From contig NZ_MUNR01000009.1 of NCBI RefSeq assembly GCF_002001045.1, positions 1 through 64,000 of the forward strand: a stretch of 64,000 nucleotides of DNA, written 5' to 3'. A program made the position numbers and the translations under genes. This DNA comes from Rhodanobacter sp. C01 (GTDB lineage: Bacteria > Pseudomonadota > Gammaproteobacteria > Xanthomonadales > Rhodanobacteraceae). The notes beneath the pieces are model-generated. The model worked only from the letters and a program-made list of their open reading frames with translations. It was not told the origin of the DNA and searched no databases. Positions 1-64,000 of this stretch are shown here, one piece after another (positions within the stretch are counted from its first letter, which is position 1; every line of letters starts with the position of its first letter).

Positions 1-202
1 CGATCACCCCGCCCCGGTCGACGTCCCGGTGCCGCTTGATCCCCGCGAACACCGCGCTCAGTGCGATCAGCATCGTCGTGTAGCCGATCACCATGCCGTA
101 CTTCAGCGGCGGCATCCCCGAGAACACGACGAAGGTGACGAGCTCGAAGCCGCCGACAACCAGGCCGGCGATCACGCCGTATTTAAGGATGGTGCGCAAC
201 AT
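1..202 (-). CDS. DUF4199-type membrane protein, C-terminus cut by window
   Basis: The gene begins at ATG 202-200 and runs off the window start; 67 codons are visible. AAGGGG lies 6 bases upstream as ribosome binding site. The visible residues form two hydrophobic segments (about residues 8-29 and 36-54) with basic residues after the second, typical of the first half of a DUF4199 integral membrane protein. That family is mostly uncharacterised and often sits next to a small LuxR-type regulator, as here (491-904). The function is unknown; the family call comes from pattern memory. Confidence 0.6.
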   Translation of the reverse strand, partial: MLRTILKYGVIAGLVVGGFELVTFVVFSGMPPLKYGMVIGYTTMLIALSAVFAGIKRHRDVDRGGVI

Positions 203-490
203 GGTGTACCCCTTAGTAGTGGATTGAGCCGCCATTGACCGCGATACGGCGCCGCCCGGCAATCGCCCGAACGGGTGATTTCGATGTTTTCACCCCGAAA
301 GGAGCCTCGAATAACTGCTTTTTTGTTCGTCATTCCCGCGAAAGCAGGGATCCATCTTCGCTTTACAGCCCAAGGTCAAAATGGATGACCAGCTTCGCTG
401 CTGTAAAAGCGCTTCCCGCTCTTGCCCCCCTGTTTTCGGGGTTCGCGGGAATGACGGCCTTGGGGGCAAGGTTCCCCGAATAGGGCCTCA
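203..490. repeat. Intergenic region with imperfect long palindrome (REP-like)
   Basis: No gene is seen. Positions 328-456 start with CGTCATTCCCGCG and end with CGCGGGAATGACG, the paired ends of a REP-like palindrome common in Xanthomonadales. The right half, from about 380 (GATGACCAGCTTCGCTG), closely matches the right half of the element at 24521-24685, so the two are copies of one family. The element lies downstream of the LuxR gene and upstream of the DUF4199 gene. Confidence 0.6.
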
Positions 491-904
491 TCAGGGCACG
501 ATCCCCAGCTCGCGCGCCCGGCGGATCGCCTCGGTGCGCCGCTTCGCGCCCAGCTTCTCGAACAGCCGCGCCACGTGCGTCTTGACCGTGTTCGGCGAAA
601 TATGGAGGCGCGCGGCGATCTCCTTGTTGGAGTGGCCGGCGGCCAGTTCGTGCAACACCTCCAGCTCCCGCTCGCTCAGGCCCAGCGCCGCCTGCGCCTT
701 CGGGTTGCCGTCGAAGGCGACCGGCGCCGGCGTGGCGAACACCCGCATGCCCAGCACGATGCCCAGCACCAGGAAAGCGGCCGCGACCAGAAACAGGTAG
801 ACGTCGCCCGAATGCATCCGCACCAGGCGCTGGTAGTCGAGCCACTGCAGGGCGAGCGTCCCCGCCGCCAGCAACGCGCCGTAGCCGACCACCCGCTTCC
901 ACAT
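491..904 (-). CDS. Membrane-anchored LuxR-type transcriptional regulator
   Basis: This 137-residue protein has two hydrophobic segments (about residues 7-20 and 35-54) followed by a LuxR/FixJ helix-turn-helix (about 75-133) with the signature LSERELEVL, a [11 protein letters not shown] recognition helix region and NTVKTHV. There is no receiver domain, so it is probably held at the membrane and not phosphorylated through an Asp. It lies upstream of the DUF4199 gene on the same strand, with a REP-like element between them. The likely role is controlling the DUF4199 gene or a linked envelope response; that link is inferred. Confidence 0.8.
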
Positions 905-1136
905 CCCCGCCTCCGCTCGCTCCCGTATAAGGTCATCTTAGCGCCGGTCCGCAAGCGGCAAGTAGAGGCCGCCCGGTTCGACACCGTGCGGCCTCGGTCC
1001 AGCTCGGAACGTCTCAGAGAGCTGCTGGATCAGGGCGTACTCGAAGAATCCGGCTTGTTAAAAAGCACACTCTGACCCCGGTTCTGGCTGTAAGGTCTAG
1101 AAAGTCTAGCGATCGATTGTCAGCATCGCGTCAGTG
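905..1136. other. Intergenic region with half copy of a CTGACCCC repeat
   Basis: No gene is supported. Bases 1061-1081 (AAAAAGCACACTCTGACCCCGG) resemble one arm of the palindromic repeats that recur through the first 20 kb. The partner arm is not apparent here. Confidence 0.4.
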
Positions 1137-2273
1137 TCACGGGTAGTACGCGGGTAACTGGAACTTGCCCGATTGAACACTAGCCAGGATGTCATTCAAC
1201 CCCGCTTGTTCGCTCGGGTCCTTCGACTTTTTCAGGAGGTCGTTGAGAATGGTGACGTAAGCAGTTTTCATGGCCGAACTCGCCGGTACTGCCACATCCG
1301 GCTTCACGCCCACATGTTCCCAGTTGGTTTTGGTGATCGGGTTGATGGCACGTGCCACGGGGATGAAGGCCATGAAGCCATGCCCGAGCGGCATCCAGCC
1401 GCCTGGATTGGCGGCACCCGCTGTGGTTTCACCGACCAGCGTGGCGCGCTTCTGGGTTTGCAGGTCGTAGGCGCATTCCTCGGCGCCGGAGCCCGTATGC
1501 TGCGAGGTGAGCACGTAAATCGGACCGGCGAAGCGGGGCATCGCAGATGGAACCGTCCAGAACTGGCGTGTGTCGTTGTCAGCACGGACATAAATATCAT
1601 TGAGGTGTCGATCATCGCCCACAGCGAAAAAGTGACTGATCAGATAGGCCACGCCGTCCGGTTCGCCGCCGTGATTCTGCCGCAGGTCGAGTACCAGCGC
1701 CTTGGTTCCAGCGACTAGCGACATGGCCGCGTCGTAAGCGGCACCGACGATTTCCGTATGACCGAAGTTTCGAAGGTCGATGTAGCTGACATCGCCGGGC
1801 AACAATTGCACGCGGTTGATGCCATAGCTCTCGCGAGCCGAAACGGACCGCATCTGCGCGATCATTTCCGCCATCTCTTTGGCGGTCGCGTCTTTGTCAT
1901 CCCCGCCTTTGTCATCCCGGCCTTTGTCATCGTCTTGCGGCGGCGGTGACAAGTCCGGCGCGAATTTGACGGCAAGATGCTTGTCGTTGCCGATGGACCT
2001 CAAGTCCTTGGACAACGCTTTGGCAAATGCCGTCGTAGTGTTGGCATCGCGGTAGTCACCATGCACCGCCTTGGCCGAGAGCGCGGCGGCTGTCTCGGCA
2101 GCAACGTCGGGGAAAACGTACTGAGACTTCAACTGCTGACCCAGGGTCGCGATGACCGCGGACTGCTCGGCAGCATTGATCGGTGTGTTTGATGGTGATG
2201 ATGTCTGGGCGAACGCGGCGGAACTGAAAATCACAGTCAGCAGCGACAGAGGCAATGCATAGCGTAAGTACAT
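1137..2273 (-). CDS. S41 family (tail-specific protease type) exported peptidase
   Basis: The 378-residue protein starts at ATG 2273, which opens a clear Sec signal peptide (MYLRYALPLSLLTVIF...AFAQ). An upstream in-frame extension to 2450 would read through the palindromic repeat at 2379-2431 and is rejected. An N-terminal S41-associated domain is followed by the peptidase core: LVLDLRQNHGGEP, then TGSGAEE with the probable nucleophile Ser, then GETTAGAANPGG. An acidic, lysine-rich insert made of DKGxDD units interrupts the protein near residue 125 and is encoded by 15-bp tandem repeats (1893-1932). It probably acts in the periplasm; its substrate is unknown. Confidence 0.85.
   Translation of the reverse strand: MYLRYALPLSLLTVIFSSAAFAQTSSPSNTPINAAEQSAVIATLGQQLKSQYVFPDVAAETAAALSAKAVHGDYRDANTTTAFAKALSKDLRSIGNDKHLAVKFAPDLSPPPQDDDKGRDDKGGDDKDATAKEMAEMIAQMRSVSARESYGINRVQLLPGDVSYIDLRNFGHTEIVGAAYDAAMSLVAGTKALVLDLRQNHGGEPDGVAYLISHFFAVGDDRHLNDIYVRADNDTRQFWTVPSAMPRFAGPIYVLTSQHTGSGAEECAYDLQTQKRATLVGETTAGAANPGGWMPLGHGFMAFIPVARAINPITKTNWEHVGVKPDVAVPASSAMKTAYVTILNDLLKKSKDPSEQAGLNDILASVQSGKFQLPAYYP
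1893..1932. repeat. 15-bp tandem repeat inside S41 peptidase gene
   Basis: Units TTTGTCATCCCCGCC (1893-1907) and TTTGTCATCCCGGCC (1908-1922) are followed by a partial third unit (TTTGTCATCG). The repeat is in frame and encodes the DDKGG-type low-complexity insert. Its core GTCATCCC resembles the ends of REP elements in this window, which may be chance. Confidence 0.7.
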
Positions 2274-2378
2274 GAGTATCTCGTCGGGCGGCCACGAAAG
2301 ATGGCCGTTCGAACATAGAGATACGCGCAAGCTGGTCGCAGTTGCACCAGCGCACTTACCACCGGTGGGCTGCTGAAA

Positions 2379-2431
2379 GATCGGGGTCAGGTTCACTTTC
2401 TCACGGCAGCAAGTGAACCTGACCCCGATAG
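2379..2431. repeat. 53-bp palindromic repeat, complete copy 1
   Basis: Arms GATCGGGGTCAGGTTCACTT and AAGTGAACCTGACCCCGAT are perfect inverted repeats around a short CTCACGGCAGC loop. The same design recurs at 14212-14262 and 16092-16141, with single arms at 8736, 17559 and 20024. It lies between the sigma factor gene and the S41 peptidase gene. No transposase is linked to it in this window. Confidence 0.85.
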
Positions 2432-2459
2432 TCGTGGACCACCCAGACACCTTTTTCCT

Positions 2460-3317
2460 TCAGCCCAACCGCGCCCAATCCATGCCTTCGAGCACATAGG
2501 GCGCGAACAGGAAATCCCGGATGCCGATGATCCGGTTTTCCGACCAGTCGATCAGGACAAAATGCGCAGGTCTTTCCATCGGGCCCTCGCTGTCGAAGAC
2601 CAGCATGGCCGGCTGCCCTTCAACCGCGCCGAAGGCAAACCGCCATTTCGCCACTTCCGCATAGCGCGTGAAATAGAGGCCGATCCTGTCGCGCCCTTCC
2701 AGCTGCAGCCGGTTCACCAGATCGAGCTTCACCTCGTCGGCGAGCATGGCACGGATGGTGTCGAAATCGCCGCTCTGAAACAGCTGCACATAAGCGGCGA
2801 TCTTCCGCCGGTCGGTGTCGGACATCAGCGGCAGCCGGATGTCTTCGGGCGCCTGTGCGAGTTGCCGCAGCGCAACGCGCCCGCGTTGAAGCGCCGATTT
2901 GGCGGCTGCCGCAGAGCACCCGGCGATGCCTGCGATCTCGTCGACCGAATGACCCAGAACATCCTTGAGGATCACCGCGCAGCGTTGCAGTTCGGGCAAC
3001 CGCAGAAACGTCTGAAAGCTGATCTCGACGATGTCCGCCTCAGGCATGGCCGCCGCTTCGATGTCGTCGGTAAGCGGCACGACCGTGTTCCGCGACCGGT
3101 TGCGCAAGAAATCCAGGCTCGTGTTGTGGGCGATGCGAAACAGCCAGCCCTCGAGATTATCCACCTCGGCGCCCTCGGCTCGCGCGTGAAGCGCCTTGAC
3201 CAGGGCATCCTGCAATACATCCTCGCCATTGACCGCCGATCCGGTCATGCGCGCGCAGTAGCGATGAAGGCGAGGCCGCAGCGCTTTCAGACCCTCCTCG
3301 AATTTGTCCATGTTCAT
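2460..3317 (-). CDS. ECF-type sigma-70 factor with SnoaL-like C-terminal domain
   Basis: This 285-residue protein has sigma region 2 (about residues 10-75, EDVLQDALVKALH and NLEGWLFRIAHNTSLDFLR), region 4 (about 100-155, LPELQRCAVILKDVLGHSVDEIA) and a NTF2/SnoaL-like tail (about 170-280). Such tails occur in ECF41/ECF56-like groups, where they modulate sigma activity, and no anti-sigma factor is needed. Its ATG overlaps the stop of the upstream hydrolase gene (ATGA, 3314-3317), which fixes the start and implies translational coupling. As last gene of the minus-strand cluster, it may direct transcription of the cluster. I could not assign the ECF group. Confidence 0.85.
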   Translation of the reverse strand: MNMDKFEEGLKALRPRLHRYCARMTGSAVNGEDVLQDALVKALHARAEGAEVDNLEGWLFRIAHNTSLDFLRNRSRNTVVPLTDDIEAAAMPEADIVEISFQTFLRLPELQRCAVILKDVLGHSVDEIAGIAGCSAAAAKSALQRGRVALRQLAQAPEDIRLPLMSDTDRRKIAAYVQLFQSGDFDTIRAMLADEVKLDLVNRLQLEGRDRIGLYFTRYAEVAKWRFAFGAVEGQPAMLVFDSEGPMERPAHFVLIDWSENRIIGIRDFLFAPYVLEGMDWARLG

Positions 3318-4207
3318 GGATGGAGGGCTTCCGCGCTCTGTTGCGCCAGGGACTGGACGCCGATGTCGATGAGGATCCTCGACAGGTTGGCCGGCTGTGA
3401 CAGGAAGGGCGAGTGGCTGCTTTTCAGGGTATGGGTCGTGGTTTTGCCACCAAGGGCAGCATCAACCGTCGCAATCATGTGATCCTGACCGGTCAAGGGA
3501 ATCGCGCGATCCTGGGTACAGCGGATGTAATGGCGTGGCACCGTGCCAAATCTTCCCGGCGTGATGTCCGACAGGGCCAGCGCGCCGGCGTTCGACTCGT
3601 CGCAATGAAGTTGCGAGGCCATAGGCGCGAAGTCGGCCTCCGGCACGTCGGCATAAAAAGAAGCTTTGAGCAGTGACCGATAGGCTTCGTCGGTCGATCC
3701 GGGATGGATTCTTGTCGCGCCGATGGCGACGGGGTCACCCACGAACAGCCCGGGCGCCAGCGCCGAAGCCAGGGTTTCATGCTGCAGCATCGCGAGCAGC
3801 GGCATGCCGCTCGGCACCATGAACCCGGCCAGATAGACGACCGCGAGCAGCAGGTCCGGCACCTGCTCGGCGACCGCCGAAATCGTCATCCCGCCAGCCG
3901 AGTGCCCGACCAGGATGACCTTGCCGTCGCTGCGCGACGCAGCCTCTTTGACCAGCGCGACGACCGCTTGCGTCCGCTGCTCCTGCGTCACGCCGGCGAC
4001 GGGTGAGCGCTCGGCCGCAAACGCAGCCGGGTCGAACGGGTGAAGACCGAGCGACGTGGGTGCTATCGCATTCACCCCCGCGCCGGGAAGGTCGAGCGTC
4101 AACGCCGCGAAGCCGTTGGCCTCAAGTAGGGGCGTCACCCTGTCCCACGTCGAATGGTTGTGCCAACCGCCGTGGACCAGGACAAAAACCGCTTTGGTTG
4201 CCGACAT
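3314..4207 (-). CDS. Alpha/beta fold hydrolase
   Basis: This 297-residue protein starts at ATG 4207 behind AAAAGGA. It has HGGWHNHSTW (oxyanion region), the nucleophile elbow GHSAGG, a candidate acid in CTQDRAIP and the catalytic His in SSHSPF, a complete triad. The pattern fits the EstC/salicylate-esterase-like group of small soluble esterases. The substrate is unknown. The gene is translationally coupled to the downstream sigma factor gene. Its cluster partners (EthD, ABM, SDRs) suggest handling of a reactive or aromatic small molecule. Confidence 0.85.
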   Translation of the reverse strand: MSATKAVFVLVHGGWHNHSTWDRVTPLLEANGFAALTLDLPGAGVNAIAPTSLGLHPFDPAAFAAERSPVAGVTQEQRTQAVVALVKEAASRSDGKVILVGHSAGGMTISAVAEQVPDLLLAVVYLAGFMVPSGMPLLAMLQHETLASALAPGLFVGDPVAIGATRIHPGSTDEAYRSLLKASFYADVPEADFAPMASQLHCDESNAGALALSDITPGRFGTVPRHYIRCTQDRAIPLTGQDHMIATVDAALGGKTTTHTLKSSHSPFLSQPANLSRILIDIGVQSLAQQSAEALHP

Positions 4208-4320
4208 GGCTGAGTCCTTTTCGTGTGAGTTTACGATCTTCGCGAGTTGAACAAGCGGCCGCCCGCCATGTCGCCTCGATTGGCCCCCTCGTCCACCGAG
4301 GCGAACCAGGAGCGGCGGGT

Positions 4321-4635
4321 TCAAACTTCCCTGCTGTCGAAAAGGAACATCTGGACGCCCGAGTCGTCCGGCGCAAAAAGTCGGCGATCCGCCCCGGCCG
4401 CCTGTCCCTCATCGCTAGCAAACGCCTTTTCGATCGCCGCAAGGTCGTCGAAATGCAGCGTTCCGATCCGATGAACATCGGGGGTTCCCACCGGCGCTGC
4501 GATGGGGCCTTCGCTGACCTCGTATTTCCTCAGGCCCGGAATCTTTTTGGCGAGAGGCACGTGGATGTCGAAGTAATGCCGGTCGAATGCCTCGGCGTTC
4601 TTCGGTGTCCGGTAAATCACTACCATCCGAGCCAT
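4321..4635 (-). CDS. EthD family protein
   Basis: This is a 104-residue ferredoxin-like-fold protein starting at ATG 4635 (MARMVVIYRTPKN). It shows the EthD hallmarks YRTPKNAEAFDRHYFDIHVPLAKKIPGL. EthD proteins are small dimers whose enzymatic role is often unclear; some help degrade ethyl tert-butyl ether or act in aromatic polyketide chemistry. The same frame continues upstream of 4635 but those residues are not family-like. It lies in the middle of the minus-strand cluster, 50 bases after the ABM gene. Confidence 0.85.
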   Translation of the reverse strand: MARMVVIYRTPKNAEAFDRHYFDIHVPLAKKIPGLRKYEVSEGPIAAPVGTPDVHRIGTLHFDDLAAIEKAFASDEGQAAGADRRLFAPDDSGVQMFLFDSREV

Positions 4636-4685
4636 GGCGGTTCTCCTTGGTTGGTTGTGTGACGCCGACTTGCCTGTTTTCACCC

Positions 4686-4991
4686 TCACCGGCTTTCGCT
4701 CAACACCGCCGAGCCCACGATCGACTCCAGGCTCGCCAGCTCGATGACCTTGGGGAAACAGGCTTGCATGCGCGGATCGCTGCGCATCGCCTCGACGGCT
4801 GCGGCGCTCTCCCACTCGGAGTAGATGACGACACCGGCGCCGTCCCCTGCCGCGATCAGCCGGGTCGTCTTCCAGCCAGGGAGCGTGCGGATCACCGTTT
4901 CGGTGTTCTGCTTCAGGAGCGCGATCAGCGCATCCTGCTTTTCGGGTTTGACCTTCAGCAGATTGATCAAGATGACGGACTGGTCGGACAT
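4686..4991 (-). CDS. Antibiotic biosynthesis monooxygenase (ABM) domain protein
   Basis: This 101-residue protein starts at ATG 4991 behind AAGGAG. It matches the small ABM fold: VILINLLKVKPEKQDALIALL at the N-terminus, LPGWKTTRLI, and VVIYSEWESAAAVEAMRSDPRM. Family members include cofactor-free quinol monooxygenases such as YgiN. Proximity to SDRs and EthD points to quinone or aromatic electrophile handling. Catalysis is not proven by sequence. Confidence 0.85.
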   Translation of the reverse strand: MSDQSVILINLLKVKPEKQDALIALLKQNTETVIRTLPGWKTTRLIAAGDGAGVVIYSEWESAAAVEAMRSDPRMQACFPKVIELASLESIVGSAVLSESR

Positions 4992-5127
4992 GGCATGGCT
5001 CCTTGTGTTTGGGACACACCAAGGACGATCCGCAGGATGCAAACGGATCGCGACGCAGAAGATTTTTTGAAATTCGTCTCGAAGAGGCATGCGTTGCCGA
5101 GTTTGCAGCGCCTAGAGCCGGGACCTG

Positions 5128-5760
5128 TCAGGGCTTCACGAACCGATAGACGAAGCGATCGGTCTCGCCCTTGATCGAGGGATCGAACACCTTGATCGAG
5201 TGCGGATCGTCCTTGTTCGCGAGCATGGTGCTTTCCGCATCCAGTACGAAGCCGGCCGCCTCCACCTCCTCGCGAACGGTGGCAGGCTCAATCCGATGCA
5301 GCGACTGGGCGTCGCTCGTGCCCGTCCCGACGGCGGCGGCGTGGTCTACGATGATGTAGGACCCACCGGACTTCAGCCGCTCGTAGACAGCTCGATTGAA
5401 CTCCGCCGCCGTCGCGCCTTTGGCCTGCATAAGCGCGGTGTGGAGATCGTGGTAGAACAGGTGCAGCCACAGGACATCCGCTGGTTGCGTGACCTCCGGC
5501 ATCGCCACGAGGTCCGCCGAGACGGCTTCGACGTTCTCTCGGCCCGGCTCCTTCGCAAGCATCCGCATGCCGCCGACCGGATCGTTCTTGAAGTGGGCGA
5601 CTTCGGCCGGCACGAAGCTGTAGACCCGTCCTTCGGGTCCCACGATGTCGGAGAAGAGACGGGTCCAGTCGCCATCGCCTGGGTAAACGTCGATGACGGT
5701 GGAGCCCGCCTCGACTCGTGCGAACCGGATCAACTCGGATTGCTTGGTTTGTTTGTACAT
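5128..5760 (-). CDS. Class I SAM-dependent methyltransferase-like protein
   Basis: This 210-residue protein starts at ATG 5760 behind AAAGGAG. The Rossmann-like core has VIDVYPGDGDWTRLF in place of the usual motif I, then VWLHLFYHDLH and RLKSGGSYIIVDH. This resembles the predicted exported/soluble methyltransferases of COG4798. No signal peptide is evident in this copy. It lies 40 bases downstream of the SDR gene at 5801, so the two are probably cotranscribed. The substrate is unknown. Confidence 0.75.
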   Translation of the reverse strand: MYKQTKQSELIRFARVEAGSTVIDVYPGDGDWTRLFSDIVGPEGRVYSFVPAEVAHFKNDPVGGMRMLAKEPGRENVEAVSADLVAMPEVTQPADVLWLHLFYHDLHTALMQAKGATAAEFNRAVYERLKSGGSYIIVDHAAAVGTGTSDAQSLHRIEPATVREEVEAAGFVLDAESTMLANKDDPHSIKVFDPSIKGETDRFVYRFVKP

Positions 5761-5800
5761 GGGGATCTCCTTTACGGTTGGGTACGGGACCGCGCCAGGG

Positions 5801-6568
5801 TTAGCCCTGCGCCATGCCCCCATCGACGGGAAGATCTATACCGGTGATGTAAGAACTTTCATCGGAGGCGAGGAACACGACGGCTGCGGCGATTTCCTCG
5901 GGCATGCCTCTGCGGCCCATGGGGATCTGCGTGGTGAACTGTGCGATTGCTTGCTCGACCTGTTCAGGGGTAAGACCCGCCGTCGTCGCTAGGGCCGGGG
6001 TGTCAATGGCTCCGGGGCTCATGCAATTCACGCGGATCTTGCGATCTATCAATTCCTTGGCCCAGCCGCGCGCGAGGTTGCGCACAGCCGCCTTACTCGC
6101 GGCGTAAGCAGTAAATCCTGGAAGCCCGAGCACGTTTGAGACCGAAGAGGTCAAAATAATCGAACCGCCATCTTTTAAGAGGGGAAGGGCCTTCTGCACC
6201 GTAAAGAACATGCCCTTCACGTTCACGTCGAAGGTCTGATCAAAATGGGCCTCAGTAGCTACCGCAAGAGGTGCGAGTGTCCCCGCGCCCGCGTTCGCGA
6301 AGAGAATGTCGATGTGACCATGCTTCTCTTTCACGACGGCATAGAGCCGGTCCAGATCTTCCAATCGCGACACATCGCCCACGACCGTCGTAACGTTTCT
6401 CTCGATGGAGGCGGCGGCCTCCTTCAGCTCTTTCTCTCTTCGCCCGGTGATCACGACGTGCGCACCTTCGTCCACGAAGCGCTTGGCTGTGGCCAAGCCA
6501 ATCCCGCTGCTTCCGCCTGTAATGACCGCAATTTTCCCCGCCAGTTTTTGTCCACTATGGTTGTTCAT
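5801..6568 (-). CDS. SDR family oxidoreductase (copy 1)
   Basis: This 255-residue classical short-chain dehydrogenase starts at ATG 6568. It has the cofactor motif TGGSSGIG, the NAG motif (ANAGAGT), catalytic Ser in TSSVS, and YAASK (YxxxK). The basic pair in TGRREKE after beta-2 suggests NADP(H) preference. The C-terminus ITGIDLPVDGGMAQG is typical. It is closely similar in plan to the next SDR upstream (6653-7387), so the two look like tandem paralogues. The physiological substrate is unknown. Confidence 0.9.
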   Translation of the reverse strand: MNNHSGQKLAGKIAVITGGSSGIGLATAKRFVDEGAHVVITGRREKELKEAAASIERNVTTVVGDVSRLEDLDRLYAVVKEKHGHIDILFANAGAGTLAPLAVATEAHFDQTFDVNVKGMFFTVQKALPLLKDGGSIILTSSVSNVLGLPGFTAYAASKAAVRNLARGWAKELIDRKIRVNCMSPGAIDTPALATTAGLTPEQVEQAIAQFTTQIPMGRRGMPEEIAAAVVFLASDESSYITGIDLPVDGGMAQG

Positions 6569-6652
6569 GTGTTTTTCCTTTTTGCTTTTCGTTGTTCGCC
6601 ACGCCCTGCGGACTCCGAATATCGAATGGAGTGAACCGCCTGGCGCAACGCG

Positions 6653-7387
6653 TCAGAGTTGCGCCAGGCCGCCGTCGACGGCCAGCTCGCTGGCGGTCAT
6701 GAAGCTGCTGTCCGGCGACGCGAGAAAGGCTGCCGCCGCCGCGATCTCCGACGGATCGGCCATGCGCTGGAGCGGAGTCATCGCGCCATAGGCCTTCTGG
6801 CCCTCTTCGCCCAACGCCGCCTTCGCCAGTTCGGTCGCCGTCGCTCCGGGCGACAGCACGTTCACCCGGATGCCGGTGCCCTTCAGATCCTCCGCCCAGG
6901 TCTTCGCCAAGTTGCGCACCGCCGCCTTGCTCGCGCTGTAGGCAGTGAATCCCGGCGCGCCCGTGGTGCCTGCACTCGATCCGGTCAGGATGATCGAACC
7001 GCCCTCGCCCATCAGCGGCAGCGCCTTCTGGACCGTGAAGATCGTGCCCTTCACATTGGTGTCGAAGGTTTCGTCGATGTGCCTGGCGGTGATCTCGCCG
7101 AGTGCAAGCGGGCTGCCTGCCCCGGCATTGGCGAAGACGATGTCCAAGGTTTTGCGCTCAGCCTTCACCGCCGCGTAGAGTCGGTCGAGGTCGGCCTCAT
7201 CCGAGACCGAGCCCTTCACCGCGCGGGCATGGGGCCCGAGGTCAGCCACCGCGGCGTCGAGCATGTCCTGCCGGCGGCCGAAGATGAAGACGAAAGCGCC
7301 CTCCTCGATGAAGCGCCTGGCTGCGGCGAGTCCGATGCCGGTAGCGCCGCCCGTGATCACCGCCGTCTTTCCAGTCAGTCTGTTCAT
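6653..7387 (-). CDS. SDR family oxidoreductase (copy 2)
   Basis: The 244-residue protein starts best at ATG 7387 (MNRLTGKTAVITGG): AAGG sits 9 bases upstream, whereas the earlier ATG at 7396 abuts it directly. Motifs are TGGATGIG, ANAGAGS, a Ser in TGSSAG, and YSASK. GRRQD after beta-2 suggests NADP(H). It is first gene of the minus-strand cluster and is divergent from the LysR gene at 7496, the usual layout for a LysR target operon. It shares its architecture with the SDR at 5801-6568. Confidence 0.9.
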   Translation of the reverse strand: MNRLTGKTAVITGGATGIGLAAARRFIEEGAFVFIFGRRQDMLDAAVADLGPHARAVKGSVSDEADLDRLYAAVKAERKTLDIVFANAGAGSPLALGEITARHIDETFDTNVKGTIFTVQKALPLMGEGGSIILTGSSAGTTGAPGFTAYSASKAAVRNLAKTWAEDLKGTGIRVNVLSPGATATELAKAALGEEGQKAYGAMTPLQRMADPSEIAAAAAFLASPDSSFMTASELAVDGGLAQL

Positions 7388-7495
7388 GTCATGCATCCTT
7401 CGTTTCTTGCTTAAGGTCCTGACGAAGATGGTTCTGTTGACACATCAATACAATTGACGAAATATGTCTTAATAAGATCTGTTTTTTGGATATGC
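7388..7495. promoter_or_regulatory. Divergent promoter region, SDR cluster and LysR gene
   Basis: This 108-bp AT-rich gap separates the divergent SDR and LysR genes. LysR proteins usually bind such intergenic regions to control both directions. No unambiguous operator can be picked by eye. Confidence 0.5.
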
Positions 7496-8443
7496 ATGCT
7501 CGACAACGTCACCATCAACCAACTGCGTTCGTTCGTTGCGGTATGCGATCAGGGAAGCTTCTCGGGTGCAGCACGGCAACTCGGTCGCGCGCAGTCGGCC
7601 ATCAGCCACGCGATCAAGGCGCTGGAAAGCGCCTTCGATGTCGAATTGTTCGATCGCAATACACGCAAGGCGCAGCTCACCGCGGCGGGACGCAGCCTGC
7701 TGCCGGACGCACGGGCGGTCATCTCGCGCACGGAAGAAATGAAGAGCCGCGCCGGCTCGATCGCCCGAGTCGGCGCACCCCAGCTTTCGGTGGCGGTCGA
7801 TGTCTACTTCCCGCGCGCACACCTCATTGACGGTTTGCGGACGCTGCAAGCGGAGTTCCCAACCGCAGCGATCAACCTGCGCATCACGACCATGCAGGGC
7901 GGCGAGAGACTGGTGCTGGAAAAGGTGTGCGCGCTGGCCATCACGGTCGAGAACGTACCGGAAGTAAACCCGGATGCCATCGAACGCCACTGGCTGTGCG
8001 AGGCGCAGATGGTGACGCTATGTGCGCCATCCCATCCCCTCGCTTCACTACCGAAACCCGTCCCGCAGGACGAGTTGAGTCGACATGTTCAAATCGTCGT
8101 GACGGACAACCAACCGGAAGCGGAAAAAACCCAACAGGGCGTTGCCGGCAAGCGGCTGTGGCTGGTCAATGATCTCGGCGCCAAGCGTGACCTTCTCAAG
8201 GCCGGCCTCGGCTGGGGACACCTGCCGCGACACCTCGTCGGCGAGGATCTGGCAAAGGGAGAGCTCGTCGAGCTTGAACGCCGCGCCTGGCATCTTGGTC
8301 CGCTCACGTTCGTGATCTCGCAACGACGGGGTCATGACCTCTCCCCATGCGAGTCGCGGCTGGTCGAGCTTCTTGGCAAACCTCAGTGCATCCCAAAGGA
8401 AGCCAGACCGCACCCCGTTTCGGGCAAGGGCGCAAAAACATGA
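7496..8443 (+). CDS. LysR family transcriptional regulator
   Basis: This 315-residue protein starts at ATG 7496 (MLDNVTINQLRSFVAV); an in-frame upstream start at 7454 would add residues unlike the family. The N-terminal winged helix (GSFSGAARQLGRAQSAISHAIKALE, then LFDRNTRKAQLTAAG) is followed by the periplasmic-binding-protein-like effector domain from about residue 90. It is transcribed away from the SDR/ABM/EthD cluster and is its likely regulator. The inducer is unknown. Confidence 0.9.
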   Translation: MLDNVTINQLRSFVAVCDQGSFSGAARQLGRAQSAISHAIKALESAFDVELFDRNTRKAQLTAAGRSLLPDARAVISRTEEMKSRAGSIARVGAPQLSVAVDVYFPRAHLIDGLRTLQAEFPTAAINLRITTMQGGERLVLEKVCALAITVENVPEVNPDAIERHWLCEAQMVTLCAPSHPLASLPKPVPQDELSRHVQIVVTDNQPEAEKTQQGVAGKRLWLVNDLGAKRDLLKAGLGWGHLPRHLVGEDLAKGELVELERRAWHLGPLTFVISQRRGHDLSPCESRLVELLGKPQCIPKEARPHPVSGKGAKT

Positions 8444-8492
8444 AGGCCCCGCGCAAGTAACAGCGCGCCCCGCTTACAAGCCCAAAACGGCA

Positions 8493-8574
8493 CAAGAATG
8501 GTGTCAAGGAAAATTCGGCCGCACCAAAAGTCATGCGGCAGGACATCAATACAAGCGGAAATTGTCCGTGACAC
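8493..8574. repeat. Degenerate GGTGTCAGGGACAATTT-type inverted repeat
   Basis: The left arm GGTGTCAAGGAAAATTCGG and right arm GGAAATTGTCCGTGACAC are imperfect inverted copies of the repeat seen at 10347-10372 and 14158-14183. The adjacent MITE-like element inserted beside or within the right arm. Confidence 0.55.
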
Positions 8575-8707
8575 GAATGGCACTTACTTAACCGAAAAGC
8601 TCCAGTTTTCGTCATTCCTGCGAAAGCGGGAATCCAGTGACTTCGGGCTGTCAGAGGCGCTGGATCCCCGCTTTCGCGGGGATGACGAGCTTAAGTAAGT
8701 GCCATTC
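8575..8707. mobile_element. MITE-like element with 17-bp inverted ends and 11-bp direct repeats
   Basis: The ends GAATGGCACTTACTTAA (8575-8591) and TTAAGTAAGTGCCATTC (8691-8707) are perfect inverted repeats. They are flanked exactly by the direct repeat GTCCGTGACAC (8564-8574 and 8708-8718), as expected of a target-site duplication. Inside lies a REP palindrome, with CGTCATTCCTGCGAAAGCGGGAATCCAG (8610-8637) facing CTGGATCCCCGCTTTCGCGGGGATGACG (8660-8687). At 133 bp it carries no gene, so it would need a transposase in trans. Confidence 0.7.
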
Positions 8708-8735
8708 GTCCGTGACACCTATTCCCGTTTTCCGT

Positions 8736-8756
8736 AAGTGAACCTGCCCCCGATAG
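8736..8756. repeat. Single arm of the 53-bp palindrome family
   Basis: AAGTGAACCTGCCCCCGATAG matches the right arm of the complete copies with one change; the left arm is absent. Confidence 0.65.
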
Positions 8757-8827
8757 TTGCCACAAAGCAGTCGTTCGTTGATTCTTTTCGCGGAGAAGCG
8801 TTGATCTCAATTCACAAGGCTGCAGAA

Positions 8828-10036
8828 ATGCCATCCACGACCGATGAAATGGCTCAACCCATCACTGTGGCGGATCGCATTCACGCCATCGACATACTTA
8901 GAGGCATCGCCTTGTTCGGCGTACTCGCGGTAAATCTGGTGGGCGAGTTCCGGGTATCGTTGTTTCAGCAGTTTCTTCCTGCAACGCCCTTCGTCTCACC
9001 ACTTGACGGCGCAGTCGAACACTTCATCTCGTTTTTTTTGGAGATGAAGGCGTTCGCGCTGTTCTCGATTTTGTTCGGCGTGGGACTGGCTATCCAGTCG
9101 GAGCGACTCGCGCACAGCGGTTGCCGACTGCGTTTGCTGGTGCGGCGTCTGGTGGCATTGCTCGCGATCGGTTTAGTTCATCTGCTGCTGATCTGGAACG
9201 GTGACATCCTGACCGAGTACGCCCTAGCCGGATTGGTGGTGCTGCCGTTGCTATGGCTGCCCATTTGGTGCACGGCACTAGCCGCATTCGGGCTACTCGC
9301 GTTCTACATCGCCATGCCGGCCCTGTCTCTCCCGATCTCGTGGCCTTCCATGCTCTGGTTGCAGCAGCATGTGTTGGAGGCCAATCACGTTTATGCAGCC
9401 GGTTCGTATGGGCAAATCCTGCGTTTCAGCTGGAGCGAACTGGCTCAGATCCTGCCACTGCACGAGTTCGTGTTCCCGCGCACGTTGGGACTGTTTCTGG
9501 TTGGCATGTTGGCGTGGCGTTCCGGCGTGCTGCGGAACCCGTACCGGCACCAGGGCCTGTTGCTTATCGTGATCGGTCTCGGCTTGATGCTGGGGATACT
9601 TTTAAACTCGCCGACCCTGACCCAGGCGATGGCATCTTGGCGCATGCCACCTGCAATGAGGTCCTGTCTTGAAAACGCCGCAGGCACCTTCATGGGACTT
9701 GGCTATGGCGCATCGGTTATTGCGCTAGTCGAGTTCACGCGTGCCCGCAGCGTCCTTCAGGTATTCGCGCCGCTTGGCCGCATGGCATTCACTAACTATC
9801 TGATGCAGTCATTGATCTTCAGCTGGGTATTTTATGGCTATGGGCTTGGCTATTTTGGTCGGTTAGGCGCGGCCGAGACCCTGCTCTTCGGCATCATCTT
9901 CTATACATGCCAGATGGCCCTGAGCGCCTGGTGGCTTCGCCGATACCGCTTTGGGCCGATCGAGTGGTTGTGGCGAACGCTGATGTATGGGGTCCGCCAG
10001 CCGATGAGGGTTTTAGCTTCAGCGAAGAGGTGGTAG
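8828..10036 (+). CDS. DUF418 domain-containing membrane protein
   Basis: The 402-residue protein is read from ATG 8828 with AAGG 9 bases upstream; an in-frame extension to 8738 would overlap repeat DNA. It begins RIHAIDILRGIALFGVL, the conserved start of the YeiB/DUF418 family, and has about 8-10 membrane segments. The C-terminal DUF418 domain shows LGRMAFTNYLMQSLI and ends FGPIEWLWRTLMYG. These inner-membrane proteins are thought to transport or modify an unknown substrate. It is isolated, with a toxin-antitoxin pair downstream on the other strand. Confidence 0.85.
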   Translation: MPSTTDEMAQPITVADRIHAIDILRGIALFGVLAVNLVGEFRVSLFQQFLPATPFVSPLDGAVEHFISFFLEMKAFALFSILFGVGLAIQSERLAHSGCRLRLLVRRLVALLAIGLVHLLLIWNGDILTEYALAGLVVLPLLWLPIWCTALAAFGLLAFYIAMPALSLPISWPSMLWLQQHVLEANHVYAAGSYGQILRFSWSELAQILPLHEFVFPRTLGLFLVGMLAWRSGVLRNPYRHQGLLLIVIGLGLMLGILLNSPTLTQAMASWRMPPAMRSCLENAAGTFMGLGYGASVIALVEFTRARSVLQVFAPLGRMAFTNYLMQSLIFSWVFYGYGLGYFGRLGAAETLLFGIIFYTCQMALSAWWLRRYRFGPIEWLWRTLMYGVRQPMRVLASAKRW

Positions 10037-10472
10037 TTGCGCTCTACCCTATCGCGCAACTCGGCCAACATCTGAAGACTGGCAATGGCTGCTTTGGATG
10101 GCGAAGTCGGCTGATCGACTCCCGCTGCTGGCGAGCCTGGCGAGTTCCACTGGACGTGGTGGTCAGGCTCGACGTCAGGAATGGGCAACGCGATGGCGAA
10201 GGTGGGCAGGTAGCTGGCGTTTTGCAGCCGCGCGATAAATCAAGCAGCGACTGCATGCGAACCCGACCCCGGTTTCAGCCAGAGTTGGAGCTGAGTATTT
10301 GGCCAGAGCCGTGCCAAGGACAACTTCAAGCGCCACGCTGGCGCCTGCAAATTGTCCCTGACACCGTTTCCGAGTATTTTCCCCGACACTTTGCCCGACA
10401 TGATCCCCGACACATTGCCTGGCCCAGTGGTCAGCACCGCCTCGCGCATGGCCGCATGCAAGGCGGCCATGC
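10037..10472. other. 436-bp gene-free region with repeat remnants
   Basis: No convincing gene is present. It carries a GCAAATTGTCCCTGACACCGTTTCCG repeat (10347-10372) followed by degenerate CCCCGACA-type units to about 10420. Short open frames here are low-complexity and lack ribosome binding sites. Confidence 0.6.
10347..10420. repeat. GTCCCTGACACC repeat plus degenerate short tandem units
   Basis: Bases 10347-10372 match the repeat at 14158-14183. They continue into CCCCGACACTTTGCCCGACATGATCCCCGACACATTG, three to four degenerate copies of a CCCGACA unit. The array looks like local slippage or decay beside a REP-like arm. Confidence 0.55.
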
Positions 10473-10781
10473 TCAGTGGTAATCGTCTTCGCGCTGGTGC
10501 CGCACCGCCAATACGGTGACGGTTTTGGCGTCATCGATTTCAAACAGCGCCACATAGCCGGATGCGCCGAAGGCGATGATCAACTCACGCAGAAACGTGT
10601 CGTCAGGTGCGGCCTTTCTGCAACTGAATGGTGAACTCGCCAGCAAGCCCAAGCCATTGCGGATGGCGTCCAGCGCGCGCTCGGCCGTAGTCCAGTCGCC
10701 ATCCTCACGTGCCAAGGCAAAGTCATACAGCCGTTCAAGATCGGCCAACGCTTCCTCCGTGAAGCGGATCTTGAATGTCAT
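10473..10781 (-). CDS. ParE/RelE-superfamily toxin
   Basis: This 102-residue protein has the RelE/ParE fold signature: FKIRFTEEALADLERLYDFAL, an internal RNGLGLLASSPFSCRK, FLRELIIAFGASGYVALFEI, and the C-terminal strand VTVLAVRHQREDDYH. The pattern is closer to ParE (gyrase poison) than to RelE (ribosome-dependent RNase), but the target cannot be fixed by sequence. Its start overlaps the antitoxin stop by four bases (ATGA, 10778-10781), the usual type II arrangement with antitoxin first. Confidence 0.85.
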   Translation of the reverse strand: MTFKIRFTEEALADLERLYDFALAREDGDWTTAERALDAIRNGLGLLASSPFSCRKAAPDDTFLRELIIAFGASGYVALFEIDDAKTVTVLAVRHQREDDYH

Positions 10782-11047
10782 GCCGAGGCTTTCTTCGCCT
10801 TGGCCAATCGCGCTTCAAGCTTTTTCAGCACCGCGCCAGATGAAAAGTACACGCCGGTAGCTTTGGCCTGATCACGCGAAGCCAATCCACGGGCGATGAA
10901 GGCAGCTTGCTCCTGGCGTTGCTGAATCTGCGCCCGCACCGCGTACTCGACAAAGCCGGACAGACTTTCCCCGTCGCGCAAGACTTCCTCTGCGGCGCGG
11001 CGCAGCACCGGTTCAACACGCAGCGAAGGGATGGTTGCGGTTTTCAT
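10778..11047 (-). CDS. Type II antitoxin, YlcI/YnfO-like
   Basis: The 89-residue protein starts at ATG 11047. The N-terminal part (IPSLRVEPVLRRAAEEVLRDGESLSGFVEYAVRAQI) looks like a ribbon-helix-helix DNA-binding domain; the rest is charged and Lys/Ala-rich, as expected of a toxin-wrapping tail. It resembles YlcI/YnfO-type proteins from memory. GCAATTGC at 11066-11073, 19 bases upstream of the start, is a palindrome that could be part of an autoregulatory operator. It is coupled to the downstream ParE-like toxin. Confidence 0.8.
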   Translation of the reverse strand: MKTATIPSLRVEPVLRRAAEEVLRDGESLSGFVEYAVRAQIQQRQEQAAFIARGLASRDQAKATGVYFSSGAVLKKLEARLAKAKKASA

Positions 11048-11223
11048 GGAAACTCCGAATGCGATGCAATTGCGATTCATTTTGGCGCAATTCAACGACC
11101 GGGGCAAATCGCCCGGAAAGAAGGTAAGGACGATCCCTGGAAGCAACGCTTAGTCGCCCTTGGGCAGCTTGAGCAAGCGGACCCACCGAGTTGTCCCCTA
11201 CCCCATCCCCGGCAGGGGTCCGA

Positions 11224-11739
11224 TCACTCGACTGAGCGAGATTGCCGTGACTGCAGGGCGACGCGTACCAGATACGCGACGATCGCGATGTTGGCGATCA
11301 GCGCAACCAATTTGAACCCGCTGAAACGGTGCACCGCTTCGTAGATTTCCAGCGGCACCAGCGAGCCGGTGGCGACTACCGTGAACCATTCCGCCCAGTA
11401 CTTCTGCAACCACAGCCCGATGCCCTCGGTCGCAAAGATCGCGGCATAGGCCAGCGCGACCAGTCCGATCGCCACGAACTTGCTCGGGCCCATCGACTGC
11501 AGCTTCTCCACCAGCCTCCAGCGCAGGCCGTTGCTGTCGCTCAGCGACAACTGCTCCAGCCAGTGCACCAGATGTTCGAAGTTCTGCGAACGATCCAGAT
11601 GGAAGGCCGCGATCGCCACCAGGATCAAGCCGATGGTCTTGGCGGCCTTGTATACCGCGATGACACGCAGCCACCCATGGTTGCGGGGCTTGCGCGTATC
11701 GGTCGGCCCAGCTCGGGAGTCGCGGCGGATATCGGACAT
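11224..11739 (-). CDS. DUF2127 domain-containing membrane protein
   Basis: This 171-residue protein starts at ATG 11739. After a charged N-terminus it has WLRVIAVYKAAKTIGLILVAIAAF, the start of the DUF2127 family, followed by membrane segments near residues 90-110, 118-132 and 142-162. The family is functionally uncharacterised. The gene is monocistronic as far as can be seen, in a small group of membrane-protein genes between the toxin-antitoxin pair and the acetyltransferase gene. Confidence 0.8.
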   Translation of the reverse strand: MSDIRRDSRAGPTDTRKPRNHGWLRVIAVYKAAKTIGLILVAIAAFHLDRSQNFEHLVHWLEQLSLSDSNGLRWRLVEKLQSMGPSKFVAIGLVALAYAAIFATEGIGLWLQKYWAEWFTVVATGSLVPLEIYEAVHRFSGFKLVALIANIAIVAYLVRVALQSRQSRSVE

Positions 11740-11928
11740 GGCAAGACATTCCGGGAATCAGAATCCGAGTGTGCTTTTGCTGGCGTGAACAATCGATGCA
11801 GCATCGGCGGCCACCGTTCGTCCGGCTCAGCGCGATTTCAACCTGAATTCTTTTTGGATCGTTGCCCGCTCACGCCGTGCTGCCGGGTCCTTGGACGTGC
11901 GATCAGGTGAACGCGCAACCCATTCGGC

Positions 11929-12969
11929 TTAACTTCCTGCGTCCCGGTTTCCGGCACGTTGCCGTTCCCTGCGCAATCTCCATCCCAGCACACCCAATCC
12001 GACCACGGCCAGCACGTTCGCGACAGCCTTGAAGTAGAGATCGGCGGTTGGCGGTCCCTGAAAGCCCACAAAGCTCACCGCCATCAAGCCGCACACGCTG
12101 GCGACGACAAGGCAAAAGGCGTGGCGCGGCGTCCAGCCGGTCGAGGTGATCCAGCTCGGCAGCAGGTAAAGCATCGCGGCAGCGATCAGCAATCCCGCCG
12201 ACATCGGAATCGCCGGTGGCAGCGATGGTGCAATGCCGAAGGCGATCACGACCAACCCGTACCAGAGCACCGACCAGAAGGTGCCGAGTACGGCAAGCAA
12301 CCGTGCCGCCGGCGGTGCAACGTGGCGAGCCCGGATTGGCTTGCCCCGCAGCGTGGTGAAGGCGAGTGTGATCAACGCAGCGATGATCGCCAGTGCAACC
12401 ACCTCGGTCGCGGCGGGCGGCACGAACGCCGGCTGGTGGAATACTTTCACCCGTGCGACGTGCGTCCACGCGAACCACGCGAGCAAGCTGCCGATCGCGA
12501 AGAAAAACATCGTCACGCCGACGCCGAGCTTGCCCATCCAGACCCGATCGCGCCGACCCGGGAAGATCAGTTCGACCAGGCAGATCGGCACGAACACCAC
12601 GTAGACGCTCTCGTACACCAATGCCCACAGCAGGTAGAGATAATTCACGCCGAACGCGCGCGCATACACCTCACCCTTGAGCATGATCACCAGCGGCGCC
12701 AGCGATGACTGCTGAATCACGGTTTCCTCCGCCATCGCCAGCGCGAGAGCCAGCACCAGCATCGCGGCCACGCCGAGGTTGAAACGCCGCACGGCGTGAC
12801 GAATCAAGAGTGCACCCCCGCCCCATACGCACAACTCAATCGGAAACACGAACAGCGCGCGCAGCCGGGTCGAGCCAGACAGCACTTCCGCAATCAGCGG
12901 AGACAGAAACAATAAACTCAATGTGGGTGCGATGCGCCGTCGCAGCGGCAGCAAGGGCAAGCCGTCCAT
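11929..12969 (-). CDS. Polytopic membrane protein of unknown function
   Basis: The chosen start is ATG 12969 with GGAG 6 bases upstream; a TTG seven codons earlier (12990) is the alternative. The 346 residues contain about nine hydrophobic segments, ending in a basic tail (GWRLRRERQRAGNRDAGS). An acidic pair in LALAMAEETVIQQSS within the third segment is reminiscent of CPBP-type intramembrane proteases, but the HxxxN/HxxxD partners are not clear. I do not recognise the family. Confidence 0.65.
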   Translation of the reverse strand: MDGLPLLPLRRRIAPTLSLLFLSPLIAEVLSGSTRLRALFVFPIELCVWGGGALLIRHAVRRFNLGVAAMLVLALALAMAEETVIQQSSLAPLVIMLKGEVYARAFGVNYLYLLWALVYESVYVVFVPICLVELIFPGRRDRVWMGKLGVGVTMFFFAIGSLLAWFAWTHVARVKVFHQPAFVPPAATEVVALAIIAALITLAFTTLRGKPIRARHVAPPAARLLAVLGTFWSVLWYGLVVIAFGIAPSLPPAIPMSAGLLIAAAMLYLLPSWITSTGWTPRHAFCLVVASVCGLMAVSFVGFQGPPTADLYFKAVANVLAVVGLGVLGWRLRRERQRAGNRDAGS

Positions 12970-13133
12970 CGCGGGCTCCGGTTCCGGCAATCAGGCCTCA
13001 CTGTCGTGCAAACCTCGCCGATGGGCAAAGGCAGATCGTCATCATCCGCGAGTGATAGCTGTCATGCCGCTATGGCGCACTTCGTCTGGGAGCCATCATG
13101 AGGTACGACTTCACGCGCTCCGATGCCGATCAG

Positions 13134-13200
13134 TTTTCGAACAGGGGTCAGGGTCGACTTTCCAAGGCAGCCGTCTTAAAGAAAGTGCACACTGATCCGG
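13134..13200. repeat. Imperfect GTGCAC/TGACCC-type inverted repeat
   Basis: GGGGTCAGGGTCGACTTTC and GAAAGTGCACACTGATCCGG form an imperfect inverted repeat around a GGCAGCCGTCTTAAA loop, downstream of the acetyltransferase gene. It is related in design to the 53-bp palindromes. Confidence 0.5.
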
Positions 13201-13207
13201 GTTTCTC

Positions 13208-14002
13208 CTACTTCGCCTCGGCAAGCAACTCATCGAGCCGCGCCTTCGCGAAATCGACAAATGGAACGCTCTCCATGAGCTGACAGCGTGCCGAGCCAAT
13301 CGTCTTGCTGCGAATCAGACCAACAGCATCGGCTTCGGCACCCAGTTGTGGAAAGTAGACGCCGTTGTCATCGCCCACATCGGGTGCCTCCATCCAGAGG
13401 CGATCCTTTCCGACCAGGGCGGGAAACCGACGAAGCTTCGTACGATGGCGGGGCGTCAGCGATTCCGCGTAATGCAAAAACGAGTTGCGATTGTGCCCTA
13501 CCCCCAGCAGGAGAATGTAGGCGCCCAACCCGTACATCCTGTCGAACGGCGAGTTCTTTCCAAGTGCGTACACAAGGGGATGGTCGACCGTGATCTCACG
13601 GGCACGAACGCCAAGGGCGGCAACGGATGCCTGAGGATGATCGCTGCGCAAACGCCCGGGACGAGACAGGATCGCGCTGGAAACCGCACCCATCGGGGTC
13701 GGCAGGTCATCACGAAAGAGGGATACGTTTCGGCGCGCTTCATCGGCCAACGGGTCGTCGAATGCGCGCGACTGCGGATGTGGGTCGGAGACCTGGGGCG
13801 TGAACGTCGGCACAACCAGCGTTCCCGCATCACCGATGCAACACAGCAGCGCATCGATCACCGCTTGCGCTCCGCCATCTACTGCACCGAACGCCGACAG
13901 CGACGAGTGAACCACGACAACAGCCCCCCGAGGTACGCCGAGGATCCGAAGTTCCTGCTCAAGGAACCTCGCGTCGATGGATTTGGCTGATATGTCTGAC
14001 AC
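13208..14002 (-). CDS. AAC(3)-family N-acetyltransferase
   Basis: GTG 14002 is preferred as start because AAGGGG lies 7 bases upstream and the 264-residue product matches the family length; ATG 14074 would add 24 unstructured residues. Family features are VVVVHSSLSAFGAVDGGAQAVIDAL, GTLVVPTFT, FRDDLPTPMGAVSSAILSRPGRLRSDHPQASVAALG with the catalytic-region His, and LLGVGHNRNSFLHYAE. The fold is that of antibiotic-type N-acetyltransferases using acetyl-CoA (AAC(3), YokD, FrbF). Sequence alone does not show aminoglycoside resistance. Confidence 0.8.
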   Translation of the reverse strand: MSDISAKSIDARFLEQELRILGVPRGAVVVVHSSLSAFGAVDGGAQAVIDALLCCIGDAGTLVVPTFTPQVSDPHPQSRAFDDPLADEARRNVSLFRDDLPTPMGAVSSAILSRPGRLRSDHPQASVAALGVRAREITVDHPLVYALGKNSPFDRMYGLGAYILLLGVGHNRNSFLHYAESLTPRHRTKLRRFPALVGKDRLWMEAPDVGDDNGVYFPQLGAEADAVGLIRSKTIGSARCQLMESVPFVDFAKARLDELLAEAK

Positions 14003-14157
14003 CGACGTTCCCCTTGTCTCGCCCGATGAATTCAACTCCGAGCCGTTGCAATGTGCACTATGAGGAGTGGACATTGCTAGTTCGATTTAACTTCCTCCGT
14101 CCCTGAGGTTCGGTTACCGTCGACGCGATCTTGATATCGCCGTCGCGCTGCACGCAC

Positions 14158-14183
14158 GGAAATTGTCCCTGACACCTTTTCCG
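14158..14183. repeat. GGTGTCAGGGACAATTT-type repeat arm
   Basis: GGAAATTGTCCCTGACACCTTTTCCG matches the arm at 10347-10372 except in flanking bases. No intact partner arm is seen nearby. Confidence 0.6.
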
Positions 14184-14211
14184 CTCAAAGTGGCCATCGG
14201 GGCCGTCAAAA

Positions 14212-14262
14212 GATCAGGGCCAGGTTCACTTTCTCACGGCAGTAAGTGAACCTGACCCTGAT
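14212..14262. repeat. 53-bp palindromic repeat, complete copy 2
   Basis: Arms GATCAGGGCCAGGTTCACTTT and AAGTGAACCTGACCCTGAT flank the same CTCACGGCAG loop as copy 1. Compared with copy 1, G-to-A in the left arm is matched by C-to-T in the right arm (compensatory), which suggests the hairpin itself is maintained. Confidence 0.85.
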
Positions 14263-14305
14263 AGTCGGCATAGTCAGGCCGTGTTGCAGAGGGTATCGGC
14301 AAGCG

Positions 14306-15001
14306 TCACCTGTTTTGAACAGCGGCTGCCGCCTTGCGGATTACGTCGATGACGACGTCCGGCTGGGAAAGCATCGGCACGTGGCTGCTTGCCACCTCGG
14401 TGATGGTCGCTCCCATGCGCTTCGATACCCACCGTTGCAGGTCGGGATGCACAGTGTGGTCTTGGGTGGTCAAAATGTACCAGCTCGGCTTCGACTTCCA
14501 CGGAGTGCTCTTGATCTTCTGTTGCTGAAACAGATCGGCGACGGGCGCATAATGGGTTGCCCAGACGAGCTTCTGCTCTTCCTTGGAAAGGTCTCCGCAG
14601 AAGAACTCCGTACCATTCGGAAGCATCCAGGCGCGTCCGTCCGCGACCTCCACGCGTGAGAAGATATCCGATGGATACTTGTCGAGTTGCTCCTGTACGG
14701 TCTCGCCGACATCCGGGGCAACCGCTCCGATGTAGACGAGGCCGGCCACGCGATCATCGACGCCTGCGGCCGTGATGGTAGCGCCACCATAGGAGTGGCC
14801 CACGAGGATGACGGGGCTGCCGACGCGGTTGAGCGTGCGCTTTACCGTAGCCACGTCCTCCTCGAACGAGTCCAGACCATATTGAACCGAGATCACCTCA
14901 TGGCCGTCCGCCTGCAAAGCGGGGATTACCTTGCTGAAGCACGATCCATCGGCCCAGATACCGTGGCAGAACACGATGGCAGGTTTGGATATTGCAGGCA
15001 T
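14306..15001 (-). CDS. Alpha/beta hydrolase
   Basis: The 231-residue protein starts at ATG 15001 behind GAAGGAG. It has FCHGIWADGSCFSKVIPAL, the nucleophile elbow GHSYGG, WYILTTQDHTVHP with the acid, and SSHVPMLSQP with the catalytic His. This pattern is widespread among small esterase-like hydrolases; the substrate is unknown. It is divergent from the LysR gene at 15158, which probably regulates it. Confidence 0.85.
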   Translation of the reverse strand: MPAISKPAIVFCHGIWADGSCFSKVIPALQADGHEVISVQYGLDSFEEDVATVKRTLNRVGSPVILVGHSYGGATITAAGVDDRVAGLVYIGAVAPDVGETVQEQLDKYPSDIFSRVEVADGRAWMLPNGTEFFCGDLSKEEQKLVWATHYAPVADLFQQQKIKSTPWKSKPSWYILTTQDHTVHPDLQRWVSKRMGATITEVASSHVPMLSQPDVVIDVIRKAAAAVQNR

Positions 15002-15157
15002 ATTGAATTCTCCTTCGCTTCTCAGCTTTGACTGGATTGATTGGGATACTTCCGTCGGTGCAAAGACGGCAGCGACTGCGACGATACGTCGCCCCTCTAT
15101 CGATGAAAAATGCTTTGTGTGATCGGACCTATGCCTTGAAGGCATACAGGAGGTCGT
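15002..15157. promoter_or_regulatory. Divergent promoter region, hydrolase and LysR genes
   Basis: This 156-bp gap lies between divergently transcribed hydrolase and LysR genes, the standard position of a LysR operator. No precise site is claimed. Confidence 0.5.
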
Positions 15158-16075
15158 ATGGAACTTCGACATTTACGCTATTTCATCGCCGTCGCAGAGG
15201 AAGGCAGTCTGCTGACCGCCGCTCAGCGGCGACTCCATACGTCGCAGCCGTCGTTGAGCCGACAGATTCGCGACCTGGAATCCGAAGTCGGTGTGAAACT
15301 GCTGGAGCGCGGAGCACGTGGCGTGGCGCTCACAGCGGCCGGGAAAATTTTCCTCGATCACGCGCGCTTGGCGCTCATGCAAGTTGAAGCGGCCACCGAC
15401 GGTGCGCGGCGGGCGGCACAGCCGGAAAAGCTTGTGCTAGCCGTTGGTTTCCTTGCCGGGCAGGAAGTTGGGTGGTTACCCCACGCGCTCCGCATTATCC
15501 GGGAGGAGGCGCCGGAGGCCGAAATCACGCTGTGCAGTCAGTCCTCGCCGGAACTTGCCATCGGGCTGATGCGAGGCACGCTGGACGTTGCGTTTCTTCG
15601 CGCGGAGATTCAAACCGTTGGTCTGTCCTTCAAATTCCTGGCAAAGGAGCCGCTGATCGCCGTGCTGCCGGCGGATCATCGCCTGACGTCACGCAAAAAG
15701 ATCCGGCCGCAGGACCTCGCCAGCGAAATTTACGTCAGTTCGGCTAGAACATCTCCGGTATTGAAGTCAGTGATTCAGGATTACGCATCGAAGGTCGGGA
15801 TCACGCTCAAGGCCGAGTACGAAGGAGAGAACCTGCCGTCGGCAATGTCGCTCGTCACGTCCACGGGTGGCGTTACGCTTATTCCGCTGTATGCGCAAAA
15901 CATGCTTACACCGAATGTTGTTGCCCGGGCGCTTGACGGCGTGCCTCCGACGATTGATCTCACCTTGGGATACAACAATACGAATTCATCTCCCCTGCTC
16001 CTTCGGTTTTTATCTCGTGCCGACGAGTTGGTGGCAAACGTTCAAAACCAAAGCATCATCCGATATGCCGTCTAG
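15158..16075 (+). CDS. LysR family transcriptional regulator
   Basis: This 305-residue protein starts at ATG 15158 with AGGAGG 5 bases upstream. MELRHLRYFIAVAEEGSLLTAAQRRLHTSQPSLSRQI is a typical LysR DNA-binding start; the effector domain runs from about residue 90 with LAVGFLAGQEVGWLP. The sequence resembles the HcaR/BenM-like subgroup that often senses aromatic acids, though this is a weak inference. It is divergent from an alpha/beta hydrolase gene. Confidence 0.9.
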   Translation: MELRHLRYFIAVAEEGSLLTAAQRRLHTSQPSLSRQIRDLESEVGVKLLERGARGVALTAAGKIFLDHARLALMQVEAATDGARRAAQPEKLVLAVGFLAGQEVGWLPHALRIIREEAPEAEITLCSQSSPELAIGLMRGTLDVAFLRAEIQTVGLSFKFLAKEPLIAVLPADHRLTSRKKIRPQDLASEIYVSSARTSPVLKSVIQDYASKVGITLKAEYEGENLPSAMSLVTSTGGVTLIPLYAQNMLTPNVVARALDGVPPTIDLTLGYNNTNSSPLLLRFLSRADELVANVQNQSIIRYAV

Positions 16076-16091
16076 GTCATGGCTGCGCAAG

Positions 16092-16141
16092 ATCGCGGCC
16101 AGGTTCGCTTTCCCACGGCAGCAAGCGACCTGGCCCCGATA
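16092..16141. repeat. 53-bp palindromic repeat, complete but diverged copy 3
   Basis: GATCGCGGCCAGGTTCGCTTT and AAGCGACCTGGCCCCGAT flank CCCACGGCAGC. It lies directly between the LysR stop and the XAC0095-like fragment and shows paired arm changes (TCAC to TCGC against GTGA to GCGA). Confidence 0.8.
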
Positions 16142-16150
16142 GTTGCCCGG

Positions 16151-16426
16151 TTATTGATAGGTAGGCAACTGCCACGCAACATGCGACGCGTGGCCCGCGG
16201 GCAAACACGCTCGCCCCGCACGGTATGTGGCCCGCTCTTCGCCCACGCCAGTTTGCGAACGGCGCGTCGAATTGAGCCTCTGCGATTCCACCTGGCGCAT
16301 GATCGCGCGCACCGCCCTCGCGTCGTTGAAGATGGCATCCCCCAGCAACGACAGCGCGTGGTCGGCGAACTCGGCGTCATCACTGGCGATCACCACATCG
16401 CCATGGGCCACAATCATGTCGATCAT
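16151..16426 (-). pseudogene. Decayed or shortened duplicate of the XAC0095-like C-terminal domain
   Basis: Reading from ATG 16426 gives 91 residues: MIDMIVAHGDVVIASDDAEF... aligns with the C-terminal half of the next gene (AHGDVVVATDQADFADVTLSIMGDAILEHAERLQDIIREV), and both end in a QLPxY motif (QLPTYQ here, QLPAYH there). The N-terminal domain is missing, and upstream the resemblance stops. GAGG 9 bases before the ATG could allow translation, so it may be a short functional gene and not a remnant. It arose by tandem duplication on the same strand. Confidence 0.5.
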
Positions 16427-16570
16427 CCTGCCGCGCCTCTTCGGGCAAGCCAGGATTGAGCCGGGCAACGGCCGCTTCGAGGCTGTCCCTGGGGTGCCGT
16501 TCCAGAAATCCGAAACGACGGGATACGCACCAGCGAGCGCAACTGGCCCACTGGCGCGCGCGGGTGCCGG

Positions 16571-17278
16571 TTAATGGTAGGCGGGCAGTTGCCGCACGAT
16601 GGGCAACGCATTGCTCATCGGCACGCGCATGGGCAGCGCGAGGTAGCTGGCCTGCTCCTCGCACACGCCCGGTTTCGTGCCGTGCCGCTCATCGATCCGC
16701 TGCACGCAGTCGACCTCACGGATGATGTCTTGCAACCTCTCCGCATGCTCGAGGATGGCATCGCCCATGATCGAGAGCGTGACGTCGGCGAAATCCGCCT
16801 GATCGGTGGCGACCACCACGTCGCCATGGGCGCGGAGAATGTCGCCCAGCCGGGCCAGCTCGTCGATCTGATCCAGGGTGACGCCAGCCACGTAGCATTT
16901 GGGCGCCTCGTTCATCGCCGACCCGGCAAGTTCCGGCTCGGCGCCGTCCGTGTCCGCCGCTGCCGTGACGGCTGCCACTTTCGGCTCGGCGTCACGTTCG
17001 GCCTTGGCCTCGGGCGCAGGCGCTCTTTCGCCACGCTCGGCCGGCCAGGAGAGTTCGTCCAGCACTTGCCCGATCTGCTCCTCCAGCAACTCCATGCAGA
17101 TCGCCACCTCGCCCGGGCGAATCTCCGCATACCACTCCTGATCCTCGTCCGGCCTGCGCGGTCGCGCGAGGTTGGTCAGGAACCCCACGTATTCGCGTAG
17201 CTGCTTCAGCCGCAGCTGGCTGTCCTCCGGCAGAAAATAGCCCTTCGTTTCCAGATCTTCCGAATCGAACGTCGACAT
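16571..17278 (-). CDS. XAC0095-like protein of unknown function
   Basis: This 235-residue protein starts at ATG 17278 behind AGGAGG. The N-terminal domain (GYFLPEDSQLRLKQLREYVGFLTNLARPR, then ICMELLEEQIGQVLDELSWPA) resembles the small XAC0095 family of Xanthomonadales. A linker rich in Ala/Glu/Pro (about 85-130) is followed by a second domain (about 135-200) containing AHGDVVVATDQADFADVTLSIMGDAILEHAERLQDII, helical in appearance. There is no signal peptide or membrane segment. It is preceded by an unusually long, structured leader (17279-17540) and followed by a partial duplicate of its own C-terminus. The role is unknown. Confidence 0.7.
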   Translation of the reverse strand: MSTFDSEDLETKGYFLPEDSQLRLKQLREYVGFLTNLARPRRPDEDQEWYAEIRPGEVAICMELLEEQIGQVLDELSWPAERGERAPAPEAKAERDAEPKVAAVTAAADTDGAEPELAGSAMNEAPKCYVAGVTLDQIDELARLGDILRAHGDVVVATDQADFADVTLSIMGDAILEHAERLQDIIREVDCVQRIDERHGTKPGVCEEQASYLALPMRVPMSNALPIVRQLPAYH

Positions 17279-17540
17279 GGTCGCCTCCTAGTTCCATAGA
17301 AGTACCCGTCCACGGCATGACGACGGACGGGGTGTCGGGAGGTTCGAAACCGCACACAGCCGGCGGGCTTATTCCCCTTGCGGGTGTTGTATTCACCGCC
17401 CTCCCGACGCAGGCTTCGCGTCGGTTGTACCTACAAGGCGCGTAGGCACAAAAAACCCACCGGTTTGACGGAGGTGGGTACCGCTGTGTGGGGAGTTTCG
17501 ACGCTCCTTGCAAATGAGTCTGCTACGGCAATGGAGGGGT
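17279..17540 (-). ncRNA. Structured leader RNA with internal terminator-like hairpin
   Basis: Reading the minus strand towards the XAC0095-like gene, the first hairpin (CCCACC 17478-17473 pairing GGTGGG 17461-17456) is followed by six U (17455-17450), an intrinsic terminator. Next come hairpins at 17449-17427 and 17424-17404 (CCGACGC/GCGTCGG), and a hairpin at 17331-17305 (CCCGTCC/GGACGGG) just before the Shine-Dalgarno. CTCCCGAC at 17401-17408 can instead pair with GTCGGGAG at 17334-17341, which would break the 17404-17424 hairpin. This looks like an attenuator or sensing leader. The segment around GGGCGGTGAATACAACACCCGCAAGGGG recalls, from memory, leaders of Ash/Icd-like genes in P4-type elements. 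Confidence 0.55.
17449..17478 (-). terminator. Intrinsic terminator inside the leader
   Basis: A 6-bp GC-rich stem with a CCGTCAAACC-type loop is followed by TTTTTTG on the minus strand. It lies about 170 bases upstream of the XAC0095-like start codon, so it would cut transcription before that gene unless overridden. Confidence 0.7.
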
Positions 17541-17558
17541 GTCAAGATAGGCGTGGAT

Positions 17559-17586
17559 AAATGAACCTGACCCCGATAATTGTGGA
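17559..17586. repeat. Single arm of the 53-bp palindrome family, left of the rloC-like gene
   Basis: AAATGAACCTGACCCCGATAATTGTGG matches the right arm and tail of the complete copies. The partner arm is missing on this side; an oppositely oriented arm occurs after the nuclease gene at 20024. Confidence 0.7.
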
Positions 17587-17741
17587 ATCTGGAGTAAGTT
17601 CGGTCGTCAGTAGACGAGCCGTTTCTGCCCTACGAGACAATCAGTTGGTCGAAGGTGGAACGGTCTAATCTGGTGCCTACGGAACTAACAGCAGCGTAGA
17701 GTTCCTCGTCAAGGATCGGGGCACATTAAGGAAGGTGGAAA

Positions 17742-19976
17742 ATGATTGAATCAATAACCATTGCGAACACCGCAACTTTCGATCTCGTTCCCGAGGTGCT
17801 GAGCGGGCTATCTCAGTTCAATTTCTTGTTCGGCTCGAACGGCACCGGTAAAACCACGGTCAGCCGCATCATCGCAGATGAGAACAGCTTTCCAACCTGC
17901 AACGTGACATGGAAGGCAGGAACAAAACTGCAGACTATGGTCTATAACCACGATTTCGTAGAACGTAACTTCACGCAATCATCAGAGTTGAAAGGCGTCT
18001 TCACCTTGGGCGAAAAGCAGGTCGACACGCTCACCATGATTACTGGAGCGAAGGTCGAGCTCGACACTCTCACTAAGAAAATAGAAACGCTGACATTGGG
18101 GCTACAAGGAGCAGATGGCACAGGAGGAAAAGAGGGAGATTTGGCGACGCTTGAGGCTGGATTGAAAGACAAGTGCTGGGTTCAGAAGCAGAAGCACGAT
18201 GCAAAGCTCCAAGGTGCGTTTGAAGGCTATCGAGGAAGTTCGGAAAAATTCAAGGCGAAGGTCGTTCAAGAGTTGGCCGGGAACACCGCCGCACTTCTGA
18301 CATTGACGGAGTTGGAGAAGAAAGCGGAATCGGTGTTCGGTGCAGCGCCCACAGTTGAGCAAATAGTCCCGACGATTGAAGCAACAGAGCTTGTTGGATA
18401 CGAAATAAGCCAAATCTTGAAAAAGCGAGTCATCGGCAAGGGGGACGTCGATATCGCGGCGATGATCAAGAAACTGGGCAACAGCGATTGGGTCCTTGAG
18501 GGCCGTACCTTCTACGACGAGAATGGCAACGTATGTCCGTTTTGCCAACAGAGTACAACCGATGCCTTCACGAATAGTTTGAACGAGTATTTCGATGAGG
18601 CGTTTGTGACAGACAGCAAGGCTATCGACGATCTCGCCACCAACTATTCAACCGACGCAGCCCGACTTCAGCAGCAAATCGCGTCCATAATCGCAGCTCC
18701 GTCTCGGTTCCTTGATGTTGAAACGCTGAAAGCAGAAAAAGAGCTTCTCGACTCCAAAATTACAATTAACGTCCAACGGCTTGCGGGGAAGAAGAAAGAG
18801 GCGAGTCAGGTTATTGAACTTGAGTCACTGAGCAATGTCGTCACAGCGATCAAGGTGTTGATTGATTCCGCCAATACACTCGTTGCAGAACACAACAAGA
18901 TGGTCGCGAATCTCGTTCAAGAGCGTGGCACGCTGACGGCACAGGTATGGAAGTATGTGCTAGAGGAACTCAAAGTCGACCTCAGCGCATACAAGACCAC
19001 GCGAGATGGTTTGGACAAAGCGATCACTGCGATGAATCTCCAGGTCGCGGCAGCGATGACAGACAAAGCCGAAAAGACCAGTGAGATTCGCGAACTCGAA
19101 AAACAGACGACGAGCGTTCAGCCAACGATCGACGCGATCAATGTCCTCCTCTTGGCCTTCGGCTTTCGAGGTTTCTCGCTCGCGAAAACTGTAAGCGGAA
19201 CGTCCTACAAATTAATTCGACCCGATGGTTCAGATGCAAAGACGACACTGAGCGAAGGGGAAAAAACGTTCGTCACGTTCCTCTACTTCTACCATCTCCT
19301 GAAAGGTAGCGTCTCGGATAGTGGCATGACCGCTAACCGCATTGTTGTGTTTGACGATCCTGTTTCGAGCCTCGACAGCGACATCTTGTTCATAGTCGGC
19401 AGCCTCATCAAAGGATTGTTGGACGAAGTGCGCTTGGGGACCGGACACATCAAGCAAATCTTCGTGCTCACACACAACGTGTATTTCCACAAGGAGGTCA
19501 CATACAGTCGCAAGCGACCCAGCAACGGCGTGTTGAGTGAAGAGACCTTCTGGATCGTAAAAAGACCGGGGATGGTATCTAAATTAGTCCCGCAAACGAC
19601 CAACCCCATCAAAACTTCATACGAACTGCTGTGGGCAGAAGTTCGGAAGCCAGAGCGCTCGAATCTAGCCATTCAAAATACGCTTCGGCGCATTTTGGAG
19701 AACTATTTCAAGATTCTAGGTGGCATTGAACTGGATCAGCTCTGCGCGATGTTTGACGGAAAGGAGAAGATTATCTGCAAGTCCCTCTGTTCGTGGGTAC
19801 ATGATGGATCGCACTATGCCCACGACGATCTCTACGTTTCGATCGACGACTCGATGGTGGAGAGCTACCTCAAAGTCTTCAAAGATATCTTCGTCAAAGC
19901 GCGCCACATCGAACACTACAAGATGATGATGGGGGATGCATTTGTCGAGGAGCCTATGCAGGCCGCTATCACGTGA
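17742..19976 (+). CDS. RloC-like anticodon nuclease / AAA_13 ATPase with zinc-hook motif
   Basis: This 744-residue protein has a Walker A motif (GSNGTGKTT, residues 31-39), long helical segments, a CPFC motif (265-268) in the position of an SMC/Rad50-type zinc hook, an ABC signature LSEGEKT (503-509), Walker B VVFDDP with DD at 538-539, and the H-loop region LTHNVYFHKEV. The C-terminal part holds R649-x3-E653 (NTLRRILENYF) and His 687/691 (WVHDGSHYAHDD). PrrC uses an Arg-Glu-His triad spaced +4 and +36; here it is +4 and +38 (or +42). The family cleaves tRNA anticodons when DNA restriction is perturbed. Base composition is clearly lower in GC than its neighbours. The gene converges on a type IIG enzyme gene. 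RloC rather than PrrC is suggested by the CPFC hook. Confidence 0.8.
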   Translation: MIESITIANTATFDLVPEVLSGLSQFNFLFGSNGTGKTTVSRIIADENSFPTCNVTWKAGTKLQTMVYNHDFVERNFTQSSELKGVFTLGEKQVDTLTMITGAKVELDTLTKKIETLTLGLQGADGTGGKEGDLATLEAGLKDKCWVQKQKHDAKLQGAFEGYRGSSEKFKAKVVQELAGNTAALLTLTELEKKAESVFGAAPTVEQIVPTIEATELVGYEISQILKKRVIGKGDVDIAAMIKKLGNSDWVLEGRTFYDENGNVCPFCQQSTTDAFTNSLNEYFDEAFVTDSKAIDDLATNYSTDAARLQQQIASIIAAPSRFLDVETLKAEKELLDSKITINVQRLAGKKKEASQVIELESLSNVVTAIKVLIDSANTLVAEHNKMVANLVQERGTLTAQVWKYVLEELKVDLSAYKTTRDGLDKAITAMNLQVAAAMTDKAEKTSEIRELEKQTTSVQPTIDAINVLLLAFGFRGFSLAKTVSGTSYKLIRPDGSDAKTTLSEGEKTFVTFLYFYHLLKGSVSDSGMTANRIVVFDDPVSSLDSDILFIVGSLIKGLLDEVRLGTGHIKQIFVLTHNVYFHKEVTYSRKRPSNGVLSEETFWIVKRPGMVSKLVPQTTNPIKTSYELLWAEVRKPERSNLAIQNTLRRILENYFKILGGIELDQLCAMFDGKEKIICKSLCSWVHDGSHYAHDDLYVSIDDSMVESYLKVFKDIFVKARHIEHYKMMMGDAFVEEPMQAAIT

Positions 19977-20023
19977 GACGTGGCGAAACAGAATCGACTC
20001 ACATCATGCAGCGGTGCTGCAAA

Positions 20024-20057
20024 GATCGGGGTCAGGTTGAGCTGGCCCGGATAGTCT
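20024..20057. repeat. Degenerate copy of the 53-bp palindrome family, right of the rloC-like gene
   Basis: GATCGGGGTCAGGTT matches the left arm and is followed by a shortened right arm (GAGCTGGCCCGGATAG). It sits between the convergent stops of the nuclease and restriction enzyme genes. Confidence 0.65.
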
Positions 20058-20070
20058 CACAAGGAAAAAT

Positions 20071-23000
20071 CTAAATATTGTCTTCCATCAGCGTGATCTC
20101 GTCGCTGTTCAGACCGTATAGTTCATGGACCAATGCGTCGATCTGGCGGTCCAAAGCGGCGCATTTGCGAATGGCAACGTCGCGGGCGTGACCACTGGCG
20201 GCAGCTTCCTGCTGTTTGGCATCGCACATCTTCTCCACGAGAGAAACCATGTGATCGTGCAACGTCCTGTCCCTGAGGTTAGACATGTCGATCCGTCGGA
20301 TATTCAGACGCGAAATACTGTTCCAAAAATACTCGTAGATGCCGCCACTCTTGAGCTTGCCGATGCTGCGAAAGCGGAAAGTTAGTAGTCGCGAGTTAAG
20401 CAATCCAAGCAGGTACAAGAGATTTTCCTGCTGACCATTGTCGAAAAGGACAGTTGTATCCGTCAGGCCTAGAAATGTGTCATCCGCGTCGAGCGCGAAA
20501 CGGTTTCCGGTAGCCAGATACGGACACAGGATACGTTTGCGCTGCCCGTAATGCTCCGCATGCAATGGCCATGTGTATTGCCACCATTCGCAGTTGCCGC
20601 GCTGATAGGCGGCGCGCTTCTTCAATTCAGCATCGTGCACGGTCAGGTGCGCACGCACCCCGGCAGAAAGCTGTGCGAAGTCGTCTACGCGATGCGGGTA
20701 TAACAAGTATTCGTCGCGATCTTCGATGCGGTAGCGCTGAATGTCGGTATTGGTGGCTCGTTTGAACCAATGTCCGGCGGGTACCTTCCAGTCGCGAATA
20801 TCGGCAGCGCTGCGCTCACCGAACACATCGTTGCGGCCTGTTTGCATACCTTGCCCTATCAGCAGCACTTCGCCCAGTGGCACGCCGGCGGCGTCGATCT
20901 TGTCGTTCAGTGCGGCGACCTGCGGCGACGTCAGCGCCCATGGCTCGGCGCCTAAACGGGCTTGTGGCACATGCATCGCTGCAAACTGTTGCGGATCGTG
21001 CAGTGCTATGTCCAACGGCGGCTCCGGCGGGTTGTCCAGCAGATGTTTGCGCACATCGATGTCTGATGGGGCACCGCCGATATTCAGCGTGACAATGCAG
21101 GTGGTAATGCCGACTTTTTTGAAGATTAGCGTGTTACGAAAATCGACGATTTGCCCTATCGCGGTTTTGTCCAGCAAATAGATTCGTAGCTTGTTGGCCT
21201 TGAATGCTTCTAAAAACGCCCGCGACACAATGAACGACACTCCATCACGCGAAAGCTGTACGGCACGCGCGAGGAAATAAAACAGAAGATCGGTCTTGTC
21301 GTTGTGGATCAGCGGATAGGCGGTCTTGATCGCGACCAGCTTATGATCACCCTTGCCCCAAGTGTCATCAATGTTGAGATACGGAGGATTGCCAACGATG
21401 GCGTCGAATCCCCCGGCGCGCATCACGGCTGGGAAGACGGTTTCGAAGTCGAGTGGATTCAGCGCATGTTCTTCCTGTGGCGAGAGTGCTAGTAGGCCAG
21501 CCACGTCCCACCCAATCAGGCTGTTCCCGCAGACAATATTGTTACCGAGATCGGGCAGAAGCTTCTTCAGATTACTGTCGCGCGCATAGTCGAGTTGATA
21601 TTGGCGTGCGCTGGTGGCGCGCTCATCTTCAAGCAATTTTAAGAACAACGACAGTTGCGCCACTTCCACAGCCTGCTGATCGATATCCACGCCATAGATG
21701 TTGTTCTGCAAAATCGCGCGACGCTGGGCCAGCGACAGCCGCCAGCGACTGTCCTCGGTACGTATACATCCGTCTTTCTTAGCCTGCTTGTCGTGTTCGG
21801 GTCGGTTGTACCAGTCGGCGTGGTAGCGCAACAGCGCGTCGAACACTCCTAGCAGGAAGCTGCCGGAGCCGCAGGCGATGTCAGCAAACCGAAGTTTGGC
21901 GATATGCACCGGTGACTTACCTGAGATCTGCCTGCCCACGGTGTGTTCGACGATGTAGCGCACAATGTATTCGGGTGTGTAATAGACGCCACCTGCCTTG
22001 CGCACCTCCGGCTTTTCCTCGACGAAAACCCGCTGTGCAGTGGCGCGAATCACGCTGCCTAGGAATCGCTCATAAATCGAGCCGAGAATATGGATGGGGA
22101 TGGCATCAAAGTTGTACGGTGAGTTCTCAGAAGAAAGCCGCTCGCAAATGTCAGCGAATACCTCGTTGTCTACTGCGAAGCCAGCGTCATCAAGTATCGG
22201 CAATTGCTTGAACACGATGCCGTTGTAGATGTTGTCTAGCCGCCGGCTGGCGGTGGCAAAATCCGCCCATGCGCCCTTGCCCTTGCCGAAGTCAGAGAGT
22301 CGTATCTCCGTCTCGATTTCTTTGTCTTCCAGAAAACGCAGGAATACGAGTCGATCCAGTGTGCGCTGCACGATTCTGGTAAGGGTTTCGGAGTCGAGAC
22401 CGTGGTCGGCTTTCTTGAACGCCTTGGCTAACGCGGTGCGATGTTCCTCCAGTTCGGCGAGAAAGCTAACGTCTACCGCTTGGTAGCCGCCCTTGAAGAG
22501 GCCGCGCTGCTTGGCTCCACCTCTGGGCTTTGGCAATTCATCGATGCGCCGCTGGTACGAACCATCCTCATGCGCTTCGCGCGAGAACAGCCAGTAGAAC
22601 TCGGCGAACTTGGCCGGGTCACGCCAGTCGGTGTAGTGCCAGTGCTTGTAGACCTGATCCAGCGCGCCGTCCGGGTGCGGGCGGCGGCGGCAGTCGAGCA
22701 CATGGATCTTCTCGAAATCGGTGAGTACGGACAGGGGCGTGTTGGCGCTATAGCCATAACGCCAAGTCTGGAAGTGCGCATCTTCGTTGCGATCCAGGTT
22801 AACGCTTGGTTTCTTCGCCTCGACGAAAAAGCGCACATCGTGGAAGTTGGGCTTCAGGTAGAACGCATAATCGGCGCGTTTTTGCGACTGCGACCGCGCC
22901 ACGGTCACACTGCGTTCGACCTTGACTTCCTGTTCATACGGATTGTGTTCGCGTTCGTGGTCGACGTCCCAACCGAGCGCCTTCAGCATCGGATCGATGA

Positions 23001-23118
23001 AATCCTTGCGCGCTTCGGCTTCTTGGTAGCCGGGTTGCAAGTAGGTGGATGCGTGTTTGCCAAATCGTTCGACCAATTCCAGCACGCGTGTGTGAGCTTG
23101 ATCAAACAGAGTGGTCAT
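20071..23118 (-). CDS. Type IIG restriction-modification enzyme (Eco57I-like)
   Basis: One 1015-residue chain combines nuclease, methylase and target recognition. Near residues 85-105 RADYAFYLK...RFFVEAKKP supplies a PD-(D/E)XK nuclease core (D, E-x-K). GGVYYTPEYIVRYIV leads into the methylase: FADIACGSGSFLLG is motif I, GVDIDQQAVEVAQL a cofactor-binding segment, and GNPPYLN is motif IV of an adenine-N6 methyltransferase. The last 350 residues (from about AALNDKIDAAGVPLG) match TaqI-type C-terminal recognition domains. It cuts unmethylated sites and protects host DNA without a separate methylase. It starts at ATG 23118. The recognition sequence is unknown. The convergent neighbour is a RloC-like nuclease. 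Confidence 0.9.
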   Translation of the reverse strand: MTTLFDQAHTRVLELVERFGKHASTYLQPGYQEAEARKDFIDPMLKALGWDVDHEREHNPYEQEVKVERSVTVARSQSQKRADYAFYLKPNFHDVRFFVEAKKPSVNLDRNEDAHFQTWRYGYSANTPLSVLTDFEKIHVLDCRRRPHPDGALDQVYKHWHYTDWRDPAKFAEFYWLFSREAHEDGSYQRRIDELPKPRGGAKQRGLFKGGYQAVDVSFLAELEEHRTALAKAFKKADHGLDSETLTRIVQRTLDRLVFLRFLEDKEIETEIRLSDFGKGKGAWADFATASRRLDNIYNGIVFKQLPILDDAGFAVDNEVFADICERLSSENSPYNFDAIPIHILGSIYERFLGSVIRATAQRVFVEEKPEVRKAGGVYYTPEYIVRYIVEHTVGRQISGKSPVHIAKLRFADIACGSGSFLLGVFDALLRYHADWYNRPEHDKQAKKDGCIRTEDSRWRLSLAQRRAILQNNIYGVDIDQQAVEVAQLSLFLKLLEDERATSARQYQLDYARDSNLKKLLPDLGNNIVCGNSLIGWDVAGLLALSPQEEHALNPLDFETVFPAVMRAGGFDAIVGNPPYLNIDDTWGKGDHKLVAIKTAYPLIHNDKTDLLFYFLARAVQLSRDGVSFIVSRAFLEAFKANKLRIYLLDKTAIGQIVDFRNTLIFKKVGITTCIVTLNIGGAPSDIDVRKHLLDNPPEPPLDIALHDPQQFAAMHVPQARLGAEPWALTSPQVAALNDKIDAAGVPLGEVLLIGQGMQTGRNDVFGERSAADIRDWKVPAGHWFKRATNTDIQRYRIEDRDEYLLYPHRVDDFAQLSAGVRAHLTVHDAELKKRAAYQRGNCEWWQYTWPLHAEHYGQRKRILCPYLATGNRFALDADDTFLGLTDTTVLFDNGQQENLLYLLGLLNSRLLTFRFRSIGKLKSGGIYEYFWNSISRLNIRRIDMSNLRDRTLHDHMVSLVEKMCDAKQQEAAASGHARDVAIRKCAALDRQIDALVHELYGLNSDEITLMEDNI

Positions 23119-23220
23119 GTTGGTACCAAAAGAAAGGAGGTAGGTTTATTTATCTGTTTCGCACTGGACCGACTTGCGTAGAGGGTAAACATTTTCCCGT
23201 GTGCCAAACCCGGTGTCCCC

Positions 23221-24423
23221 TCACCCCTCCAAACAATCAAACCGCCGATCCGCCTCCACCTCCGCCTCATAGTCCACATCCGCCCGATCAAACCCGAACA
23301 GCTGCAAAAACTCGTGCTTGTAGCCGGCGTAGTCGGTGATCTGCTTGAGGTTTTCGGTGGTGACTGTAGGCCAGAGGGTTTTGCAGGGGATCTGCACGTC
23401 GTCGCGCAGTTCCCAGTCGTCCAGCCGCAGGCGGCCTTCGTCGTCGGTGGGTGCAGCTTTGCCATCAGCACGATAGAGGCGGTCATGGAACAGGCGGTTG
23501 GCCTGCTCGATCGGATTTTCGTGGATGCCCTTCTCCTTCATGATCTTGAAGGCGATGGACACGTACAGCGGGATCACCGGGATGGCGGCGCTGGCCTGGG
23601 TGACGACGGACTTCATCACGCCGACGTAGGCTTCGAGGCCGGGGTGGCGGCTGCGCAGTTGTTTGGCGGTGTTGTCGAGGTGCTGCTTGGCCTGGCCCAG
23701 GGTGCCGTGCCAGTACATCGGCCAGGTGATCTCGGTGCCGATGTAGCTGTAGGCGACGGTCTTGGCGTGCTCGGCCAGCACGCCGGCGGCGCTCAGCGCG
23801 TCGATCCACAGCGCCCAGTCCTCGCCGCCCATCACGGTGACAGTGTCCTTGATTTCCTGCTCGGTGGCCGGCTCGATGGTGGCCTCGATCACGGTGTCCT
23901 TGTTGGTGTCGACCGAGGTGTTGGTGAACGGCTGGCCGATGGTCTTGAGCGCCGAGCGCACCACTTCGCCGGTGTCCGGCAGCTTGCGCACGGGCGAGGC
24001 CAGCGAATAGACCACCAGGTCGATCGGGCCGCCCATTTCGTTCTTGATGATCTCGATCGCGCGCGCGCGGGTTTCGTTGGCGAATGCGTCGCCGTTGATC
24101 GACTTGGCAATCAGGCCGGCCTGCTTGGCGGCCTTGTCGAACGCGGCGGAGTTGTACCAGCCGGCGGTGCCGGTCTTCTCCGTGCTGCTGGGCTTCTCGA
24201 AGAACACGCCGAGCGTGGCCGCGCCGTAGCCGAACGCGGCGGTGATGCGCGATGCCAGGCCGTAGCCGGTGGAGGCGCCGATCACCAGCACGCGCTTTGG
24301 GCCCTTGCCTGCTGCGTGGCCGGCAGCCTGGGTGACCTTGATCTGGTCGAGCACGTTGTGCTCGCAACCGACCGGATGGGCGGTGATGCAGATGAATCCG
24401 CGGACTTTGGGCTTGATGATCAC
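23221..24423 (-). CDS. fabV: Enoyl-ACP/trans-2-enoyl-CoA reductase FabV
   Basis: The start is GTG 24423 ([21 protein letters not shown]) with AGGAG 8 bases upstream, giving 400 residues, the normal length. FabV reduces enoyl-ACP in the last step of each fatty acid elongation cycle and is insensitive to triclosan. Visible features are the cofactor loop [38 protein letters not shown], and the catalytic Tyr-x8-Lys in [14 protein letters not shown]. The C-terminal [17 protein letters not shown] is strongly conserved. It precedes the type IIG gene on the same strand with 102 bases between. Confidence 0.95.
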
Positions 24424-24756
24424 TCGGGTGGCTCCTGCTGCTGTTCGGCAATTGGCCATATTAACCAAGGTGGGTGGCCATGCGCTGCCGTAGGGGGCAT
24501 CGAGTGGCCCGCTCCTTGGTCGTCATCCCGGCGGACCCCGCAAAGGGGGCAACGGCCGGGATCGCAGTTGCTGTTGCGAAAGGCCGAATGGGTGGGCCGC
24601 TTCGTTGTTGAAGAGCGATGACCAGCTTCGCTGTTGAAAAACTTCTCCGGCCCTTGCCCCCTTTGCGGGGTTCGCCGGAATGACGATATGGGGAAACGAG
24701 GCAATCAGAGGTACCGTCTCCGTTGCAGAATCGCCACTAGGTCTTTCGCTACCGGA
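24424..24756. repeat. Intergenic region with long imperfect palindrome (REP-like, copy 2)
   Basis: No gene is seen. The segment 24521-24685 begins CGTCATCCCGGCGGACCCCGCAAAGGGGGCAA and ends TTGCCCCCTTTGCGGGGTTCGCCGGAATGACG, so its ends can pair over some 30 bases. The internal part near 24616-24640 (GATGACCAGCTTCGCTGTTGAAAAA) matches the element at 328-456. The hairpin may also stop transcripts approaching fabV. Confidence 0.7.
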
Positions 24757-26274
24757 TCAGGAAGCCGGTACCGTGATGTGTCGGAGATAATCCATCACCA
24801 GCGCGGGATCAGCGTCCGCCACCACCAGGCCGACGTAATTGTCCGGTCGGATCACGAAAAGGGTGTCGTCGCCGTAGACAGCGCGGGCATGTCCCTGCTC
24901 ATCCACAAGGTTCGTCGCAGCGTGCGGTGACGCGGTGATGACATAGCTACGCACGTCGTTACCGAACGTTGCGGCACATGCATCGACCACCGATCGCCAG
25001 CGTGTGCCGAAGCCGAGCAAGGTGATGTGCGGTCCGCGCAATAGATCAAAGATGCGCGTCGACTCGCCTGCGCCGGACAGGCCGGGCGCATCCGGCGCGC
25101 GGTCGCCCGCACGCAGGCCATCGCCGTCGGGCCGCTGGTCCTGCGACAGGCTGCAGCCGCGGTAGCCCAGGCCCAGTTGCAGGGTTTTTTCGTCGCGGCT
25201 GAGCACGAAGCCACGCGCGGCCACAGCGGCGTTCATCAGCTCGTTGGAGACGCCCAGTACCCATGAGGCGATCGGCAGGCGCTCCTCGCCGTAGGTGTCG
25301 ATCAGGCTCACGTCGGCGCCGCCCAGCACGGCGGCGAGTTTCCAGCCCAGGTTGTAGGCATCCTGGATGCCGGTATTCATGCCCTGCCCGCCGGCGGGCG
25401 AATGGACGTGGGCGGCATCGCCGGCCAGCAGCACGCGGCCGGCGCGATAGCGGTCGACCATGCGCACGTTGGCCCGCCACATGGATTCCCAGCCGGTCTC
25501 CTCCACGCGGATGTCCTGTCGTCCCGTGCGTCGATCGATCAGGCGCTGAAAGGCTTCCCGCGATGGCTGATCGTCCTGGCCCGGCGCGATCGACGCCTGC
25601 AACTGGAACGTGTCGGTGGAGGGCAGCGGGCAAAGCGCCAGGAAGCCTTCGGCGCTGCGCCACACGTGCCAGTGGTCGCGATCGAGCCCCGTCAGGCGGA
25701 CATCGCCCAGCATCATCCGGACGGTCTCGAGGGTCTCGCCCAGGAAAGAAATACCTTCTTGCTGTCGGATCGAACTCTTGCCGCCATCGCAACCGATCAG
25801 CCAGCTCACTCGCAGGGTCTCTTCGCCTGCGGATCCGGCCAGTTGCACGGTCACGCCGTCGTCGTCCTGGACATAGCTGGAGAGCGTCACGCCGAATTCG
25901 ACCTCGCCGCCGAGTTCGCCCAGCCTGGCACGCAACGCTTCCTCGACACGCCATTGCGGCGTCAGCAACGCCGACAGGTAGGGCGCATCTGGCCTGGGCG
26001 GAAGGTAACGGCGCGGCACCTCGGTGGAGGCACCTGTCTCGTCGTACTGCAGCATGTTCATGTCGGAGCTGCCGTTGCCGATCACCCGATCGACGATGCC
26101 CAGGTCATCGAACAATTCCAGCGTGCGCGGCTGCAGGCCTTTTCCGCGCGAACCCGCCTGCGGCGAAGGCGAGGCCTCGATGATGCGGAAGCGCACCTTC
26201 CGCTGCGCCAGCGTGCAAGCCAGGGTCAGGCCGGTCGGGCCCGCGCCTACGATCAGGACATCAGTATTCGGCAT
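24757..26274 (-). CDS. FAD-dependent aromatic monooxygenase (PheA/TfdB family)
   Basis: This 505-residue protein starts at ATG 26274 behind AGGAT. It has the FAD-binding GAGPTGLTLACTLA near the N-terminus, IGCDGGKSSIRQ (DG motif) in the middle and GRVLLAGDAAHVHSPAGGQGMNTGIQDAYNLGWKLA (second FAD motif), then a thioredoxin-like C-terminal domain. Members hydroxylate phenols, 2,4-dichlorophenol or polyketide intermediates using NAD(P)H. The substrate here cannot be told. It follows cutC by 67 bases on the same strand. Confidence 0.85.
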   Translation of the reverse strand: MPNTDVLIVGAGPTGLTLACTLAQRKVRFRIIEASPSPQAGSRGKGLQPRTLELFDDLGIVDRVIGNGSSDMNMLQYDETGASTEVPRRYLPPRPDAPYLSALLTPQWRVEEALRARLGELGGEVEFGVTLSSYVQDDDGVTVQLAGSAGEETLRVSWLIGCDGGKSSIRQQEGISFLGETLETVRMMLGDVRLTGLDRDHWHVWRSAEGFLALCPLPSTDTFQLQASIAPGQDDQPSREAFQRLIDRRTGRQDIRVEETGWESMWRANVRMVDRYRAGRVLLAGDAAHVHSPAGGQGMNTGIQDAYNLGWKLAAVLGGADVSLIDTYGEERLPIASWVLGVSNELMNAAVAARGFVLSRDEKTLQLGLGYRGCSLSQDQRPDGDGLRAGDRAPDAPGLSGAGESTRIFDLLRGPHITLLGFGTRWRSVVDACAATFGNDVRSYVITASPHAATNLVDEQGHARAVYGDDTLFVIRPDNYVGLVVADADPALVMDYLRHITVPAS

Positions 26275-26341
26275 GGGTGATCCTGATGGTTGGTGGCAGT
26301 GGATGGTGGCCGTCAAATCCAGCTTTTGTCTGGAGCCAAGC

Positions 26342-27073
26342 TTAGCCTCGTCCGGCATCGTTCAACGCAACAACGATGCCTCGTATCTGTTCCACATCAC
26401 TGCGCCATTCTCCGCCCTGCATATCCGTCAACAACGACGGTTGCCAGCGCATGCCGGACGAATGCTGTCGTTTTGCCGACGCGTGAAATTCATTTGCCCC
26501 GGTCATATCCCGCAGCTTGCCGATGTTCCCGGCATCCACGCCCGCCCCGGGCATCACGGCGATACGCCCGGCCGAGCGCTTGACCAGCTGACGAATCAGC
26601 TCCGCCCCCTCGAGCGCAGTGGGCCGGCCGCCCGACGTCAGCACGCGCTCGCAGCGGAGTTCGATCAGGTCTGCCAATGACGACAACGGATCGCGCGTGA
26701 GATCGAAAGCGCGGTGGAAGGTGACGCCCAGGTTGCTTGCGGCGGAGACCAGCGCGCGGCAGCGCGGCCTGTCGACCTCGCCATCGGCATCGAGCGCACC
26801 GAATACCACGCCATCACAGCCGAGTGCCACGCAGGCTTCGATGTCCTGCAGCATCACCTCGCACTCGATATCGCTGTAGAGAAAGTCGCCGGCGCGCGGG
26901 CGGATCAGCACGTACAGCGGAATGTGCAGGTGTTCGCGGGCCAGCGCGATCTGCGCATGCGACGGTGTCAATCCACCCAGTTCCAGCGCGGTGCAGAGTT
27001 CGACCCGCCCTGCTCCGCCTTCCTGGGCGGCCAGCGCGGAGGCAACCGAGTTCGCGGCAATTTCAAGCAGCAT
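26342..27073 (-). CDS. cutC: CutC family protein
   Basis: This 243-residue TIM-barrel protein starts at ATG 27073. It has EIAANSVASALAAQEGGAGRVELC, LGGLTPSHAQIALARE, PLYVLIRPRAGDFLYS, GVTFHRAFDLTRDP, and LTSGGRPTALEG, all diagnostic for CutC. The family was linked to copper tolerance, but that assignment is contested and its activity is unproven. It begins 12 bases after the asparaginase gene stop, so the two are very likely cotranscribed. Confidence 0.92.
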   Translation of the reverse strand: MLLEIAANSVASALAAQEGGAGRVELCTALELGGLTPSHAQIALAREHLHIPLYVLIRPRAGDFLYSDIECEVMLQDIEACVALGCDGVVFGALDADGEVDRPRCRALVSAASNLGVTFHRAFDLTRDPLSSLADLIELRCERVLTSGGRPTALEGAELIRQLVKRSAGRIAVMPGAGVDAGNIGKLRDMTGANEFHASAKRQHSSGMRWQPSLLTDMQGGEWRSDVEQIRGIVVALNDAGRG

Positions 27074-27085
27074 GGGTGCACGGGA

Positions 27086-28144
27086 TCATGAATAGCTCGT
27101 GGTGTAGAGGCTTTGCGACGGGATCAGGCCATCCTGCTTCCTCGCATCGCACACCGCGTAGGAAAAACCGTGCTGGATCGCGTACGCGCCGACCTCGCCC
27201 GCGCGGTTCATCGCCAGGAAACCGACCTGTATGGTTTTGGATGCCTCCGGGCGACGCTTGACGATGCGCATCACCGCCTCCTTGCAGGCTTCCTGCGGCG
27301 AGCGGCCCTGGCGCATCAGCTCGACCACCAGGAAGCTGCCGGCGTTGCGGATCACTTCCTCGCCCACGCCGGTGGAGGTGGCGCCGCCGATCTCGCCATC
27401 GACGTACAGGCCGGCGCCGATGATCGGGCTGTCGCCGACACGGCCACGCATCTTCCACGCCATGCCGCTGGTGGTGCACGCGCCGGCCATGCGTCCCTGC
27501 GCGTCGATCGCCAGCATGCCGATGGTGTCGTGGTTGTTGGCGCCGCCGGGCATGCCCATGCTTTTGCCGGCGGTGCGGCCGTAGTCGCGCGTCTCGCTGT
27601 TGATCGACGGGTGGTACTTCGCCGTCTTCAGCCATTCATGCCAGGCCTGCTCAGATTCCGGCGTCAGCAGATTTTCTTTTTTGAAGCCCTGCTCCAGCGC
27701 GAATTGCAGGGCGCCATCGCCGACCAGCAGCACATGCGGCGTGCGCTCCATCACGCGCCGCGCCACCGAGATCGGATGGGCGATGTGCTCGATCGCGGCG
27801 ACCGCGCCGCAGTTGTAGTTGTGATCCATGATGCTGGCGTCGAGGGTGACATGGCCGTCGCGATCCGGATAGCCGGCCCTGCCGACGCTGTGGTTTTTCA
27901 GGTCGGCCTCGGGTACCCGCGCGCCGGCCTCGACCGCATCCAGCGCATGGCCGCCCTTGTCGAGGATGGCCCACGCCGCCTGGTTCGCCGCCACGCCGAA
28001 ATCCCAGGTCGAGATCACCCGCGCGCCAGTGGCCACCGGAACCTGCGGCGACGCCGGCGCGGCAGACACCTTGCCGCCCCACGCCAGGGCCGATGCCGCG
28101 GTTCCCAGCAGGGAAGCCTTGAGAAAACGCCTGCGATCAGTCAT
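27086..28144 (-). CDS. N4-(beta-N-acetylglucosaminyl)-L-asparaginase, Tat-exported
   Basis: This 352-residue Ntn-hydrolase starts at ATG 28144 behind GGAGG. It opens with a twin-arginine signal (RRRFLKASLLGTAASALAW) and a cleavage region near SAAPA. It removes the N-linked GlcNAc-asparagine bond in glycosylasparagines; the proenzyme self-cleaves before a Thr. That Thr is seen in NNHDTIGML (T207), with GRVGDSPIIGAGLYVDGEIGGATSTGVGE forming the substrate pocket. It is followed closely by cutC and preceded by a terminator of the cold-shock gene. Confidence 0.9.
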   Translation of the reverse strand: MTDRRRFLKASLLGTAASALAWGGKVSAAPASPQVPVATGARVISTWDFGVAANQAAWAILDKGGHALDAVEAGARVPEADLKNHSVGRAGYPDRDGHVTLDASIMDHNYNCGAVAAIEHIAHPISVARRVMERTPHVLLVGDGALQFALEQGFKKENLLTPESEQAWHEWLKTAKYHPSINSETRDYGRTAGKSMGMPGGANNHDTIGMLAIDAQGRMAGACTTSGMAWKMRGRVGDSPIIGAGLYVDGEIGGATSTGVGEEVIRNAGSFLVVELMRQGRSPQEACKEAVMRIVKRRPEASKTIQVGFLAMNRAGEVGAYAIQHGFSYAVCDARKQDGLIPSQSLYTTSYS

Positions 28145-28168
28145 CGCATCCTCCATTGCCAAAAGCAA

Positions 28169-28197
28169 AAAACCCCGCACAGGATGCGGGGTTTTCT
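28169..28197 (-). terminator. Intrinsic terminator after cold-shock gene
   Basis: The stem CCCCGCA/TGCGGGG (28173-28191) has a 5-base loop and is followed on the minus strand by six T. It separates the cold-shock transcript from the asparaginase gene; the AAAACCCC on the other side would allow partial function on the plus strand too. Confidence 0.85.
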
Positions 28198-28225
28198 GTT
28201 TGCTGTACAACGCTCGCCTGGATGA

Positions 28226-28429
28226 TCAGGCGGCTTCGACCGCCGAAGCCTGAGCGCCCTTCGGCCCCTGGGTAATTTCAAACTTCACGCGCTGACCTTC
28301 CTGCAGGCTGCGAAAGCCCTTGCTGGTGATCGCCGAAAAATGGACGAATACGTCCGCACTGCCGTCCTCGGGTGCGATGAAACCGAAACCCTTGGCATCG
28401 TTAAACCATTTGACCGTACCGAAACTCAT
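28226..28429 (-). CDS. Cold-shock domain protein (CspA family)
   Basis: This 67-residue protein starts at ATG 28429. It is a single cold-shock domain with RNP1 (KGFGFI) and RNP2 (VFVHF), starting [15 protein letters not shown]. It binds single-stranded nucleic acid, probably as an RNA chaperone. The gap of 159 bases to the next gene could encode a long 5' leader, common in cold-shock genes. It ends with its own terminator. Confidence 0.95.
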
Positions 28430-28588
28430 TGCGCGAACCTCTGGATCCATGGAATGGGTGCGCCGGGATCCCCATGCAGGACCACTACCCCCTTTGGTCC
28501 GCTACCCCGGCCGGAGGAAAGTACCAACATGTTCAGGTTCAACGCAATATGCGGGGCTGCGCCGGTCACGCGAAGCCGGACACCGGGC

Positions 28589-29347
28589 TCAGCTTTCCGG
28601 CATCGCCGCAAGAATGCGCGGCACCTCGGCCGTGGCGGCGGCCAAGTGCGCAAAGATCTCCTCGATGCTGATTTCCGCCTCGTCGCCGCAACCGGCGGCG
28701 AAGTTCGCCACCAGGGCGAGACAGGCGTATTCCAGCTCCAGCTCGCGCGCCAGCGATGCCTCGGGCATGCCGGTCATGCCGACCAGATCGCAGCCGTCGC
28801 GCTTCATCCGCGCGATCTCGGCTCGGGTTTCCAGCCGTGGCCCCTGCGTTGCGCCATAGCAGCCGCCAGCGATCACCGCGACGCCCGCTGCACTTGCCGC
28901 CGCCAGCAACCGCTGGCGCAGCGATTCGGTATACGGCTCGCTGAAGTCGATGTGCTTTACCTCGGCGCCGTCGACATCGCAGAAACTGGTGTAGCGGCCG
29001 TGGGTGTAGTCGATCAGCTGATCCGGCACCACGATGACCCGCGGCCCCATGTCGCTGCGGATACCGCCGACCGCATTGACGCCGATCACCCGGCGCGTGC
29101 CCAGGCTGTGCAGCGCCCACAGGTTGGCGCGGTAGTTGACCCGATGCGGCGGCAGCGTATGGCTCTCGCCATGGCGTGCCAGGAAGGCCACGCGCTTGCC
29201 GGCGAAGTCGCCGATCACCACGTCGCCCGACGCGGGGCCGTACGGCGTGTCCACGCGGTGCCGCGTGGTGTTTTCCAGGCCCGGGAACTTGTACAGGCCG
29301 CTGCCGCCGATCACGGCAAGGTCGATGGGGAGCGGGGTTGAAGTCAT
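28589..29347 (-). CDS. S-methyl-5'-thioinosine phosphorylase (MTAP/PNP family)
   Basis: This 252-residue protein starts at ATG 29347. It has AVIGGSGLYKFPGL, RHGESHTLPPHRVNYRANLWAL, VNAVGGIRSDMGP, and GCYGATQGPRLETRAEI ending in the MTGMPEASLARELELEYACLA block of trimeric purine nucleoside phosphorylases. Homologues in Pseudomonas and Xanthomonadales prefer methylthioinosine, as part of polyamine/methionine salvage. MTA phosphorylase is the alternative. It sits beside hpt, which would use the released hypoxanthine. Confidence 0.85.
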   Translation of the reverse strand: MTSTPLPIDLAVIGGSGLYKFPGLENTTRHRVDTPYGPASGDVVIGDFAGKRVAFLARHGESHTLPPHRVNYRANLWALHSLGTRRVIGVNAVGGIRSDMGPRVIVVPDQLIDYTHGRYTSFCDVDGAEVKHIDFSEPYTESLRQRLLAAASAAGVAVIAGGCYGATQGPRLETRAEIARMKRDGCDLVGMTGMPEASLARELELEYACLALVANFAAGCGDEAEISIEEIFAHLAAATAEVPRILAAMPES

Positions 29348-29413
29348 GGCGCGACCTTGCTGGATGGGGAAGATGTTGTGGGAAACGGGAGACAAGTCCC
29401 TGCTGGAAGCCTT

Positions 29414-29487
29414 GTAGGAGCGCACCCTGTGCACGATGCTCTTGGTTGGTATCGTTGAAAAGCATCGCGCACAGGGTGCGCTCCTAC
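29414..29487. repeat. GTAG-type REP palindrome, copy 1
   Basis: GTAGGAGCGCACCCTGTGCACGATGCT (29414-29440) pairs with AGCATCGCGCACAGGGTGCGCTCCTAC (29461-29487). The same family occurs at 33075-33151. The right arm supplies the TAG stop codon of hpt (29484-29486). Confidence 0.9.
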
Positions 29488-30053
29488 GGTTTCTCGGTTG
29501 CAGGGGTCTTCAGCGCGTAGATGCCCGGCAGGTTGCGGCCCTGCTCGTGGTAGTCCATGCCGTAGCCGAACACATAGCGGTCAGGCAATTCGACACCGTT
29601 GAAATCCGATGCGATGCCCTCGACCAGACGATCGTGCCGCTTGGTGCACAGGCTGACGATCAGCACGCGTTTCGCGCCCCGCCGGTAGCAATCGTCGCGC
29701 ACGGCCTTGAGCGTATGGCCTTCGTCGAGGATGTCGTCGACCAGCAACACCACGCGACCGGCCAGCGGCACCAGCGGCTCGCGCAGCCAGTGCAGGTCGC
29801 TGCCCGAGGTGGCACCGCGATAGCGCGTGGCATGCACGTAGTCGAATTCCAGATCGGTGCGGATCGCCAGCGCCAGCTGGCCGGCAAAGATCAGCGCGCC
29901 GTTCATCACGGTGAGGAATACCGCGCGCTCGCCATCCAGCGCGGCATCGATGCGCCGGCCCATGTCGGCGATCACGGTTTCCAGGGCGCTGCGTTCGTGC
30001 AGCAGCTCGGCGTTTGCCAGGGCATCGGCCAGTGATGGAGTCGGAGTAGTCAT
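29484..30053 (-). CDS. hpt: Hypoxanthine-guanine phosphoribosyltransferase
   Basis: This 189-residue protein starts at ATG 30053. It converts hypoxanthine or guanine with PRPP to IMP or GMP. The PRPP loop is VVLLVDDILDEGHTLKAV; the N-terminal MNGALIFAGQLALAI and C-terminal DRYVFGYGMDYHEQGRNLPGIYAL are typical of Hpt. Its ATG overlaps the nagZ stop (ATGA at 30050-30053). The gene's stop codon lies inside a REP element, so the C-terminus may have been trimmed by its arrival. Confidence 0.92.
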   Translation of the reverse strand: MTTPTPSLADALANAELLHERSALETVIADMGRRIDAALDGERAVFLTVMNGALIFAGQLALAIRTDLEFDYVHATRYRGATSGSDLHWLREPLVPLAGRVVLLVDDILDEGHTLKAVRDDCYRRGAKRVLIVSLCTKRHDRLVEGIASDFNGVELPDRYVFGYGMDYHEQGRNLPGIYALKTPATEKP

Positions 30054-31072
30054 GCGTTTCCTTGATCGGCGTGCAAGGCCGAAATGCGCGCGACGAAGCG
30101 GTCGCGCTGGGGATTGTCGGTAAGGCTGGCCCAGCTGGCGCCGAGGGCGCCGCGCATGGCCGCCAGCCGTGGCGGTATCGCCCTGGCCGCAGGAACGTCA
30201 GGCATGGCGGCAATCGCCTCGTCCACCACTTCAGGGAAGCAGGCCAGCACCAGATCGCAGCCGGCGTCGAGGTGCGCACGCACCCGCTCGCCCACACTGC
30301 CGGCAGCACCCGCCGCGGCCATGCTGATGTCGTCGCTGATCACCGCGCCGGCAAAACCCAGCTCGCCGCGCAGGACCTGCTCGATCCACACTTTCGAATA
30401 GCCCGCCGGTTGCGAGTCCACCGCCGGGTAGGTCACGTGCGCCATCATCACCGCCTCGACCCGCGCCTCGATGCATTCGGCGAACGGCAGCAGGTCGTCG
30501 CGGCGGATCTGCTCAAGGCTGCGCGGGTCGATCGCCTGCGCCTTGTGCGTATCGGCCGCGACCGAACCATGTCCCGGAAAATGCTTGAGCACGGCTGCCA
30601 TGCCGCCCAGGTGCATTCCGCGCACATAGGCCTGTGCGAGCTCGGCGGTCACCGCCGGATCGGCGTGGAACGCGCGCAGGCCGATCGCCGCATTGCCGCG
30701 CGCCAGATCGACCACCGGCGCAAAGCTGAAATCCACGCCGCTGGCGCGCAGCTCGCTGGCCATCACCCAGGCGTGCTCCTCGGCCAGCCGTACCGCCTCG
30801 CCGGGATCGCGGTCGTGGGCCGCGCCGATCGCCACCAGTGGCGGCAGACGGGTGAAGCCATCGCGGAAGCGCTGCACGGGTCCGCCTTCCTGGTCGACCG
30901 CGACCAGCAGCTCGTCGCCGCCGGCATCACGGATCGCTTCGCACAGCGCGATCAGTTGCTCGCGCGACTGGTAATTGCGTGAAAACAGCAGCACGCCGGC
31001 GACGCCTGGCGCGGTGAGCCAATGCTTCTCGTGTTCGGCCAGTTGCAGCCCGGCCACCCCGATCATCAGCAT
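30050..31072 (-). CDS. nagZ: Beta-N-acetylhexosaminidase NagZ
   Basis: This 340-residue cytoplasmic GH3 enzyme starts at ATG 31072. It removes GlcNAc from anhydromuropeptides during peptidoglycan recycling. Motifs include VDQEGGPVQRFRDGFT, the catalytic loop KHFPGHGSVAADTHK, and the nucleophile Asp in VISDDISMAAA. It overlaps the CYTH gene upstream (31066-31072) and hpt downstream (30050-30053), so three genes are translationally linked. Confidence 0.95.
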   Translation of the reverse strand: MLMIGVAGLQLAEHEKHWLTAPGVAGVLLFSRNYQSREQLIALCEAIRDAGGDELLVAVDQEGGPVQRFRDGFTRLPPLVAIGAAHDRDPGEAVRLAEEHAWVMASELRASGVDFSFAPVVDLARGNAAIGLRAFHADPAVTAELAQAYVRGMHLGGMAAVLKHFPGHGSVAADTHKAQAIDPRSLEQIRRDDLLPFAECIEARVEAVMMAHVTYPAVDSQPAGYSKVWIEQVLRGELGFAGAVISDDISMAAAGAAGSVGERVRAHLDAGCDLVLACFPEVVDEAIAAMPDVPAARAIPPRLAAMRGALGASWASLTDNPQRDRFVARISALHADQGNA

Positions 31073-31587
31073 GCGGCATCCTCGGCAGCGCGCTCGGCCG
31101 GCGACCATTGCCGGTACGGATGCGCGATCAGGTTGACGTTGTAGTAGCGCACCAGGTTGCTCACTTCGCGCCCCAGCCATGCGGGACGCGGGAAGGAGGC
31201 ATCGACGGTCGGCAGCTCGACCTCGGCCACGACCAGGCCGCTGTTGTCGCCGAGGAATTCGTCGATCTCGAACAGCACGCCATCGACCCGCACATGGTGG
31301 CGGATCTTTTCCAGTACGCCATCGCACAGCGTGGCCAGCAAGGTCCTGGCATCAGCGACCGGTATCGCGTATTCGAACTCGGCCCGTTCGATGCCCAACT
31401 TGGCCGCCTTGATGTTCAGCCATGCCTGTTCACCGGCAAGACGGGCGCGCACCGAGGCACGCGCACTGCTGTCGCGCAATGCCTGCGCGCCGATCAGATA
31501 GCCCTGCGCGATCGGTTCGCTGCGCTCGACAGCCTCGCGCCAGTCGTCGCCGGCAAGGAGGAATTTGCGTTCGATCTCGATGGCCAT
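31066..31587 (-). CDS. CYTH domain protein (inorganic triphosphatase-like)
   Basis: This 173-residue protein starts at ATG 31587. It has the family's signature ExExK near the N-terminus (EIERKFL) and alternating charged strands (VRARLAG, FEYAIP, EIDEFLGDNSGLVVAEVELP) that line the triphosphate tunnel. Bacterial short CYTH proteins hydrolyse inorganic tripolyphosphate. It heads the nagZ-hpt group on the minus strand. Confidence 0.88.
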   Translation of the reverse strand: MAIEIERKFLLAGDDWREAVERSEPIAQGYLIGAQALRDSSARASVRARLAGEQAWLNIKAAKLGIERAEFEYAIPVADARTLLATLCDGVLEKIRHHVRVDGVLFEIDEFLGDNSGLVVAEVELPTVDASFPRPAWLGREVSNLVRYYNVNLIAHPYRQWSPAERAAEDAAC

Positions 31588-31656
31588 GGTTTACATGAAG
31601 AGCGCGACCATGCATGGCCGCTTTTTGATTTTCGCACTCAGGGACGAATGCATGAA

Positions 31657-32994
31657 TTAACGTTCGAACAGCGCAATGGATTCGACATGCGCGGTATGCG
31701 GAAACATGTCCATGACGCCGGCCGACTTCAATTTGAAACCGTGCTGGTTCACCAGGATGCCGGCATCGCGCGCCAGCGAGGCTGGATGGCACGACACGTA
31801 CACGATGCGGCTGGTGTGCCTGTGCGGCAGGTATTCCAGCACCTTGTCGGCACCGGCACGCGGCGGATCGAGCAGCAGCTTGTCCCATGGCTGGCGCGCC
31901 CAGTCGGTATGGCGCTGGTCCTCGAACAGGTTGGCCACGTGGAATCGCGCGTTGGCGATGCCGTTGCGCGCGGCGTTCTGCGCAGCGCGCTCGACCAGCC
32001 CGTGCTCGCCTTCGACACCTACGACTTCAGCGACGCGGCGCGCGATCGGCAAGGTGAAGTTGCCCAGGCCACAGAACAGGTCGAGTACGCGATCGGTCGG
32101 TTGCGGATCGAGCAGCTCCAGCGTGCGCGCCATCATGCGCTGGTTCATGTCGGCATTGACCTGTACGAAATCGAGCGGCTGGAATTCCAGTTCGACATCG
32201 TCGACGTGCGCGTCGCCGCTGGCGATGCGGAAGGCCAGCCGTGGCTGTTCCGGCCACAACGGATGCACGCTGCTGTTGCCGCCAGGCTGCAGGTAGATCG
32301 CCAACTCGTGCTGCTGGCCGAACGCGACCAAGGCAGCAAGATCGCGCTCGCTCAGCGGCTGCATGTGACGGAACACGAGCGCCATGATGTCGTCGCCAGC
32401 GGCGAACTCGATCTGCGGGATGTCGTTGGCCGCGTCCATGCCGTTGAGCAGCTCGGCGAGCAGGTCGACCTTCGGGCCCAGCGCCGGATGCATCACTTCG
32501 CATTGCTGGATATCGGCGACGAAGCGAGGATTTTCCTCCTCGCGGAAACCGACCAGCACGCGGCCCTTCTTCACCACGTTGCGCACCGACAGGCGACCCT
32601 TGCGCCGATAGCCCCAGGGCTCGCCGGTGAGCGGCGGCAACCACGACAGTGGCGTCACCTTGCCGATGCGTTCGAAGTTCTCGGCCAGCACGCGCTGCTT
32701 GGTGGCGATCTGCGATTGGGCATCCAGATGCTGCAGCGAGCAGCCGCTGCACTCGCCGAAATGGCGGCAGCGCGGCTCCACCCGATGCGGCGAACGGGTG
32801 ATCAGTTCGACGACTTCCGCCTCGTCGAAATGGCGATGGCGCTTGCGCAGGCGGGCCAGCACCTGTTCGCCCAGCAGCGCACCGCTGACAAACACCGTCT
32901 TGCCGTCGATGCGGGCCACACCGCGACCGTCATGGCCGAGGTCGGTGATGTGGGCTTCAAACGGCGTCGACGGAACGGAGTTGGATCGAGACAT
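31657..32994 (-). CDS. rlmD: 23S rRNA (uracil(1939)-C5)-methyltransferase RlmD
   Basis: This 445-residue protein starts at ATG 32994. The N-terminal TRAM domain (FEAHITDLGHDGRGVARIDGKTVFV) is followed by a 4Fe-4S cluster motif C-x5-C-x2-C in CRHFGECSGCSLQ with a later Cys (QQCEVMHP). The methyltransferase has VLDLFCGLGNFTLP (SAM site), DPPRAGA, and the catalytic Cys in VYVSCHPASLARD. It adds m5U1939 to 23S rRNA. It stands alone between REP copy 2 and the CYTH gene. Confidence 0.95.
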   Translation of the reverse strand: MSRSNSVPSTPFEAHITDLGHDGRGVARIDGKTVFVSGALLGEQVLARLRKRHRHFDEAEVVELITRSPHRVEPRCRHFGECSGCSLQHLDAQSQIATKQRVLAENFERIGKVTPLSWLPPLTGEPWGYRRKGRLSVRNVVKKGRVLVGFREEENPRFVADIQQCEVMHPALGPKVDLLAELLNGMDAANDIPQIEFAAGDDIMALVFRHMQPLSERDLAALVAFGQQHELAIYLQPGGNSSVHPLWPEQPRLAFRIASGDAHVDDVELEFQPLDFVQVNADMNQRMMARTLELLDPQPTDRVLDLFCGLGNFTLPIARRVAEVVGVEGEHGLVERAAQNAARNGIANARFHVANLFEDQRHTDWARQPWDKLLLDPPRAGADKVLEYLPHRHTSRIVYVSCHPASLARDAGILVNQHGFKLKSAGVMDMFPHTAHVESIALFER

Positions 32995-33074
32995 GAGGCT
33001 TGGACGGTTGAGGCCGCGAGGGCTGGCCGCCGATTATCACAGATCGGCTCGGATGGCGCCCGCAGGTGCTAGCT

Positions 33075-33151
33075 GCAGGAGCGCACCCTGTGCGCGATGG
33101 CTCCTCTCGAGAGACGGTGCAAGAGCATTCGCGCACAGGGTGCGCTCGTAC
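33075..33151. repeat. GTAG-type REP palindrome, copy 2
   Basis: GCAGGAGCGCACCCTGTGCGCGATG faces CATTCGCGCACAGGGTGCGCTCGTAC. It lies between the ydbL-like stop and rlmD and may act as a transcription barrier. Confidence 0.9.
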
Positions 33152-33165
33152 ACAGGCACCCTGCT

Positions 33166-33768
33166 TTATTTCTTCTGCCAGGCGCCGGCGGCGTCCTGGT
33201 AATACCAGCCCGCACGCGCCTTCTCGATCCAGCCCTTGGCGAAGGTGGCGCGGATCTGCGCTTCCCACTCCGGATGGTTGTTGGCACGGGCGATTTCACG
33301 GTACAGCGCGGCGCGGTCGCGGTTCTCGTCCGCCACGGTGGCATTGGCCTGCGCGCGCTGGTCCAGCGGTATCTTCGTGGCATCGCGCACGGCCACCATG
33401 CCGTCATTGGTGAAGCCGACCGCACCACTGTCCAGCAACGCACCCAGCGCTCCCTGGAAGCGTGCATGCGTGCGCCCACTGATCGCCTCGGTGGTGCTGT
33501 TCTGGATGCGGATGTCTGGCGTATCGGCGGCATAGGCTGCCGGGACAAGCAGATCGAGCAGCATCGCCGACGGCGGCTGGCCATGTTCGTCGGCAGCGGG
33601 TTTCTGCGGCTGCGGCGACACGGTCTGCCCGGCATCATCCAGCACATTGCCGATGAACTGGTCGGCCGCCTTCTGCGCCGCCGCTTCCGGGAAATACACG
33701 TTGATGGTGACGCAACCGGCCAGCGCCACGGCCAGCGAGGTCAGGACGACGTAGACGAGCTTGCGCAT
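33166..33768 (-). CDS. YdbL-like (DUF1318) lipoprotein
   Basis: The 200-residue protein starts at ATG 33768 and opens with a lipoprotein signal, lipobox LAGC. The C-terminal half (GRTHARFQGALGALLDSGAVGFTNDGMVAVRDATKIPLDQR... to GWYYQDAAGAWQKK) is a DUF1318/YdbL domain. In E. coli YdbL is a soluble periplasmic protein and a separate small lipoprotein, YnbE, is encoded beside it. Here the lipid anchor and a TINVYFPEA segment resembling YnbE are in one chain. It follows the YdbH-like gene by 49 bases, so they likely form one operon. Confidence 0.85.
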   Translation of the reverse strand: MRKLVYVVLTSLAVALAGCVTINVYFPEAAAQKAADQFIGNVLDDAGQTVSPQPQKPAADEHGQPPSAMLLDLLVPAAYAADTPDIRIQNSTTEAISGRTHARFQGALGALLDSGAVGFTNDGMVAVRDATKIPLDQRAQANATVADENRDRAALYREIARANNHPEWEAQIRATFAKGWIEKARAGWYYQDAAGAWQKK

Positions 33769-33817
33769 GGCGTATTCCGGCAATGTAAGGAGATGAAGGG
33801 AACAGACGCGACCACGG

Positions 33818-35839
33818 TCAGCGGACTTCCGGGGGCGTGCCATTGATGGCTTCGCGCAGCCGTCTCACCAGGGTCGGCCAGTCGACCTGCGTCTGGTGGC
33901 CGATCACCTGCAGACGCGGCAGGCCACTTCCCTCGACGATAGTGTAGCCGTCGCCTGCAGCTTGCAGGCCACCCATCTGGCAGACGCTGCCCTGCAAGCT
34001 GCAGCTGAGGCCGATCCGGCTGTAGCCGAAGGTCTTGAACAATTTCAGCATGGCACCCTGCAGACCGCCGGCCACGCCACCACCGCCGACGGTGGTGAGG
34101 TTGTTCACGGCACGCTGGCTGATCCGCCCTCCGCCATCCGCAAGCAGGCTCGCCTTGAAAGCCACCGGATTCCAGTCGACCAGTCGCAGGCCGTTGATCG
34201 AGCCGTTCATGCGGCCGCTGATGTTGCCGAAATCGAACACGCTGGTGATCGCACCCAGGTCGAGCTGGCTCAGCGCGATGTCGCCGCTCAGCACCGGGTT
34301 CGCCCCGAACGGTTGTTGCAGCGAGAGCTGCGTGATGTCGACGAAACCGCCAAACAAGGTGGCTGACAGGCCACCCTGCAGCTCGAAGCGATCATCGACC
34401 CAGCGCAGCGAGGGAATCGCGCCACCGAGCGTGCCTGGGAAAGCCGGCCAGCCCATCGCGCGGCTGAAAGCGGCCATGTCGACGCCGGTCAGCACCAGCG
34501 AGGTTTCCAGCCGTTGCCCTTTCGCCGCTGCCGGGCGCCAATCCAGTTCGCCCACCCGCAGCTGGCCCTTCAGCACCGGCACCTCCAGCGGCTGGCGCAG
34601 GCCGAGCACGCCGTTGCGGCTTTGCCATTGCGACTGCGCTGCACCGTTGACTATCCGGTAGAACTGCAGGCTGCGCCAGCCCAGCGTGGTCGCCGGTCTT
34701 TCGGCATCGGCCGCCCAATCCAGTCCGCCATGCAGGCCGTCGATCGCGAAGTTGCCATTCGCATCGGCCAGATCCAGGTTGTCCGTGTCGAAAGCAAAAC
34801 CGTGCAAACCGTCGGCGCGCAGATCCAGGCTGGCGCTCAGCTGGCCGGCGATGCCCATGCCGTGCAGGCCCATTGTGTCCAGCCAGGCCCTGCCGTAACG
34901 CTGGTAGGCCGCCGGGAAGCTGGCGTGCAGATGGTCGAATTTCAGCGTCTTCAGTTCGCCCTTTGCATCGAAGGCCAGCGCACCGTCGAGCTGCAATGCA
35001 TCGGGATCGCTCATCCGCAAGCGGGGCACATCGAATGCGCCGCCCTGCACGTTGGCGTGCAAGCCGAGCTGGATCGCGTGTTCCGGCAACTTCGCGTAGA
35101 GCGGCCCCATCAGCAACTCGCCGCCGTGCAGGTTGCTGTCCACATCGATCGATGCCGGGCCATCGGCGGTATCGAGGCTGAAGCGGCCATTGCCGTTCAC
35201 GCCGCGCCCGGCCAGCGTGCCGGTCGGGGTATCGAAACCGATGCCGTTGAGGGTGAACTGCCCCGACGATTGCAGGCCCACATCGCGCAGATCCAGCGCC
35301 AGCTCCGCATCGAGCTTGCCACCTGTAGGGCGACCCTTCCAAACGGTGCCGAGCAGGCCCTGCAGCCAGCAGGCCGGAAGATTCTTCAGGCTGATCTGCG
35401 CGTGGCTGAGCTGATCCAGCGGCAAGGCGGTGTTCGCCTGCGTCTTGCCTTGCAGGATGTCGACCAGCAAGGTGTTCGCCGACTCGCTCAGCTGGATGTT
35501 CACATGGGCATCGCTGAGCGCCCCGCCCGGCGCGCCCGTCAGGCGCAGCTTGCCGTCGAAGATCCAGCGCATCTGCTCGTCGCGCTGCAGGCTGCCGTCG
35601 AGCCCCAGACCCAGTCGTTGCCAGCCCATTGCCGGCACGTCCGCCATGGCAGCACTCAATTGCAGGTGCATGCCCCCCATGACATCCTCGCCGATCCTTG
35701 CGGTCACCTGCTGCAAGCGGACGCCGGGCACGCTGACCACCTTGGCGGTCAACAGCACATCCGCCCGTGCAGGCGCGAGCCAGCCGACTCCCAGCAGCAG
35801 GCAGCAGTACAGCAACAGATGGCTTGATGTGGAACGCAT
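33818..35839 (-). CDS. YdbH-like AsmA-superfamily envelope protein
   Basis: This 673-residue protein starts at ATG 35839 with a signal peptide/anchor (LLLYCCLLLGVGWLAPARA). It is rich in alternating beta strands as in bridge-like AsmA/TamB proteins. The C-terminal part (GDIALSQLDLGAITSVFDFGNISGRMNGSI, then LVDWNPVAFKASLLADGGGRISQRAVNNLT and FGYSRIGLSCSLQGSVCQMGG) matches the YdbH domain. E. coli YdbH works with YnbE and YdbL in phospholipid movement to the outer membrane. The adjacent YdbL-like lipoprotein supports this role here. Confidence 0.85.
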   Translation of the reverse strand: MRSTSSHLLLYCCLLLGVGWLAPARADVLLTAKVVSVPGVRLQQVTARIGEDVMGGMHLQLSAAMADVPAMGWQRLGLGLDGSLQRDEQMRWIFDGKLRLTGAPGGALSDAHVNIQLSESANTLLVDILQGKTQANTALPLDQLSHAQISLKNLPACWLQGLLGTVWKGRPTGGKLDAELALDLRDVGLQSSGQFTLNGIGFDTPTGTLAGRGVNGNGRFSLDTADGPASIDVDSNLHGGELLMGPLYAKLPEHAIQLGLHANVQGGAFDVPRLRMSDPDALQLDGALAFDAKGELKTLKFDHLHASFPAAYQRYGRAWLDTMGLHGMGIAGQLSASLDLRADGLHGFAFDTDNLDLADANGNFAIDGLHGGLDWAADAERPATTLGWRSLQFYRIVNGAAQSQWQSRNGVLGLRQPLEVPVLKGQLRVGELDWRPAAAKGQRLETSLVLTGVDMAAFSRAMGWPAFPGTLGGAIPSLRWVDDRFELQGGLSATLFGGFVDITQLSLQQPFGANPVLSGDIALSQLDLGAITSVFDFGNISGRMNGSINGLRLVDWNPVAFKASLLADGGGRISQRAVNNLTTVGGGGVAGGLQGAMLKLFKTFGYSRIGLSCSLQGSVCQMGGLQAAGDGYTIVEGSGLPRLQVIGHQTQVDWPTLVRRLREAINGTPPEVR

Positions 35840-35884
35840 GTCACGCCATTCTGCCAAATAACGCTGAACGACACGGATTTCGTC

Positions 35885-36622
35885 ATGCCCAGCCATTCAG
35901 ATATGTCGGCCACCGCCCCTGTCAGTGCCACGCCTCCACGCGTGCTGGTGGCGGATGACGACCCCGCCAGCCGCCGCTTCCTGTGTGACGGGCTGCGCTC
36001 GCTGGGCGCACATGCACAAGCCTGCAGCGATGGCATGACGGCGCTGGCGCATGCCCGTGCCGAGGCTTTCGACCTGCTGCTGCTGGACTGCCGCATGCCG
36101 GGAGCGGGTGCGCTGGAGGTTTTTACAAGGCTATGCAAGGACCCCCAGGCCGGTTCGAGCGGATGCATCGCCGTGGCCACCACGGCCGAACTGGCACCAC
36201 CTGACCGCCAGGCGCTGCTCGCTGCCGGCTTCAGCGAGATCCTGCTCAAGCCCTGCGGGTTGGTCGATCTGCAGCGAATGCTGGCCTTGACCCAGCCGGA
36301 GGGCGCCGACGCGGCGGTACTCGATGATCAGGCTGCCCTGAGCAGTTCCGGTGATGCCAGCACGATGCATGCGCTGCGCTCGCTGCTGCACGAGGAACTC
36401 GTCTTGCTCGACCGGGAATTGGAACCGCTGAGCCGGGACCCGGTGGCCTTCGGCGAGCGGTTGCATCGGTTGCGCTCGTCCTGCGGTTTCTGCGGCGCCG
36501 CCGCGTTGTCGACCCGGACCATCTGGCTGCAACAGCAACTGGCACAGCATGAAGTGCAGCCGGCGGCACTGACCCGTTTCCGCAAGACGCTGCTGGCGAC
36601 CCTGCAGGCACTGCGTCGCTGA
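35885..36622 (+). CDS. Response regulator with receiver and HPt-like domains
   Basis: This 245-residue protein starts at ATG 35885. The receiver (residues 20-135) has the acidic pocket VADDDPASR, phospho-acceptor D68 in LLLLDCRMPG, a Thr in VATTAE and the Lys in ILLKPCG. The C-terminal part (about 160-240) is helical with RLHRLRSSCGFCGAAAL, an HPt-type motif with candidate phospho-His H194. There is no DNA-binding domain, so it probably relays phosphate. No histidine kinase gene is adjacent. Confidence 0.8.
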   Translation: MPSHSDMSATAPVSATPPRVLVADDDPASRRFLCDGLRSLGAHAQACSDGMTALAHARAEAFDLLLLDCRMPGAGALEVFTRLCKDPQAGSSGCIAVATTAELAPPDRQALLAAGFSEILLKPCGLVDLQRMLALTQPEGADAAVLDDQAALSSSGDASTMHALRSLLHEELVLLDRELEPLSRDPVAFGERLHRLRSSCGFCGAAALSTRTIWLQQQLAQHEVQPAALTRFRKTLLATLQALRR

Positions 36623-36646
36623 TTGCGCGAATTGCGCCCGACCTGC

Positions 36647-37357
36647 TCAGCGGCGCGATACCGCCATCGCCAGCACCCGCCAGGCGCGCAGTTCGCCGCC
36701 GCCCAGATGAAAGCGGATCACCTCGCGCATCAGGTCGCGCAGGCTTTTCAGGCCAGGAGCCTCGGGTGGCTGGTCCTGCGCCAGCGCCAGTAGATCGCTG
36801 CCGCGCACGGCACGCACATGATTCGCGGCGCAGCGTATGGCCCCCTGCTCGACCTCGTAGCGATAGTGCGCGGCCGGCTCCAGCGGCTCGCCGGTATCCG
36901 ATTCGTACTGCAACTGCAGGCCATAACCGAGCGCGTCCAGCAGGTCACGCTCGAAACGGCGCAGGCTCCACGCCAGCGGCTCGTTTGCAGCCAGCCGCGC
37001 AAGTGTCTGCGCGTAGGCGTCGAACAGTGGCATGAGCGGGTCCTGCCGCTCGGTCAGGCGCACGACCAGTTCGTTGAGATACAGCCCGGCCAGGCCGGCG
37101 TCACCGGGCAGGCGCAACGAGGTACCGACCGTCTCGACCGCCGTCAGCGTGGCCATCTCGCCACGCAACAGCAGATCCATCGCCAACGGCTGAAACGGTT
37201 CGAGCTGGGCGCGCCTCAATCGTGCCCGTTCGCCGCGTACGCCGCGAGCGACCACACCCAGGCGGCCATGTTCGCGGGTCAGGCATTCCAGCAGCAGCGA
37301 GGTCTCGCGGTACGGGCGCGCGTGCAGGACATAGGCGGGTTGCTGTTCGAGGCGCAT
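36647..37357 (-). CDS. recO: DNA repair protein RecO
   Basis: This 236-residue protein starts at ATG 37357. It works with RecF and RecR to load RecA on single-stranded DNA. The N-terminal OB fold shows PAYVLHARPYRETSLLLECLTREHGRLGVVARGVRG, followed by LEPFQPLAMDLLLRGEMATL and the helical core AGLYLNELVVRL with FERDLLDALGYGLQL. The zinc-finger Cys set of some RecO proteins is absent. It is the last gene of the lepA-to-recO block, 25 bases after era. Confidence 0.93.
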   Translation of the reverse strand: MRLEQQPAYVLHARPYRETSLLLECLTREHGRLGVVARGVRGERARLRRAQLEPFQPLAMDLLLRGEMATLTAVETVGTSLRLPGDAGLAGLYLNELVVRLTERQDPLMPLFDAYAQTLARLAANEPLAWSLRRFERDLLDALGYGLQLQYESDTGEPLEPAAHYRYEVEQGAIRCAANHVRAVRGSDLLALAQDQPPEAPGLKSLRDLMREVIRFHLGGGELRAWRVLAMAVSRR

Positions 37358-37382
37358 GGCGCTTGGCCAGGAATCCCGACCA

Positions 37383-38324
37383 TCAATCCGTGTAGCCGAA
37401 CTTCTTCAGCATGTTCTCGTCGTCGACCCAGCCCTCACGCACCTTGACCCACAGCTTGAGGAACACCTTGCGCTCGAACATGCGCTCCATGTGGCGCCGC
37501 GCGCTCGTGCCGATCGCCTTGAGCTGGGCGCCGCCATTGCCGATCACGATCGCCTTCTGGCCATCGCGTTCGACCCAGATGATGGCGTGGATCTCGGCGA
37601 TGCCGTCCGGGCGGTCGCTGAACTGCTCGATCTCCACCGTGGTGGCATACGGCAGTTCCTGATCGAGCCGCAGCATCAACTGCTCGCGCACCATCTCGGC
37701 CGCCAGGAAGCGTTCGCTGCGGTCGGTGATCTCGTCATCACCGTACACCGGCGGCTGCACCGGCAGACGCTTCAGGATCGCCTGCTCCAGTTCCTTCAGG
37801 CCTTGTGCCTTGAGCGCGCTGACGTAGTGGATTTCATCGTAGCTGTGCTTCGCGACCAGATCGGCCACGAACGGCAGCATCACGGTCTTGTCCTTGTTCA
37901 GATCGACCTTGTTGATCACCAGGAATCGCGGCGACGACTGCTCGACCAGCGCGGCGTACAACGCCTCGTCCTCGTCGGTGAAACGACCGGCCTCGATCAC
38001 TTGCACCACCAGGTCGACATCGCTGATCGCCGAACGCGCGGCACGGTTCAGGCTGCGATTCATTGCACGCTTGGCGCCGCGATGCAGTCCCGGTGTATCG
38101 ACGTACATGATCTGCCCGGCATCGCTGTTGGCAATGCCGAGGATGCGATGGCGGGTGGTCTGCGGGCGTGGACTGACGATCGACAGGCGAAAGCCGATCA
38201 AGGCATTCAGCAGGGTGGATTTGCCCACGTTGGGGCGACCAGCCAGCGCCACCAGACCGCAGCGGAAATCCTCATGCGGCAGGCTGCCGGCCGTGTCTTC
38301 GGCGGAATCCGGTTCGTGGTTCAT
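37383..38324 (-). CDS. era: GTPase Era
   Basis: This 313-residue protein starts at ATG 38324. It binds the 3' end of 16S rRNA during 30S assembly. The GTPase motifs are GRPNVGKST (G1), PQTTRHRI (G2), DTPG (G3), NKVD (G4) and SALKAQG (G5); the C-terminal KH domain contains VIGNGGAQLKAIGTSARRHME. Spacing to rnc is 132 bases. Its place after rnc is conserved in most bacteria. Confidence 0.96.
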   Translation of the reverse strand: MNHEPDSAEDTAGSLPHEDFRCGLVALAGRPNVGKSTLLNALIGFRLSIVSPRPQTTRHRILGIANSDAGQIMYVDTPGLHRGAKRAMNRSLNRAARSAISDVDLVVQVIEAGRFTDEDEALYAALVEQSSPRFLVINKVDLNKDKTVMLPFVADLVAKHSYDEIHYVSALKAQGLKELEQAILKRLPVQPPVYGDDEITDRSERFLAAEMVREQLMLRLDQELPYATTVEIEQFSDRPDGIAEIHAIIWVERDGQKAIVIGNGGAQLKAIGTSARRHMERMFERKVFLKLWVKVREGWVDDENMLKKFGYTD

Positions 38325-38456
38325 GGCAGGACGTACTCGGCAAGTCGGAGGGTAAGTGTAGTGCTTCGCCGGGAACCGCATGGCACCGGCAAACGGTTTA
38401 CGCGCATGGCGCGGCAGGATGGATCGCCCTGCCCATGTACTGGCAAGGCATGGGCA

Positions 38457-39116
38457 TCAGGGTTTGTGCTGTTGTTCCAGCAGCTGGTTCAACACGATCT
38501 CGGCGGCATCCTGTTCGGCAGCACGCCGGCTGCCTCCACGAGCCTCGGCGCTGACTGGCAGCGGCTCGACGATGGCGCAGCTGACATCGAACGTCTTGGC
38601 GTGGTCGTCGCCGTGACTGGCGATCAACTGGTAGTCAGGCAACGGCCAGCCACCGGCCTGCAGCCATTCCTGCAGGCGGGTCTTGGCGTCCTTGGAGGAT
38701 CGTCGCAAGGCGGCGATGCGCTCGCCGAACAATCCCCGGATGACATCGCGGCAGGCGTCGAAACCACCATCGAGATACACCGCTGCCACCAGTGCCTCGA
38801 AGGCATCGGCGAGGATCGAATCGCGCCGGAAGCCGCCGCTCTTCAATTCGCCGGGGCCAAGCTTCAGCTCATCGCCCAGCTCCAGCTCCCGCGCCAGCAC
38901 TGCCAGCGCCTGGCCATTGACCAGTTGGGCACGCAGCCGCGACAGCTCGCCTTCGCTGGCCTTGGGGTGCACTTCGTACAACATCTCGGCGATGACTGCA
39001 CCGAGCAGTGCATCGCCGAGAAATTCGAGCCGTTCGTTGTTCGGCTTGCCGACGCTGCGGTGGGTAAGTGCGAGCTGCGCCAGCGCCGGATCGCGAAAAC
39101 GGTAAGGCAGATTCAA
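38457..39116 (-). CDS. rnc: Ribonuclease III
   Basis: This 219-residue protein has the RNase III signature NERLEFLGDALL, a second acidic site (DAFEALVAAVYLDGG) and a C-terminal double-stranded RNA-binding domain (DAKTRLQEWLQ... GSRRAAEQDAAEIVL). It processes rRNA and other double-stranded RNA. The start is TTG 39116: an in-frame TAA two codons upstream excludes an earlier one and no ATG follows before the conserved region. The stop of the DUF4845 gene is only 3 bases away, so translation is probably coupled. Confidence 0.94.
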   Translation of the reverse strand: MNLPYRFRDPALAQLALTHRSVGKPNNERLEFLGDALLGAVIAEMLYEVHPKASEGELSRLRAQLVNGQALAVLARELELGDELKLGPGELKSGGFRRDSILADAFEALVAAVYLDGGFDACRDVIRGLFGERIAALRRSSKDAKTRLQEWLQAGGWPLPDYQLIASHGDDHAKTFDVSCAIVEPLPVSAEARGGSRRAAEQDAAEIVLNQLLEQQHKP

Positions 39117-39119
39117 GGA

Positions 39120-39503
39120 TTACTGACCCACATTGCCCTGCAGCGCCACGCTTTTTTCGAAGTGCAGCAGGAAGGAAATGTTGTACATGAACGGAATCTG
39201 CTTGTCGTACTCCACATGCAGCTGATTGGCATCGCCATTGTCGTGCAGGATGGTGATGTCCGCCGGCTTGATGGTGGCGTCGTCGACGTACTGGAAGTTC
39301 ATCTTGAACGCCAGCTCGCGACGGATGTCATCCAGCGTCTTGCCACTGGTGCCCTCGGTGGCGATCTGGTTCATGGCTTTGACCACGCCCATGTACTCGG
39401 AATACGACGGCAACAGCTTCATCGCCATGAAGGCGAAAAAGCCCACTACGGCCATGACGATCAGAAACCCGATCAGGGTGATGCCCGACTGCCTCGATTT
39501 CAT
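39120..39503 (-). CDS. DUF4845 membrane-anchored protein
   Basis: This 127-residue protein starts at ATG 39503 with GAGGGGA upstream. It has an N-terminal membrane segment (GITLIGFLIVMAVVGFFAFMAMKLLP) with a pilin-like start, then a small periplasmic domain (YMGVVKAMNQIATEGTSGKTLDDIRRELAFKM). The family is regularly found between lepB and rnc in Gammaproteobacteria. The function is unknown. Confidence 0.88.
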   Translation of the reverse strand: MKSRQSGITLIGFLIVMAVVGFFAFMAMKLLPSYSEYMGVVKAMNQIATEGTSGKTLDDIRRELAFKMNFQYVDDATIKPADITILHDNGDANQLHVEYDKQIPFMYNISFLLHFEKSVALQGNVGQ

Positions 39504-39673
39504 AGTCCCCTCGCTATGCCGACTGTGCGGCGTGCCCATCTGTCTGGATTTGATCTGACGAATCCCGGCCGGATCGTTCCTGCGTGTCGATTATGCCAGC
39601 GGATTCTCGCACTGTTGCATGGCCGGCGTACGGTGTTCTCGACGCCGTCACAGCTTGACTCATCCGGGTCAGG

Positions 39674-40585
39674 TCAGTGGATCACGGCACCGATACGGGA
39701 GAAATCCACGCCGCCGGTGCCCCAACCCTTCCAGCTCATCCAGATCAGGAAGGCCTTGCCGGCCAGGTTCTGCTCCGGCATGCAGCCCCACCAGCGGCTG
39801 TCGAGGCTGTCGTTTCGGTTGTCGCCCATCACCAGATAGCAGCCCGGCGGCACCTTCGACGGCACCTGGTCGCCCGGGATCGAATTGGGCGTGTTGTAGG
39901 CCGGCATCCGCGCGATGGTGTGGTTGATCATGCGGCCATCCTCACGCGGCAGGTGCTCGTTCCAGACCGTGGCGCCCATGTTCAGCATGAGCTGATCCAC
40001 CGTACGCTGCGGGTTGCCCAGATACGGACCGATCTCGTCGGCAGTCACCGGCCGGCCGTTGACGACCAGCTCGTCGCCATGCACCTCGACGGTGTCACCG
40101 GGCAGGCCGATCACGCGCTTGATCCAGTTCTGCTGCGGCACCGGTGCATGCGGATCGGCGCAGCTCATGTCACCGCTGCGCACCTGGACACCATTGTCCT
40201 CGCACAGATAGCCCGGGAAACGGAACACCACCACGTCGCCACGTTTCGGCTCGCCCAGACTCAGGAACTTGTTGTTGAACGCCGGCATGCGCAGGCCGTA
40301 AGCGAACTTGTTGACCAGGATGAAATCGCCCACGTCCAGCGTCGGCATCATCGAGCCCGACGGAATCCGGAAGGGCTCGGCAACGAATGAGCGCAACAGC
40401 AGCACCACCAGCACGACGGGGAACAGTGAGCGAGCCCAATCCACCGGCATCGGGTCGCTGTATTCCGTACCGGCTGCATCGAGACGTGCCTTGCGCTTCT
40501 TGTACAGGAACAGGCGATCCAGGCCCCACACCACGCCGAACAGCACGGTGAGGCCAAGCAGAATCGCCGAAAAATCGAATTCCAT
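39674..40585 (-). CDS. lepB: Signal peptidase I
   Basis: This 303-residue protein starts at ATG 40585. It removes signal peptides from exported proteins. Two N-terminal membrane segments (residues 5-27 and 52-65) are followed by the catalytic Ser in IPSGSMMPTL and the general base Lys in NWIKRVIGLPGD; MGDNRNDSLDSRWWG is box E. A large insertion between the boxes is normal for this group. It sits between lepA and the DUF4845 gene. Confidence 0.96.
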   Translation of the reverse strand: MEFDFSAILLGLTVLFGVVWGLDRLFLYKKRKARLDAAGTEYSDPMPVDWARSLFPVVLVVLLLRSFVAEPFRIPSGSMMPTLDVGDFILVNKFAYGLRMPAFNNKFLSLGEPKRGDVVVFRFPGYLCEDNGVQVRSGDMSCADPHAPVPQQNWIKRVIGLPGDTVEVHGDELVVNGRPVTADEIGPYLGNPQRTVDQLMLNMGATVWNEHLPREDGRMINHTIARMPAYNTPNSIPGDQVPSKVPPGCYLVMGDNRNDSLDSRWWGCMPEQNLAGKAFLIWMSWKGWGTGGVDFSRIGAVIH

Positions 40586-40630
40586 GCCTTAACTCCAGAT
40601 TACCTGTCGGATCATCACTGATCGCGTGCG

Positions 40631-42424
40631 TTATTTGTCGACCTTCAGTACGGCCAGGAAGGCTTCCTGCGGAATCTCAACCCGACCAACCTGCTTCATC
40701 CGCTTCTTGCCTTCCTTCTGCTTTTCCAGAAGCTTCTTCTTGCGGCTGACGTCGCCACCATAGCATTTGGCCAAGACGTTCTTGCGCAAGGCTTTCACGG
40801 TGGAACGCGCGATGATCTGCGCGCCGATGGCCGCCTGGATCGCCACGTCGAACTGTTGACGCGGGATCAAGTCCTTCATCCGCTCGACCAGCTCGCGGCC
40901 TTTGCGGTCGGCGTGGCTGCGATGCAGGATCAGGCTCAGCGCGTCGACTCGCTCGCCGTTGATCAGCACGTCGGTTCGCACGAACGGGCCGGCTTCGAAG
41001 CGCTCGAAGTGGTAGTCCATCGAGGCATAGCCACGCGAGACGGATTTCAGCCGGTCGAAGAAGTCCATCACCACTTCGGCCAGCGGCATCTCGTAGCTGA
41101 TCTGCACCTGGGTGGCCAGGTACTGGATCGAACGCTGCACGCCGCGCTTCTCTTCGCACAGGGTGATCACGTTGCCGATGTATTCCGGCGGCGTGAGGAT
41201 GTTGGCGACGATGATCGGCTCGCGGATTTCCTGCACCAAGCTGGAGTTGGTCGGCAGCTTGGCCGGGTTGTCCAGCATCAGGATCGAACCGTCGGTCTTG
41301 AGCACCTCGTACACCACGGTCGGCGCGGTGGTGATCAGGTTCAGATCGTATTCGCGCTCCAGCCGCTCCTGCACGATTTCCATGTGCAGCATGCCGAGGA
41401 AGCCGCAGCGGAAGCCGAAGCCCATCGCCTCGGAGGATTCCGGCTCGAAGAACAGCGCGGCATCATTGAGGCGCAGCTTGTCCAGCGCCTCGCGCATCGC
41501 CGGATAGTCATCCGAGGAGACCGGGAACAGCCCTGCGAACACGCGCGGCTGCATGGTCTGGAAGCCGGGCAACGGCTTGTCGGCCGGCTTGCCCGCATGG
41601 GTCAACGTATCGCCCACCGGCGCCCCGTGCACGTCCTTGATCGAGGCGTTGATCCAGCCCACTTCGCCGGCGCCGAGCTTGTCCAGCTTCTTGCGCTTGG
41701 GCGTGAACACGCCGACATCGCCCACTTCGTGAGTGCGGCCGGTCGACATCACCAGCAGCTTGTCGCCGGACTTGATCTCGCCCTGCATGACCCGCACCAG
41801 CGACACCACGCCGAGGTAGTTGTCGAACCATGAATCGATGATAAGCGCCTGCAGCCGGTCGGTATCACGCGGCTTCGGAGGCGGGATGCGCGCAATGATC
41901 GCCTCCAGCACCTCGACCACGTTCAGGCCGGTCTTGGCGCTGATCGCCACCGCGTCGGTGGCATCGACACCGATTACCGCTTCGATCTCGAGCTTGACCT
42001 TTTCCACATCGGCGGTGGGCAGGTCGATCTTGTTGATCACCGGCACCACTTCCAGGCCCTGCTCCACCGCCGTGTAGCAGTTCGCCACCGACTGCGCCTC
42101 GACGCCCTGCGCCGCGTCGACCACCAGCAGCGCGCCTTCGCAGGCAGCCAGCGAACGGCTGACCTCGTAGGAGAAATCGACGTGGCCCGGAGTGTCGATG
42201 AAATTCAGCTGATAGGTCTTGCCGTCGCGCGCCTTGTACGGCAGCGACACCGACTGCGCCTTGATCGTGATGCCACGCTCGCGCTCGATCGGATTGTTGT
42301 CCAGCACCTGCGCCTCCATCTCGCGCTCGGCCAAGCCGCCGCAGATCTGGATGATGCGGTCGGCGAGGGTCGACTTGCCGTGGTCGATATGGGCAATGAT
42401 GGAGAAGTTGCGGATCAATTCCAT
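40631..42424 (-). CDS. lepA: Elongation factor 4 (LepA)
   Basis: This 597-residue translational GTPase starts at ATG 42424 ([23 protein letters not shown]). DTPGHVDF and NKIDLP complete the GTP site. The C-terminal LepA-specific domain ends with [27 protein letters not shown]. It acts on the ribosome in initiation or back-translocation. It is first of the lepA-lepB-DUF4845-rnc-era-recO block. Confidence 0.97.
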
Positions 42425-42481
42425 GGAACGTGGATGGCCTGTCGGGCTTGTTTTCTGCCACCACGCACCATGCATGACAGC

Positions 42482-42579
42482 GCGTCACCCTCGGGTGACG
42501 CTAACCCGGCATTATCGCATGGAACCCGCCATTGCCACCGGATTCCGTGGTGCGGGTGCCCACGGCGGACACCCGCACG
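42482..42579 (-). other. Two stem-loops between degP and lepA
   Basis: TGCGGGTG (42551-42558) pairs with CACCCGCA (42569-42576-region), 10 bases beyond the degP stop, and GCGTCACCC/GGGTGACGC (42482-42500) lies further on. Neither has a U-run, so they may stabilise or trim the degP end without being true terminators. Confidence 0.4.
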
Positions 42580-42585
42580 TTCGGA

Positions 42586-44058
42586 TCATTTGCCGTCCGG
42601 CACGGTCAGGCCGATGAACTGGCTCTGCTCGCCACGACGCACCAGCAACAGCACCGTGCTGCCGCCCTTCACATCCCTGGTCGCTGCCTGGAACTCGGCC
42701 ACATTGCCGATCTTCTGCTGGTTGACCATCAGGATCACATCCCCAGCCTGCAAACCCGCCTGCGCCGCGACTGGGCCGCTGATGTCGCTGATCACCACGC
42801 CCTGCCCCGGATTCAGCCCCAGTTGCTTGCGGGTGTCATTGTCCAGCGGCTGCACAGTAAGTCCCAATGCAGCGGCGCCACCACGCGCCGAGGGTGCCGC
42901 TCCGGACCTGGTCGCAGCAGCCTGATCGCGCGAAGTTTCGGCAATGGTGACCTCCAGTGTCTGCTTGCTGCCATTGCGCAGGATCTCGACCGGTACCTTG
43001 CTGCCCGGTTTGGTCATCCCCACCAGCGGAGGCAGGTCCGCGGACTGCTGCAGCACCTGGCCGTTGTAGTCGAGAATGACGTCGCCGACCTGGATGCCGG
43101 CCTTGGCCGCACCGCTGTCCGGAGTGACGTCGACCACCGCGGCGCCGGCGCCGCTGTCGAGCTTGAACGCCTTGACCATGTCGTCGCTCACCGGCTGCAC
43201 GGTGACGCCGAGCATGCCGCGCGATACGTAGCCCTTGGTCTTGAGCTGCTGCACCGCGTTCATGGCCACATCGATCGGGATCGAGAACGCCACGCCAAGA
43301 TAGTCGCCAGTATTGGAATAGATCTGTGAATTGATGCCGACCACCTGGCCCTGCAGGTTGAACAGCGGACCGCCGGAGTTTCCGCGGTTGATTGGCACGT
43401 CGGTCTGGATGAACGAGGTGTATGGCTGATCCTGCTGACCCAGGTTGCGTCCCACCGCGCTGACAATGCCCTGGGTCACGGTGTAGTCGAAACCGAATGG
43501 CGAGCCGATCGCCAGCACCCATTGGCCCGGCTTCAGGCTACGCGAATCGCCCATGCTCACGGCGGGCAGGCTGCCGCCAGCATCGACCTTGAGCAAGGCG
43601 ATGTCGTAAGTGGGGTCGGTACCCACCACCTTCGCGGTCAACGTGCGGTGGTCCTGCAGGCGCACGATGACCTTGTCCGCGTGATCGATGACGTGGTTGT
43701 TGGTGAGGATGTAGCCGTCACTGGAAATGATGAAACCCGAGCCGAGCGAGGTGTGCTTCTGCTCCTGCGGCGACGGCATCATCGGCATGCCGAAGAAGCG
43801 CCGGAACAATTCGGCCTGCGGATCGTCGGGCGTGTCCTGACCAGGCGCCGCCTGGTCGCCGGCAGTCTGGCTCTTCCGGGAAGTCTCCCCGGTATACCGG
43901 GCTTCGACATGCACCACCGCAGCCGCATTCTTTTCCACGATACCGGTGAAATCCGGCAACGCCGCAGCACTGGGTGTTGTCTGCGCCTCCACGTTGCCGA
44001 TGGCGGCAATGCCGATCAGCGCAGAACACGCAAGGGTGCGCAAGATGGAACGATTCAT
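42586..44058 (-). CDS. Periplasmic serine protease DegP/MucD (Do family)
   Basis: This 490-residue protein starts at ATG 44058 with AAGGAGGAG upstream and a signal peptide. The trypsin-like domain has His in NNHVIDH, Asp in TYDIALLK and Ser in GNSGGPL; two PDZ domains follow (GMLGVTVQPVSDD... and AALGLTVQPLDND...). It degrades or refolds misfolded envelope proteins. In Pseudomonas and Xanthomonas the corresponding gene follows the sigma-E and anti-sigma genes, as here. There is no rseB/mucB gene between. Confidence 0.95.
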   Translation of the reverse strand: MNRSILRTLACSALIGIAAIGNVEAQTTPSAAALPDFTGIVEKNAAAVVHVEARYTGETSRKSQTAGDQAAPGQDTPDDPQAELFRRFFGMPMMPSPQEQKHTSLGSGFIISSDGYILTNNHVIDHADKVIVRLQDHRTLTAKVVGTDPTYDIALLKVDAGGSLPAVSMGDSRSLKPGQWVLAIGSPFGFDYTVTQGIVSAVGRNLGQQDQPYTSFIQTDVPINRGNSGGPLFNLQGQVVGINSQIYSNTGDYLGVAFSIPIDVAMNAVQQLKTKGYVSRGMLGVTVQPVSDDMVKAFKLDSGAGAAVVDVTPDSGAAKAGIQVGDVILDYNGQVLQQSADLPPLVGMTKPGSKVPVEILRNGSKQTLEVTIAETSRDQAAATRSGAAPSARGGAAALGLTVQPLDNDTRKQLGLNPGQGVVISDISGPVAAQAGLQAGDVILMVNQQKIGNVAEFQAATRDVKGGSTVLLLVRRGEQSQFIGLTVPDGK

Positions 44059-44241
44059 GACTCCTCCTTGGTTGACTCGACCCGAAGACTTCAGGGTTGC
44101 ATGGCTTTCGGGTTCAATTGAATTCGGACCGCGTGGTATTGGATCACACGCGCACTGCTGCGCCCGACCGATGGACTGGCTGGGCGAAGCAGGCGATGGA
44201 CGGGAGCAACTCGCGGACAGACACACGCGGCCACTCTTGAC

Positions 44242-44943
44242 TTACTGCGCGCCAGTGACAGCCTGGCGCGCGATATTTGTCGACGTGGCCTGCTGCTGTG
44301 CAGGGTCCAGCAGCAACAGGTAACTCCCATCCTTGTTGTCGAGCGTCCGGAACTTGGGCAGCGACGGATATGTCGACAGACGGCGGGTATAGACCGGCTG
44401 GTTCACATCGAACGGCGCACCCAGCGTGGCAGACGCCTGCTGGCTGAGCAGGCCGGCTGAATTACCACTCAGCCACGGTGGTACCACGGCCGGGGTAGCC
44501 GGTCGGCTGGCCACGGCGGTCTGAGCAACTGCCCGGGACTGCGGCTGGGCAGTCAAGGCGGTGGTGGCGTTGCGTTCGGTGTCGCCAGTCGGCTGGGTGA
44601 CCATCAGGGCAGCCACGGCCACGCTTGCGGCAATCGCGCCACCGGCGGACCAGCGCAGCCAGTGATGATGGCGTCGGGAAGCAGCCACCGGCATCGACTC
44701 TTGTTCGATGGCCAGCATGACCCGGGCGGCAAAACCGGAACTGGCCAGCGGCGGCAATTGCCTGCGCAAGCCGTCACGGGCGACGTTGTACCTCGCCCAT
44801 GCCTGTTGCAGTGACGAATCGTGATCGATCCGGCGCAGCAGGAAACGCAGCTGCTCTTTCGACAATTCGCCGTCGATGCCGGCCGAAAGGTCTTCCCGGA
44901 CATTCTTGTTCATATCTGCCTGGTTCATGCCTGTCTGCTTCAT
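44242..44943 (-). CDS. rseA: Anti-sigma-E factor RseA-like
   Basis: This 233-residue protein starts at ATG 44943, overlapping the rpoE stop (ATGA, 44940-44943). The N-terminal part (NVREDLSAGIDGELSKEQLRFLLRRIDHDSSLQQAWARYNVARDGLR) is the sigma-binding RseA domain. A membrane segment lies at about residues 98-114, then a periplasmic region. It holds sigma-E inactive until envelope stress triggers its cleavage. Confidence 0.92.
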   Translation of the reverse strand: MKQTGMNQADMNKNVREDLSAGIDGELSKEQLRFLLRRIDHDSSLQQAWARYNVARDGLRRQLPPLASSGFAARVMLAIEQESMPVAASRRHHHWLRWSAGGAIAASVAVAALMVTQPTGDTERNATTALTAQPQSRAVAQTAVASRPATPAVVPPWLSGNSAGLLSQQASATLGAPFDVNQPVYTRRLSTYPSLPKFRTLDNKDGSYLLLLDPAQQQATSTNIARQAVTGAQ

Positions 44944-45533
44944 CTCTGATCCTCGCGGTCCGACAACAGGGGCCGCAGTTTCTCGTCAATCGCCTCACGC
45001 GCCCGGAAGATGCGCGAACGCACCGTACCGATCGGACAGCCCATCGCTTCGGCGATTTCATCGTAGCTGAGACCATCCACCTCGCGCAGCGTGATGGCTG
45101 TCCGCAGCTCCTCGGGCAGGGCTTGGACAGTGGAAAACACGGATTGTTCAATTTCCTGGCGCATCATCTCGCGTTCGGGCGTGGCGCTGTCGTGCATGCG
45201 CTCGGCGCCGGCCATGAACACGGCATCCTCGGCATCGACATCATCGGCTGGCGGACGCCGCCCCATCGCCACCAGGTGATTCTTGGCGGTGTTCACCGCG
45301 ATCTTGTACAACCAGGTATAGAACGCGCTGTCGCCACGGAAGGAGCCGATCGCCCGCCATGCACGGATGAACGATTCCTGCGCGATGTCCTCACACTCGG
45401 CATGGCTCCTCACATAGCGTGACACCAGCCCAATCACCTTGTGCTGGTATTTGAGCACCAGCAGGTCGAAGGCCCGTTTGTCTCCATTCTGGACACGCTC
45501 GACCAGCGCGCGATCCAGTTCGTTTTCGCCCAT
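44940..45533 (-). CDS. rpoE: RNA polymerase sigma factor RpoE (sigma-E/AlgU)
   Basis: The start ATG 45533 gives 197 residues (MGENELDRALVERVQ), matching family starts; TTG 45554, seven codons earlier, is an alternative. Region 2 is FDLLVLKYQHKVIGLVSRYV with CEDIAQESFIRAWRAIGSFRG and FYTWLYKIAVNTAKNHL; region 4 is LPEELRTAITLREVDGLSYDEIAEAMGCPIGTVRSRIFRARE. It directs the envelope stress regulon. It is coupled to rseA, and a sigma-E-type promoter lies upstream (45600-45627), implying autoregulation. Confidence 0.95.
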   Translation of the reverse strand: MGENELDRALVERVQNGDKRAFDLLVLKYQHKVIGLVSRYVRSHAECEDIAQESFIRAWRAIGSFRGDSAFYTWLYKIAVNTAKNHLVAMGRRPPADDVDAEDAVFMAGAERMHDSATPEREMMRQEIEQSVFSTVQALPEELRTAITLREVDGLSYDEIAEAMGCPIGTVRSRIFRAREAIDEKLRPLLSDREDQR

Positions 45534-45599
45534 CCGGGCCGTATCCGTCGTCAATGCCGTTATCCGCTGCGGGAGCTTGTTGGGAACTGAATGCGCCGT

Positions 45600-45627
45600 T
45601 CAGACCGCCGTCGACCATGCAAGTTCA
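45600..45627 (-). promoter_or_regulatory. Sigma-E-type promoter upstream of rpoE
   Basis: On the minus strand TGAACTT (45627-45621) is followed after exactly 16 bases by TCTGA (45604-45600). The E. coli sigma-E consensus is GGAACTT-N16-TCTGA. Only the first base differs. Transcription would start near 45593, giving a leader of about 60 bases to ATG 45533. Confidence 0.8.
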
Positions 45628-45750
45628 GTAGTGCGTGACCGGTTCAACCATAACGCTTAAACCGTTCACGGGTTGTCATGCCGGAACCCGGGCGCATCCA
45701 CGCACCCCAGCGTCAGGCCCATGTCTGTTATGGGGACATCCACCACCGGC

Positions 45751-48312
45751 TCAAGCCGTTTCGGTCACCTGCACATCCAGCAGGCGTTGCCGTTCGGCCA
45801 GCAGCTTGTCGAAGCTGACCGGCTGCAACGGACGGCAGAACAGATAACCCTGCAACTCGTCGCAACCATGGCTGCGCAGGAACTGCAGGTGCTGTTCGAT
45901 TTCCACACCTTCCGCCACGACAGCACGCTTCAGCCGATGCGCCATCTCGATGGTGGCACGCACGATGGCCTCGTCGTCGGGATCGACGCCGATATTGCGC
46001 ACGAAACTCTGGTCGATCTTGATGCGGTCGGCCGGCAGCCGGCGCAGATAATCCAGCGACGCCGCGCCGGTGCCGAAGTCGTCGATCGCGATATGGCAAC
46101 CCAGATGATGCAGCCCATGCAGGTTCTCGACCAGATTCGGTGCCTGCTTGATGCTGATGCTCTCGGTGATTTCCAGTTCCAGCAGGGTCGGATCCAGGCC
46201 GGTTTCACGCAATACCGTGGTTACCGTATCCAGCAACCTCGGCTCCATCAGCTGCACCGCCGACAGGTTCACGCCCAGACGCAGACGCAAGCCGTAGCGC
46301 TGCTCCCACTCCTTGGCCTGGTGACACGCGGTACGCATCACCCATTCACCGATCGAGACGATCAGGCCGCTCTCTTCGGCCAGCGGGATGAACACGGCCG
46401 GACTGATCATGCCCTGTTCCGGATGCTCCCAGCGCACCAGCGCCTCCATGCCGACAATGTCCTCGCTTGCGGCGTCGACCTGCGGCTGGTACACCACCCG
46501 CAACTCGCCATTGCCCTCGGCGTGGCGCAACCGGGTCTTCAGCGCCATGCCATGTTCCTGGGCGTACTCCGGGCTCACCTCATAGATCTGGAAATTGTTG
46601 CGGCCAAGATGCTTGGCGGCATACATCGCCTCGTCGGCGTGTTCAAGCAGGGTCTGTGCATCGCCCGCGTCGTCCGGGAAGAAGCTCAGGCCCATCGATG
46701 CAGTGACCTGCAGCTCGGTGCCATCGTCGAGGTACAGCGGCGTCTCCATCCCCTGCACGATCTTCTCTGCCACGCGCAGTACGTCATCGTTCTTGACGAT
46801 ATGCCGCAACACGACGATGAACTCGTCGCCAGCGTAGCGCGCGACCGTATCGGAAGCACGGACGCTGCCGCACAGGCGTTGCGCCACCGTCCGCAGCACC
46901 TGATCACCGGCCGCATGCCCGTGACTGTCGTTGATCATCTTGAAGTGATCGAGGTCGACGAACAGCACCGCGAAACACTCGCCGTTGCGGACTGCCTCGC
47001 GGATGATCGTGTCCAGCCGGTCATTGAACAGCAACCGGTTCGGCAACCCGGTCAAGGCATCGACCAGACCTTCCGCGCGTCCCTGCTCGCGCGTGCGCCC
47101 CAGCTCCAGCACCTGGGCAAAACGGGCCGCGGAGCAACGCAGCACCGGTTCGGTGATGCCCATCTCGCCGAATCCCCGGCGACTGCCAGCCAGCATGGCA
47201 CCGAGTACCGTGTGCCGCTCGTCGTACAACGGCAAGCCAGCGAAGCCGGCCAGGTCGAGCTGCTGCACCAGAGGATCGATCGGCAACAGCCGCTTCGCGT
47301 CGGTCCGGTAGAGAATGGACTTGCCACCCAGCACCAGCTGCAGCGAACTCTGCGCGTGCGCGGAAGGCCATGCTGGCTCATCACCGTTCCACAACTGCAG
47401 CAGCTGGGCAGGCCCTTCGGCGCCGTCCTGGCGTGTCGACCAGACAGCCAGGTAATCCAGCCCCAATTCGTCGAACAGCAGACGACCGGCTGCTCCCTGC
47501 GCATCGACGCCACTGCTCGAGGCGAAAATGCGCGACAGCAGGGACAACGCCGCCTCGGCACGCAGATCGGCACGGTCGCTGCGGAACATCAGCGCCACGG
47601 CATCATGCCCGTGATGGCGAATGCGCCGCGCACTGGCCTGACCGGTATCGGCGCCCTGTGCCGATTTGCGCTGGCACGGATACCAGCTGCGATTGGCTTC
47701 AGTCAGCACTTGTTCGAGCGCGATACCCTCGAATCGCAGCACGTCGGACAGTGGCAGTCCTTCCCATTGGCTGGCATGCATCCGACTGTGTCTGGCGACG
47801 GTCGGGCTGACTTCCAGCAGGCGACTGCTTCCTGCGTCGACAATCAGCCATTCGCTGTTGCCTTCCTCGAACACATAGCGATAGTCCTCATGCACATCGC
47901 TGACGAGTACAGGCACCCTGTGCCGGGCCTGCCGCGCCGTCTGTGAACGTCGCCAGCGAGCCACCAGTTCGGTACCGATCTGCGCAGCCGACAACCAGTC
48001 GGTGATACCGGCCGGAAGGTCAGTCGGATTGATCGTCGCCTCATCGGCCAGCACCACGATCAGCGGCGTATCGGATCCACCCGGCAGCCGGCGCAACTGC
48101 TCGCAGACGCTGGTCGCCTGCGGCTGATCGCCAGCCAGTACTGCCACCATCAGTTGCAGCGGCGGCAGCGGCGGGCGCCCCTCCAGCAGGATGGCCGCAT
48201 GCGATACGTCACGCGCGCTGTGGATCTGCGGATAACCTGCCTGATCCAGCGCATCGAACAGGCTGCGGCGCAATTCGCGCTCGGCAGCGACCACCAGAAT
48301 GCCAGAGTTCAT
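45751..48312 (-). CDS. Diguanylate cyclase/phosphodiesterase (GGDEF-EAL) sensor protein
   Basis: This 853-residue protein starts at ATG 48312. An N-terminal receiver-like domain (1-120) lacks a clear phospho-acceptor Asp. PAS-like (about 135-230) and GAF-like (about 255-400) regions follow. The cyclase domain carries AGDEF in the signature position and a RASD inhibitory site (RxxD) five residues before it. The EAL domain has EALVRW, NLSAVQL, ELEITES, IDDFGTG and KIDQSFV, all expected of an active phosphodiesterase. It probably adjusts cyclic di-GMP. The short gene upstream ends 12 bases away and is likely cotranscribed. Confidence 0.93.
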   Translation of the reverse strand: MNSGILVVAAERELRRSLFDALDQAGYPQIHSARDVSHAAILLEGRPPLPPLQLMVAVLAGDQPQATSVCEQLRRLPGGSDTPLIVVLADEATINPTDLPAGITDWLSAAQIGTELVARWRRSQTARQARHRVPVLVSDVHEDYRYVFEEGNSEWLIVDAGSSRLLEVSPTVARHSRMHASQWEGLPLSDVLRFEGIALEQVLTEANRSWYPCQRKSAQGADTGQASARRIRHHGHDAVALMFRSDRADLRAEAALSLLSRIFASSSGVDAQGAAGRLLFDELGLDYLAVWSTRQDGAEGPAQLLQLWNGDEPAWPSAHAQSSLQLVLGGKSILYRTDAKRLLPIDPLVQQLDLAGFAGLPLYDERHTVLGAMLAGSRRGFGEMGITEPVLRCSAARFAQVLELGRTREQGRAEGLVDALTGLPNRLLFNDRLDTIIREAVRNGECFAVLFVDLDHFKMINDSHGHAAGDQVLRTVAQRLCGSVRASDTVARYAGDEFIVVLRHIVKNDDVLRVAEKIVQGMETPLYLDDGTELQVTASMGLSFFPDDAGDAQTLLEHADEAMYAAKHLGRNNFQIYEVSPEYAQEHGMALKTRLRHAEGNGELRVVYQPQVDAASEDIVGMEALVRWEHPEQGMISPAVFIPLAEESGLIVSIGEWVMRTACHQAKEWEQRYGLRLRLGVNLSAVQLMEPRLLDTVTTVLRETGLDPTLLELEITESISIKQAPNLVENLHGLHHLGCHIAIDDFGTGAASLDYLRRLPADRIKIDQSFVRNIGVDPDDEAIVRATIEMAHRLKRAVVAEGVEIEQHLQFLRSHGCDELQGYLFCRPLQPVSFDKLLAERQRLLDVQVTETA

Positions 48313-48324
48313 GCGTGCTCCATC

Positions 48325-48867
48325 TCAGACCAGCCAACGGCCGTCGCGCAGGCGCAGACGCCGCGGCTGGCTGTCACCACTGCTCACGCGTGCCGCCATG
48401 TTGCCCAGATGCTCGATCAGCGTCGCTGGCGCATCGATCAGCACGACACGCCGCAGATGCTCCTTCGGTGCACGGGCCAATTGGCGCAGCAAGGTCGCAT
48501 CCATCGCCGACAACGGCAGTTCCAGCCCGATCAGGAAATAGACACCGAAATGCATGCTCTGCTGCATGTAGCGCAGCGCATTGCCCAGCCGCTGGCAATC
48601 GGGCACCCGCACATGGGCGTCACGCAGGCTGCCCAGGCCGGTATCGGGCTGCCACAGATAGACTGCCTGGCCAGTGTGCCTGGCCAGCGTGCGGAACTGG
48701 TCGATCAGCGCTTGCACATCCTTGCTGTCCATCACGACCAGGCCGCTGGGTGCAGCCAGGATGCGCTCGAAAATCTCGGCTCCGGCTTGCGTTGGGGCGG
48801 AGGCCATCACGGAAGTCATTGCGTCCCCGTCCTGCGGTACTTGTGGCATTGATGAAACCGGATCCAT
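48325..48867 (-). CDS. Hypothetical protein, cotranscribed with the GGDEF-EAL gene
   Basis: This 180-residue protein is read from ATG 48867; ATG 48819 (MTSVMAS), with GGGGA upstream, is an alternative. No membrane segment or signal peptide is evident. The sequence (LVVMDSKDVQALIDQFRTLARHTGQAVYLWQPDTGLGSLRDAHVRVPDC) suggests a Rossmann-like alpha/beta fold, but I do not recognise the family. Its place 12 bases ahead of a cyclic di-GMP gene suggests a partner or input module. Confidence 0.7.
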   Translation of the reverse strand: MDPVSSMPQVPQDGDAMTSVMASAPTQAGAEIFERILAAPSGLVVMDSKDVQALIDQFRTLARHTGQAVYLWQPDTGLGSLRDAHVRVPDCQRLGNALRYMQQSMHFGVYFLIGLELPLSAMDATLLRQLARAPKEHLRRVVLIDAPATLIEHLGNMAARVSSGDSQPRRLRLRDGRWLV

Positions 48868-49115
48868 CCCGGGCTTGCGACCGGTCCGGGCGGATCGGTC
48901 CCGGCCACGGCATGGCTCATTGAACCATGCCGGACCGCTCGATTATCAGCCAAGCGGCTCGCCCTCTGTCCTGCCGGACCGACCCATCACGCTCAGCGCG
49001 GACCGAGGTTTCCGGCCATGGCGCGATTTCATACCCGCCTCCCTGCCCGGTCAAGCACCGCCGTCACATCTCGCAATCACGGCAGCAGGACGGTATGGTT
49101 CGGACCTCCCCCCTC

Positions 49116-51212
49116 ATGCCCATACCCGCCATGTTCGAAGGACTGCGCTTCAACCACTGGAAGACCAGCGAAAGTGACGACGGCATCGTCACGCTGACTC
49201 TCGACCGTGCCGACAGCAGCGTCAACGCGATCTCCCGCGCTGTACTGGACGAACTCGAACAGATCGTCGAACGGCTGGCGATCGAAAAGCCGGCCGGCGT
49301 CATCATCCATTCGGCCAAGCCGTCGGGTTTTGCGGTTGGTGCCGACATCAAGGCCTTCGTCGACTATGCGAAGCACGACACCGTGCTGGAAAACATCGAG
49401 CATGGCCAACGCGTCTATGAATCGCTGGCACGGCTGCCCTGTCCCACGGTGGCGGCCGTGCACGGCGCCTGCATGGGTGGCGGCACCGAACTGATCCTGG
49501 CCTGCCGCCAGCGCATCGCGGCCGACGACGACAAGACCCGGATCGCGCTGCCCGAAGTGATGCTGGGCATCCACCCCGGCTGGGGTGGCACGGCACGCCT
49601 GCCGCGCCTGATCGGCGCCACCGAGGCGCTACCGTTGATGCTCACCGGCAAATCGCTGTCGGCGAAACGCGCGTTGACCTTGGGCGTGGTCGATCGCGTG
49701 GCACGCCGCGAGGAATTGCTGGTCGAGGCGCGCCTGCTGTTGCGTCGCCCGCAGGCACACCCGTTTGTGCGCCGCGCCAAGGCATGGGGGACCAACACCT
49801 GGCTGGCACGGCAAGTCCTGGCCCCGATGGTGGTCAAGCAAACCGCCGCCAAGGTGCGCAAGGAGCACTACCCGGCCCCATTCGCCATGATCGATGTCTG
49901 GAAGCGTGGCGGCTCCGATATCCGGCAGCGGCTGAAACTGGAAGCGCGATCGGTGGCGAGGCTGGCCAAGACTCCCACTGCGCAGAACCTGATCCGGATC
50001 TTTTTCCTGCAGGAGCGTCTGAAGGCGCAAGGCAGCGGCACGGAGGCAGGGATCAAGCATGTGCACGTGGTCGGCGCTGGCGTGATGGGTGGCGACATCG
50101 CCGCTTGGGCCGCGTTCAAGGGTTTCGACGTGACCCTGCAGGACCGCGAGATGAAATTCATCCAGCCTGCGCTGGATCGCGCACGCCAGCTGTACGAGAA
50201 AAAACTGAAGACGCCCGAGCAAGTCGAGGATACCGTCCGTCGGCTGCGTGCCGATGTCGAGGGCAAGGGCGCAGCCACGGCCGACCTCGCCATCGAAGCG
50301 ATTTTCGAGAGTGCCGAGGCGAAGGAGGCGCTGTACGCCAATCTCGAACCGCAGTTCCAGGCCGACGAGATTCTCGCCAGCAATACCTCGAGCATTCCAC
50401 TGGACGAGCTGCGCAGGAATCTCAAGGCACCACAACGCTTCCTCGGCCTGCACTTCTTCAATCCGGTAGCGCAGATGCCCTTGGTCGAGGTGGTACGGCA
50501 CGACCGGCTGGACCCGGCCATCGAGAAACGGGCACTCGCCTTCTGCAAGGCGATCGGCAAGCTGCCGGTGGCAGTCAAGGGCACGCCCGGCTTCCTGGTC
50601 AACCGCATCCTGATGCCGTACCTGCTCGAAGCCATGCGGCTTTACAGCGAGGGCGTGCCTGGCCCGCTGCTGGACCGCGAGGCGAAGAAATTCGGCATGC
50701 CGATGGGACCGATCGAACTGGCCGACACTGTGGGCCTGGATGTCTGTGCTTCGGTCGGCAAGGAACTGGCACCCTTCCTCGGTCTGGAAGTGCCACCCGG
50801 CCTGGACGGCAAGCTCGAAGCCGGCAAACGCGGCAAGAAAGACGGCCAGGGCCTGTACATGTGGCAGGACGGCAAACCGATCAAGCCGGAGGTCGACAAG
50901 GATTATGTGATGCCGCCGGACCTGCAGGAGCGCATGATCCTCCCGATGGTCAACGAGGCGATCGCCTGCCTCGCCGATGGCGTGGTCGACGACGCCGATC
51001 TGCTCGACGCCGGGGTGATCTTCGGAACCGGCTTTGCACCTTTCCGCGGCGGCCCGATCCAGTACGCGCGCAGCGAAGGCACTGACAAGCTCAAGGCGAA
51101 ACTGGAGCAACTTGCCCAACGCTATGGCGATCGCTTCAAGCCGAAGAATGGCTGGGATCATCCGGCGCTGGCACAAAGCGGCTTCGAGCTGGCCGCCGCA
51201 ACAGCGAGCTGA
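49116..51212 (+). CDS. FadB-like multifunctional enoyl-CoA hydratase/3-hydroxyacyl-CoA dehydrogenase
   Basis: The 698-residue protein is read from ATG 49116 (MPIPAMFEGLRF); ATG 49131 is nearly as good and no clear Shine-Dalgarno decides. The hydratase half has GFAVGADIKAFVDYA, the oxyanion loop GACMGGGTELILACR, and the catalytic Glu in LPEVMLGIHPGWGG. The dehydrogenase half has VVGAGVMGGDIAAWAA for NAD and the catalytic His in GLHFFNPVAQMPLVEV. It catalyses two steps of fatty acid beta-oxidation. No thiolase gene is adjacent. A terminator follows. Confidence 0.92.
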   Translation: MPIPAMFEGLRFNHWKTSESDDGIVTLTLDRADSSVNAISRAVLDELEQIVERLAIEKPAGVIIHSAKPSGFAVGADIKAFVDYAKHDTVLENIEHGQRVYESLARLPCPTVAAVHGACMGGGTELILACRQRIAADDDKTRIALPEVMLGIHPGWGGTARLPRLIGATEALPLMLTGKSLSAKRALTLGVVDRVARREELLVEARLLLRRPQAHPFVRRAKAWGTNTWLARQVLAPMVVKQTAAKVRKEHYPAPFAMIDVWKRGGSDIRQRLKLEARSVARLAKTPTAQNLIRIFFLQERLKAQGSGTEAGIKHVHVVGAGVMGGDIAAWAAFKGFDVTLQDREMKFIQPALDRARQLYEKKLKTPEQVEDTVRRLRADVEGKGAATADLAIEAIFESAEAKEALYANLEPQFQADEILASNTSSIPLDELRRNLKAPQRFLGLHFFNPVAQMPLVEVVRHDRLDPAIEKRALAFCKAIGKLPVAVKGTPGFLVNRILMPYLLEAMRLYSEGVPGPLLDREAKKFGMPMGPIELADTVGLDVCASVGKELAPFLGLEVPPGLDGKLEAGKRGKKDGQGLYMWQDGKPIKPEVDKDYVMPPDLQERMILPMVNEAIACLADGVVDDADLLDAGVIFGTGFAPFRGGPIQYARSEGTDKLKAKLEQLAQRYGDRFKPKNGWDHPALAQSGFELAAATAS

Positions 51213-51231
51213 TCACCGTGCCATCGTCCAA

Positions 51232-51263
51232 TGAAAACGCCCGGCCATGCCGGGCGTTTTCAT
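51232..51263 (+). terminator. Intrinsic terminator after fadB-like gene
   Basis: AATGAAAACGCCCGG and CCGGGCGTTTTCATT form a perfect inverted repeat around a short loop, with T-runs on both sides. It can stop transcription from the fadB-like gene and from the opposite DUF2058 gene. Confidence 0.9.
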
Positions 51264-51308
51264 TGAAACTGCTTCATGGGGATTGCCCGACCTGAGTCAC
51301 GGCCGTGA

Positions 51309-51905
51309 TCACCACATCAAATCGTCGGGAACACCATCGTCACCCGCGCCAGTTGCGCCGGGATCGACCAGCAATGCCAGTTGCCGCGCATCGATATCGC
51401 GCACCTGTTCGGCGATCTCGCGGCTGACCAGCAGGTAGCGGCCACCCTGCTGTACCACGCCCAGCTCGCCAGCATTGAGCGCGCCCAGCTGCACTGCATC
51501 GACATGTATCCGGCGGATCTTGCCGCCGTATTCGAAATTGCGCGGCTGATCGGCGTCAGCCTTGTTCAGCGCCTTGCCATCAAGCAGCTGCTGGATCTTC
51601 AACTTGCGCTCGCGGCGCAACCTGGCCTGCTCTGCCGCTTCCTGTTCGGCACGCTTGCGCTCGCTCGCCTCGGTCTGCGCGCGTATCGCATAGGCCTTGG
51701 CCAGGTCCATGTCCTCCTGACTCTGCCGCGGCGGCCGCGAGGCCGCTGGCGAAGCGTGTGACTTGCCGCCCTTGGGCGCGGATTTGCCGGGTGGCGTCGA
51801 TGCCGGACGCCGACCTTCGCGGGCGCGGTCCGCCTGGACCCGCTCTGTTTGAACCTGTTTGACGATGCCACTCTTGAGCAGCTGATCGCGCAAGGAATCG
51901 GCCAT
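51309..51905 (-). CDS. DUF2058 protein (YaiL-like)
   Basis: This 198-residue protein starts at ATG 51905 (MADSLRDQLLKSGIVKQVQTERVQADRAREGRR), as in the DUF2058/YaiL family of nucleoid- or nucleic-acid-associated proteins. A charged Arg/Lys/Gln-rich helix (about 65-108) is followed by KIQQLLDGKALNKADADQPRNFEYGGKIRRIHV. The function is unknown. It follows slyX by 31 bases. Confidence 0.9.
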   Translation of the reverse strand: MADSLRDQLLKSGIVKQVQTERVQADRAREGRRPASTPPGKSAPKGGKSHASPAASRPPRQSQEDMDLAKAYAIRAQTEASERKRAEQEAAEQARLRRERKLKIQQLLDGKALNKADADQPRNFEYGGKIRRIHVDAVQLGALNAGELGVVQQGGRYLLVSREIAEQVRDIDARQLALLVDPGATGAGDDGVPDDLMW

Positions 51906-51936
51906 GAGAATAATCCGTGGTCGGTAATCGGTTGAA

Positions 51937-52155
51937 TCAGTAATGCGGCGGCGGCTCGTCATGCGGGTCATCCGCCTGTGCGACGCGCATCGTCGCGAGT
52001 TCGCCACGCAGTTCGCGCAAGGCACGCTCCAATGCGGCCATGCGCAGTGACAGTTTCGCATCCGCGGTCGCCAGCGCGTGTACCGTGTCATCGATGAAGG
52101 TGAGTTTCACCTCCATCTCGTCAAGCCGCTGCACGACATCGTCGCTTGTGTTCAT
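51937..52155 (-). CDS. slyX: SlyX family protein
   Basis: This 72-residue coiled-coil protein starts at ATG 52155, overlapping the stop of the UDP-glucose dehydrogenase gene (ATGA, 52152-52155). [29 protein letters not shown] and the ending [10 protein letters not shown] are typical of SlyX. Its role is unknown. Confidence 0.9.
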
Positions 52156-53498
52156 TGCGGCGTCCGCAGGCTGCGGCCACGGCCGATGCCGTAATAGGCG
52201 AGCCCCGCCTCCTCCACCGCTGCAGGATCGTACAAGTTGCGGCCATCGAAGACCGCCGGTTCCGCCAGCGCGGCGCGAATACGCGCAAAATCCGGGCTGC
52301 GGAACGCCTTCCATTCGGTGACTACAGCCAGCACATCGGCGCCCTGCAGGGCATCGTAGGCCTGTTCGCACAGCACCAGGTCATCGCGCTGGCCATAGAG
52401 CCGACGTGTTTCCTGCCGTGCCTCCGGATCGAATGCACGCACTTTCGCACCTGCGTCCCACAACGCTTCCATCAACTGCCGGCTGGAAGCCTCACGCATG
52501 TCGTCGGTATTCGGCTTGAATGCCAGACCCCATAGCGCGACCGTGCGGCCCTTCAGTTGACCATCGAAGTGGCGCGAGATCAGTTCGAACAACTTGGTCT
52601 TCTGCTGCAGGTTCACCGCCTCGACGGCATTGAGCAGACGTGCGTCATAGCCATAGCCACGCGCGGTGCGCTCGAGCGCCTGCACATCCTTGGGAAAGCA
52701 TGAGCCGCCATAGCCAGCCCCCGGATAGATGAAGTGATAGCCGATGCGCGGGTCCGAACCGATCCCCTGGCGTACCAGTTCCACGTCGGCACCGACGCGC
52801 TCGGCGATATTCGCGATCTCGTTCATGAAACTGATCTTGGTCGCCAGCATCGCATTGGCGGCGTACTTGGTCAGCTCAGCCGAACGCTCGTCCATCACCA
52901 CCATGCGTTCGTGATTGCGGTTGAATGGCGCATACAGCTTGCGCAACACCGCCACGGCACGCTCGCTGGAAGCACCGACGATGATGCGATCCGGCCGCAG
53001 GCAATCTTCGACGGCCGCGCCTTCCTTCAGGAATTCCGGATTGGACACCACATCGAACCCGATCGAGGCATTCCGCGTGACCAGTTCCGCTGTCACGGCC
53101 TCGCGCACCCGGTCCGCCGTGCCCACCGGCACGGTCGACTTGTTCACCACCACCGTATAGCGATCCAGATGCCGGCCGATCGTTCCGGCTACTGCCAGCA
53201 CGTATTTCAGGTCCGCACTGCCGTCCTCGTCCGGTGGCGTGCCGACGGCAATGAAAATGACTTCGCCATGTGCAATCGCGGGAGCCGCATTGATGGTGAA
53301 ATCAAGTTGTCCACTGGCATGGTTGCGCCTGACAATCGATTCCAGACCCGGTTCGTAGATCGGAATCTCGCCGCGCTTCAGGCGCTCGATCTTGGCTGCA
53401 TCGACATCGACGCAGATCACGTGATTACCCATTTCCGCCAAGCAGGCGCCGGTGACCAGCCCCACATAGCCGGTACCGAATATAGCGACCTTCATCAT
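52152..53498 (-). CDS. ugd: UDP-glucose 6-dehydrogenase
   Basis: This 448-residue protein begins at ATG 53498 (or the adjacent ATG 53495). It oxidises UDP-glucose to UDP-glucuronate for polysaccharide synthesis. It has [21 protein letters not shown] (NAD site), [37 protein letters not shown], and the catalytic Cys in [19 protein letters not shown]-mannose dehydrogenase is the alternative but the Ugd-type motifs fit best. It is coupled to slyX. Confidence 0.94.
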
Positions 53499-53576
53499 CG
53501 TTGCGATGATCCTTTGAAACGCAAGCCGTCTATTCTAACCGCGTAGCGGACAGCACACGGCACTCGCGATGAGCAA

Positions 53577-53616
53577 AAAGCAGAAGGGCGCGGATCACTC
53601 CGCGCCCTTCTGTCAT
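53577..53616 (-). terminator. Intrinsic terminator after FKBP gene
   Basis: AGAAGGGCGCGGA and TCCGCGCCCTTCT are perfect inverted arms with a 4-base loop (TCAC), and the minus strand continues CTTTTTGC. It ends the FKBP transcript before ugd. Confidence 0.9.
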
Positions 53617-53636
53617 GCCATGACCGCGAGACGGTA

Positions 53637-54413
53637 TTACTGGCCGCCACCCGGAGCAGCGCCCTGACCAGCCGGCGTCGGGCCGGTGCTGACCAAGGTC
53701 ACATCGAAGATCAGCGTCTGGTTCGGCTGCATCGGCGGCTGAGGCTCGGCACCGTAGGCGAGGGCCGACGGGATGAACAGCTTGTAATGGCCACCCACCT
53801 GCATCAGCTGCAGACCTTCGCGGAAGCCCGGAATCACGCCAGCCAGCGGAATCTTGGCAGCGCCCGGCGGGTTGTGCTTGGCCGAAGCATCGAACACCGT
53901 ACCGTCAATGAAGGTGCCGGTGTAGTTGATCTCGACCGTGTCGTTCGGACCGGGGCGGGCACCGGTGCCCTGGCTGAGCACCTGGTACTGCAGGCCCGAG
54001 GCGGTGGTCTTCACACCAGGAGCGGTCTTGTTCTTGGCCAGGAAGGCATCGCCATCAGCCTTGTTCTTGGTGCCGAGCCGGGTCATTTCGGCCTGGTACT
54101 TGGCCTGGATCTTGGCCATGAACGCGTCATGCACCTGCTTGGCTTCGGCTTCGCTCATGCTCGGCTTCTGGCCGGACAGCGCAGCCTGCACAGCACGGCC
54201 GACTGCGGCAGCGTCCAGCTCATCGCGCATGATCGGCGGAACCTGGGAAGCGATTTCCCAGCCCACCACATAGCTCGCCTTGGCCTTGTCGACCGTGCCC
54301 GTGGCCGGGGCAGCGGCGCCGGTCTTGGCGGCCTGAGCGTACACGCCCGCAGTCATGCCCAGCGCAACGGCCATCGTGGCAGCTGTCAGCGTGGGGCGCA
54401 GAAAATGCTTCAT
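53637..54413 (-). CDS. FKBP-type peptidyl-prolyl isomerase, periplasmic
   Basis: This 258-residue protein starts at ATG 54413 behind GAGGGAG. A Sec signal peptide (to about AGVYAQA) is followed by an FkpA/Mip-type N-terminal helical dimerisation domain (about 35-135) and an FKBP catalytic domain (GVKTTASGLQYQVL, VEINYTGTFIDGTVFDAS, VIPGFREGLQLM, ALAYG). It folds envelope proteins. The tail is Gly/Pro/Ala-rich. Confidence 0.94.
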   Translation of the reverse strand: MKHFLRPTLTAATMAVALGMTAGVYAQAAKTGAAAPATGTVDKAKASYVVGWEIASQVPPIMRDELDAAAVGRAVQAALSGQKPSMSEAEAKQVHDAFMAKIQAKYQAEMTRLGTKNKADGDAFLAKNKTAPGVKTTASGLQYQVLSQGTGARPGPNDTVEINYTGTFIDGTVFDASAKHNPPGAAKIPLAGVIPGFREGLQLMQVGGHYKLFIPSALAYGAEPQPPMQPNQTLIFDVTLVSTGPTPAGQGAAPGGGQ

Positions 54414-54575
54414 TCGAAACTCCCTCATGTTTGGATATGCCGGCATCGCCGACCGGGCCCCCCCGATGGAGGCAGGCCTCGCATTGTGCGGTGCTTGTCC
54501 GGTCTTGGCAACGTTGCAGGGCTCCGACCGTCAGTCGCCATAAAGGTTCCTCGCACCGTTGCCGTGACCGGCCGA

Positions 54576-56342
54576 TCAGTCGTGACCACCAGCAGGCGGC
54601 CCCGGTTTGTTAAGGGTTTCCTTCAGCGCCGCCTGCAGGCGTGCATGCATATGGACCAGGCTGCGCCACAGGACCAATGCCAGCAGTACGCCAATCACCG
54701 CCAGCGACAGCGCAATGCCGCGCGGCGGCAGGATGGTCGAACCCAGCACGCTGACCAGTACGGCCAGCCCGAGCAGGGTCACCAGCGGGATGACACGGGC
54801 CAGCACATTGCGCATGGCCCGTGTGTATGACCCGGCGAACCGTTCACGTATGCCGATCTCGGCCAGCAGCATGCCCAAAGCCTCGGCCTTGCGGAACACC
54901 GCGATCAGCATCGGCAGGGACAGAAACAGGGCACTGGCCCAGATCAGGGTATGCCGCTGGTCGCGATCGATACCGAACATCGTGAACCAGCTCCAGTTGT
55001 GCGCATTGACATAGGCACCCGCCATGAACAGCGCCACCACCAGCAGCACATTGACCGCGACATGCCAAAGCAACCGGCGGAAGATCGCCGCGACAGCCGC
55101 GTTCTCGTTGACCGGCTTGAGGTTTTCCAGCCAGCCGCTGTAACTGGTCGCGAGCAGCCGGGCCGATCGTGGCGCCACCCTGCGCAGGCCATCCGCCAGG
55201 CTGTCCGCCGAACGGGTCAGATAGGGGGATACCGCCATGCAAAGTACCGACACCGACACTGCGACCGGATAGATGAAATCACTGATCACGCCAAGCGAGA
55301 GCCCGAGCGTGGCGATGACAAAGGAGAATTCGCCGATCTGCGCCATGCCCAGACCCGAGCGCAACGCCGTGCGCGCATCGTGGCCGACCACAAAGATGCC
55401 GAGGCTGCATGTCAGGGTCTTGCCGATGACCACGGCTAGCGCGATCAACAACGCCGGCAACGCGTACTGCAGCAGCATCGAAGGATCGATCTTCAGACCG
55501 ATCGCCACGAAAAACAGCGCTGCAAACATGTCGCGCAGCGGCTCCACCAGATGCAGCACGCGCCCTACACTGCGCGATTCAGCCACCACCGCACCAGCCA
55601 GGAACGCGCCCAGAGCCACGCTAAAACCCATCCAGACCGCCAGCAGGCTGGCGCCAAAGCAGATGCCCAGCACGCTGACCAGCAGCGTTTCATCGCGACC
55701 GAAACCGGCCACGTAATCGACCAGCCGCGGCAGCAACAGCAAGCCGATGATCATCCCCACCACCACGAACAAGCCGAGGTGACCAATCAACGTGAACGCC
55801 GCATCTGCCTGCACCGAACCACCGATCGCCACCGCCGTCAGCAGGGTCAGCATGACGATCGCCAGCATGTCCTCGGCGACCAGCAAACCCACCACAAGCT
55901 GTGCAAAACGCTGATGCCGCTGGCCGCTCTCCGCCAGCGTGCGGGTTGCCACCATGGTCGACGACAGCGAGATGATCGCGCCGAGAAACAGCGCATCCAT
56001 GCCCTTCCAGCCGAACAGGCCACCGATGCCGGCACCGATCCACAACATCAGTCCGACCTCCCCCACCGCCACAGCCAGCACGCCAATGCCGACTTCGCGC
56101 AACTTGCGCACGCTGAACTCCAGTCCCAGCGTGAACATCAGCAGCACCACACCCAGATTGGAGATGTCATCGATCGCACGCGGGTCAGCCACCAGCATGC
56201 CCGGCGTATGCGGACCGATCAGCACGCCGGCCAGGATGTAGCCCAGCAGCACGGGCTGGCGCAGGCGCTGGAACAGGATCGTGGTGGCGCCGGCCACCAG
56301 CATCACCATGGCAAGATCGCGAATGAAACCGATTTCGTGCAT
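54576..56342 (-). CDS. CPA2-type cation:proton antiporter (KefB/YbaL-like) without RCK domain
   Basis: The 588-residue protein starts at ATG 56342. The antiporter core (residues 1-385) has RQPVLLGYILAGVLIGPHTPG, LLMFTLGLEFSVRKL, SLSSTMVATRTLAESG and GMAQIGEFSFV. YbaL and KefB carry a cytoplasmic nucleotide-binding RCK domain after this; here it is replaced by four further membrane segments (about 420-440, 455-475, 520-545, 555-575). It probably exchanges K+ or Na+ for protons at the inner membrane. Confidence 0.88.
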   Translation of the reverse strand: MHEIGFIRDLAMVMLVAGATTILFQRLRQPVLLGYILAGVLIGPHTPGMLVADPRAIDDISNLGVVLLMFTLGLEFSVRKLREVGIGVLAVAVGEVGLMLWIGAGIGGLFGWKGMDALFLGAIISLSSTMVATRTLAESGQRHQRFAQLVVGLLVAEDMLAIVMLTLLTAVAIGGSVQADAAFTLIGHLGLFVVVGMIIGLLLLPRLVDYVAGFGRDETLLVSVLGICFGASLLAVWMGFSVALGAFLAGAVVAESRSVGRVLHLVEPLRDMFAALFFVAIGLKIDPSMLLQYALPALLIALAVVIGKTLTCSLGIFVVGHDARTALRSGLGMAQIGEFSFVIATLGLSLGVISDFIYPVAVSVSVLCMAVSPYLTRSADSLADGLRRVAPRSARLLATSYSGWLENLKPVNENAAVAAIFRRLLWHVAVNVLLVVALFMAGAYVNAHNWSWFTMFGIDRDQRHTLIWASALFLSLPMLIAVFRKAEALGMLLAEIGIRERFAGSYTRAMRNVLARVIPLVTLLGLAVLVSVLGSTILPPRGIALSLAVIGVLLALVLWRSLVHMHARLQAALKETLNKPGPPAGGHD

Positions 56343-56510
56343 GCAGCAACTCGTCAAGCGCAGGATCGTTGCAGCTTAAACGAACCACCGCCGGCATCTG
56401 CCCGGCTGGCTGTAGAAGTCATCAACGACATTGATCCTGTCGTTCGCCATTTGTGAAAAAAAGCTTGACGGATATCCGACCCGGACCTATTCTTTCGGGC
56501 TTCCAGCGGC

Positions 56511-56586
56511 GGGGCCATAGCTCAGCTGGGAGAGCGCCTGCATGGCATGCAGGAGGTCGGCGGTTCGATCCCGCCTGGCTCCACCA
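56511..56586 (+). tRNA. tRNA-Ala (GGC)
   Basis: A 76-base cloverleaf with acceptor GGGGCCA/TGGCTCC, anticodon stem CCTGC/GCAGG with loop ATGGCAT (anticodon GGC), TTCGATC T-loop, and encoded CCA. It is the first of three tandem tRNA genes. Confidence 0.97.
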
Positions 56587-56595
56587 ACTTGAATT

Positions 56596-56671
56596 GTCCC
56601 CATCGTCTAGAGGCCTAGGACATCACCCTTTCACGGTGGCGACCGGGGTTCGAATCCCCGTGGGGACGCCA
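56596..56671 (+). tRNA. tRNA-Glu (TTC)
   Basis: A 76-base cloverleaf with acceptor GTCCCCA/TGGGGAC, anticodon loop CTTTCAC (anticodon TTC), TTCGAAT T-loop, and encoded CCA after the discriminator G. It begins 9 bases after tRNA-Ala. Confidence 0.97.
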
Positions 56672-56736
56672 AGTTGGCCCGCAATCGCAGCGATGCGAAA
56701 CAGGTTGAAGCTGGAAGTTGTAGCTGCAGGGAATGT

Positions 56737-56813
56737 GGAGCGGTAGTTCAGTTGGTTAGAATGCTGGCCTGTCACGCCGGAGGTCGCGGGTTCGAGTCCC
56801 GTCCGCTCCGCCA
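56737..56813 (+). tRNA. tRNA-Asp (GTC)
   Basis: A 77-base cloverleaf with acceptor GGAGCGG/CCGCTCC, anticodon loop CTGTCAC (anticodon GTC), TTCGAGT T-loop, and encoded CCA. It is last of the tRNA cluster and is followed by a terminator. Confidence 0.97.
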
Positions 56814-56823
56814 CTCAACGGAA

Positions 56824-56847
56824 AGCCCGCCTCGTGCGGGTTTTTTG
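56824..56847 (+). terminator. Intrinsic terminator after tRNA cluster
   Basis: CCCGC and GCGGG pair with a CTCGT loop, followed by TTTTTTG on the plus strand. It ends the tRNA-Ala-Glu-Asp transcript. Confidence 0.9.
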
Positions 56848-56884
56848 TTGCCCCCCGTTTGGTCATACCGCATCAATGCGTTGA

Positions 56885-57346
56885 TCACTCTTCTTGTCGC
56901 AGAGTGCCGGTCGAATGTCCCTGCTCCACCAGATATTCCAACCAACGCGAAAGAAACCCGTTCATGCGCAGGCGATGCTGGAACACCGTGTGCGCCGGTG
57001 TGAACGGCCCCAGCACCTGCCACAGATGTCGTCCCGGATGGCAGTGCAACGCCTCAGCCACATGCGCATCGGTATACATCCGCAACTGCGCGGAAGGCGC
57101 GCGCTGGCCTGTATGAGCATCGACGAAGCCATAGGTAAGTTCGAGTTCCAGCGTGTAGGGATGGCATTCCTGCACATGCAGGTGGACATCGAGCCCGTCG
57201 TCCACGTCGGAGATATAGCGGCCGGGAGCGAGTTGCTGTGGCGCGAACAAGCGTGCCAGGCGATGGTAATTTTCCGCATAGAGCCCCATCAGGAACTCGA
57301 ACCGTCCCGGTAGCAGGCTGTTGCGATTGTCCAGTACGGCGCTCAT
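56885..57346 (-). CDS. DUF1249 protein (YqiB-like)
   Basis: This 153-residue protein starts at ATG 57346. It has FEFLMGLYAENYHRLARLF near the start, then HLHVQECHPYTLELELTYGF and LRMYTDAHVAEAL, all typical of DUF1249. The C-terminal half (RMNGFLSRWLEYLVEQGHS) is also conserved. The function is unknown. It follows ppsR by 26 bases on the same strand. Confidence 0.92.
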   Translation of the reverse strand: MSAVLDNRNSLLPGRFEFLMGLYAENYHRLARLFAPQQLAPGRYISDVDDGLDVHLHVQECHPYTLELELTYGFVDAHTGQRAPSAQLRMYTDAHVAEALHCHPGRHLWQVLGPFTPAHTVFQHRLRMNGFLSRWLEYLVEQGHSTGTLRQEE

Positions 57347-57372
57347 GGCAAGTGCGGCAACTCCATCGGAAA

Positions 57373-58188
57373 TCAGAACATGGTCCGCTCGATGCCGAAA
57401 CGATCGAAGATCTTGCTGGCGATCTCCTCAATCGACACGTGCGTAGTGTTGAGGCTGGGAATGCCGGCCTGACGCATCAGACGGTCAGCCTGCTCAAGCT
57501 CCCAGCGACATTGCTTCAAGGTGGCATAACGGCTGCCGGCACGGCGTTGCTCGCGGATCTGCGCCAGCCGCTGCGGCTCGATGGTCAGCCCGTACAACCG
57601 GTCGCGATACGGACGCAGGCGAGCCGGCAGCTCGAGCTTTTCCAGATCCTCATCGGTCAGCGGATAGTTGGCGGCGCTGACGCCGTAATGCAAGGCCATG
57701 TACAGGCAGGTCGGTGTCTTGCCCGAACGCGACACGCCGACCAGGATGAGGTCGGCCTGGGAATAATCCACGTCAATGCCATCATCGTGGGACAGCGCAT
57801 AGTTGGTCGCGTTGATGCGCGCCTCGTATTTGTCGAAATCGACCAGGCCGTGTGAGCGATTGACCGCACCCGAGCGCTTGGTGCCGAGCTCATCCTCCAG
57901 CGGCCCGATGAACGGCGCGAACACGTCCAGCATCAGCGCGCCGCTGGTGGCAACGATGTCGCACAGCGCGCGTTCGGCCATGGTATTGACCACGATCGGG
58001 CGCTGCCCGCTTTGCGCGTAATTGGTCTTGATGCGCAGTGCCGCCGCTTCCGCCTTCTGCGTGTCATCGGTGAACGGCAGTCGATGCTTGTCGAACTGCA
58101 CGCCCTCGAACTGCGCCAGGATGCTGTTGCCGATCGTCTCCGCGGTAATACCAGTGGAGTCGGAGATGAAGAAAACCGTTCGCTGCAT
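57373..58188 (-). CDS. ppsR: PEP synthetase regulatory protein PpsR (DUF299 kinase/pyrophosphorylase)
   Basis: This 271-residue protein starts at ATG 58188. It inactivates PEP synthase by ADP-dependent phosphorylation of a Thr and reactivates it by phosphorolysis. The first residues VFFISDSTGITAETIGNSIL and the P-loop ILVGVSRSGKTPTCLYMA are diagnostic. It is divergent from its target ppsA across a 231-base gap. Confidence 0.95.
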   Translation of the reverse strand: MQRTVFFISDSTGITAETIGNSILAQFEGVQFDKHRLPFTDDTQKAEAAALRIKTNYAQSGQRPIVVNTMAERALCDIVATSGALMLDVFAPFIGPLEDELGTKRSGAVNRSHGLVDFDKYEARINATNYALSHDDGIDVDYSQADLILVGVSRSGKTPTCLYMALHYGVSAANYPLTDEDLEKLELPARLRPYRDRLYGLTIEPQRLAQIREQRRAGSRYATLKQCRWELEQADRLMRQAGIPSLNTTHVSIEEIASKIFDRFGIERTMF

Positions 58189-58419
58189 ACAGGGGCCTGG
58201 TTACTGGAATGCGCTCATCTGCACCATAACCCAAGCGCAAAACGCTGTCGCCGATTGACTGCCGGCTGACTGGTATGCCGTTGGAATCACATCCCGAGGC
58301 AATGGTCTTCTTGTGCTGCGCATCATCGGCAGCGGACAATACCAGTCCTTTGCGGCCCGCTTCGGGTCTGCCTGACGCATCCATACCGTTATCCATTGAA
58401 AGCCCTTGAGGAGACACCC
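58189..58419. promoter_or_regulatory. Divergent promoter region, ppsR and ppsA
   Basis: This 231-bp region separates ppsR from ppsA and must hold promoters for both. No box is picked with confidence. Confidence 0.5.
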
Positions 58420-60792
<2,373 letters not shown>

Positions 60793-60833
60793 GCCGTTTG
60801 ATCGCCGCAGCAGAGCGGCTTTGTCACCGCAGT

Positions 60834-60871
60834 GCAACAAAATGGCCGGGTGATCCCGGCCATTTTGTTGC
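60834..60871 (+). terminator. Intrinsic terminator after ppsA
   Basis: GCAACAAAATGGCCGGG and CCCGGCCATTTTGTTGC are perfect 17-base inverted arms with a 4-base loop. The AT-rich outer stem supplies the U-run. The rest of the gap to 61099 (228 bases) shows no gene. Confidence 0.88.
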
Positions 60872-61099
60872 CTAGCCCTCACCAGGATCACGGCCAGTTC
60901 GCCGCCCTTTCCTTGCCGGGCAACGGATGCGAACCCGATCGACACGTTATTTCCTGCGCAATCGTACGCACCCCATGTCGATCGTGCGCTGCAGCTTGCC
61001 CCGTAGTGACCCCATCGGTAGCGTTCATACGCGTGTTTCAATTCATGATTTGAAGCAGGTGTCCGCGCAAATTCCCATGCATGTCACGAGACCAGTTCA

Positions 61100-61900
61100 T
61101 TGAGCACAAGCCAGCGCCACGGCCATAGCGATACTCGTAAACGGTTGCTTGAAGCCACCGAATGGCTGTTCATCGAAGGCGGTTACGAGGCGATGTCACT
61201 GCGCCATATCACGGCGCGAGCCGGCGCCAATCTCGCTGCGGTGAACTATCACTTCGGCAGCAAGGAGGCGCTGATGCAGGAAGTACTGACACAGCGTCTT
61301 GATCGGCTCAACCGCGAACGCCTGCAGTTGCTCAGTGTCTGCGAGCAGGAAAATCCTGGAGGCCTGGATGCCACCACCGTGCTCGGCATGCTGTTCGTAC
61401 CGGCCTTTCGGCTGAGTCATGGCAGCACCTCCGGGCCTGCCTTCATGCGCTTGCTCGGCCGGGTCTACAGTGACCCTTCGCCATTCATCCGCAGCTACCT
61501 ACAAGAGCATTACCGGCCGATTTCCGGACGTTTCTTCGAGGCGTTCTCGCGTGCCCTGCCCGCACTACCGCGCCACGAACTCGGGCTGCGCCTGCACTTT
61601 GCGCTCAAGGCACTGTCCGGCATGCTTGCGGGTGAGGATATGCAGGAATTGATCGCCAGCATCAGCAAGGGCGAAGCGATCAACGACGCTGAACTGCTGG
61701 CGCGCCTGATCTCGCTGATATCACCCATACTCACGGCCCCATTCGGCAACCCGGAACAGACCCAGTTGATCGACCGAGTTCTGCAACTGGATCACCACAC
61801 TGCGGTTACCAGCGAAGAACCTGCCGCAACTCCACCGCATGAAGCCCGCGACTTGCTCGGCGATCAGCAATGGATCAAGGAAGGAAGACTGGCCTCCTGA
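61100..61900 (+). CDS. TetR family transcriptional regulator
   Basis: The 266-residue protein begins at TTG 61100 (MSTSQRHGHSDTRKRLL); no in-frame ATG precedes the DNA-binding domain, so a rare start is required. The helix-turn-helix is RLLEATEWLFIEGGYEAMSLRHITARAGANLAAVNYHFGSKEALMQEVL. The C-terminal ligand domain resembles the PsrA/CerR group that senses fatty acyl compounds. It lies 119 bases before the FadL-type porin gene on the same strand, a likely target. Confidence 0.85.
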   Translation: MSTSQRHGHSDTRKRLLEATEWLFIEGGYEAMSLRHITARAGANLAAVNYHFGSKEALMQEVLTQRLDRLNRERLQLLSVCEQENPGGLDATTVLGMLFVPAFRLSHGSTSGPAFMRLLGRVYSDPSPFIRSYLQEHYRPISGRFFEAFSRALPALPRHELGLRLHFALKALSGMLAGEDMQELIASISKGEAINDAELLARLISLISPILTAPFGNPEQTQLIDRVLQLDHHTAVTSEEPAATPPHEARDLLGDQQWIKEGRLAS

Positions 61901-62019
61901 ACAAAGAAGACAATTACCAGTCGTCATTACCAAACGCCCCACCACATCAATCAGCAGATAACCAAGAAGTCAACATTCTGTGGGCACCCACCCCAGACTG
62001 CCATCACAGGAGAACCATC

Positions 62020-63408
62020 GTGAACCGTCATACCCTGCAACGCTTTACCCGTTTCGGCACCCAGGCCAGTCTCGCCCTGGCCGTAGCTGCCGCACTGACA
62101 ATCCCGCTTCGTGCCGAAGCCGGCTCGTTCCAGCTGCCTACGGACAACGCCGCTGGCTGGGCACGCGCCAATGCGGGCGGCTCGCTGTTCCCCAACGATC
62201 CCACCGCGGTCTACAACAATCCGGCAGCGATGGCGTTCTTTACCGCGCCCGTGCTGCAGGTGACCGGTACCGGCATCCGTCCGAGCGCGGAATTCCAGGG
62301 GCAATTCACCGACGAACAAGGTCATCCAACCACCGGCAACAATCCAAACGGGTTTGGCAAGTTCATTCCGTTCCCGAACATGGCGTTCGCCGCACCGATC
62401 AATGATCGCCTTACCCTCGGCGGCAGCGTCACCGTGCCATACGGCCTGGCCAGCGAATACAACCCGACATGGCAGGGTCGCTACTTCGGCACCAAGACCA
62501 GCTTGCAGTCGATCGCCGTGAGCTTCTCGGCAGGCCTGAAGGTCAACGATGAATTCTCTATCGGCGTGGGCATCCTCGGCCAGCGCACCAAGGCCCAGCT
62601 CAATACCATGCTCGACCCGTACGGTTCGGCCGCCGCGCTGTTCGGCGCCCCGATTCTCGGCGCACCGCAGAGCGGCGACGTCCAGCTGAATGTGACCGTG
62701 AAGAAGAGGTTTGCGTTCGGCTACTTCGGCGGCTTCGAATGGAAGCCGACGCAGCAGGACAGCATCGGTCTGAGCTACCACTCGCAGGTGAACCAGACGC
62801 TGAGCGGCAACTACGCCATGTACGGCAGTGAAGCCGGCAAGCAACTCATCGCCCTAGCCCCGGTTGTCTTCCCTAATGCGGGCCTGCCGACACTCAACCC
62901 CGATGGCGCCAGCGCCAGTGCCGTGCTCAATACACCCGCATTCGCCAGCCTCGACTGGCTGCACGTGTTCAACGACCGCTTCTCGCTCGCTGCCACCGCA
63001 AAGTGGACTGGCTGGTCCAGCTTCCAGAACCTGGCACTCATGTCGAATGGCCAGACACTGGTCGCGCTACCCCAGAAGTACAAGGACAGCATGCTGTACT
63101 CGATCGGCGGCGACTACAAGCTGAATGACAAGTGGACCCTGCGCGCAGGCGTCGGTTACGACGAGACTCCGACCAACATCCTCAGCCGCGATCCGCGTAT
63201 CCCTGATGGAGCACGCCGTCTGCTCGGTCTTGGCGTGGGTTATCAGGCCAGCGAGCACTTCGGCTTCGATCTCGGCTACCAGCACCAGTTCGTTGGCAAG
63301 ACGCGCGTCGACCTGACCAATCCGGTCTCTCTGGGCGCCGGCAGCATGAACGGCACCTTCGACGATCACGGCGACGTGGTCAGCCTGACTGGCACCTATC
63401 GCTTCTGA
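62020..63408 (+). CDS. OmpP1/FadL family outer-membrane transporter
   Basis: The start is GTG 62020 with AGGAGA 7 bases upstream; 462 residues. A signal peptide ends near AEAGSFQ, after which the mature N-terminus GSFQLPTDNAAGWARANAG and the NPAAMAF hatch element match FadL. The rest is an amphipathic beta barrel, ending in Phe (GTYRF), as outer-membrane proteins do. It takes up long-chain fatty acids or other hydrophobic compounds. A terminator follows. Confidence 0.92.
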   Translation: MNRHTLQRFTRFGTQASLALAVAAALTIPLRAEAGSFQLPTDNAAGWARANAGGSLFPNDPTAVYNNPAAMAFFTAPVLQVTGTGIRPSAEFQGQFTDEQGHPTTGNNPNGFGKFIPFPNMAFAAPINDRLTLGGSVTVPYGLASEYNPTWQGRYFGTKTSLQSIAVSFSAGLKVNDEFSIGVGILGQRTKAQLNTMLDPYGSAAALFGAPILGAPQSGDVQLNVTVKKRFAFGYFGGFEWKPTQQDSIGLSYHSQVNQTLSGNYAMYGSEAGKQLIALAPVVFPNAGLPTLNPDGASASAVLNTPAFASLDWLHVFNDRFSLAATAKWTGWSSFQNLALMSNGQTLVALPQKYKDSMLYSIGGDYKLNDKWTLRAGVGYDETPTNILSRDPRIPDGARRLLGLGVGYQASEHFGFDLGYQHQFVGKTRVDLTNPVSLGAGSMNGTFDDHGDVVSLTGTYRF

Positions 63409-63430
63409 GCGATGCGATACCCATGAAAGA

Positions 63431-63459
63431 CAAGGGCCGCGCAAGCGGCCCTTGTCTTT
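63431..63459 (+). terminator. Intrinsic terminator after fadL-like gene
   Basis: CAAGGGCCGC and GCGGCCCTTG pair around GCAA and are followed by TCTTTTCT. It lies 22 bases after the stop. Confidence 0.9.
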
Positions 63460-63508
63460 TCTGTTGTCCGAATTAAGTCAAAGCACGCCATATGTAGCCA
63501 GGAAAGCT

Positions 63509-64000
63509 TCAACTTGAACGAACAATGATCACAGTGATGTTGTCGTCGCCACCACCATCAAGCGCACTGAGCAGCAGTTGGTCGACGCATTCCTGCGATG
63601 CCAGGTCGGTACGTGCGACCGTACGTGCAATCGACGCGTCACTAACACCTTCGGTCAGGCCATCACTGCACAACAGAAAGCCCATGCCCGGCTCCAGCTG
63701 CCCGCGTGCCATGCCAATGTGAAGCTGCTCCGCGCTCGTCACGCCCAGTGCCTGGGTAAGCACATTGCGCTGCGGATGCTGCGATGCCTGTACCGGATCG
63801 AGCTGACCTGCCTCGACCAGTGCCTGCACCAGCGAGTGATCGTGGCTTATCTGCCGCAACTCATGCTTCCACATGTAAATCCGGCTGTCGCCAACCCAGG
63901 CGACTTCATAGCCATCGGCGGTCAGCCGCAGTGCCGCAATCGTGGTGCCCATCGGCAGCACGTCGAAGCTGGGGCGGGCGCGCGATTGCAGCCGTTCGGC
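63509..64000 (-). CDS. PP2C-family Ser/Thr phosphatase, N-terminus cut by window
   Basis: The frame is open to the window end, so the N-terminal part lies outside. The visible 163 residues carry PP2C motifs: MGTTIAALRLTADGYEVAWVGDSRIYMW, HDHSLVQALVEAG, FLLCSDGLTEGVSD with the metal-binding Asp, and the final GGGDDNITVIIV. Such phosphatases often pair with a Ser/Thr kinase or act in type VI secretion posttranslational control; neither partner is visible. The gene converges on the fadL-like gene. Confidence 0.93.
   Translation of the reverse strand, partial: AERLQSRARPSFDVLPMGTTIAALRLTADGYEVAWVGDSRIYMWKHELRQISHDHSLVQALVEAGQLDPVQASQHPQRNVLTQALGVTSAEQLHIGMARGQLEPGMGFLLCSDGLTEGVSDASIARTVARTDLASQECVDQLLLSALDGGGDDNITVIIVRSS

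Follow-up and report, generated by a model that had tools for sequence, protein, structure and literature searches.

Within the window, which is the whole stretch of 64,000 nucleotides of Rhodanobacter sp. C01 DNA that we analyzed, an RloC-like gene occupies positions 17742..19976 on the plus strand and encodes a protein of 744 aa from an ATG start. This protein matches the Pfam family PF13166 (AAA_13) over residues 10–717 with 615 bits and the PADLOC model PDC-S06 over its full length (residues 1–734) with 946 bits, and given these two scores the 744-aa frame is not a chance one. The PADLOC PrrC model also matches residues 448–720 (2.6e-11). A purine-rich stretch is found just before the ATG, and a promoter scan of 17280–23300 returned no sigma-70-like site (3.3 in shuffles). 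The neighbor, at 20071..23118 on the minus strand and therefore convergent, is a type IIG-like restriction-modification (R-M) gene of 1015 aa with HSDR_N, N6/Eco57I methylase and TaqI_C matches. Both genes are held in a variable slot that spans 17584..23219.

The ABC-ATPase motif set of RloC is present in full. Namely, a script count on the translation located Walker A (GSNGTGKTT, residues 31–39) at 17832..17858, an ABC signature-like LSEGEKT (residues 503–509) at 19248..19268 and Walker B (VVFDDP, residues 535–540) at 19344..19361, while LTHN (residues 576–579; 19467..19478, like the others on the plus strand) provides the switch-histidine position at H578. The first-pass annotation had reported the open reading frame, Walker A, LSEGEKT and VVFDDP, and the count agrees with it; for Walker A, GSNGTGKT covers residues 31–38 and T39 was that annotation's addition. 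Conservation was scored in 161 distinct full-length proteins, a set that counts the window protein and is not a random sample. The genome-contig and viral-contig scans behind it were each limited to the best 80 loci; before counting, 18 partial loci and 10 identical copies were left out, and 3 more loci gave no match. Walker A residues G31, N33, G36 and K37, signature residues S504 and G506, Walker B residues D538, D539 and P540, and H578 are each kept in 161/161 sequences.

The ATPase domain is split by an insert that carries a putative zinc-hook cysteine pair, CPFC (residues 265–268; 18534..18545, plus strand), between Walker A and the signature and close to residue 270.5, the midpoint between the two. 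Both cysteines are present in 160 of the 161 sequences (C265 in 160, C268 in all). Two helix-like arms flank this hook on the plus strand. The first, at about residues 90–195 (18009..18326), contains few prolines and shows a hydrophobic periodicity of 3.5–3.6 in most windows; the second, at about residues 286–465 (18597..19136), is proline-poor and mostly periodic, with windows starting at 314 and 342 lacking the periodicity. The region of about 200–270 between the arms, which holds the hook, has no 3.5–3.6 periodicity. These arm periodicities are a proxy, calculated without a shuffle control from alignment A4, which excludes the plasmid- and phage-record rows. In a profile search, solved coiled coils matched about residues 278–469 weakly, that is, the second arm only. 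Judged from the sequence, the pattern of the insert fits a Rad50-like hairpin.

The C-terminal part of the protein, at about residues 640–731 (19659..19934, plus strand), is a predicted nuclease region that aligns with the nuclease region of PrrC. For this comparison, the PADLOC PrrC model matched 10 of 274 genomes, and 8 of the 10 proteins were aligned; hhalign of the window family against these 8 PrrC proteins gave 97.4 with an E-value of 1.2e-11 across residues 486–731. In the profile comparison, the RxxxE motif and the SH histidine of the window family are in register with PrrC, such that R649 (19686..19688; R in 157/161) and E653 (19698..19700; E in 154/161) lie opposite the RxxxE arginine and glutamate, and H691 (19812..19814; H in 125/161) lies opposite the invariant PrrC histidine, all three codons being on the plus strand. 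RxxxE occurs at residue 649 and a second time at residue 164. The first-pass annotation had proposed an Arg-Glu-His site made of R649, E653 and either H687 or H691, with spacings of 4 from arginine to glutamate and 42 from arginine to H691. These spacings are correct and the arginine, the glutamate and H691 stand, whereas H687 is rejected as a catalytic residue by conservation. Because position 687 is mostly asparagine (114/161) and histidine in just 20/161, H691 is the candidate histidine. The PrrC residues given there, R320, E324 and H356, agree with the published ones (PMC2610378), and PrrC activity is described as abolished by substitutions of R320, E324 or H356 (review PMC3014915). For the Geobacillus kaustophilus RloC, the corresponding triad is R692, E696 and H737, and alanine at any of these positions is reported to abolish activity (PMC2610378).

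Among the 98 full-length sequences with at least 34% identity, the window protein counted, R-E-H is found in 97 and CxxC in 97. Split by identity to the window protein, R-E-H is kept in 20/21 sequences at 50% or more, in 77/77 at 34–50% and in only 27/63 below 34%, the last figure being due to a mostly viral branch that lacks the histidine. By source, R-E-H at 649/653/691 is found in 84/85 genome, 10/10 plasmid, 0/2 phage-record and 30/64 viral-contig sequences; H691 is missing in 36/161, and 35 of these 36 are phage-record or viral-contig copies. A further histidine near the C-terminus, H725, is present in 160/161, above H691, and is kept in the branch without H691 as well. The first-pass annotation had also considered that a search might group the protein with AAA_13 members that are not nucleases. 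The AAA_13 placement holds, but the triad in 97/98 closer sequences and the PrrC triads in register speak against a group of this sort. Sequence searches of solved structures with the protein and with alignment A1 matched mainly ATPase heads and coiled coils and gave no convincing match to the nuclease region. Matches of the PrrC profile to two CNOT1 chains in the nuclease part (E 0.0009 and 0.0098) were treated as chance.

All 8 aligned PrrC proteins have Rx6H at the histidine, a form of the Rx4-6H motif described for HEPN RNases (PMC3710099). The HEPN Rx4-6H motif is absent from the window protein, in which the possible arginine positions 684–686 are S, W and V; the arginine of PrrC is replaced by Ser684, so that the triad is recovered and the Rx4-6H motif is not. 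This difference had not been noted in the first-pass annotation. At 34% identity or more, position 684 is arginine in 1 and serine in 85 of 98 sequences, and below 34% it is arginine in 22 and serine in 20 of 63. Since serine takes the place of the HEPN arginine in 85/98 closer sequences, the active site may differ from that of PrrC. We tentatively raise, as a rather unlikely extension, that these proteins form a widespread zinc-hook tRNase branch in which the HEPN arginine has become serine and catalysis would need no more than R649, E653 and H691; the RNA target might then also differ from those of known RloC and PrrC.

The sequences without the histidine are concentrated in one FastTree clade (support 0.83), a phage and viral-contig branch in which 33 of 34 members lack it (L029, L030 and viral contigs such as L134–L139, L141–L152, L154–L159, L178, L181, L182, L186 and L190). 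Their cysteine pair and ATPase motifs are kept, and the arginine or glutamate is altered in some. Such copies may be inactive, rebuilt, or decoys or regulators. The homologue in Streptococcus phage Javan105, annotated as ACNase RloC by its depositors, has lost the histidine and carries aspartate for the glutamate. In L029 (1692–3449) and L030 (2110–3905), the gene is preceded by two small genes that match neither Pfam nor PADLOC models and by a short HTH_17 gene, an order that suggests a conserved phage operon.

At the level of the locus, the slot is bordered on the left by an XAC0095-family gene (16571–17278) and on the right by a gene that we take to be fabV. Ten same-genus regions taken beside the right-hand border gene served as the comparison set. 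Both borders are found in 5 of the 10 (L202, L203, L204, L208 and L210), with roughly 3.4 to 9.7 kb between them, and the 17.6–23.2 kb part of the window has no blastn match (1e-10) in the ten regions, one of which ends at a contig end. Nine stop-to-stop ORFs from L202, L203, L210 and the one-border L209 were scanned against defense models with a cutoff of 1e-8. Four of the 9 matched, as OLD/AriA-like and NDT_II-A (both in L202), bSEFIR (L210) and DUF626_VIII (L209), and the remaining five did not. The locus is thus a variable slot with partly defense-like cargo. Because the 5 related regions with both borders carry other cargo, the comparison supports horizontal gain of the RloC-like gene into this slot. 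The GC content of the gene is 50.2%, against 55.7% for the neighbor at 20071–23118 and 62.0% for the window, and this low value, read as a sign of gain in the first-pass annotation, is backed by the variable slot. A DNA search recovered related copies of the left-border XAC0095-family gene elsewhere in its own genome and in the genus, and a query of 15158–17278 matched somewhere in 21 of 40 genomes of the genus; perhaps the XAC0095-family copies mark insertion sites.

Relatives of the protein are spread widely. With tblastn, 9 phage records and 278 plasmid records were matched, and in 105 of the plasmid records the match covers 80% or more of the query. The closest full-length genome match, at 84% identity, is in a Nitrospirota bin, a partial match (residues 408–737) at 87% is in a Verrucomicrobiales bin, and 74% matches occur in Deltaproteobacteria, Nitrosomonas and Chlorobiota bins. 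Many of the genome loci are metagenome bins whose taxonomy can be wrong; if the bins are correctly assigned, the gene travels across phyla. Within its own bacterial family, a relative at E 1e-10 is found in 14 of 197 genomes, its own genome counted. In one same-genus genome (L007 and L018), the copy is split into two frames covering residues 1–205 and 202–736 and is for this reason probably a broken gene.

We also compared the surroundings of the relatives. A type IIG match flanks the gene in 2 of 80 genome loci (L082 and L106) and in none of L032–L041, some of the flanks being short, and the idea that the two genes form a constant pair was rejected on this count and because, of 197 genomes, they co-occur in its own genome only. 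The underlying tblastn neighbor screen, which used R-M and other genes as its 15 queries, is weak, with any match in just 16/80 loci. Around the plasmid and phage relatives, an R-M or methylase gene is annotated in 7 of 12 annotated regions, and one region carries no annotation. A Pfam scan covered 94 of 134 nearest neighbors (50 of 73 loci) and 90 distant ORFs, with ORFs called by length and overlap only. Among the families listed for the nearest neighbors, those of restriction, helicase and nSTAND proteins are repeated, the commonest in 4 to 6 of the 94 (DUF2130 in 6, and Methylase_S, MTES_1575 nuclease and nSTAND3 in 4 each). No listed family exceeds 2 among the 90 distant ORFs, and DUF2130 occurs there in at most 1; the families listed are the best 25 of 105 and 115, and single control matches can be hidden. 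In L027, L042 and L086, the only three such cases found, a DUF2130 gene lies directly next to the RloC-like gene and runs in the same direction, with open-frame gaps of 96, 1 and −15 bases.

Taken together, the family matches, the PrrC-aligned C-terminus and the kept R-E-H and CxxC residues bear out the RloC-like identity proposed in the first-pass annotation, and we put the probability that the window protein belongs to the RloC family at about 75%; its nuclease function is a prediction from these likenesses. The depositors' RloC label on the Javan105 homologue points the same way. Weighing against the assignment are the serine at the HEPN arginine position, the R-E-H count of 27/63 below 34% identity and the solved-structure searches, which gave no convincing match to the nuclease region. 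By analogy with the RloC literature, two protomers would pair through zinc at the CPFC hook, and the ATPase head would sense the ends of DNA or DNA that a phage has damaged. The C-terminal RNase could then be switched on by ATP turnover; it is this RNase that would cut certain tRNAs, perhaps excising the wobble base, and the resulting halt in translation would stop phage growth. The gene would have been gained into a slot that holds other defense-like genes in relatives, adjoining the type IIG gene without forming an operon with it. Linear DNA is reported to activate G. kaustophilus RloC, and the Acinetobacter baylyi RloC is described as activated by DNA-break inducers, with tRNA-Glu and tRNA-Gln as targets (PMC3874168). 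A survey of Pseudomonas speaks against a defense role, since RloC there went together with susceptibility to phage (PMC12447246).

Other explanations start from the same observations. The protein could be an RloC relative with a C-terminal RNase directed at some other RNA, or at tRNA outside the anticodon loop, with the defense otherwise alike. The varied targets attributed to HEPN-type RNases (PMC3710099) and the serine at the HEPN arginine position in 85/98 closer sequences point in this direction, but the triad essential in both PrrC and RloC is kept in 97/98 of the same sequences, and we consider such a change of target unlikely. It is highly improbable that the protein works like Lamassu LmuB, as an SMC-like sensor of DNA with its effector in a separate protein. 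The partial LmuB model matches (best 3e-15, residues 243–589) and the hook motif in the insert would agree with a sensor of this sort; however, the LmuB score is 54 bits against 946 bits for PDC-S06, and the window protein has a PrrC-like C-terminal region of its own with a kept triad. Moreover, there is no dominant partner around the relatives, the top listed family, DUF2130, occurring in 6 of 94 nearest neighbors (50 loci). For the three proteins scanned from the region of the window protein, LmuA is not among the families listed (the best 25 of 68 for one of them).

The assignment to RloC is also compatible with a role for the neighboring type IIG enzyme, which might silence the protein and release it when a phage inactivates the enzyme, as for PrrC. 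The adjacency of the two genes in one slot favors such guarding, as do the R-M or methylase genes in 7/12 regions of plasmid and phage relatives and the precedents of PrrC, whose guard is a type I enzyme, and of 8 of 73 RloC genes that were linked to type I or III systems in a 2008 survey (PMC2610378). Yet the genes are convergent and share no operon, a type IIG match flanks just 2/80 genome loci, and in the family 14/197 genomes have an RloC relative and 4/197 the type IIG gene (E 1e-60), its own genome counted in both, and this one genome alone has both. Since A. baylyi RloC is moreover reported to be activated even without its R-M genes (PMC3874168), we regard this arrangement as quite improbable.

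As an RloC-like system, the locus is of a known and ordinary kind, and its notable point is an active site that departs from PrrC where the HEPN arginine would stand. It adds a clear RloC-like gene, intact and lodged in a variable slot, and points to H691 as the candidate catalytic histidine, and the kept residues show which mutants are worth making. RloC-like genes are common in genome surveys, and in the papers considered here only two RloC proteins are biochemically tested (PMC2610378, PMC3874168, PMC12322248, PMC12447246); the Streptococcus thermophilus RloC is listed as not tested (PMC12322248).

The nearest model, PDC-S06, matches over the full length and carries the label of a phage defense candidate only, and it appears as a table entry in published work. 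For RloC of G. kaustophilus and A. baylyi ADP1, the likeness was set by published descriptions and consists of an ATPase head interrupted by an insert with CX2C and a C-terminal R-E-H, and at 744 aa the window protein falls within the 658–897 aa given for RloC (PMC2610378). In detail the numbering differs: the arginine-to-histidine distance is 42 against 45 in G. kaustophilus RloC (PMC2610378), the hook cysteines are at 265/268 against C291 and C314, and the G. kaustophilus numbering (401 from hook cysteine to arginine together with 45 from arginine to histidine) is found in 0/161 sequences. PrrC shares the ATPase motifs and a C-terminal triad in register with that of the window protein. However, PrrC is about half the size (341–416 aa against 744 aa) and has no hook insert, and where it carries Rx6H at the histidine, the window protein has serine in place of the arginine.
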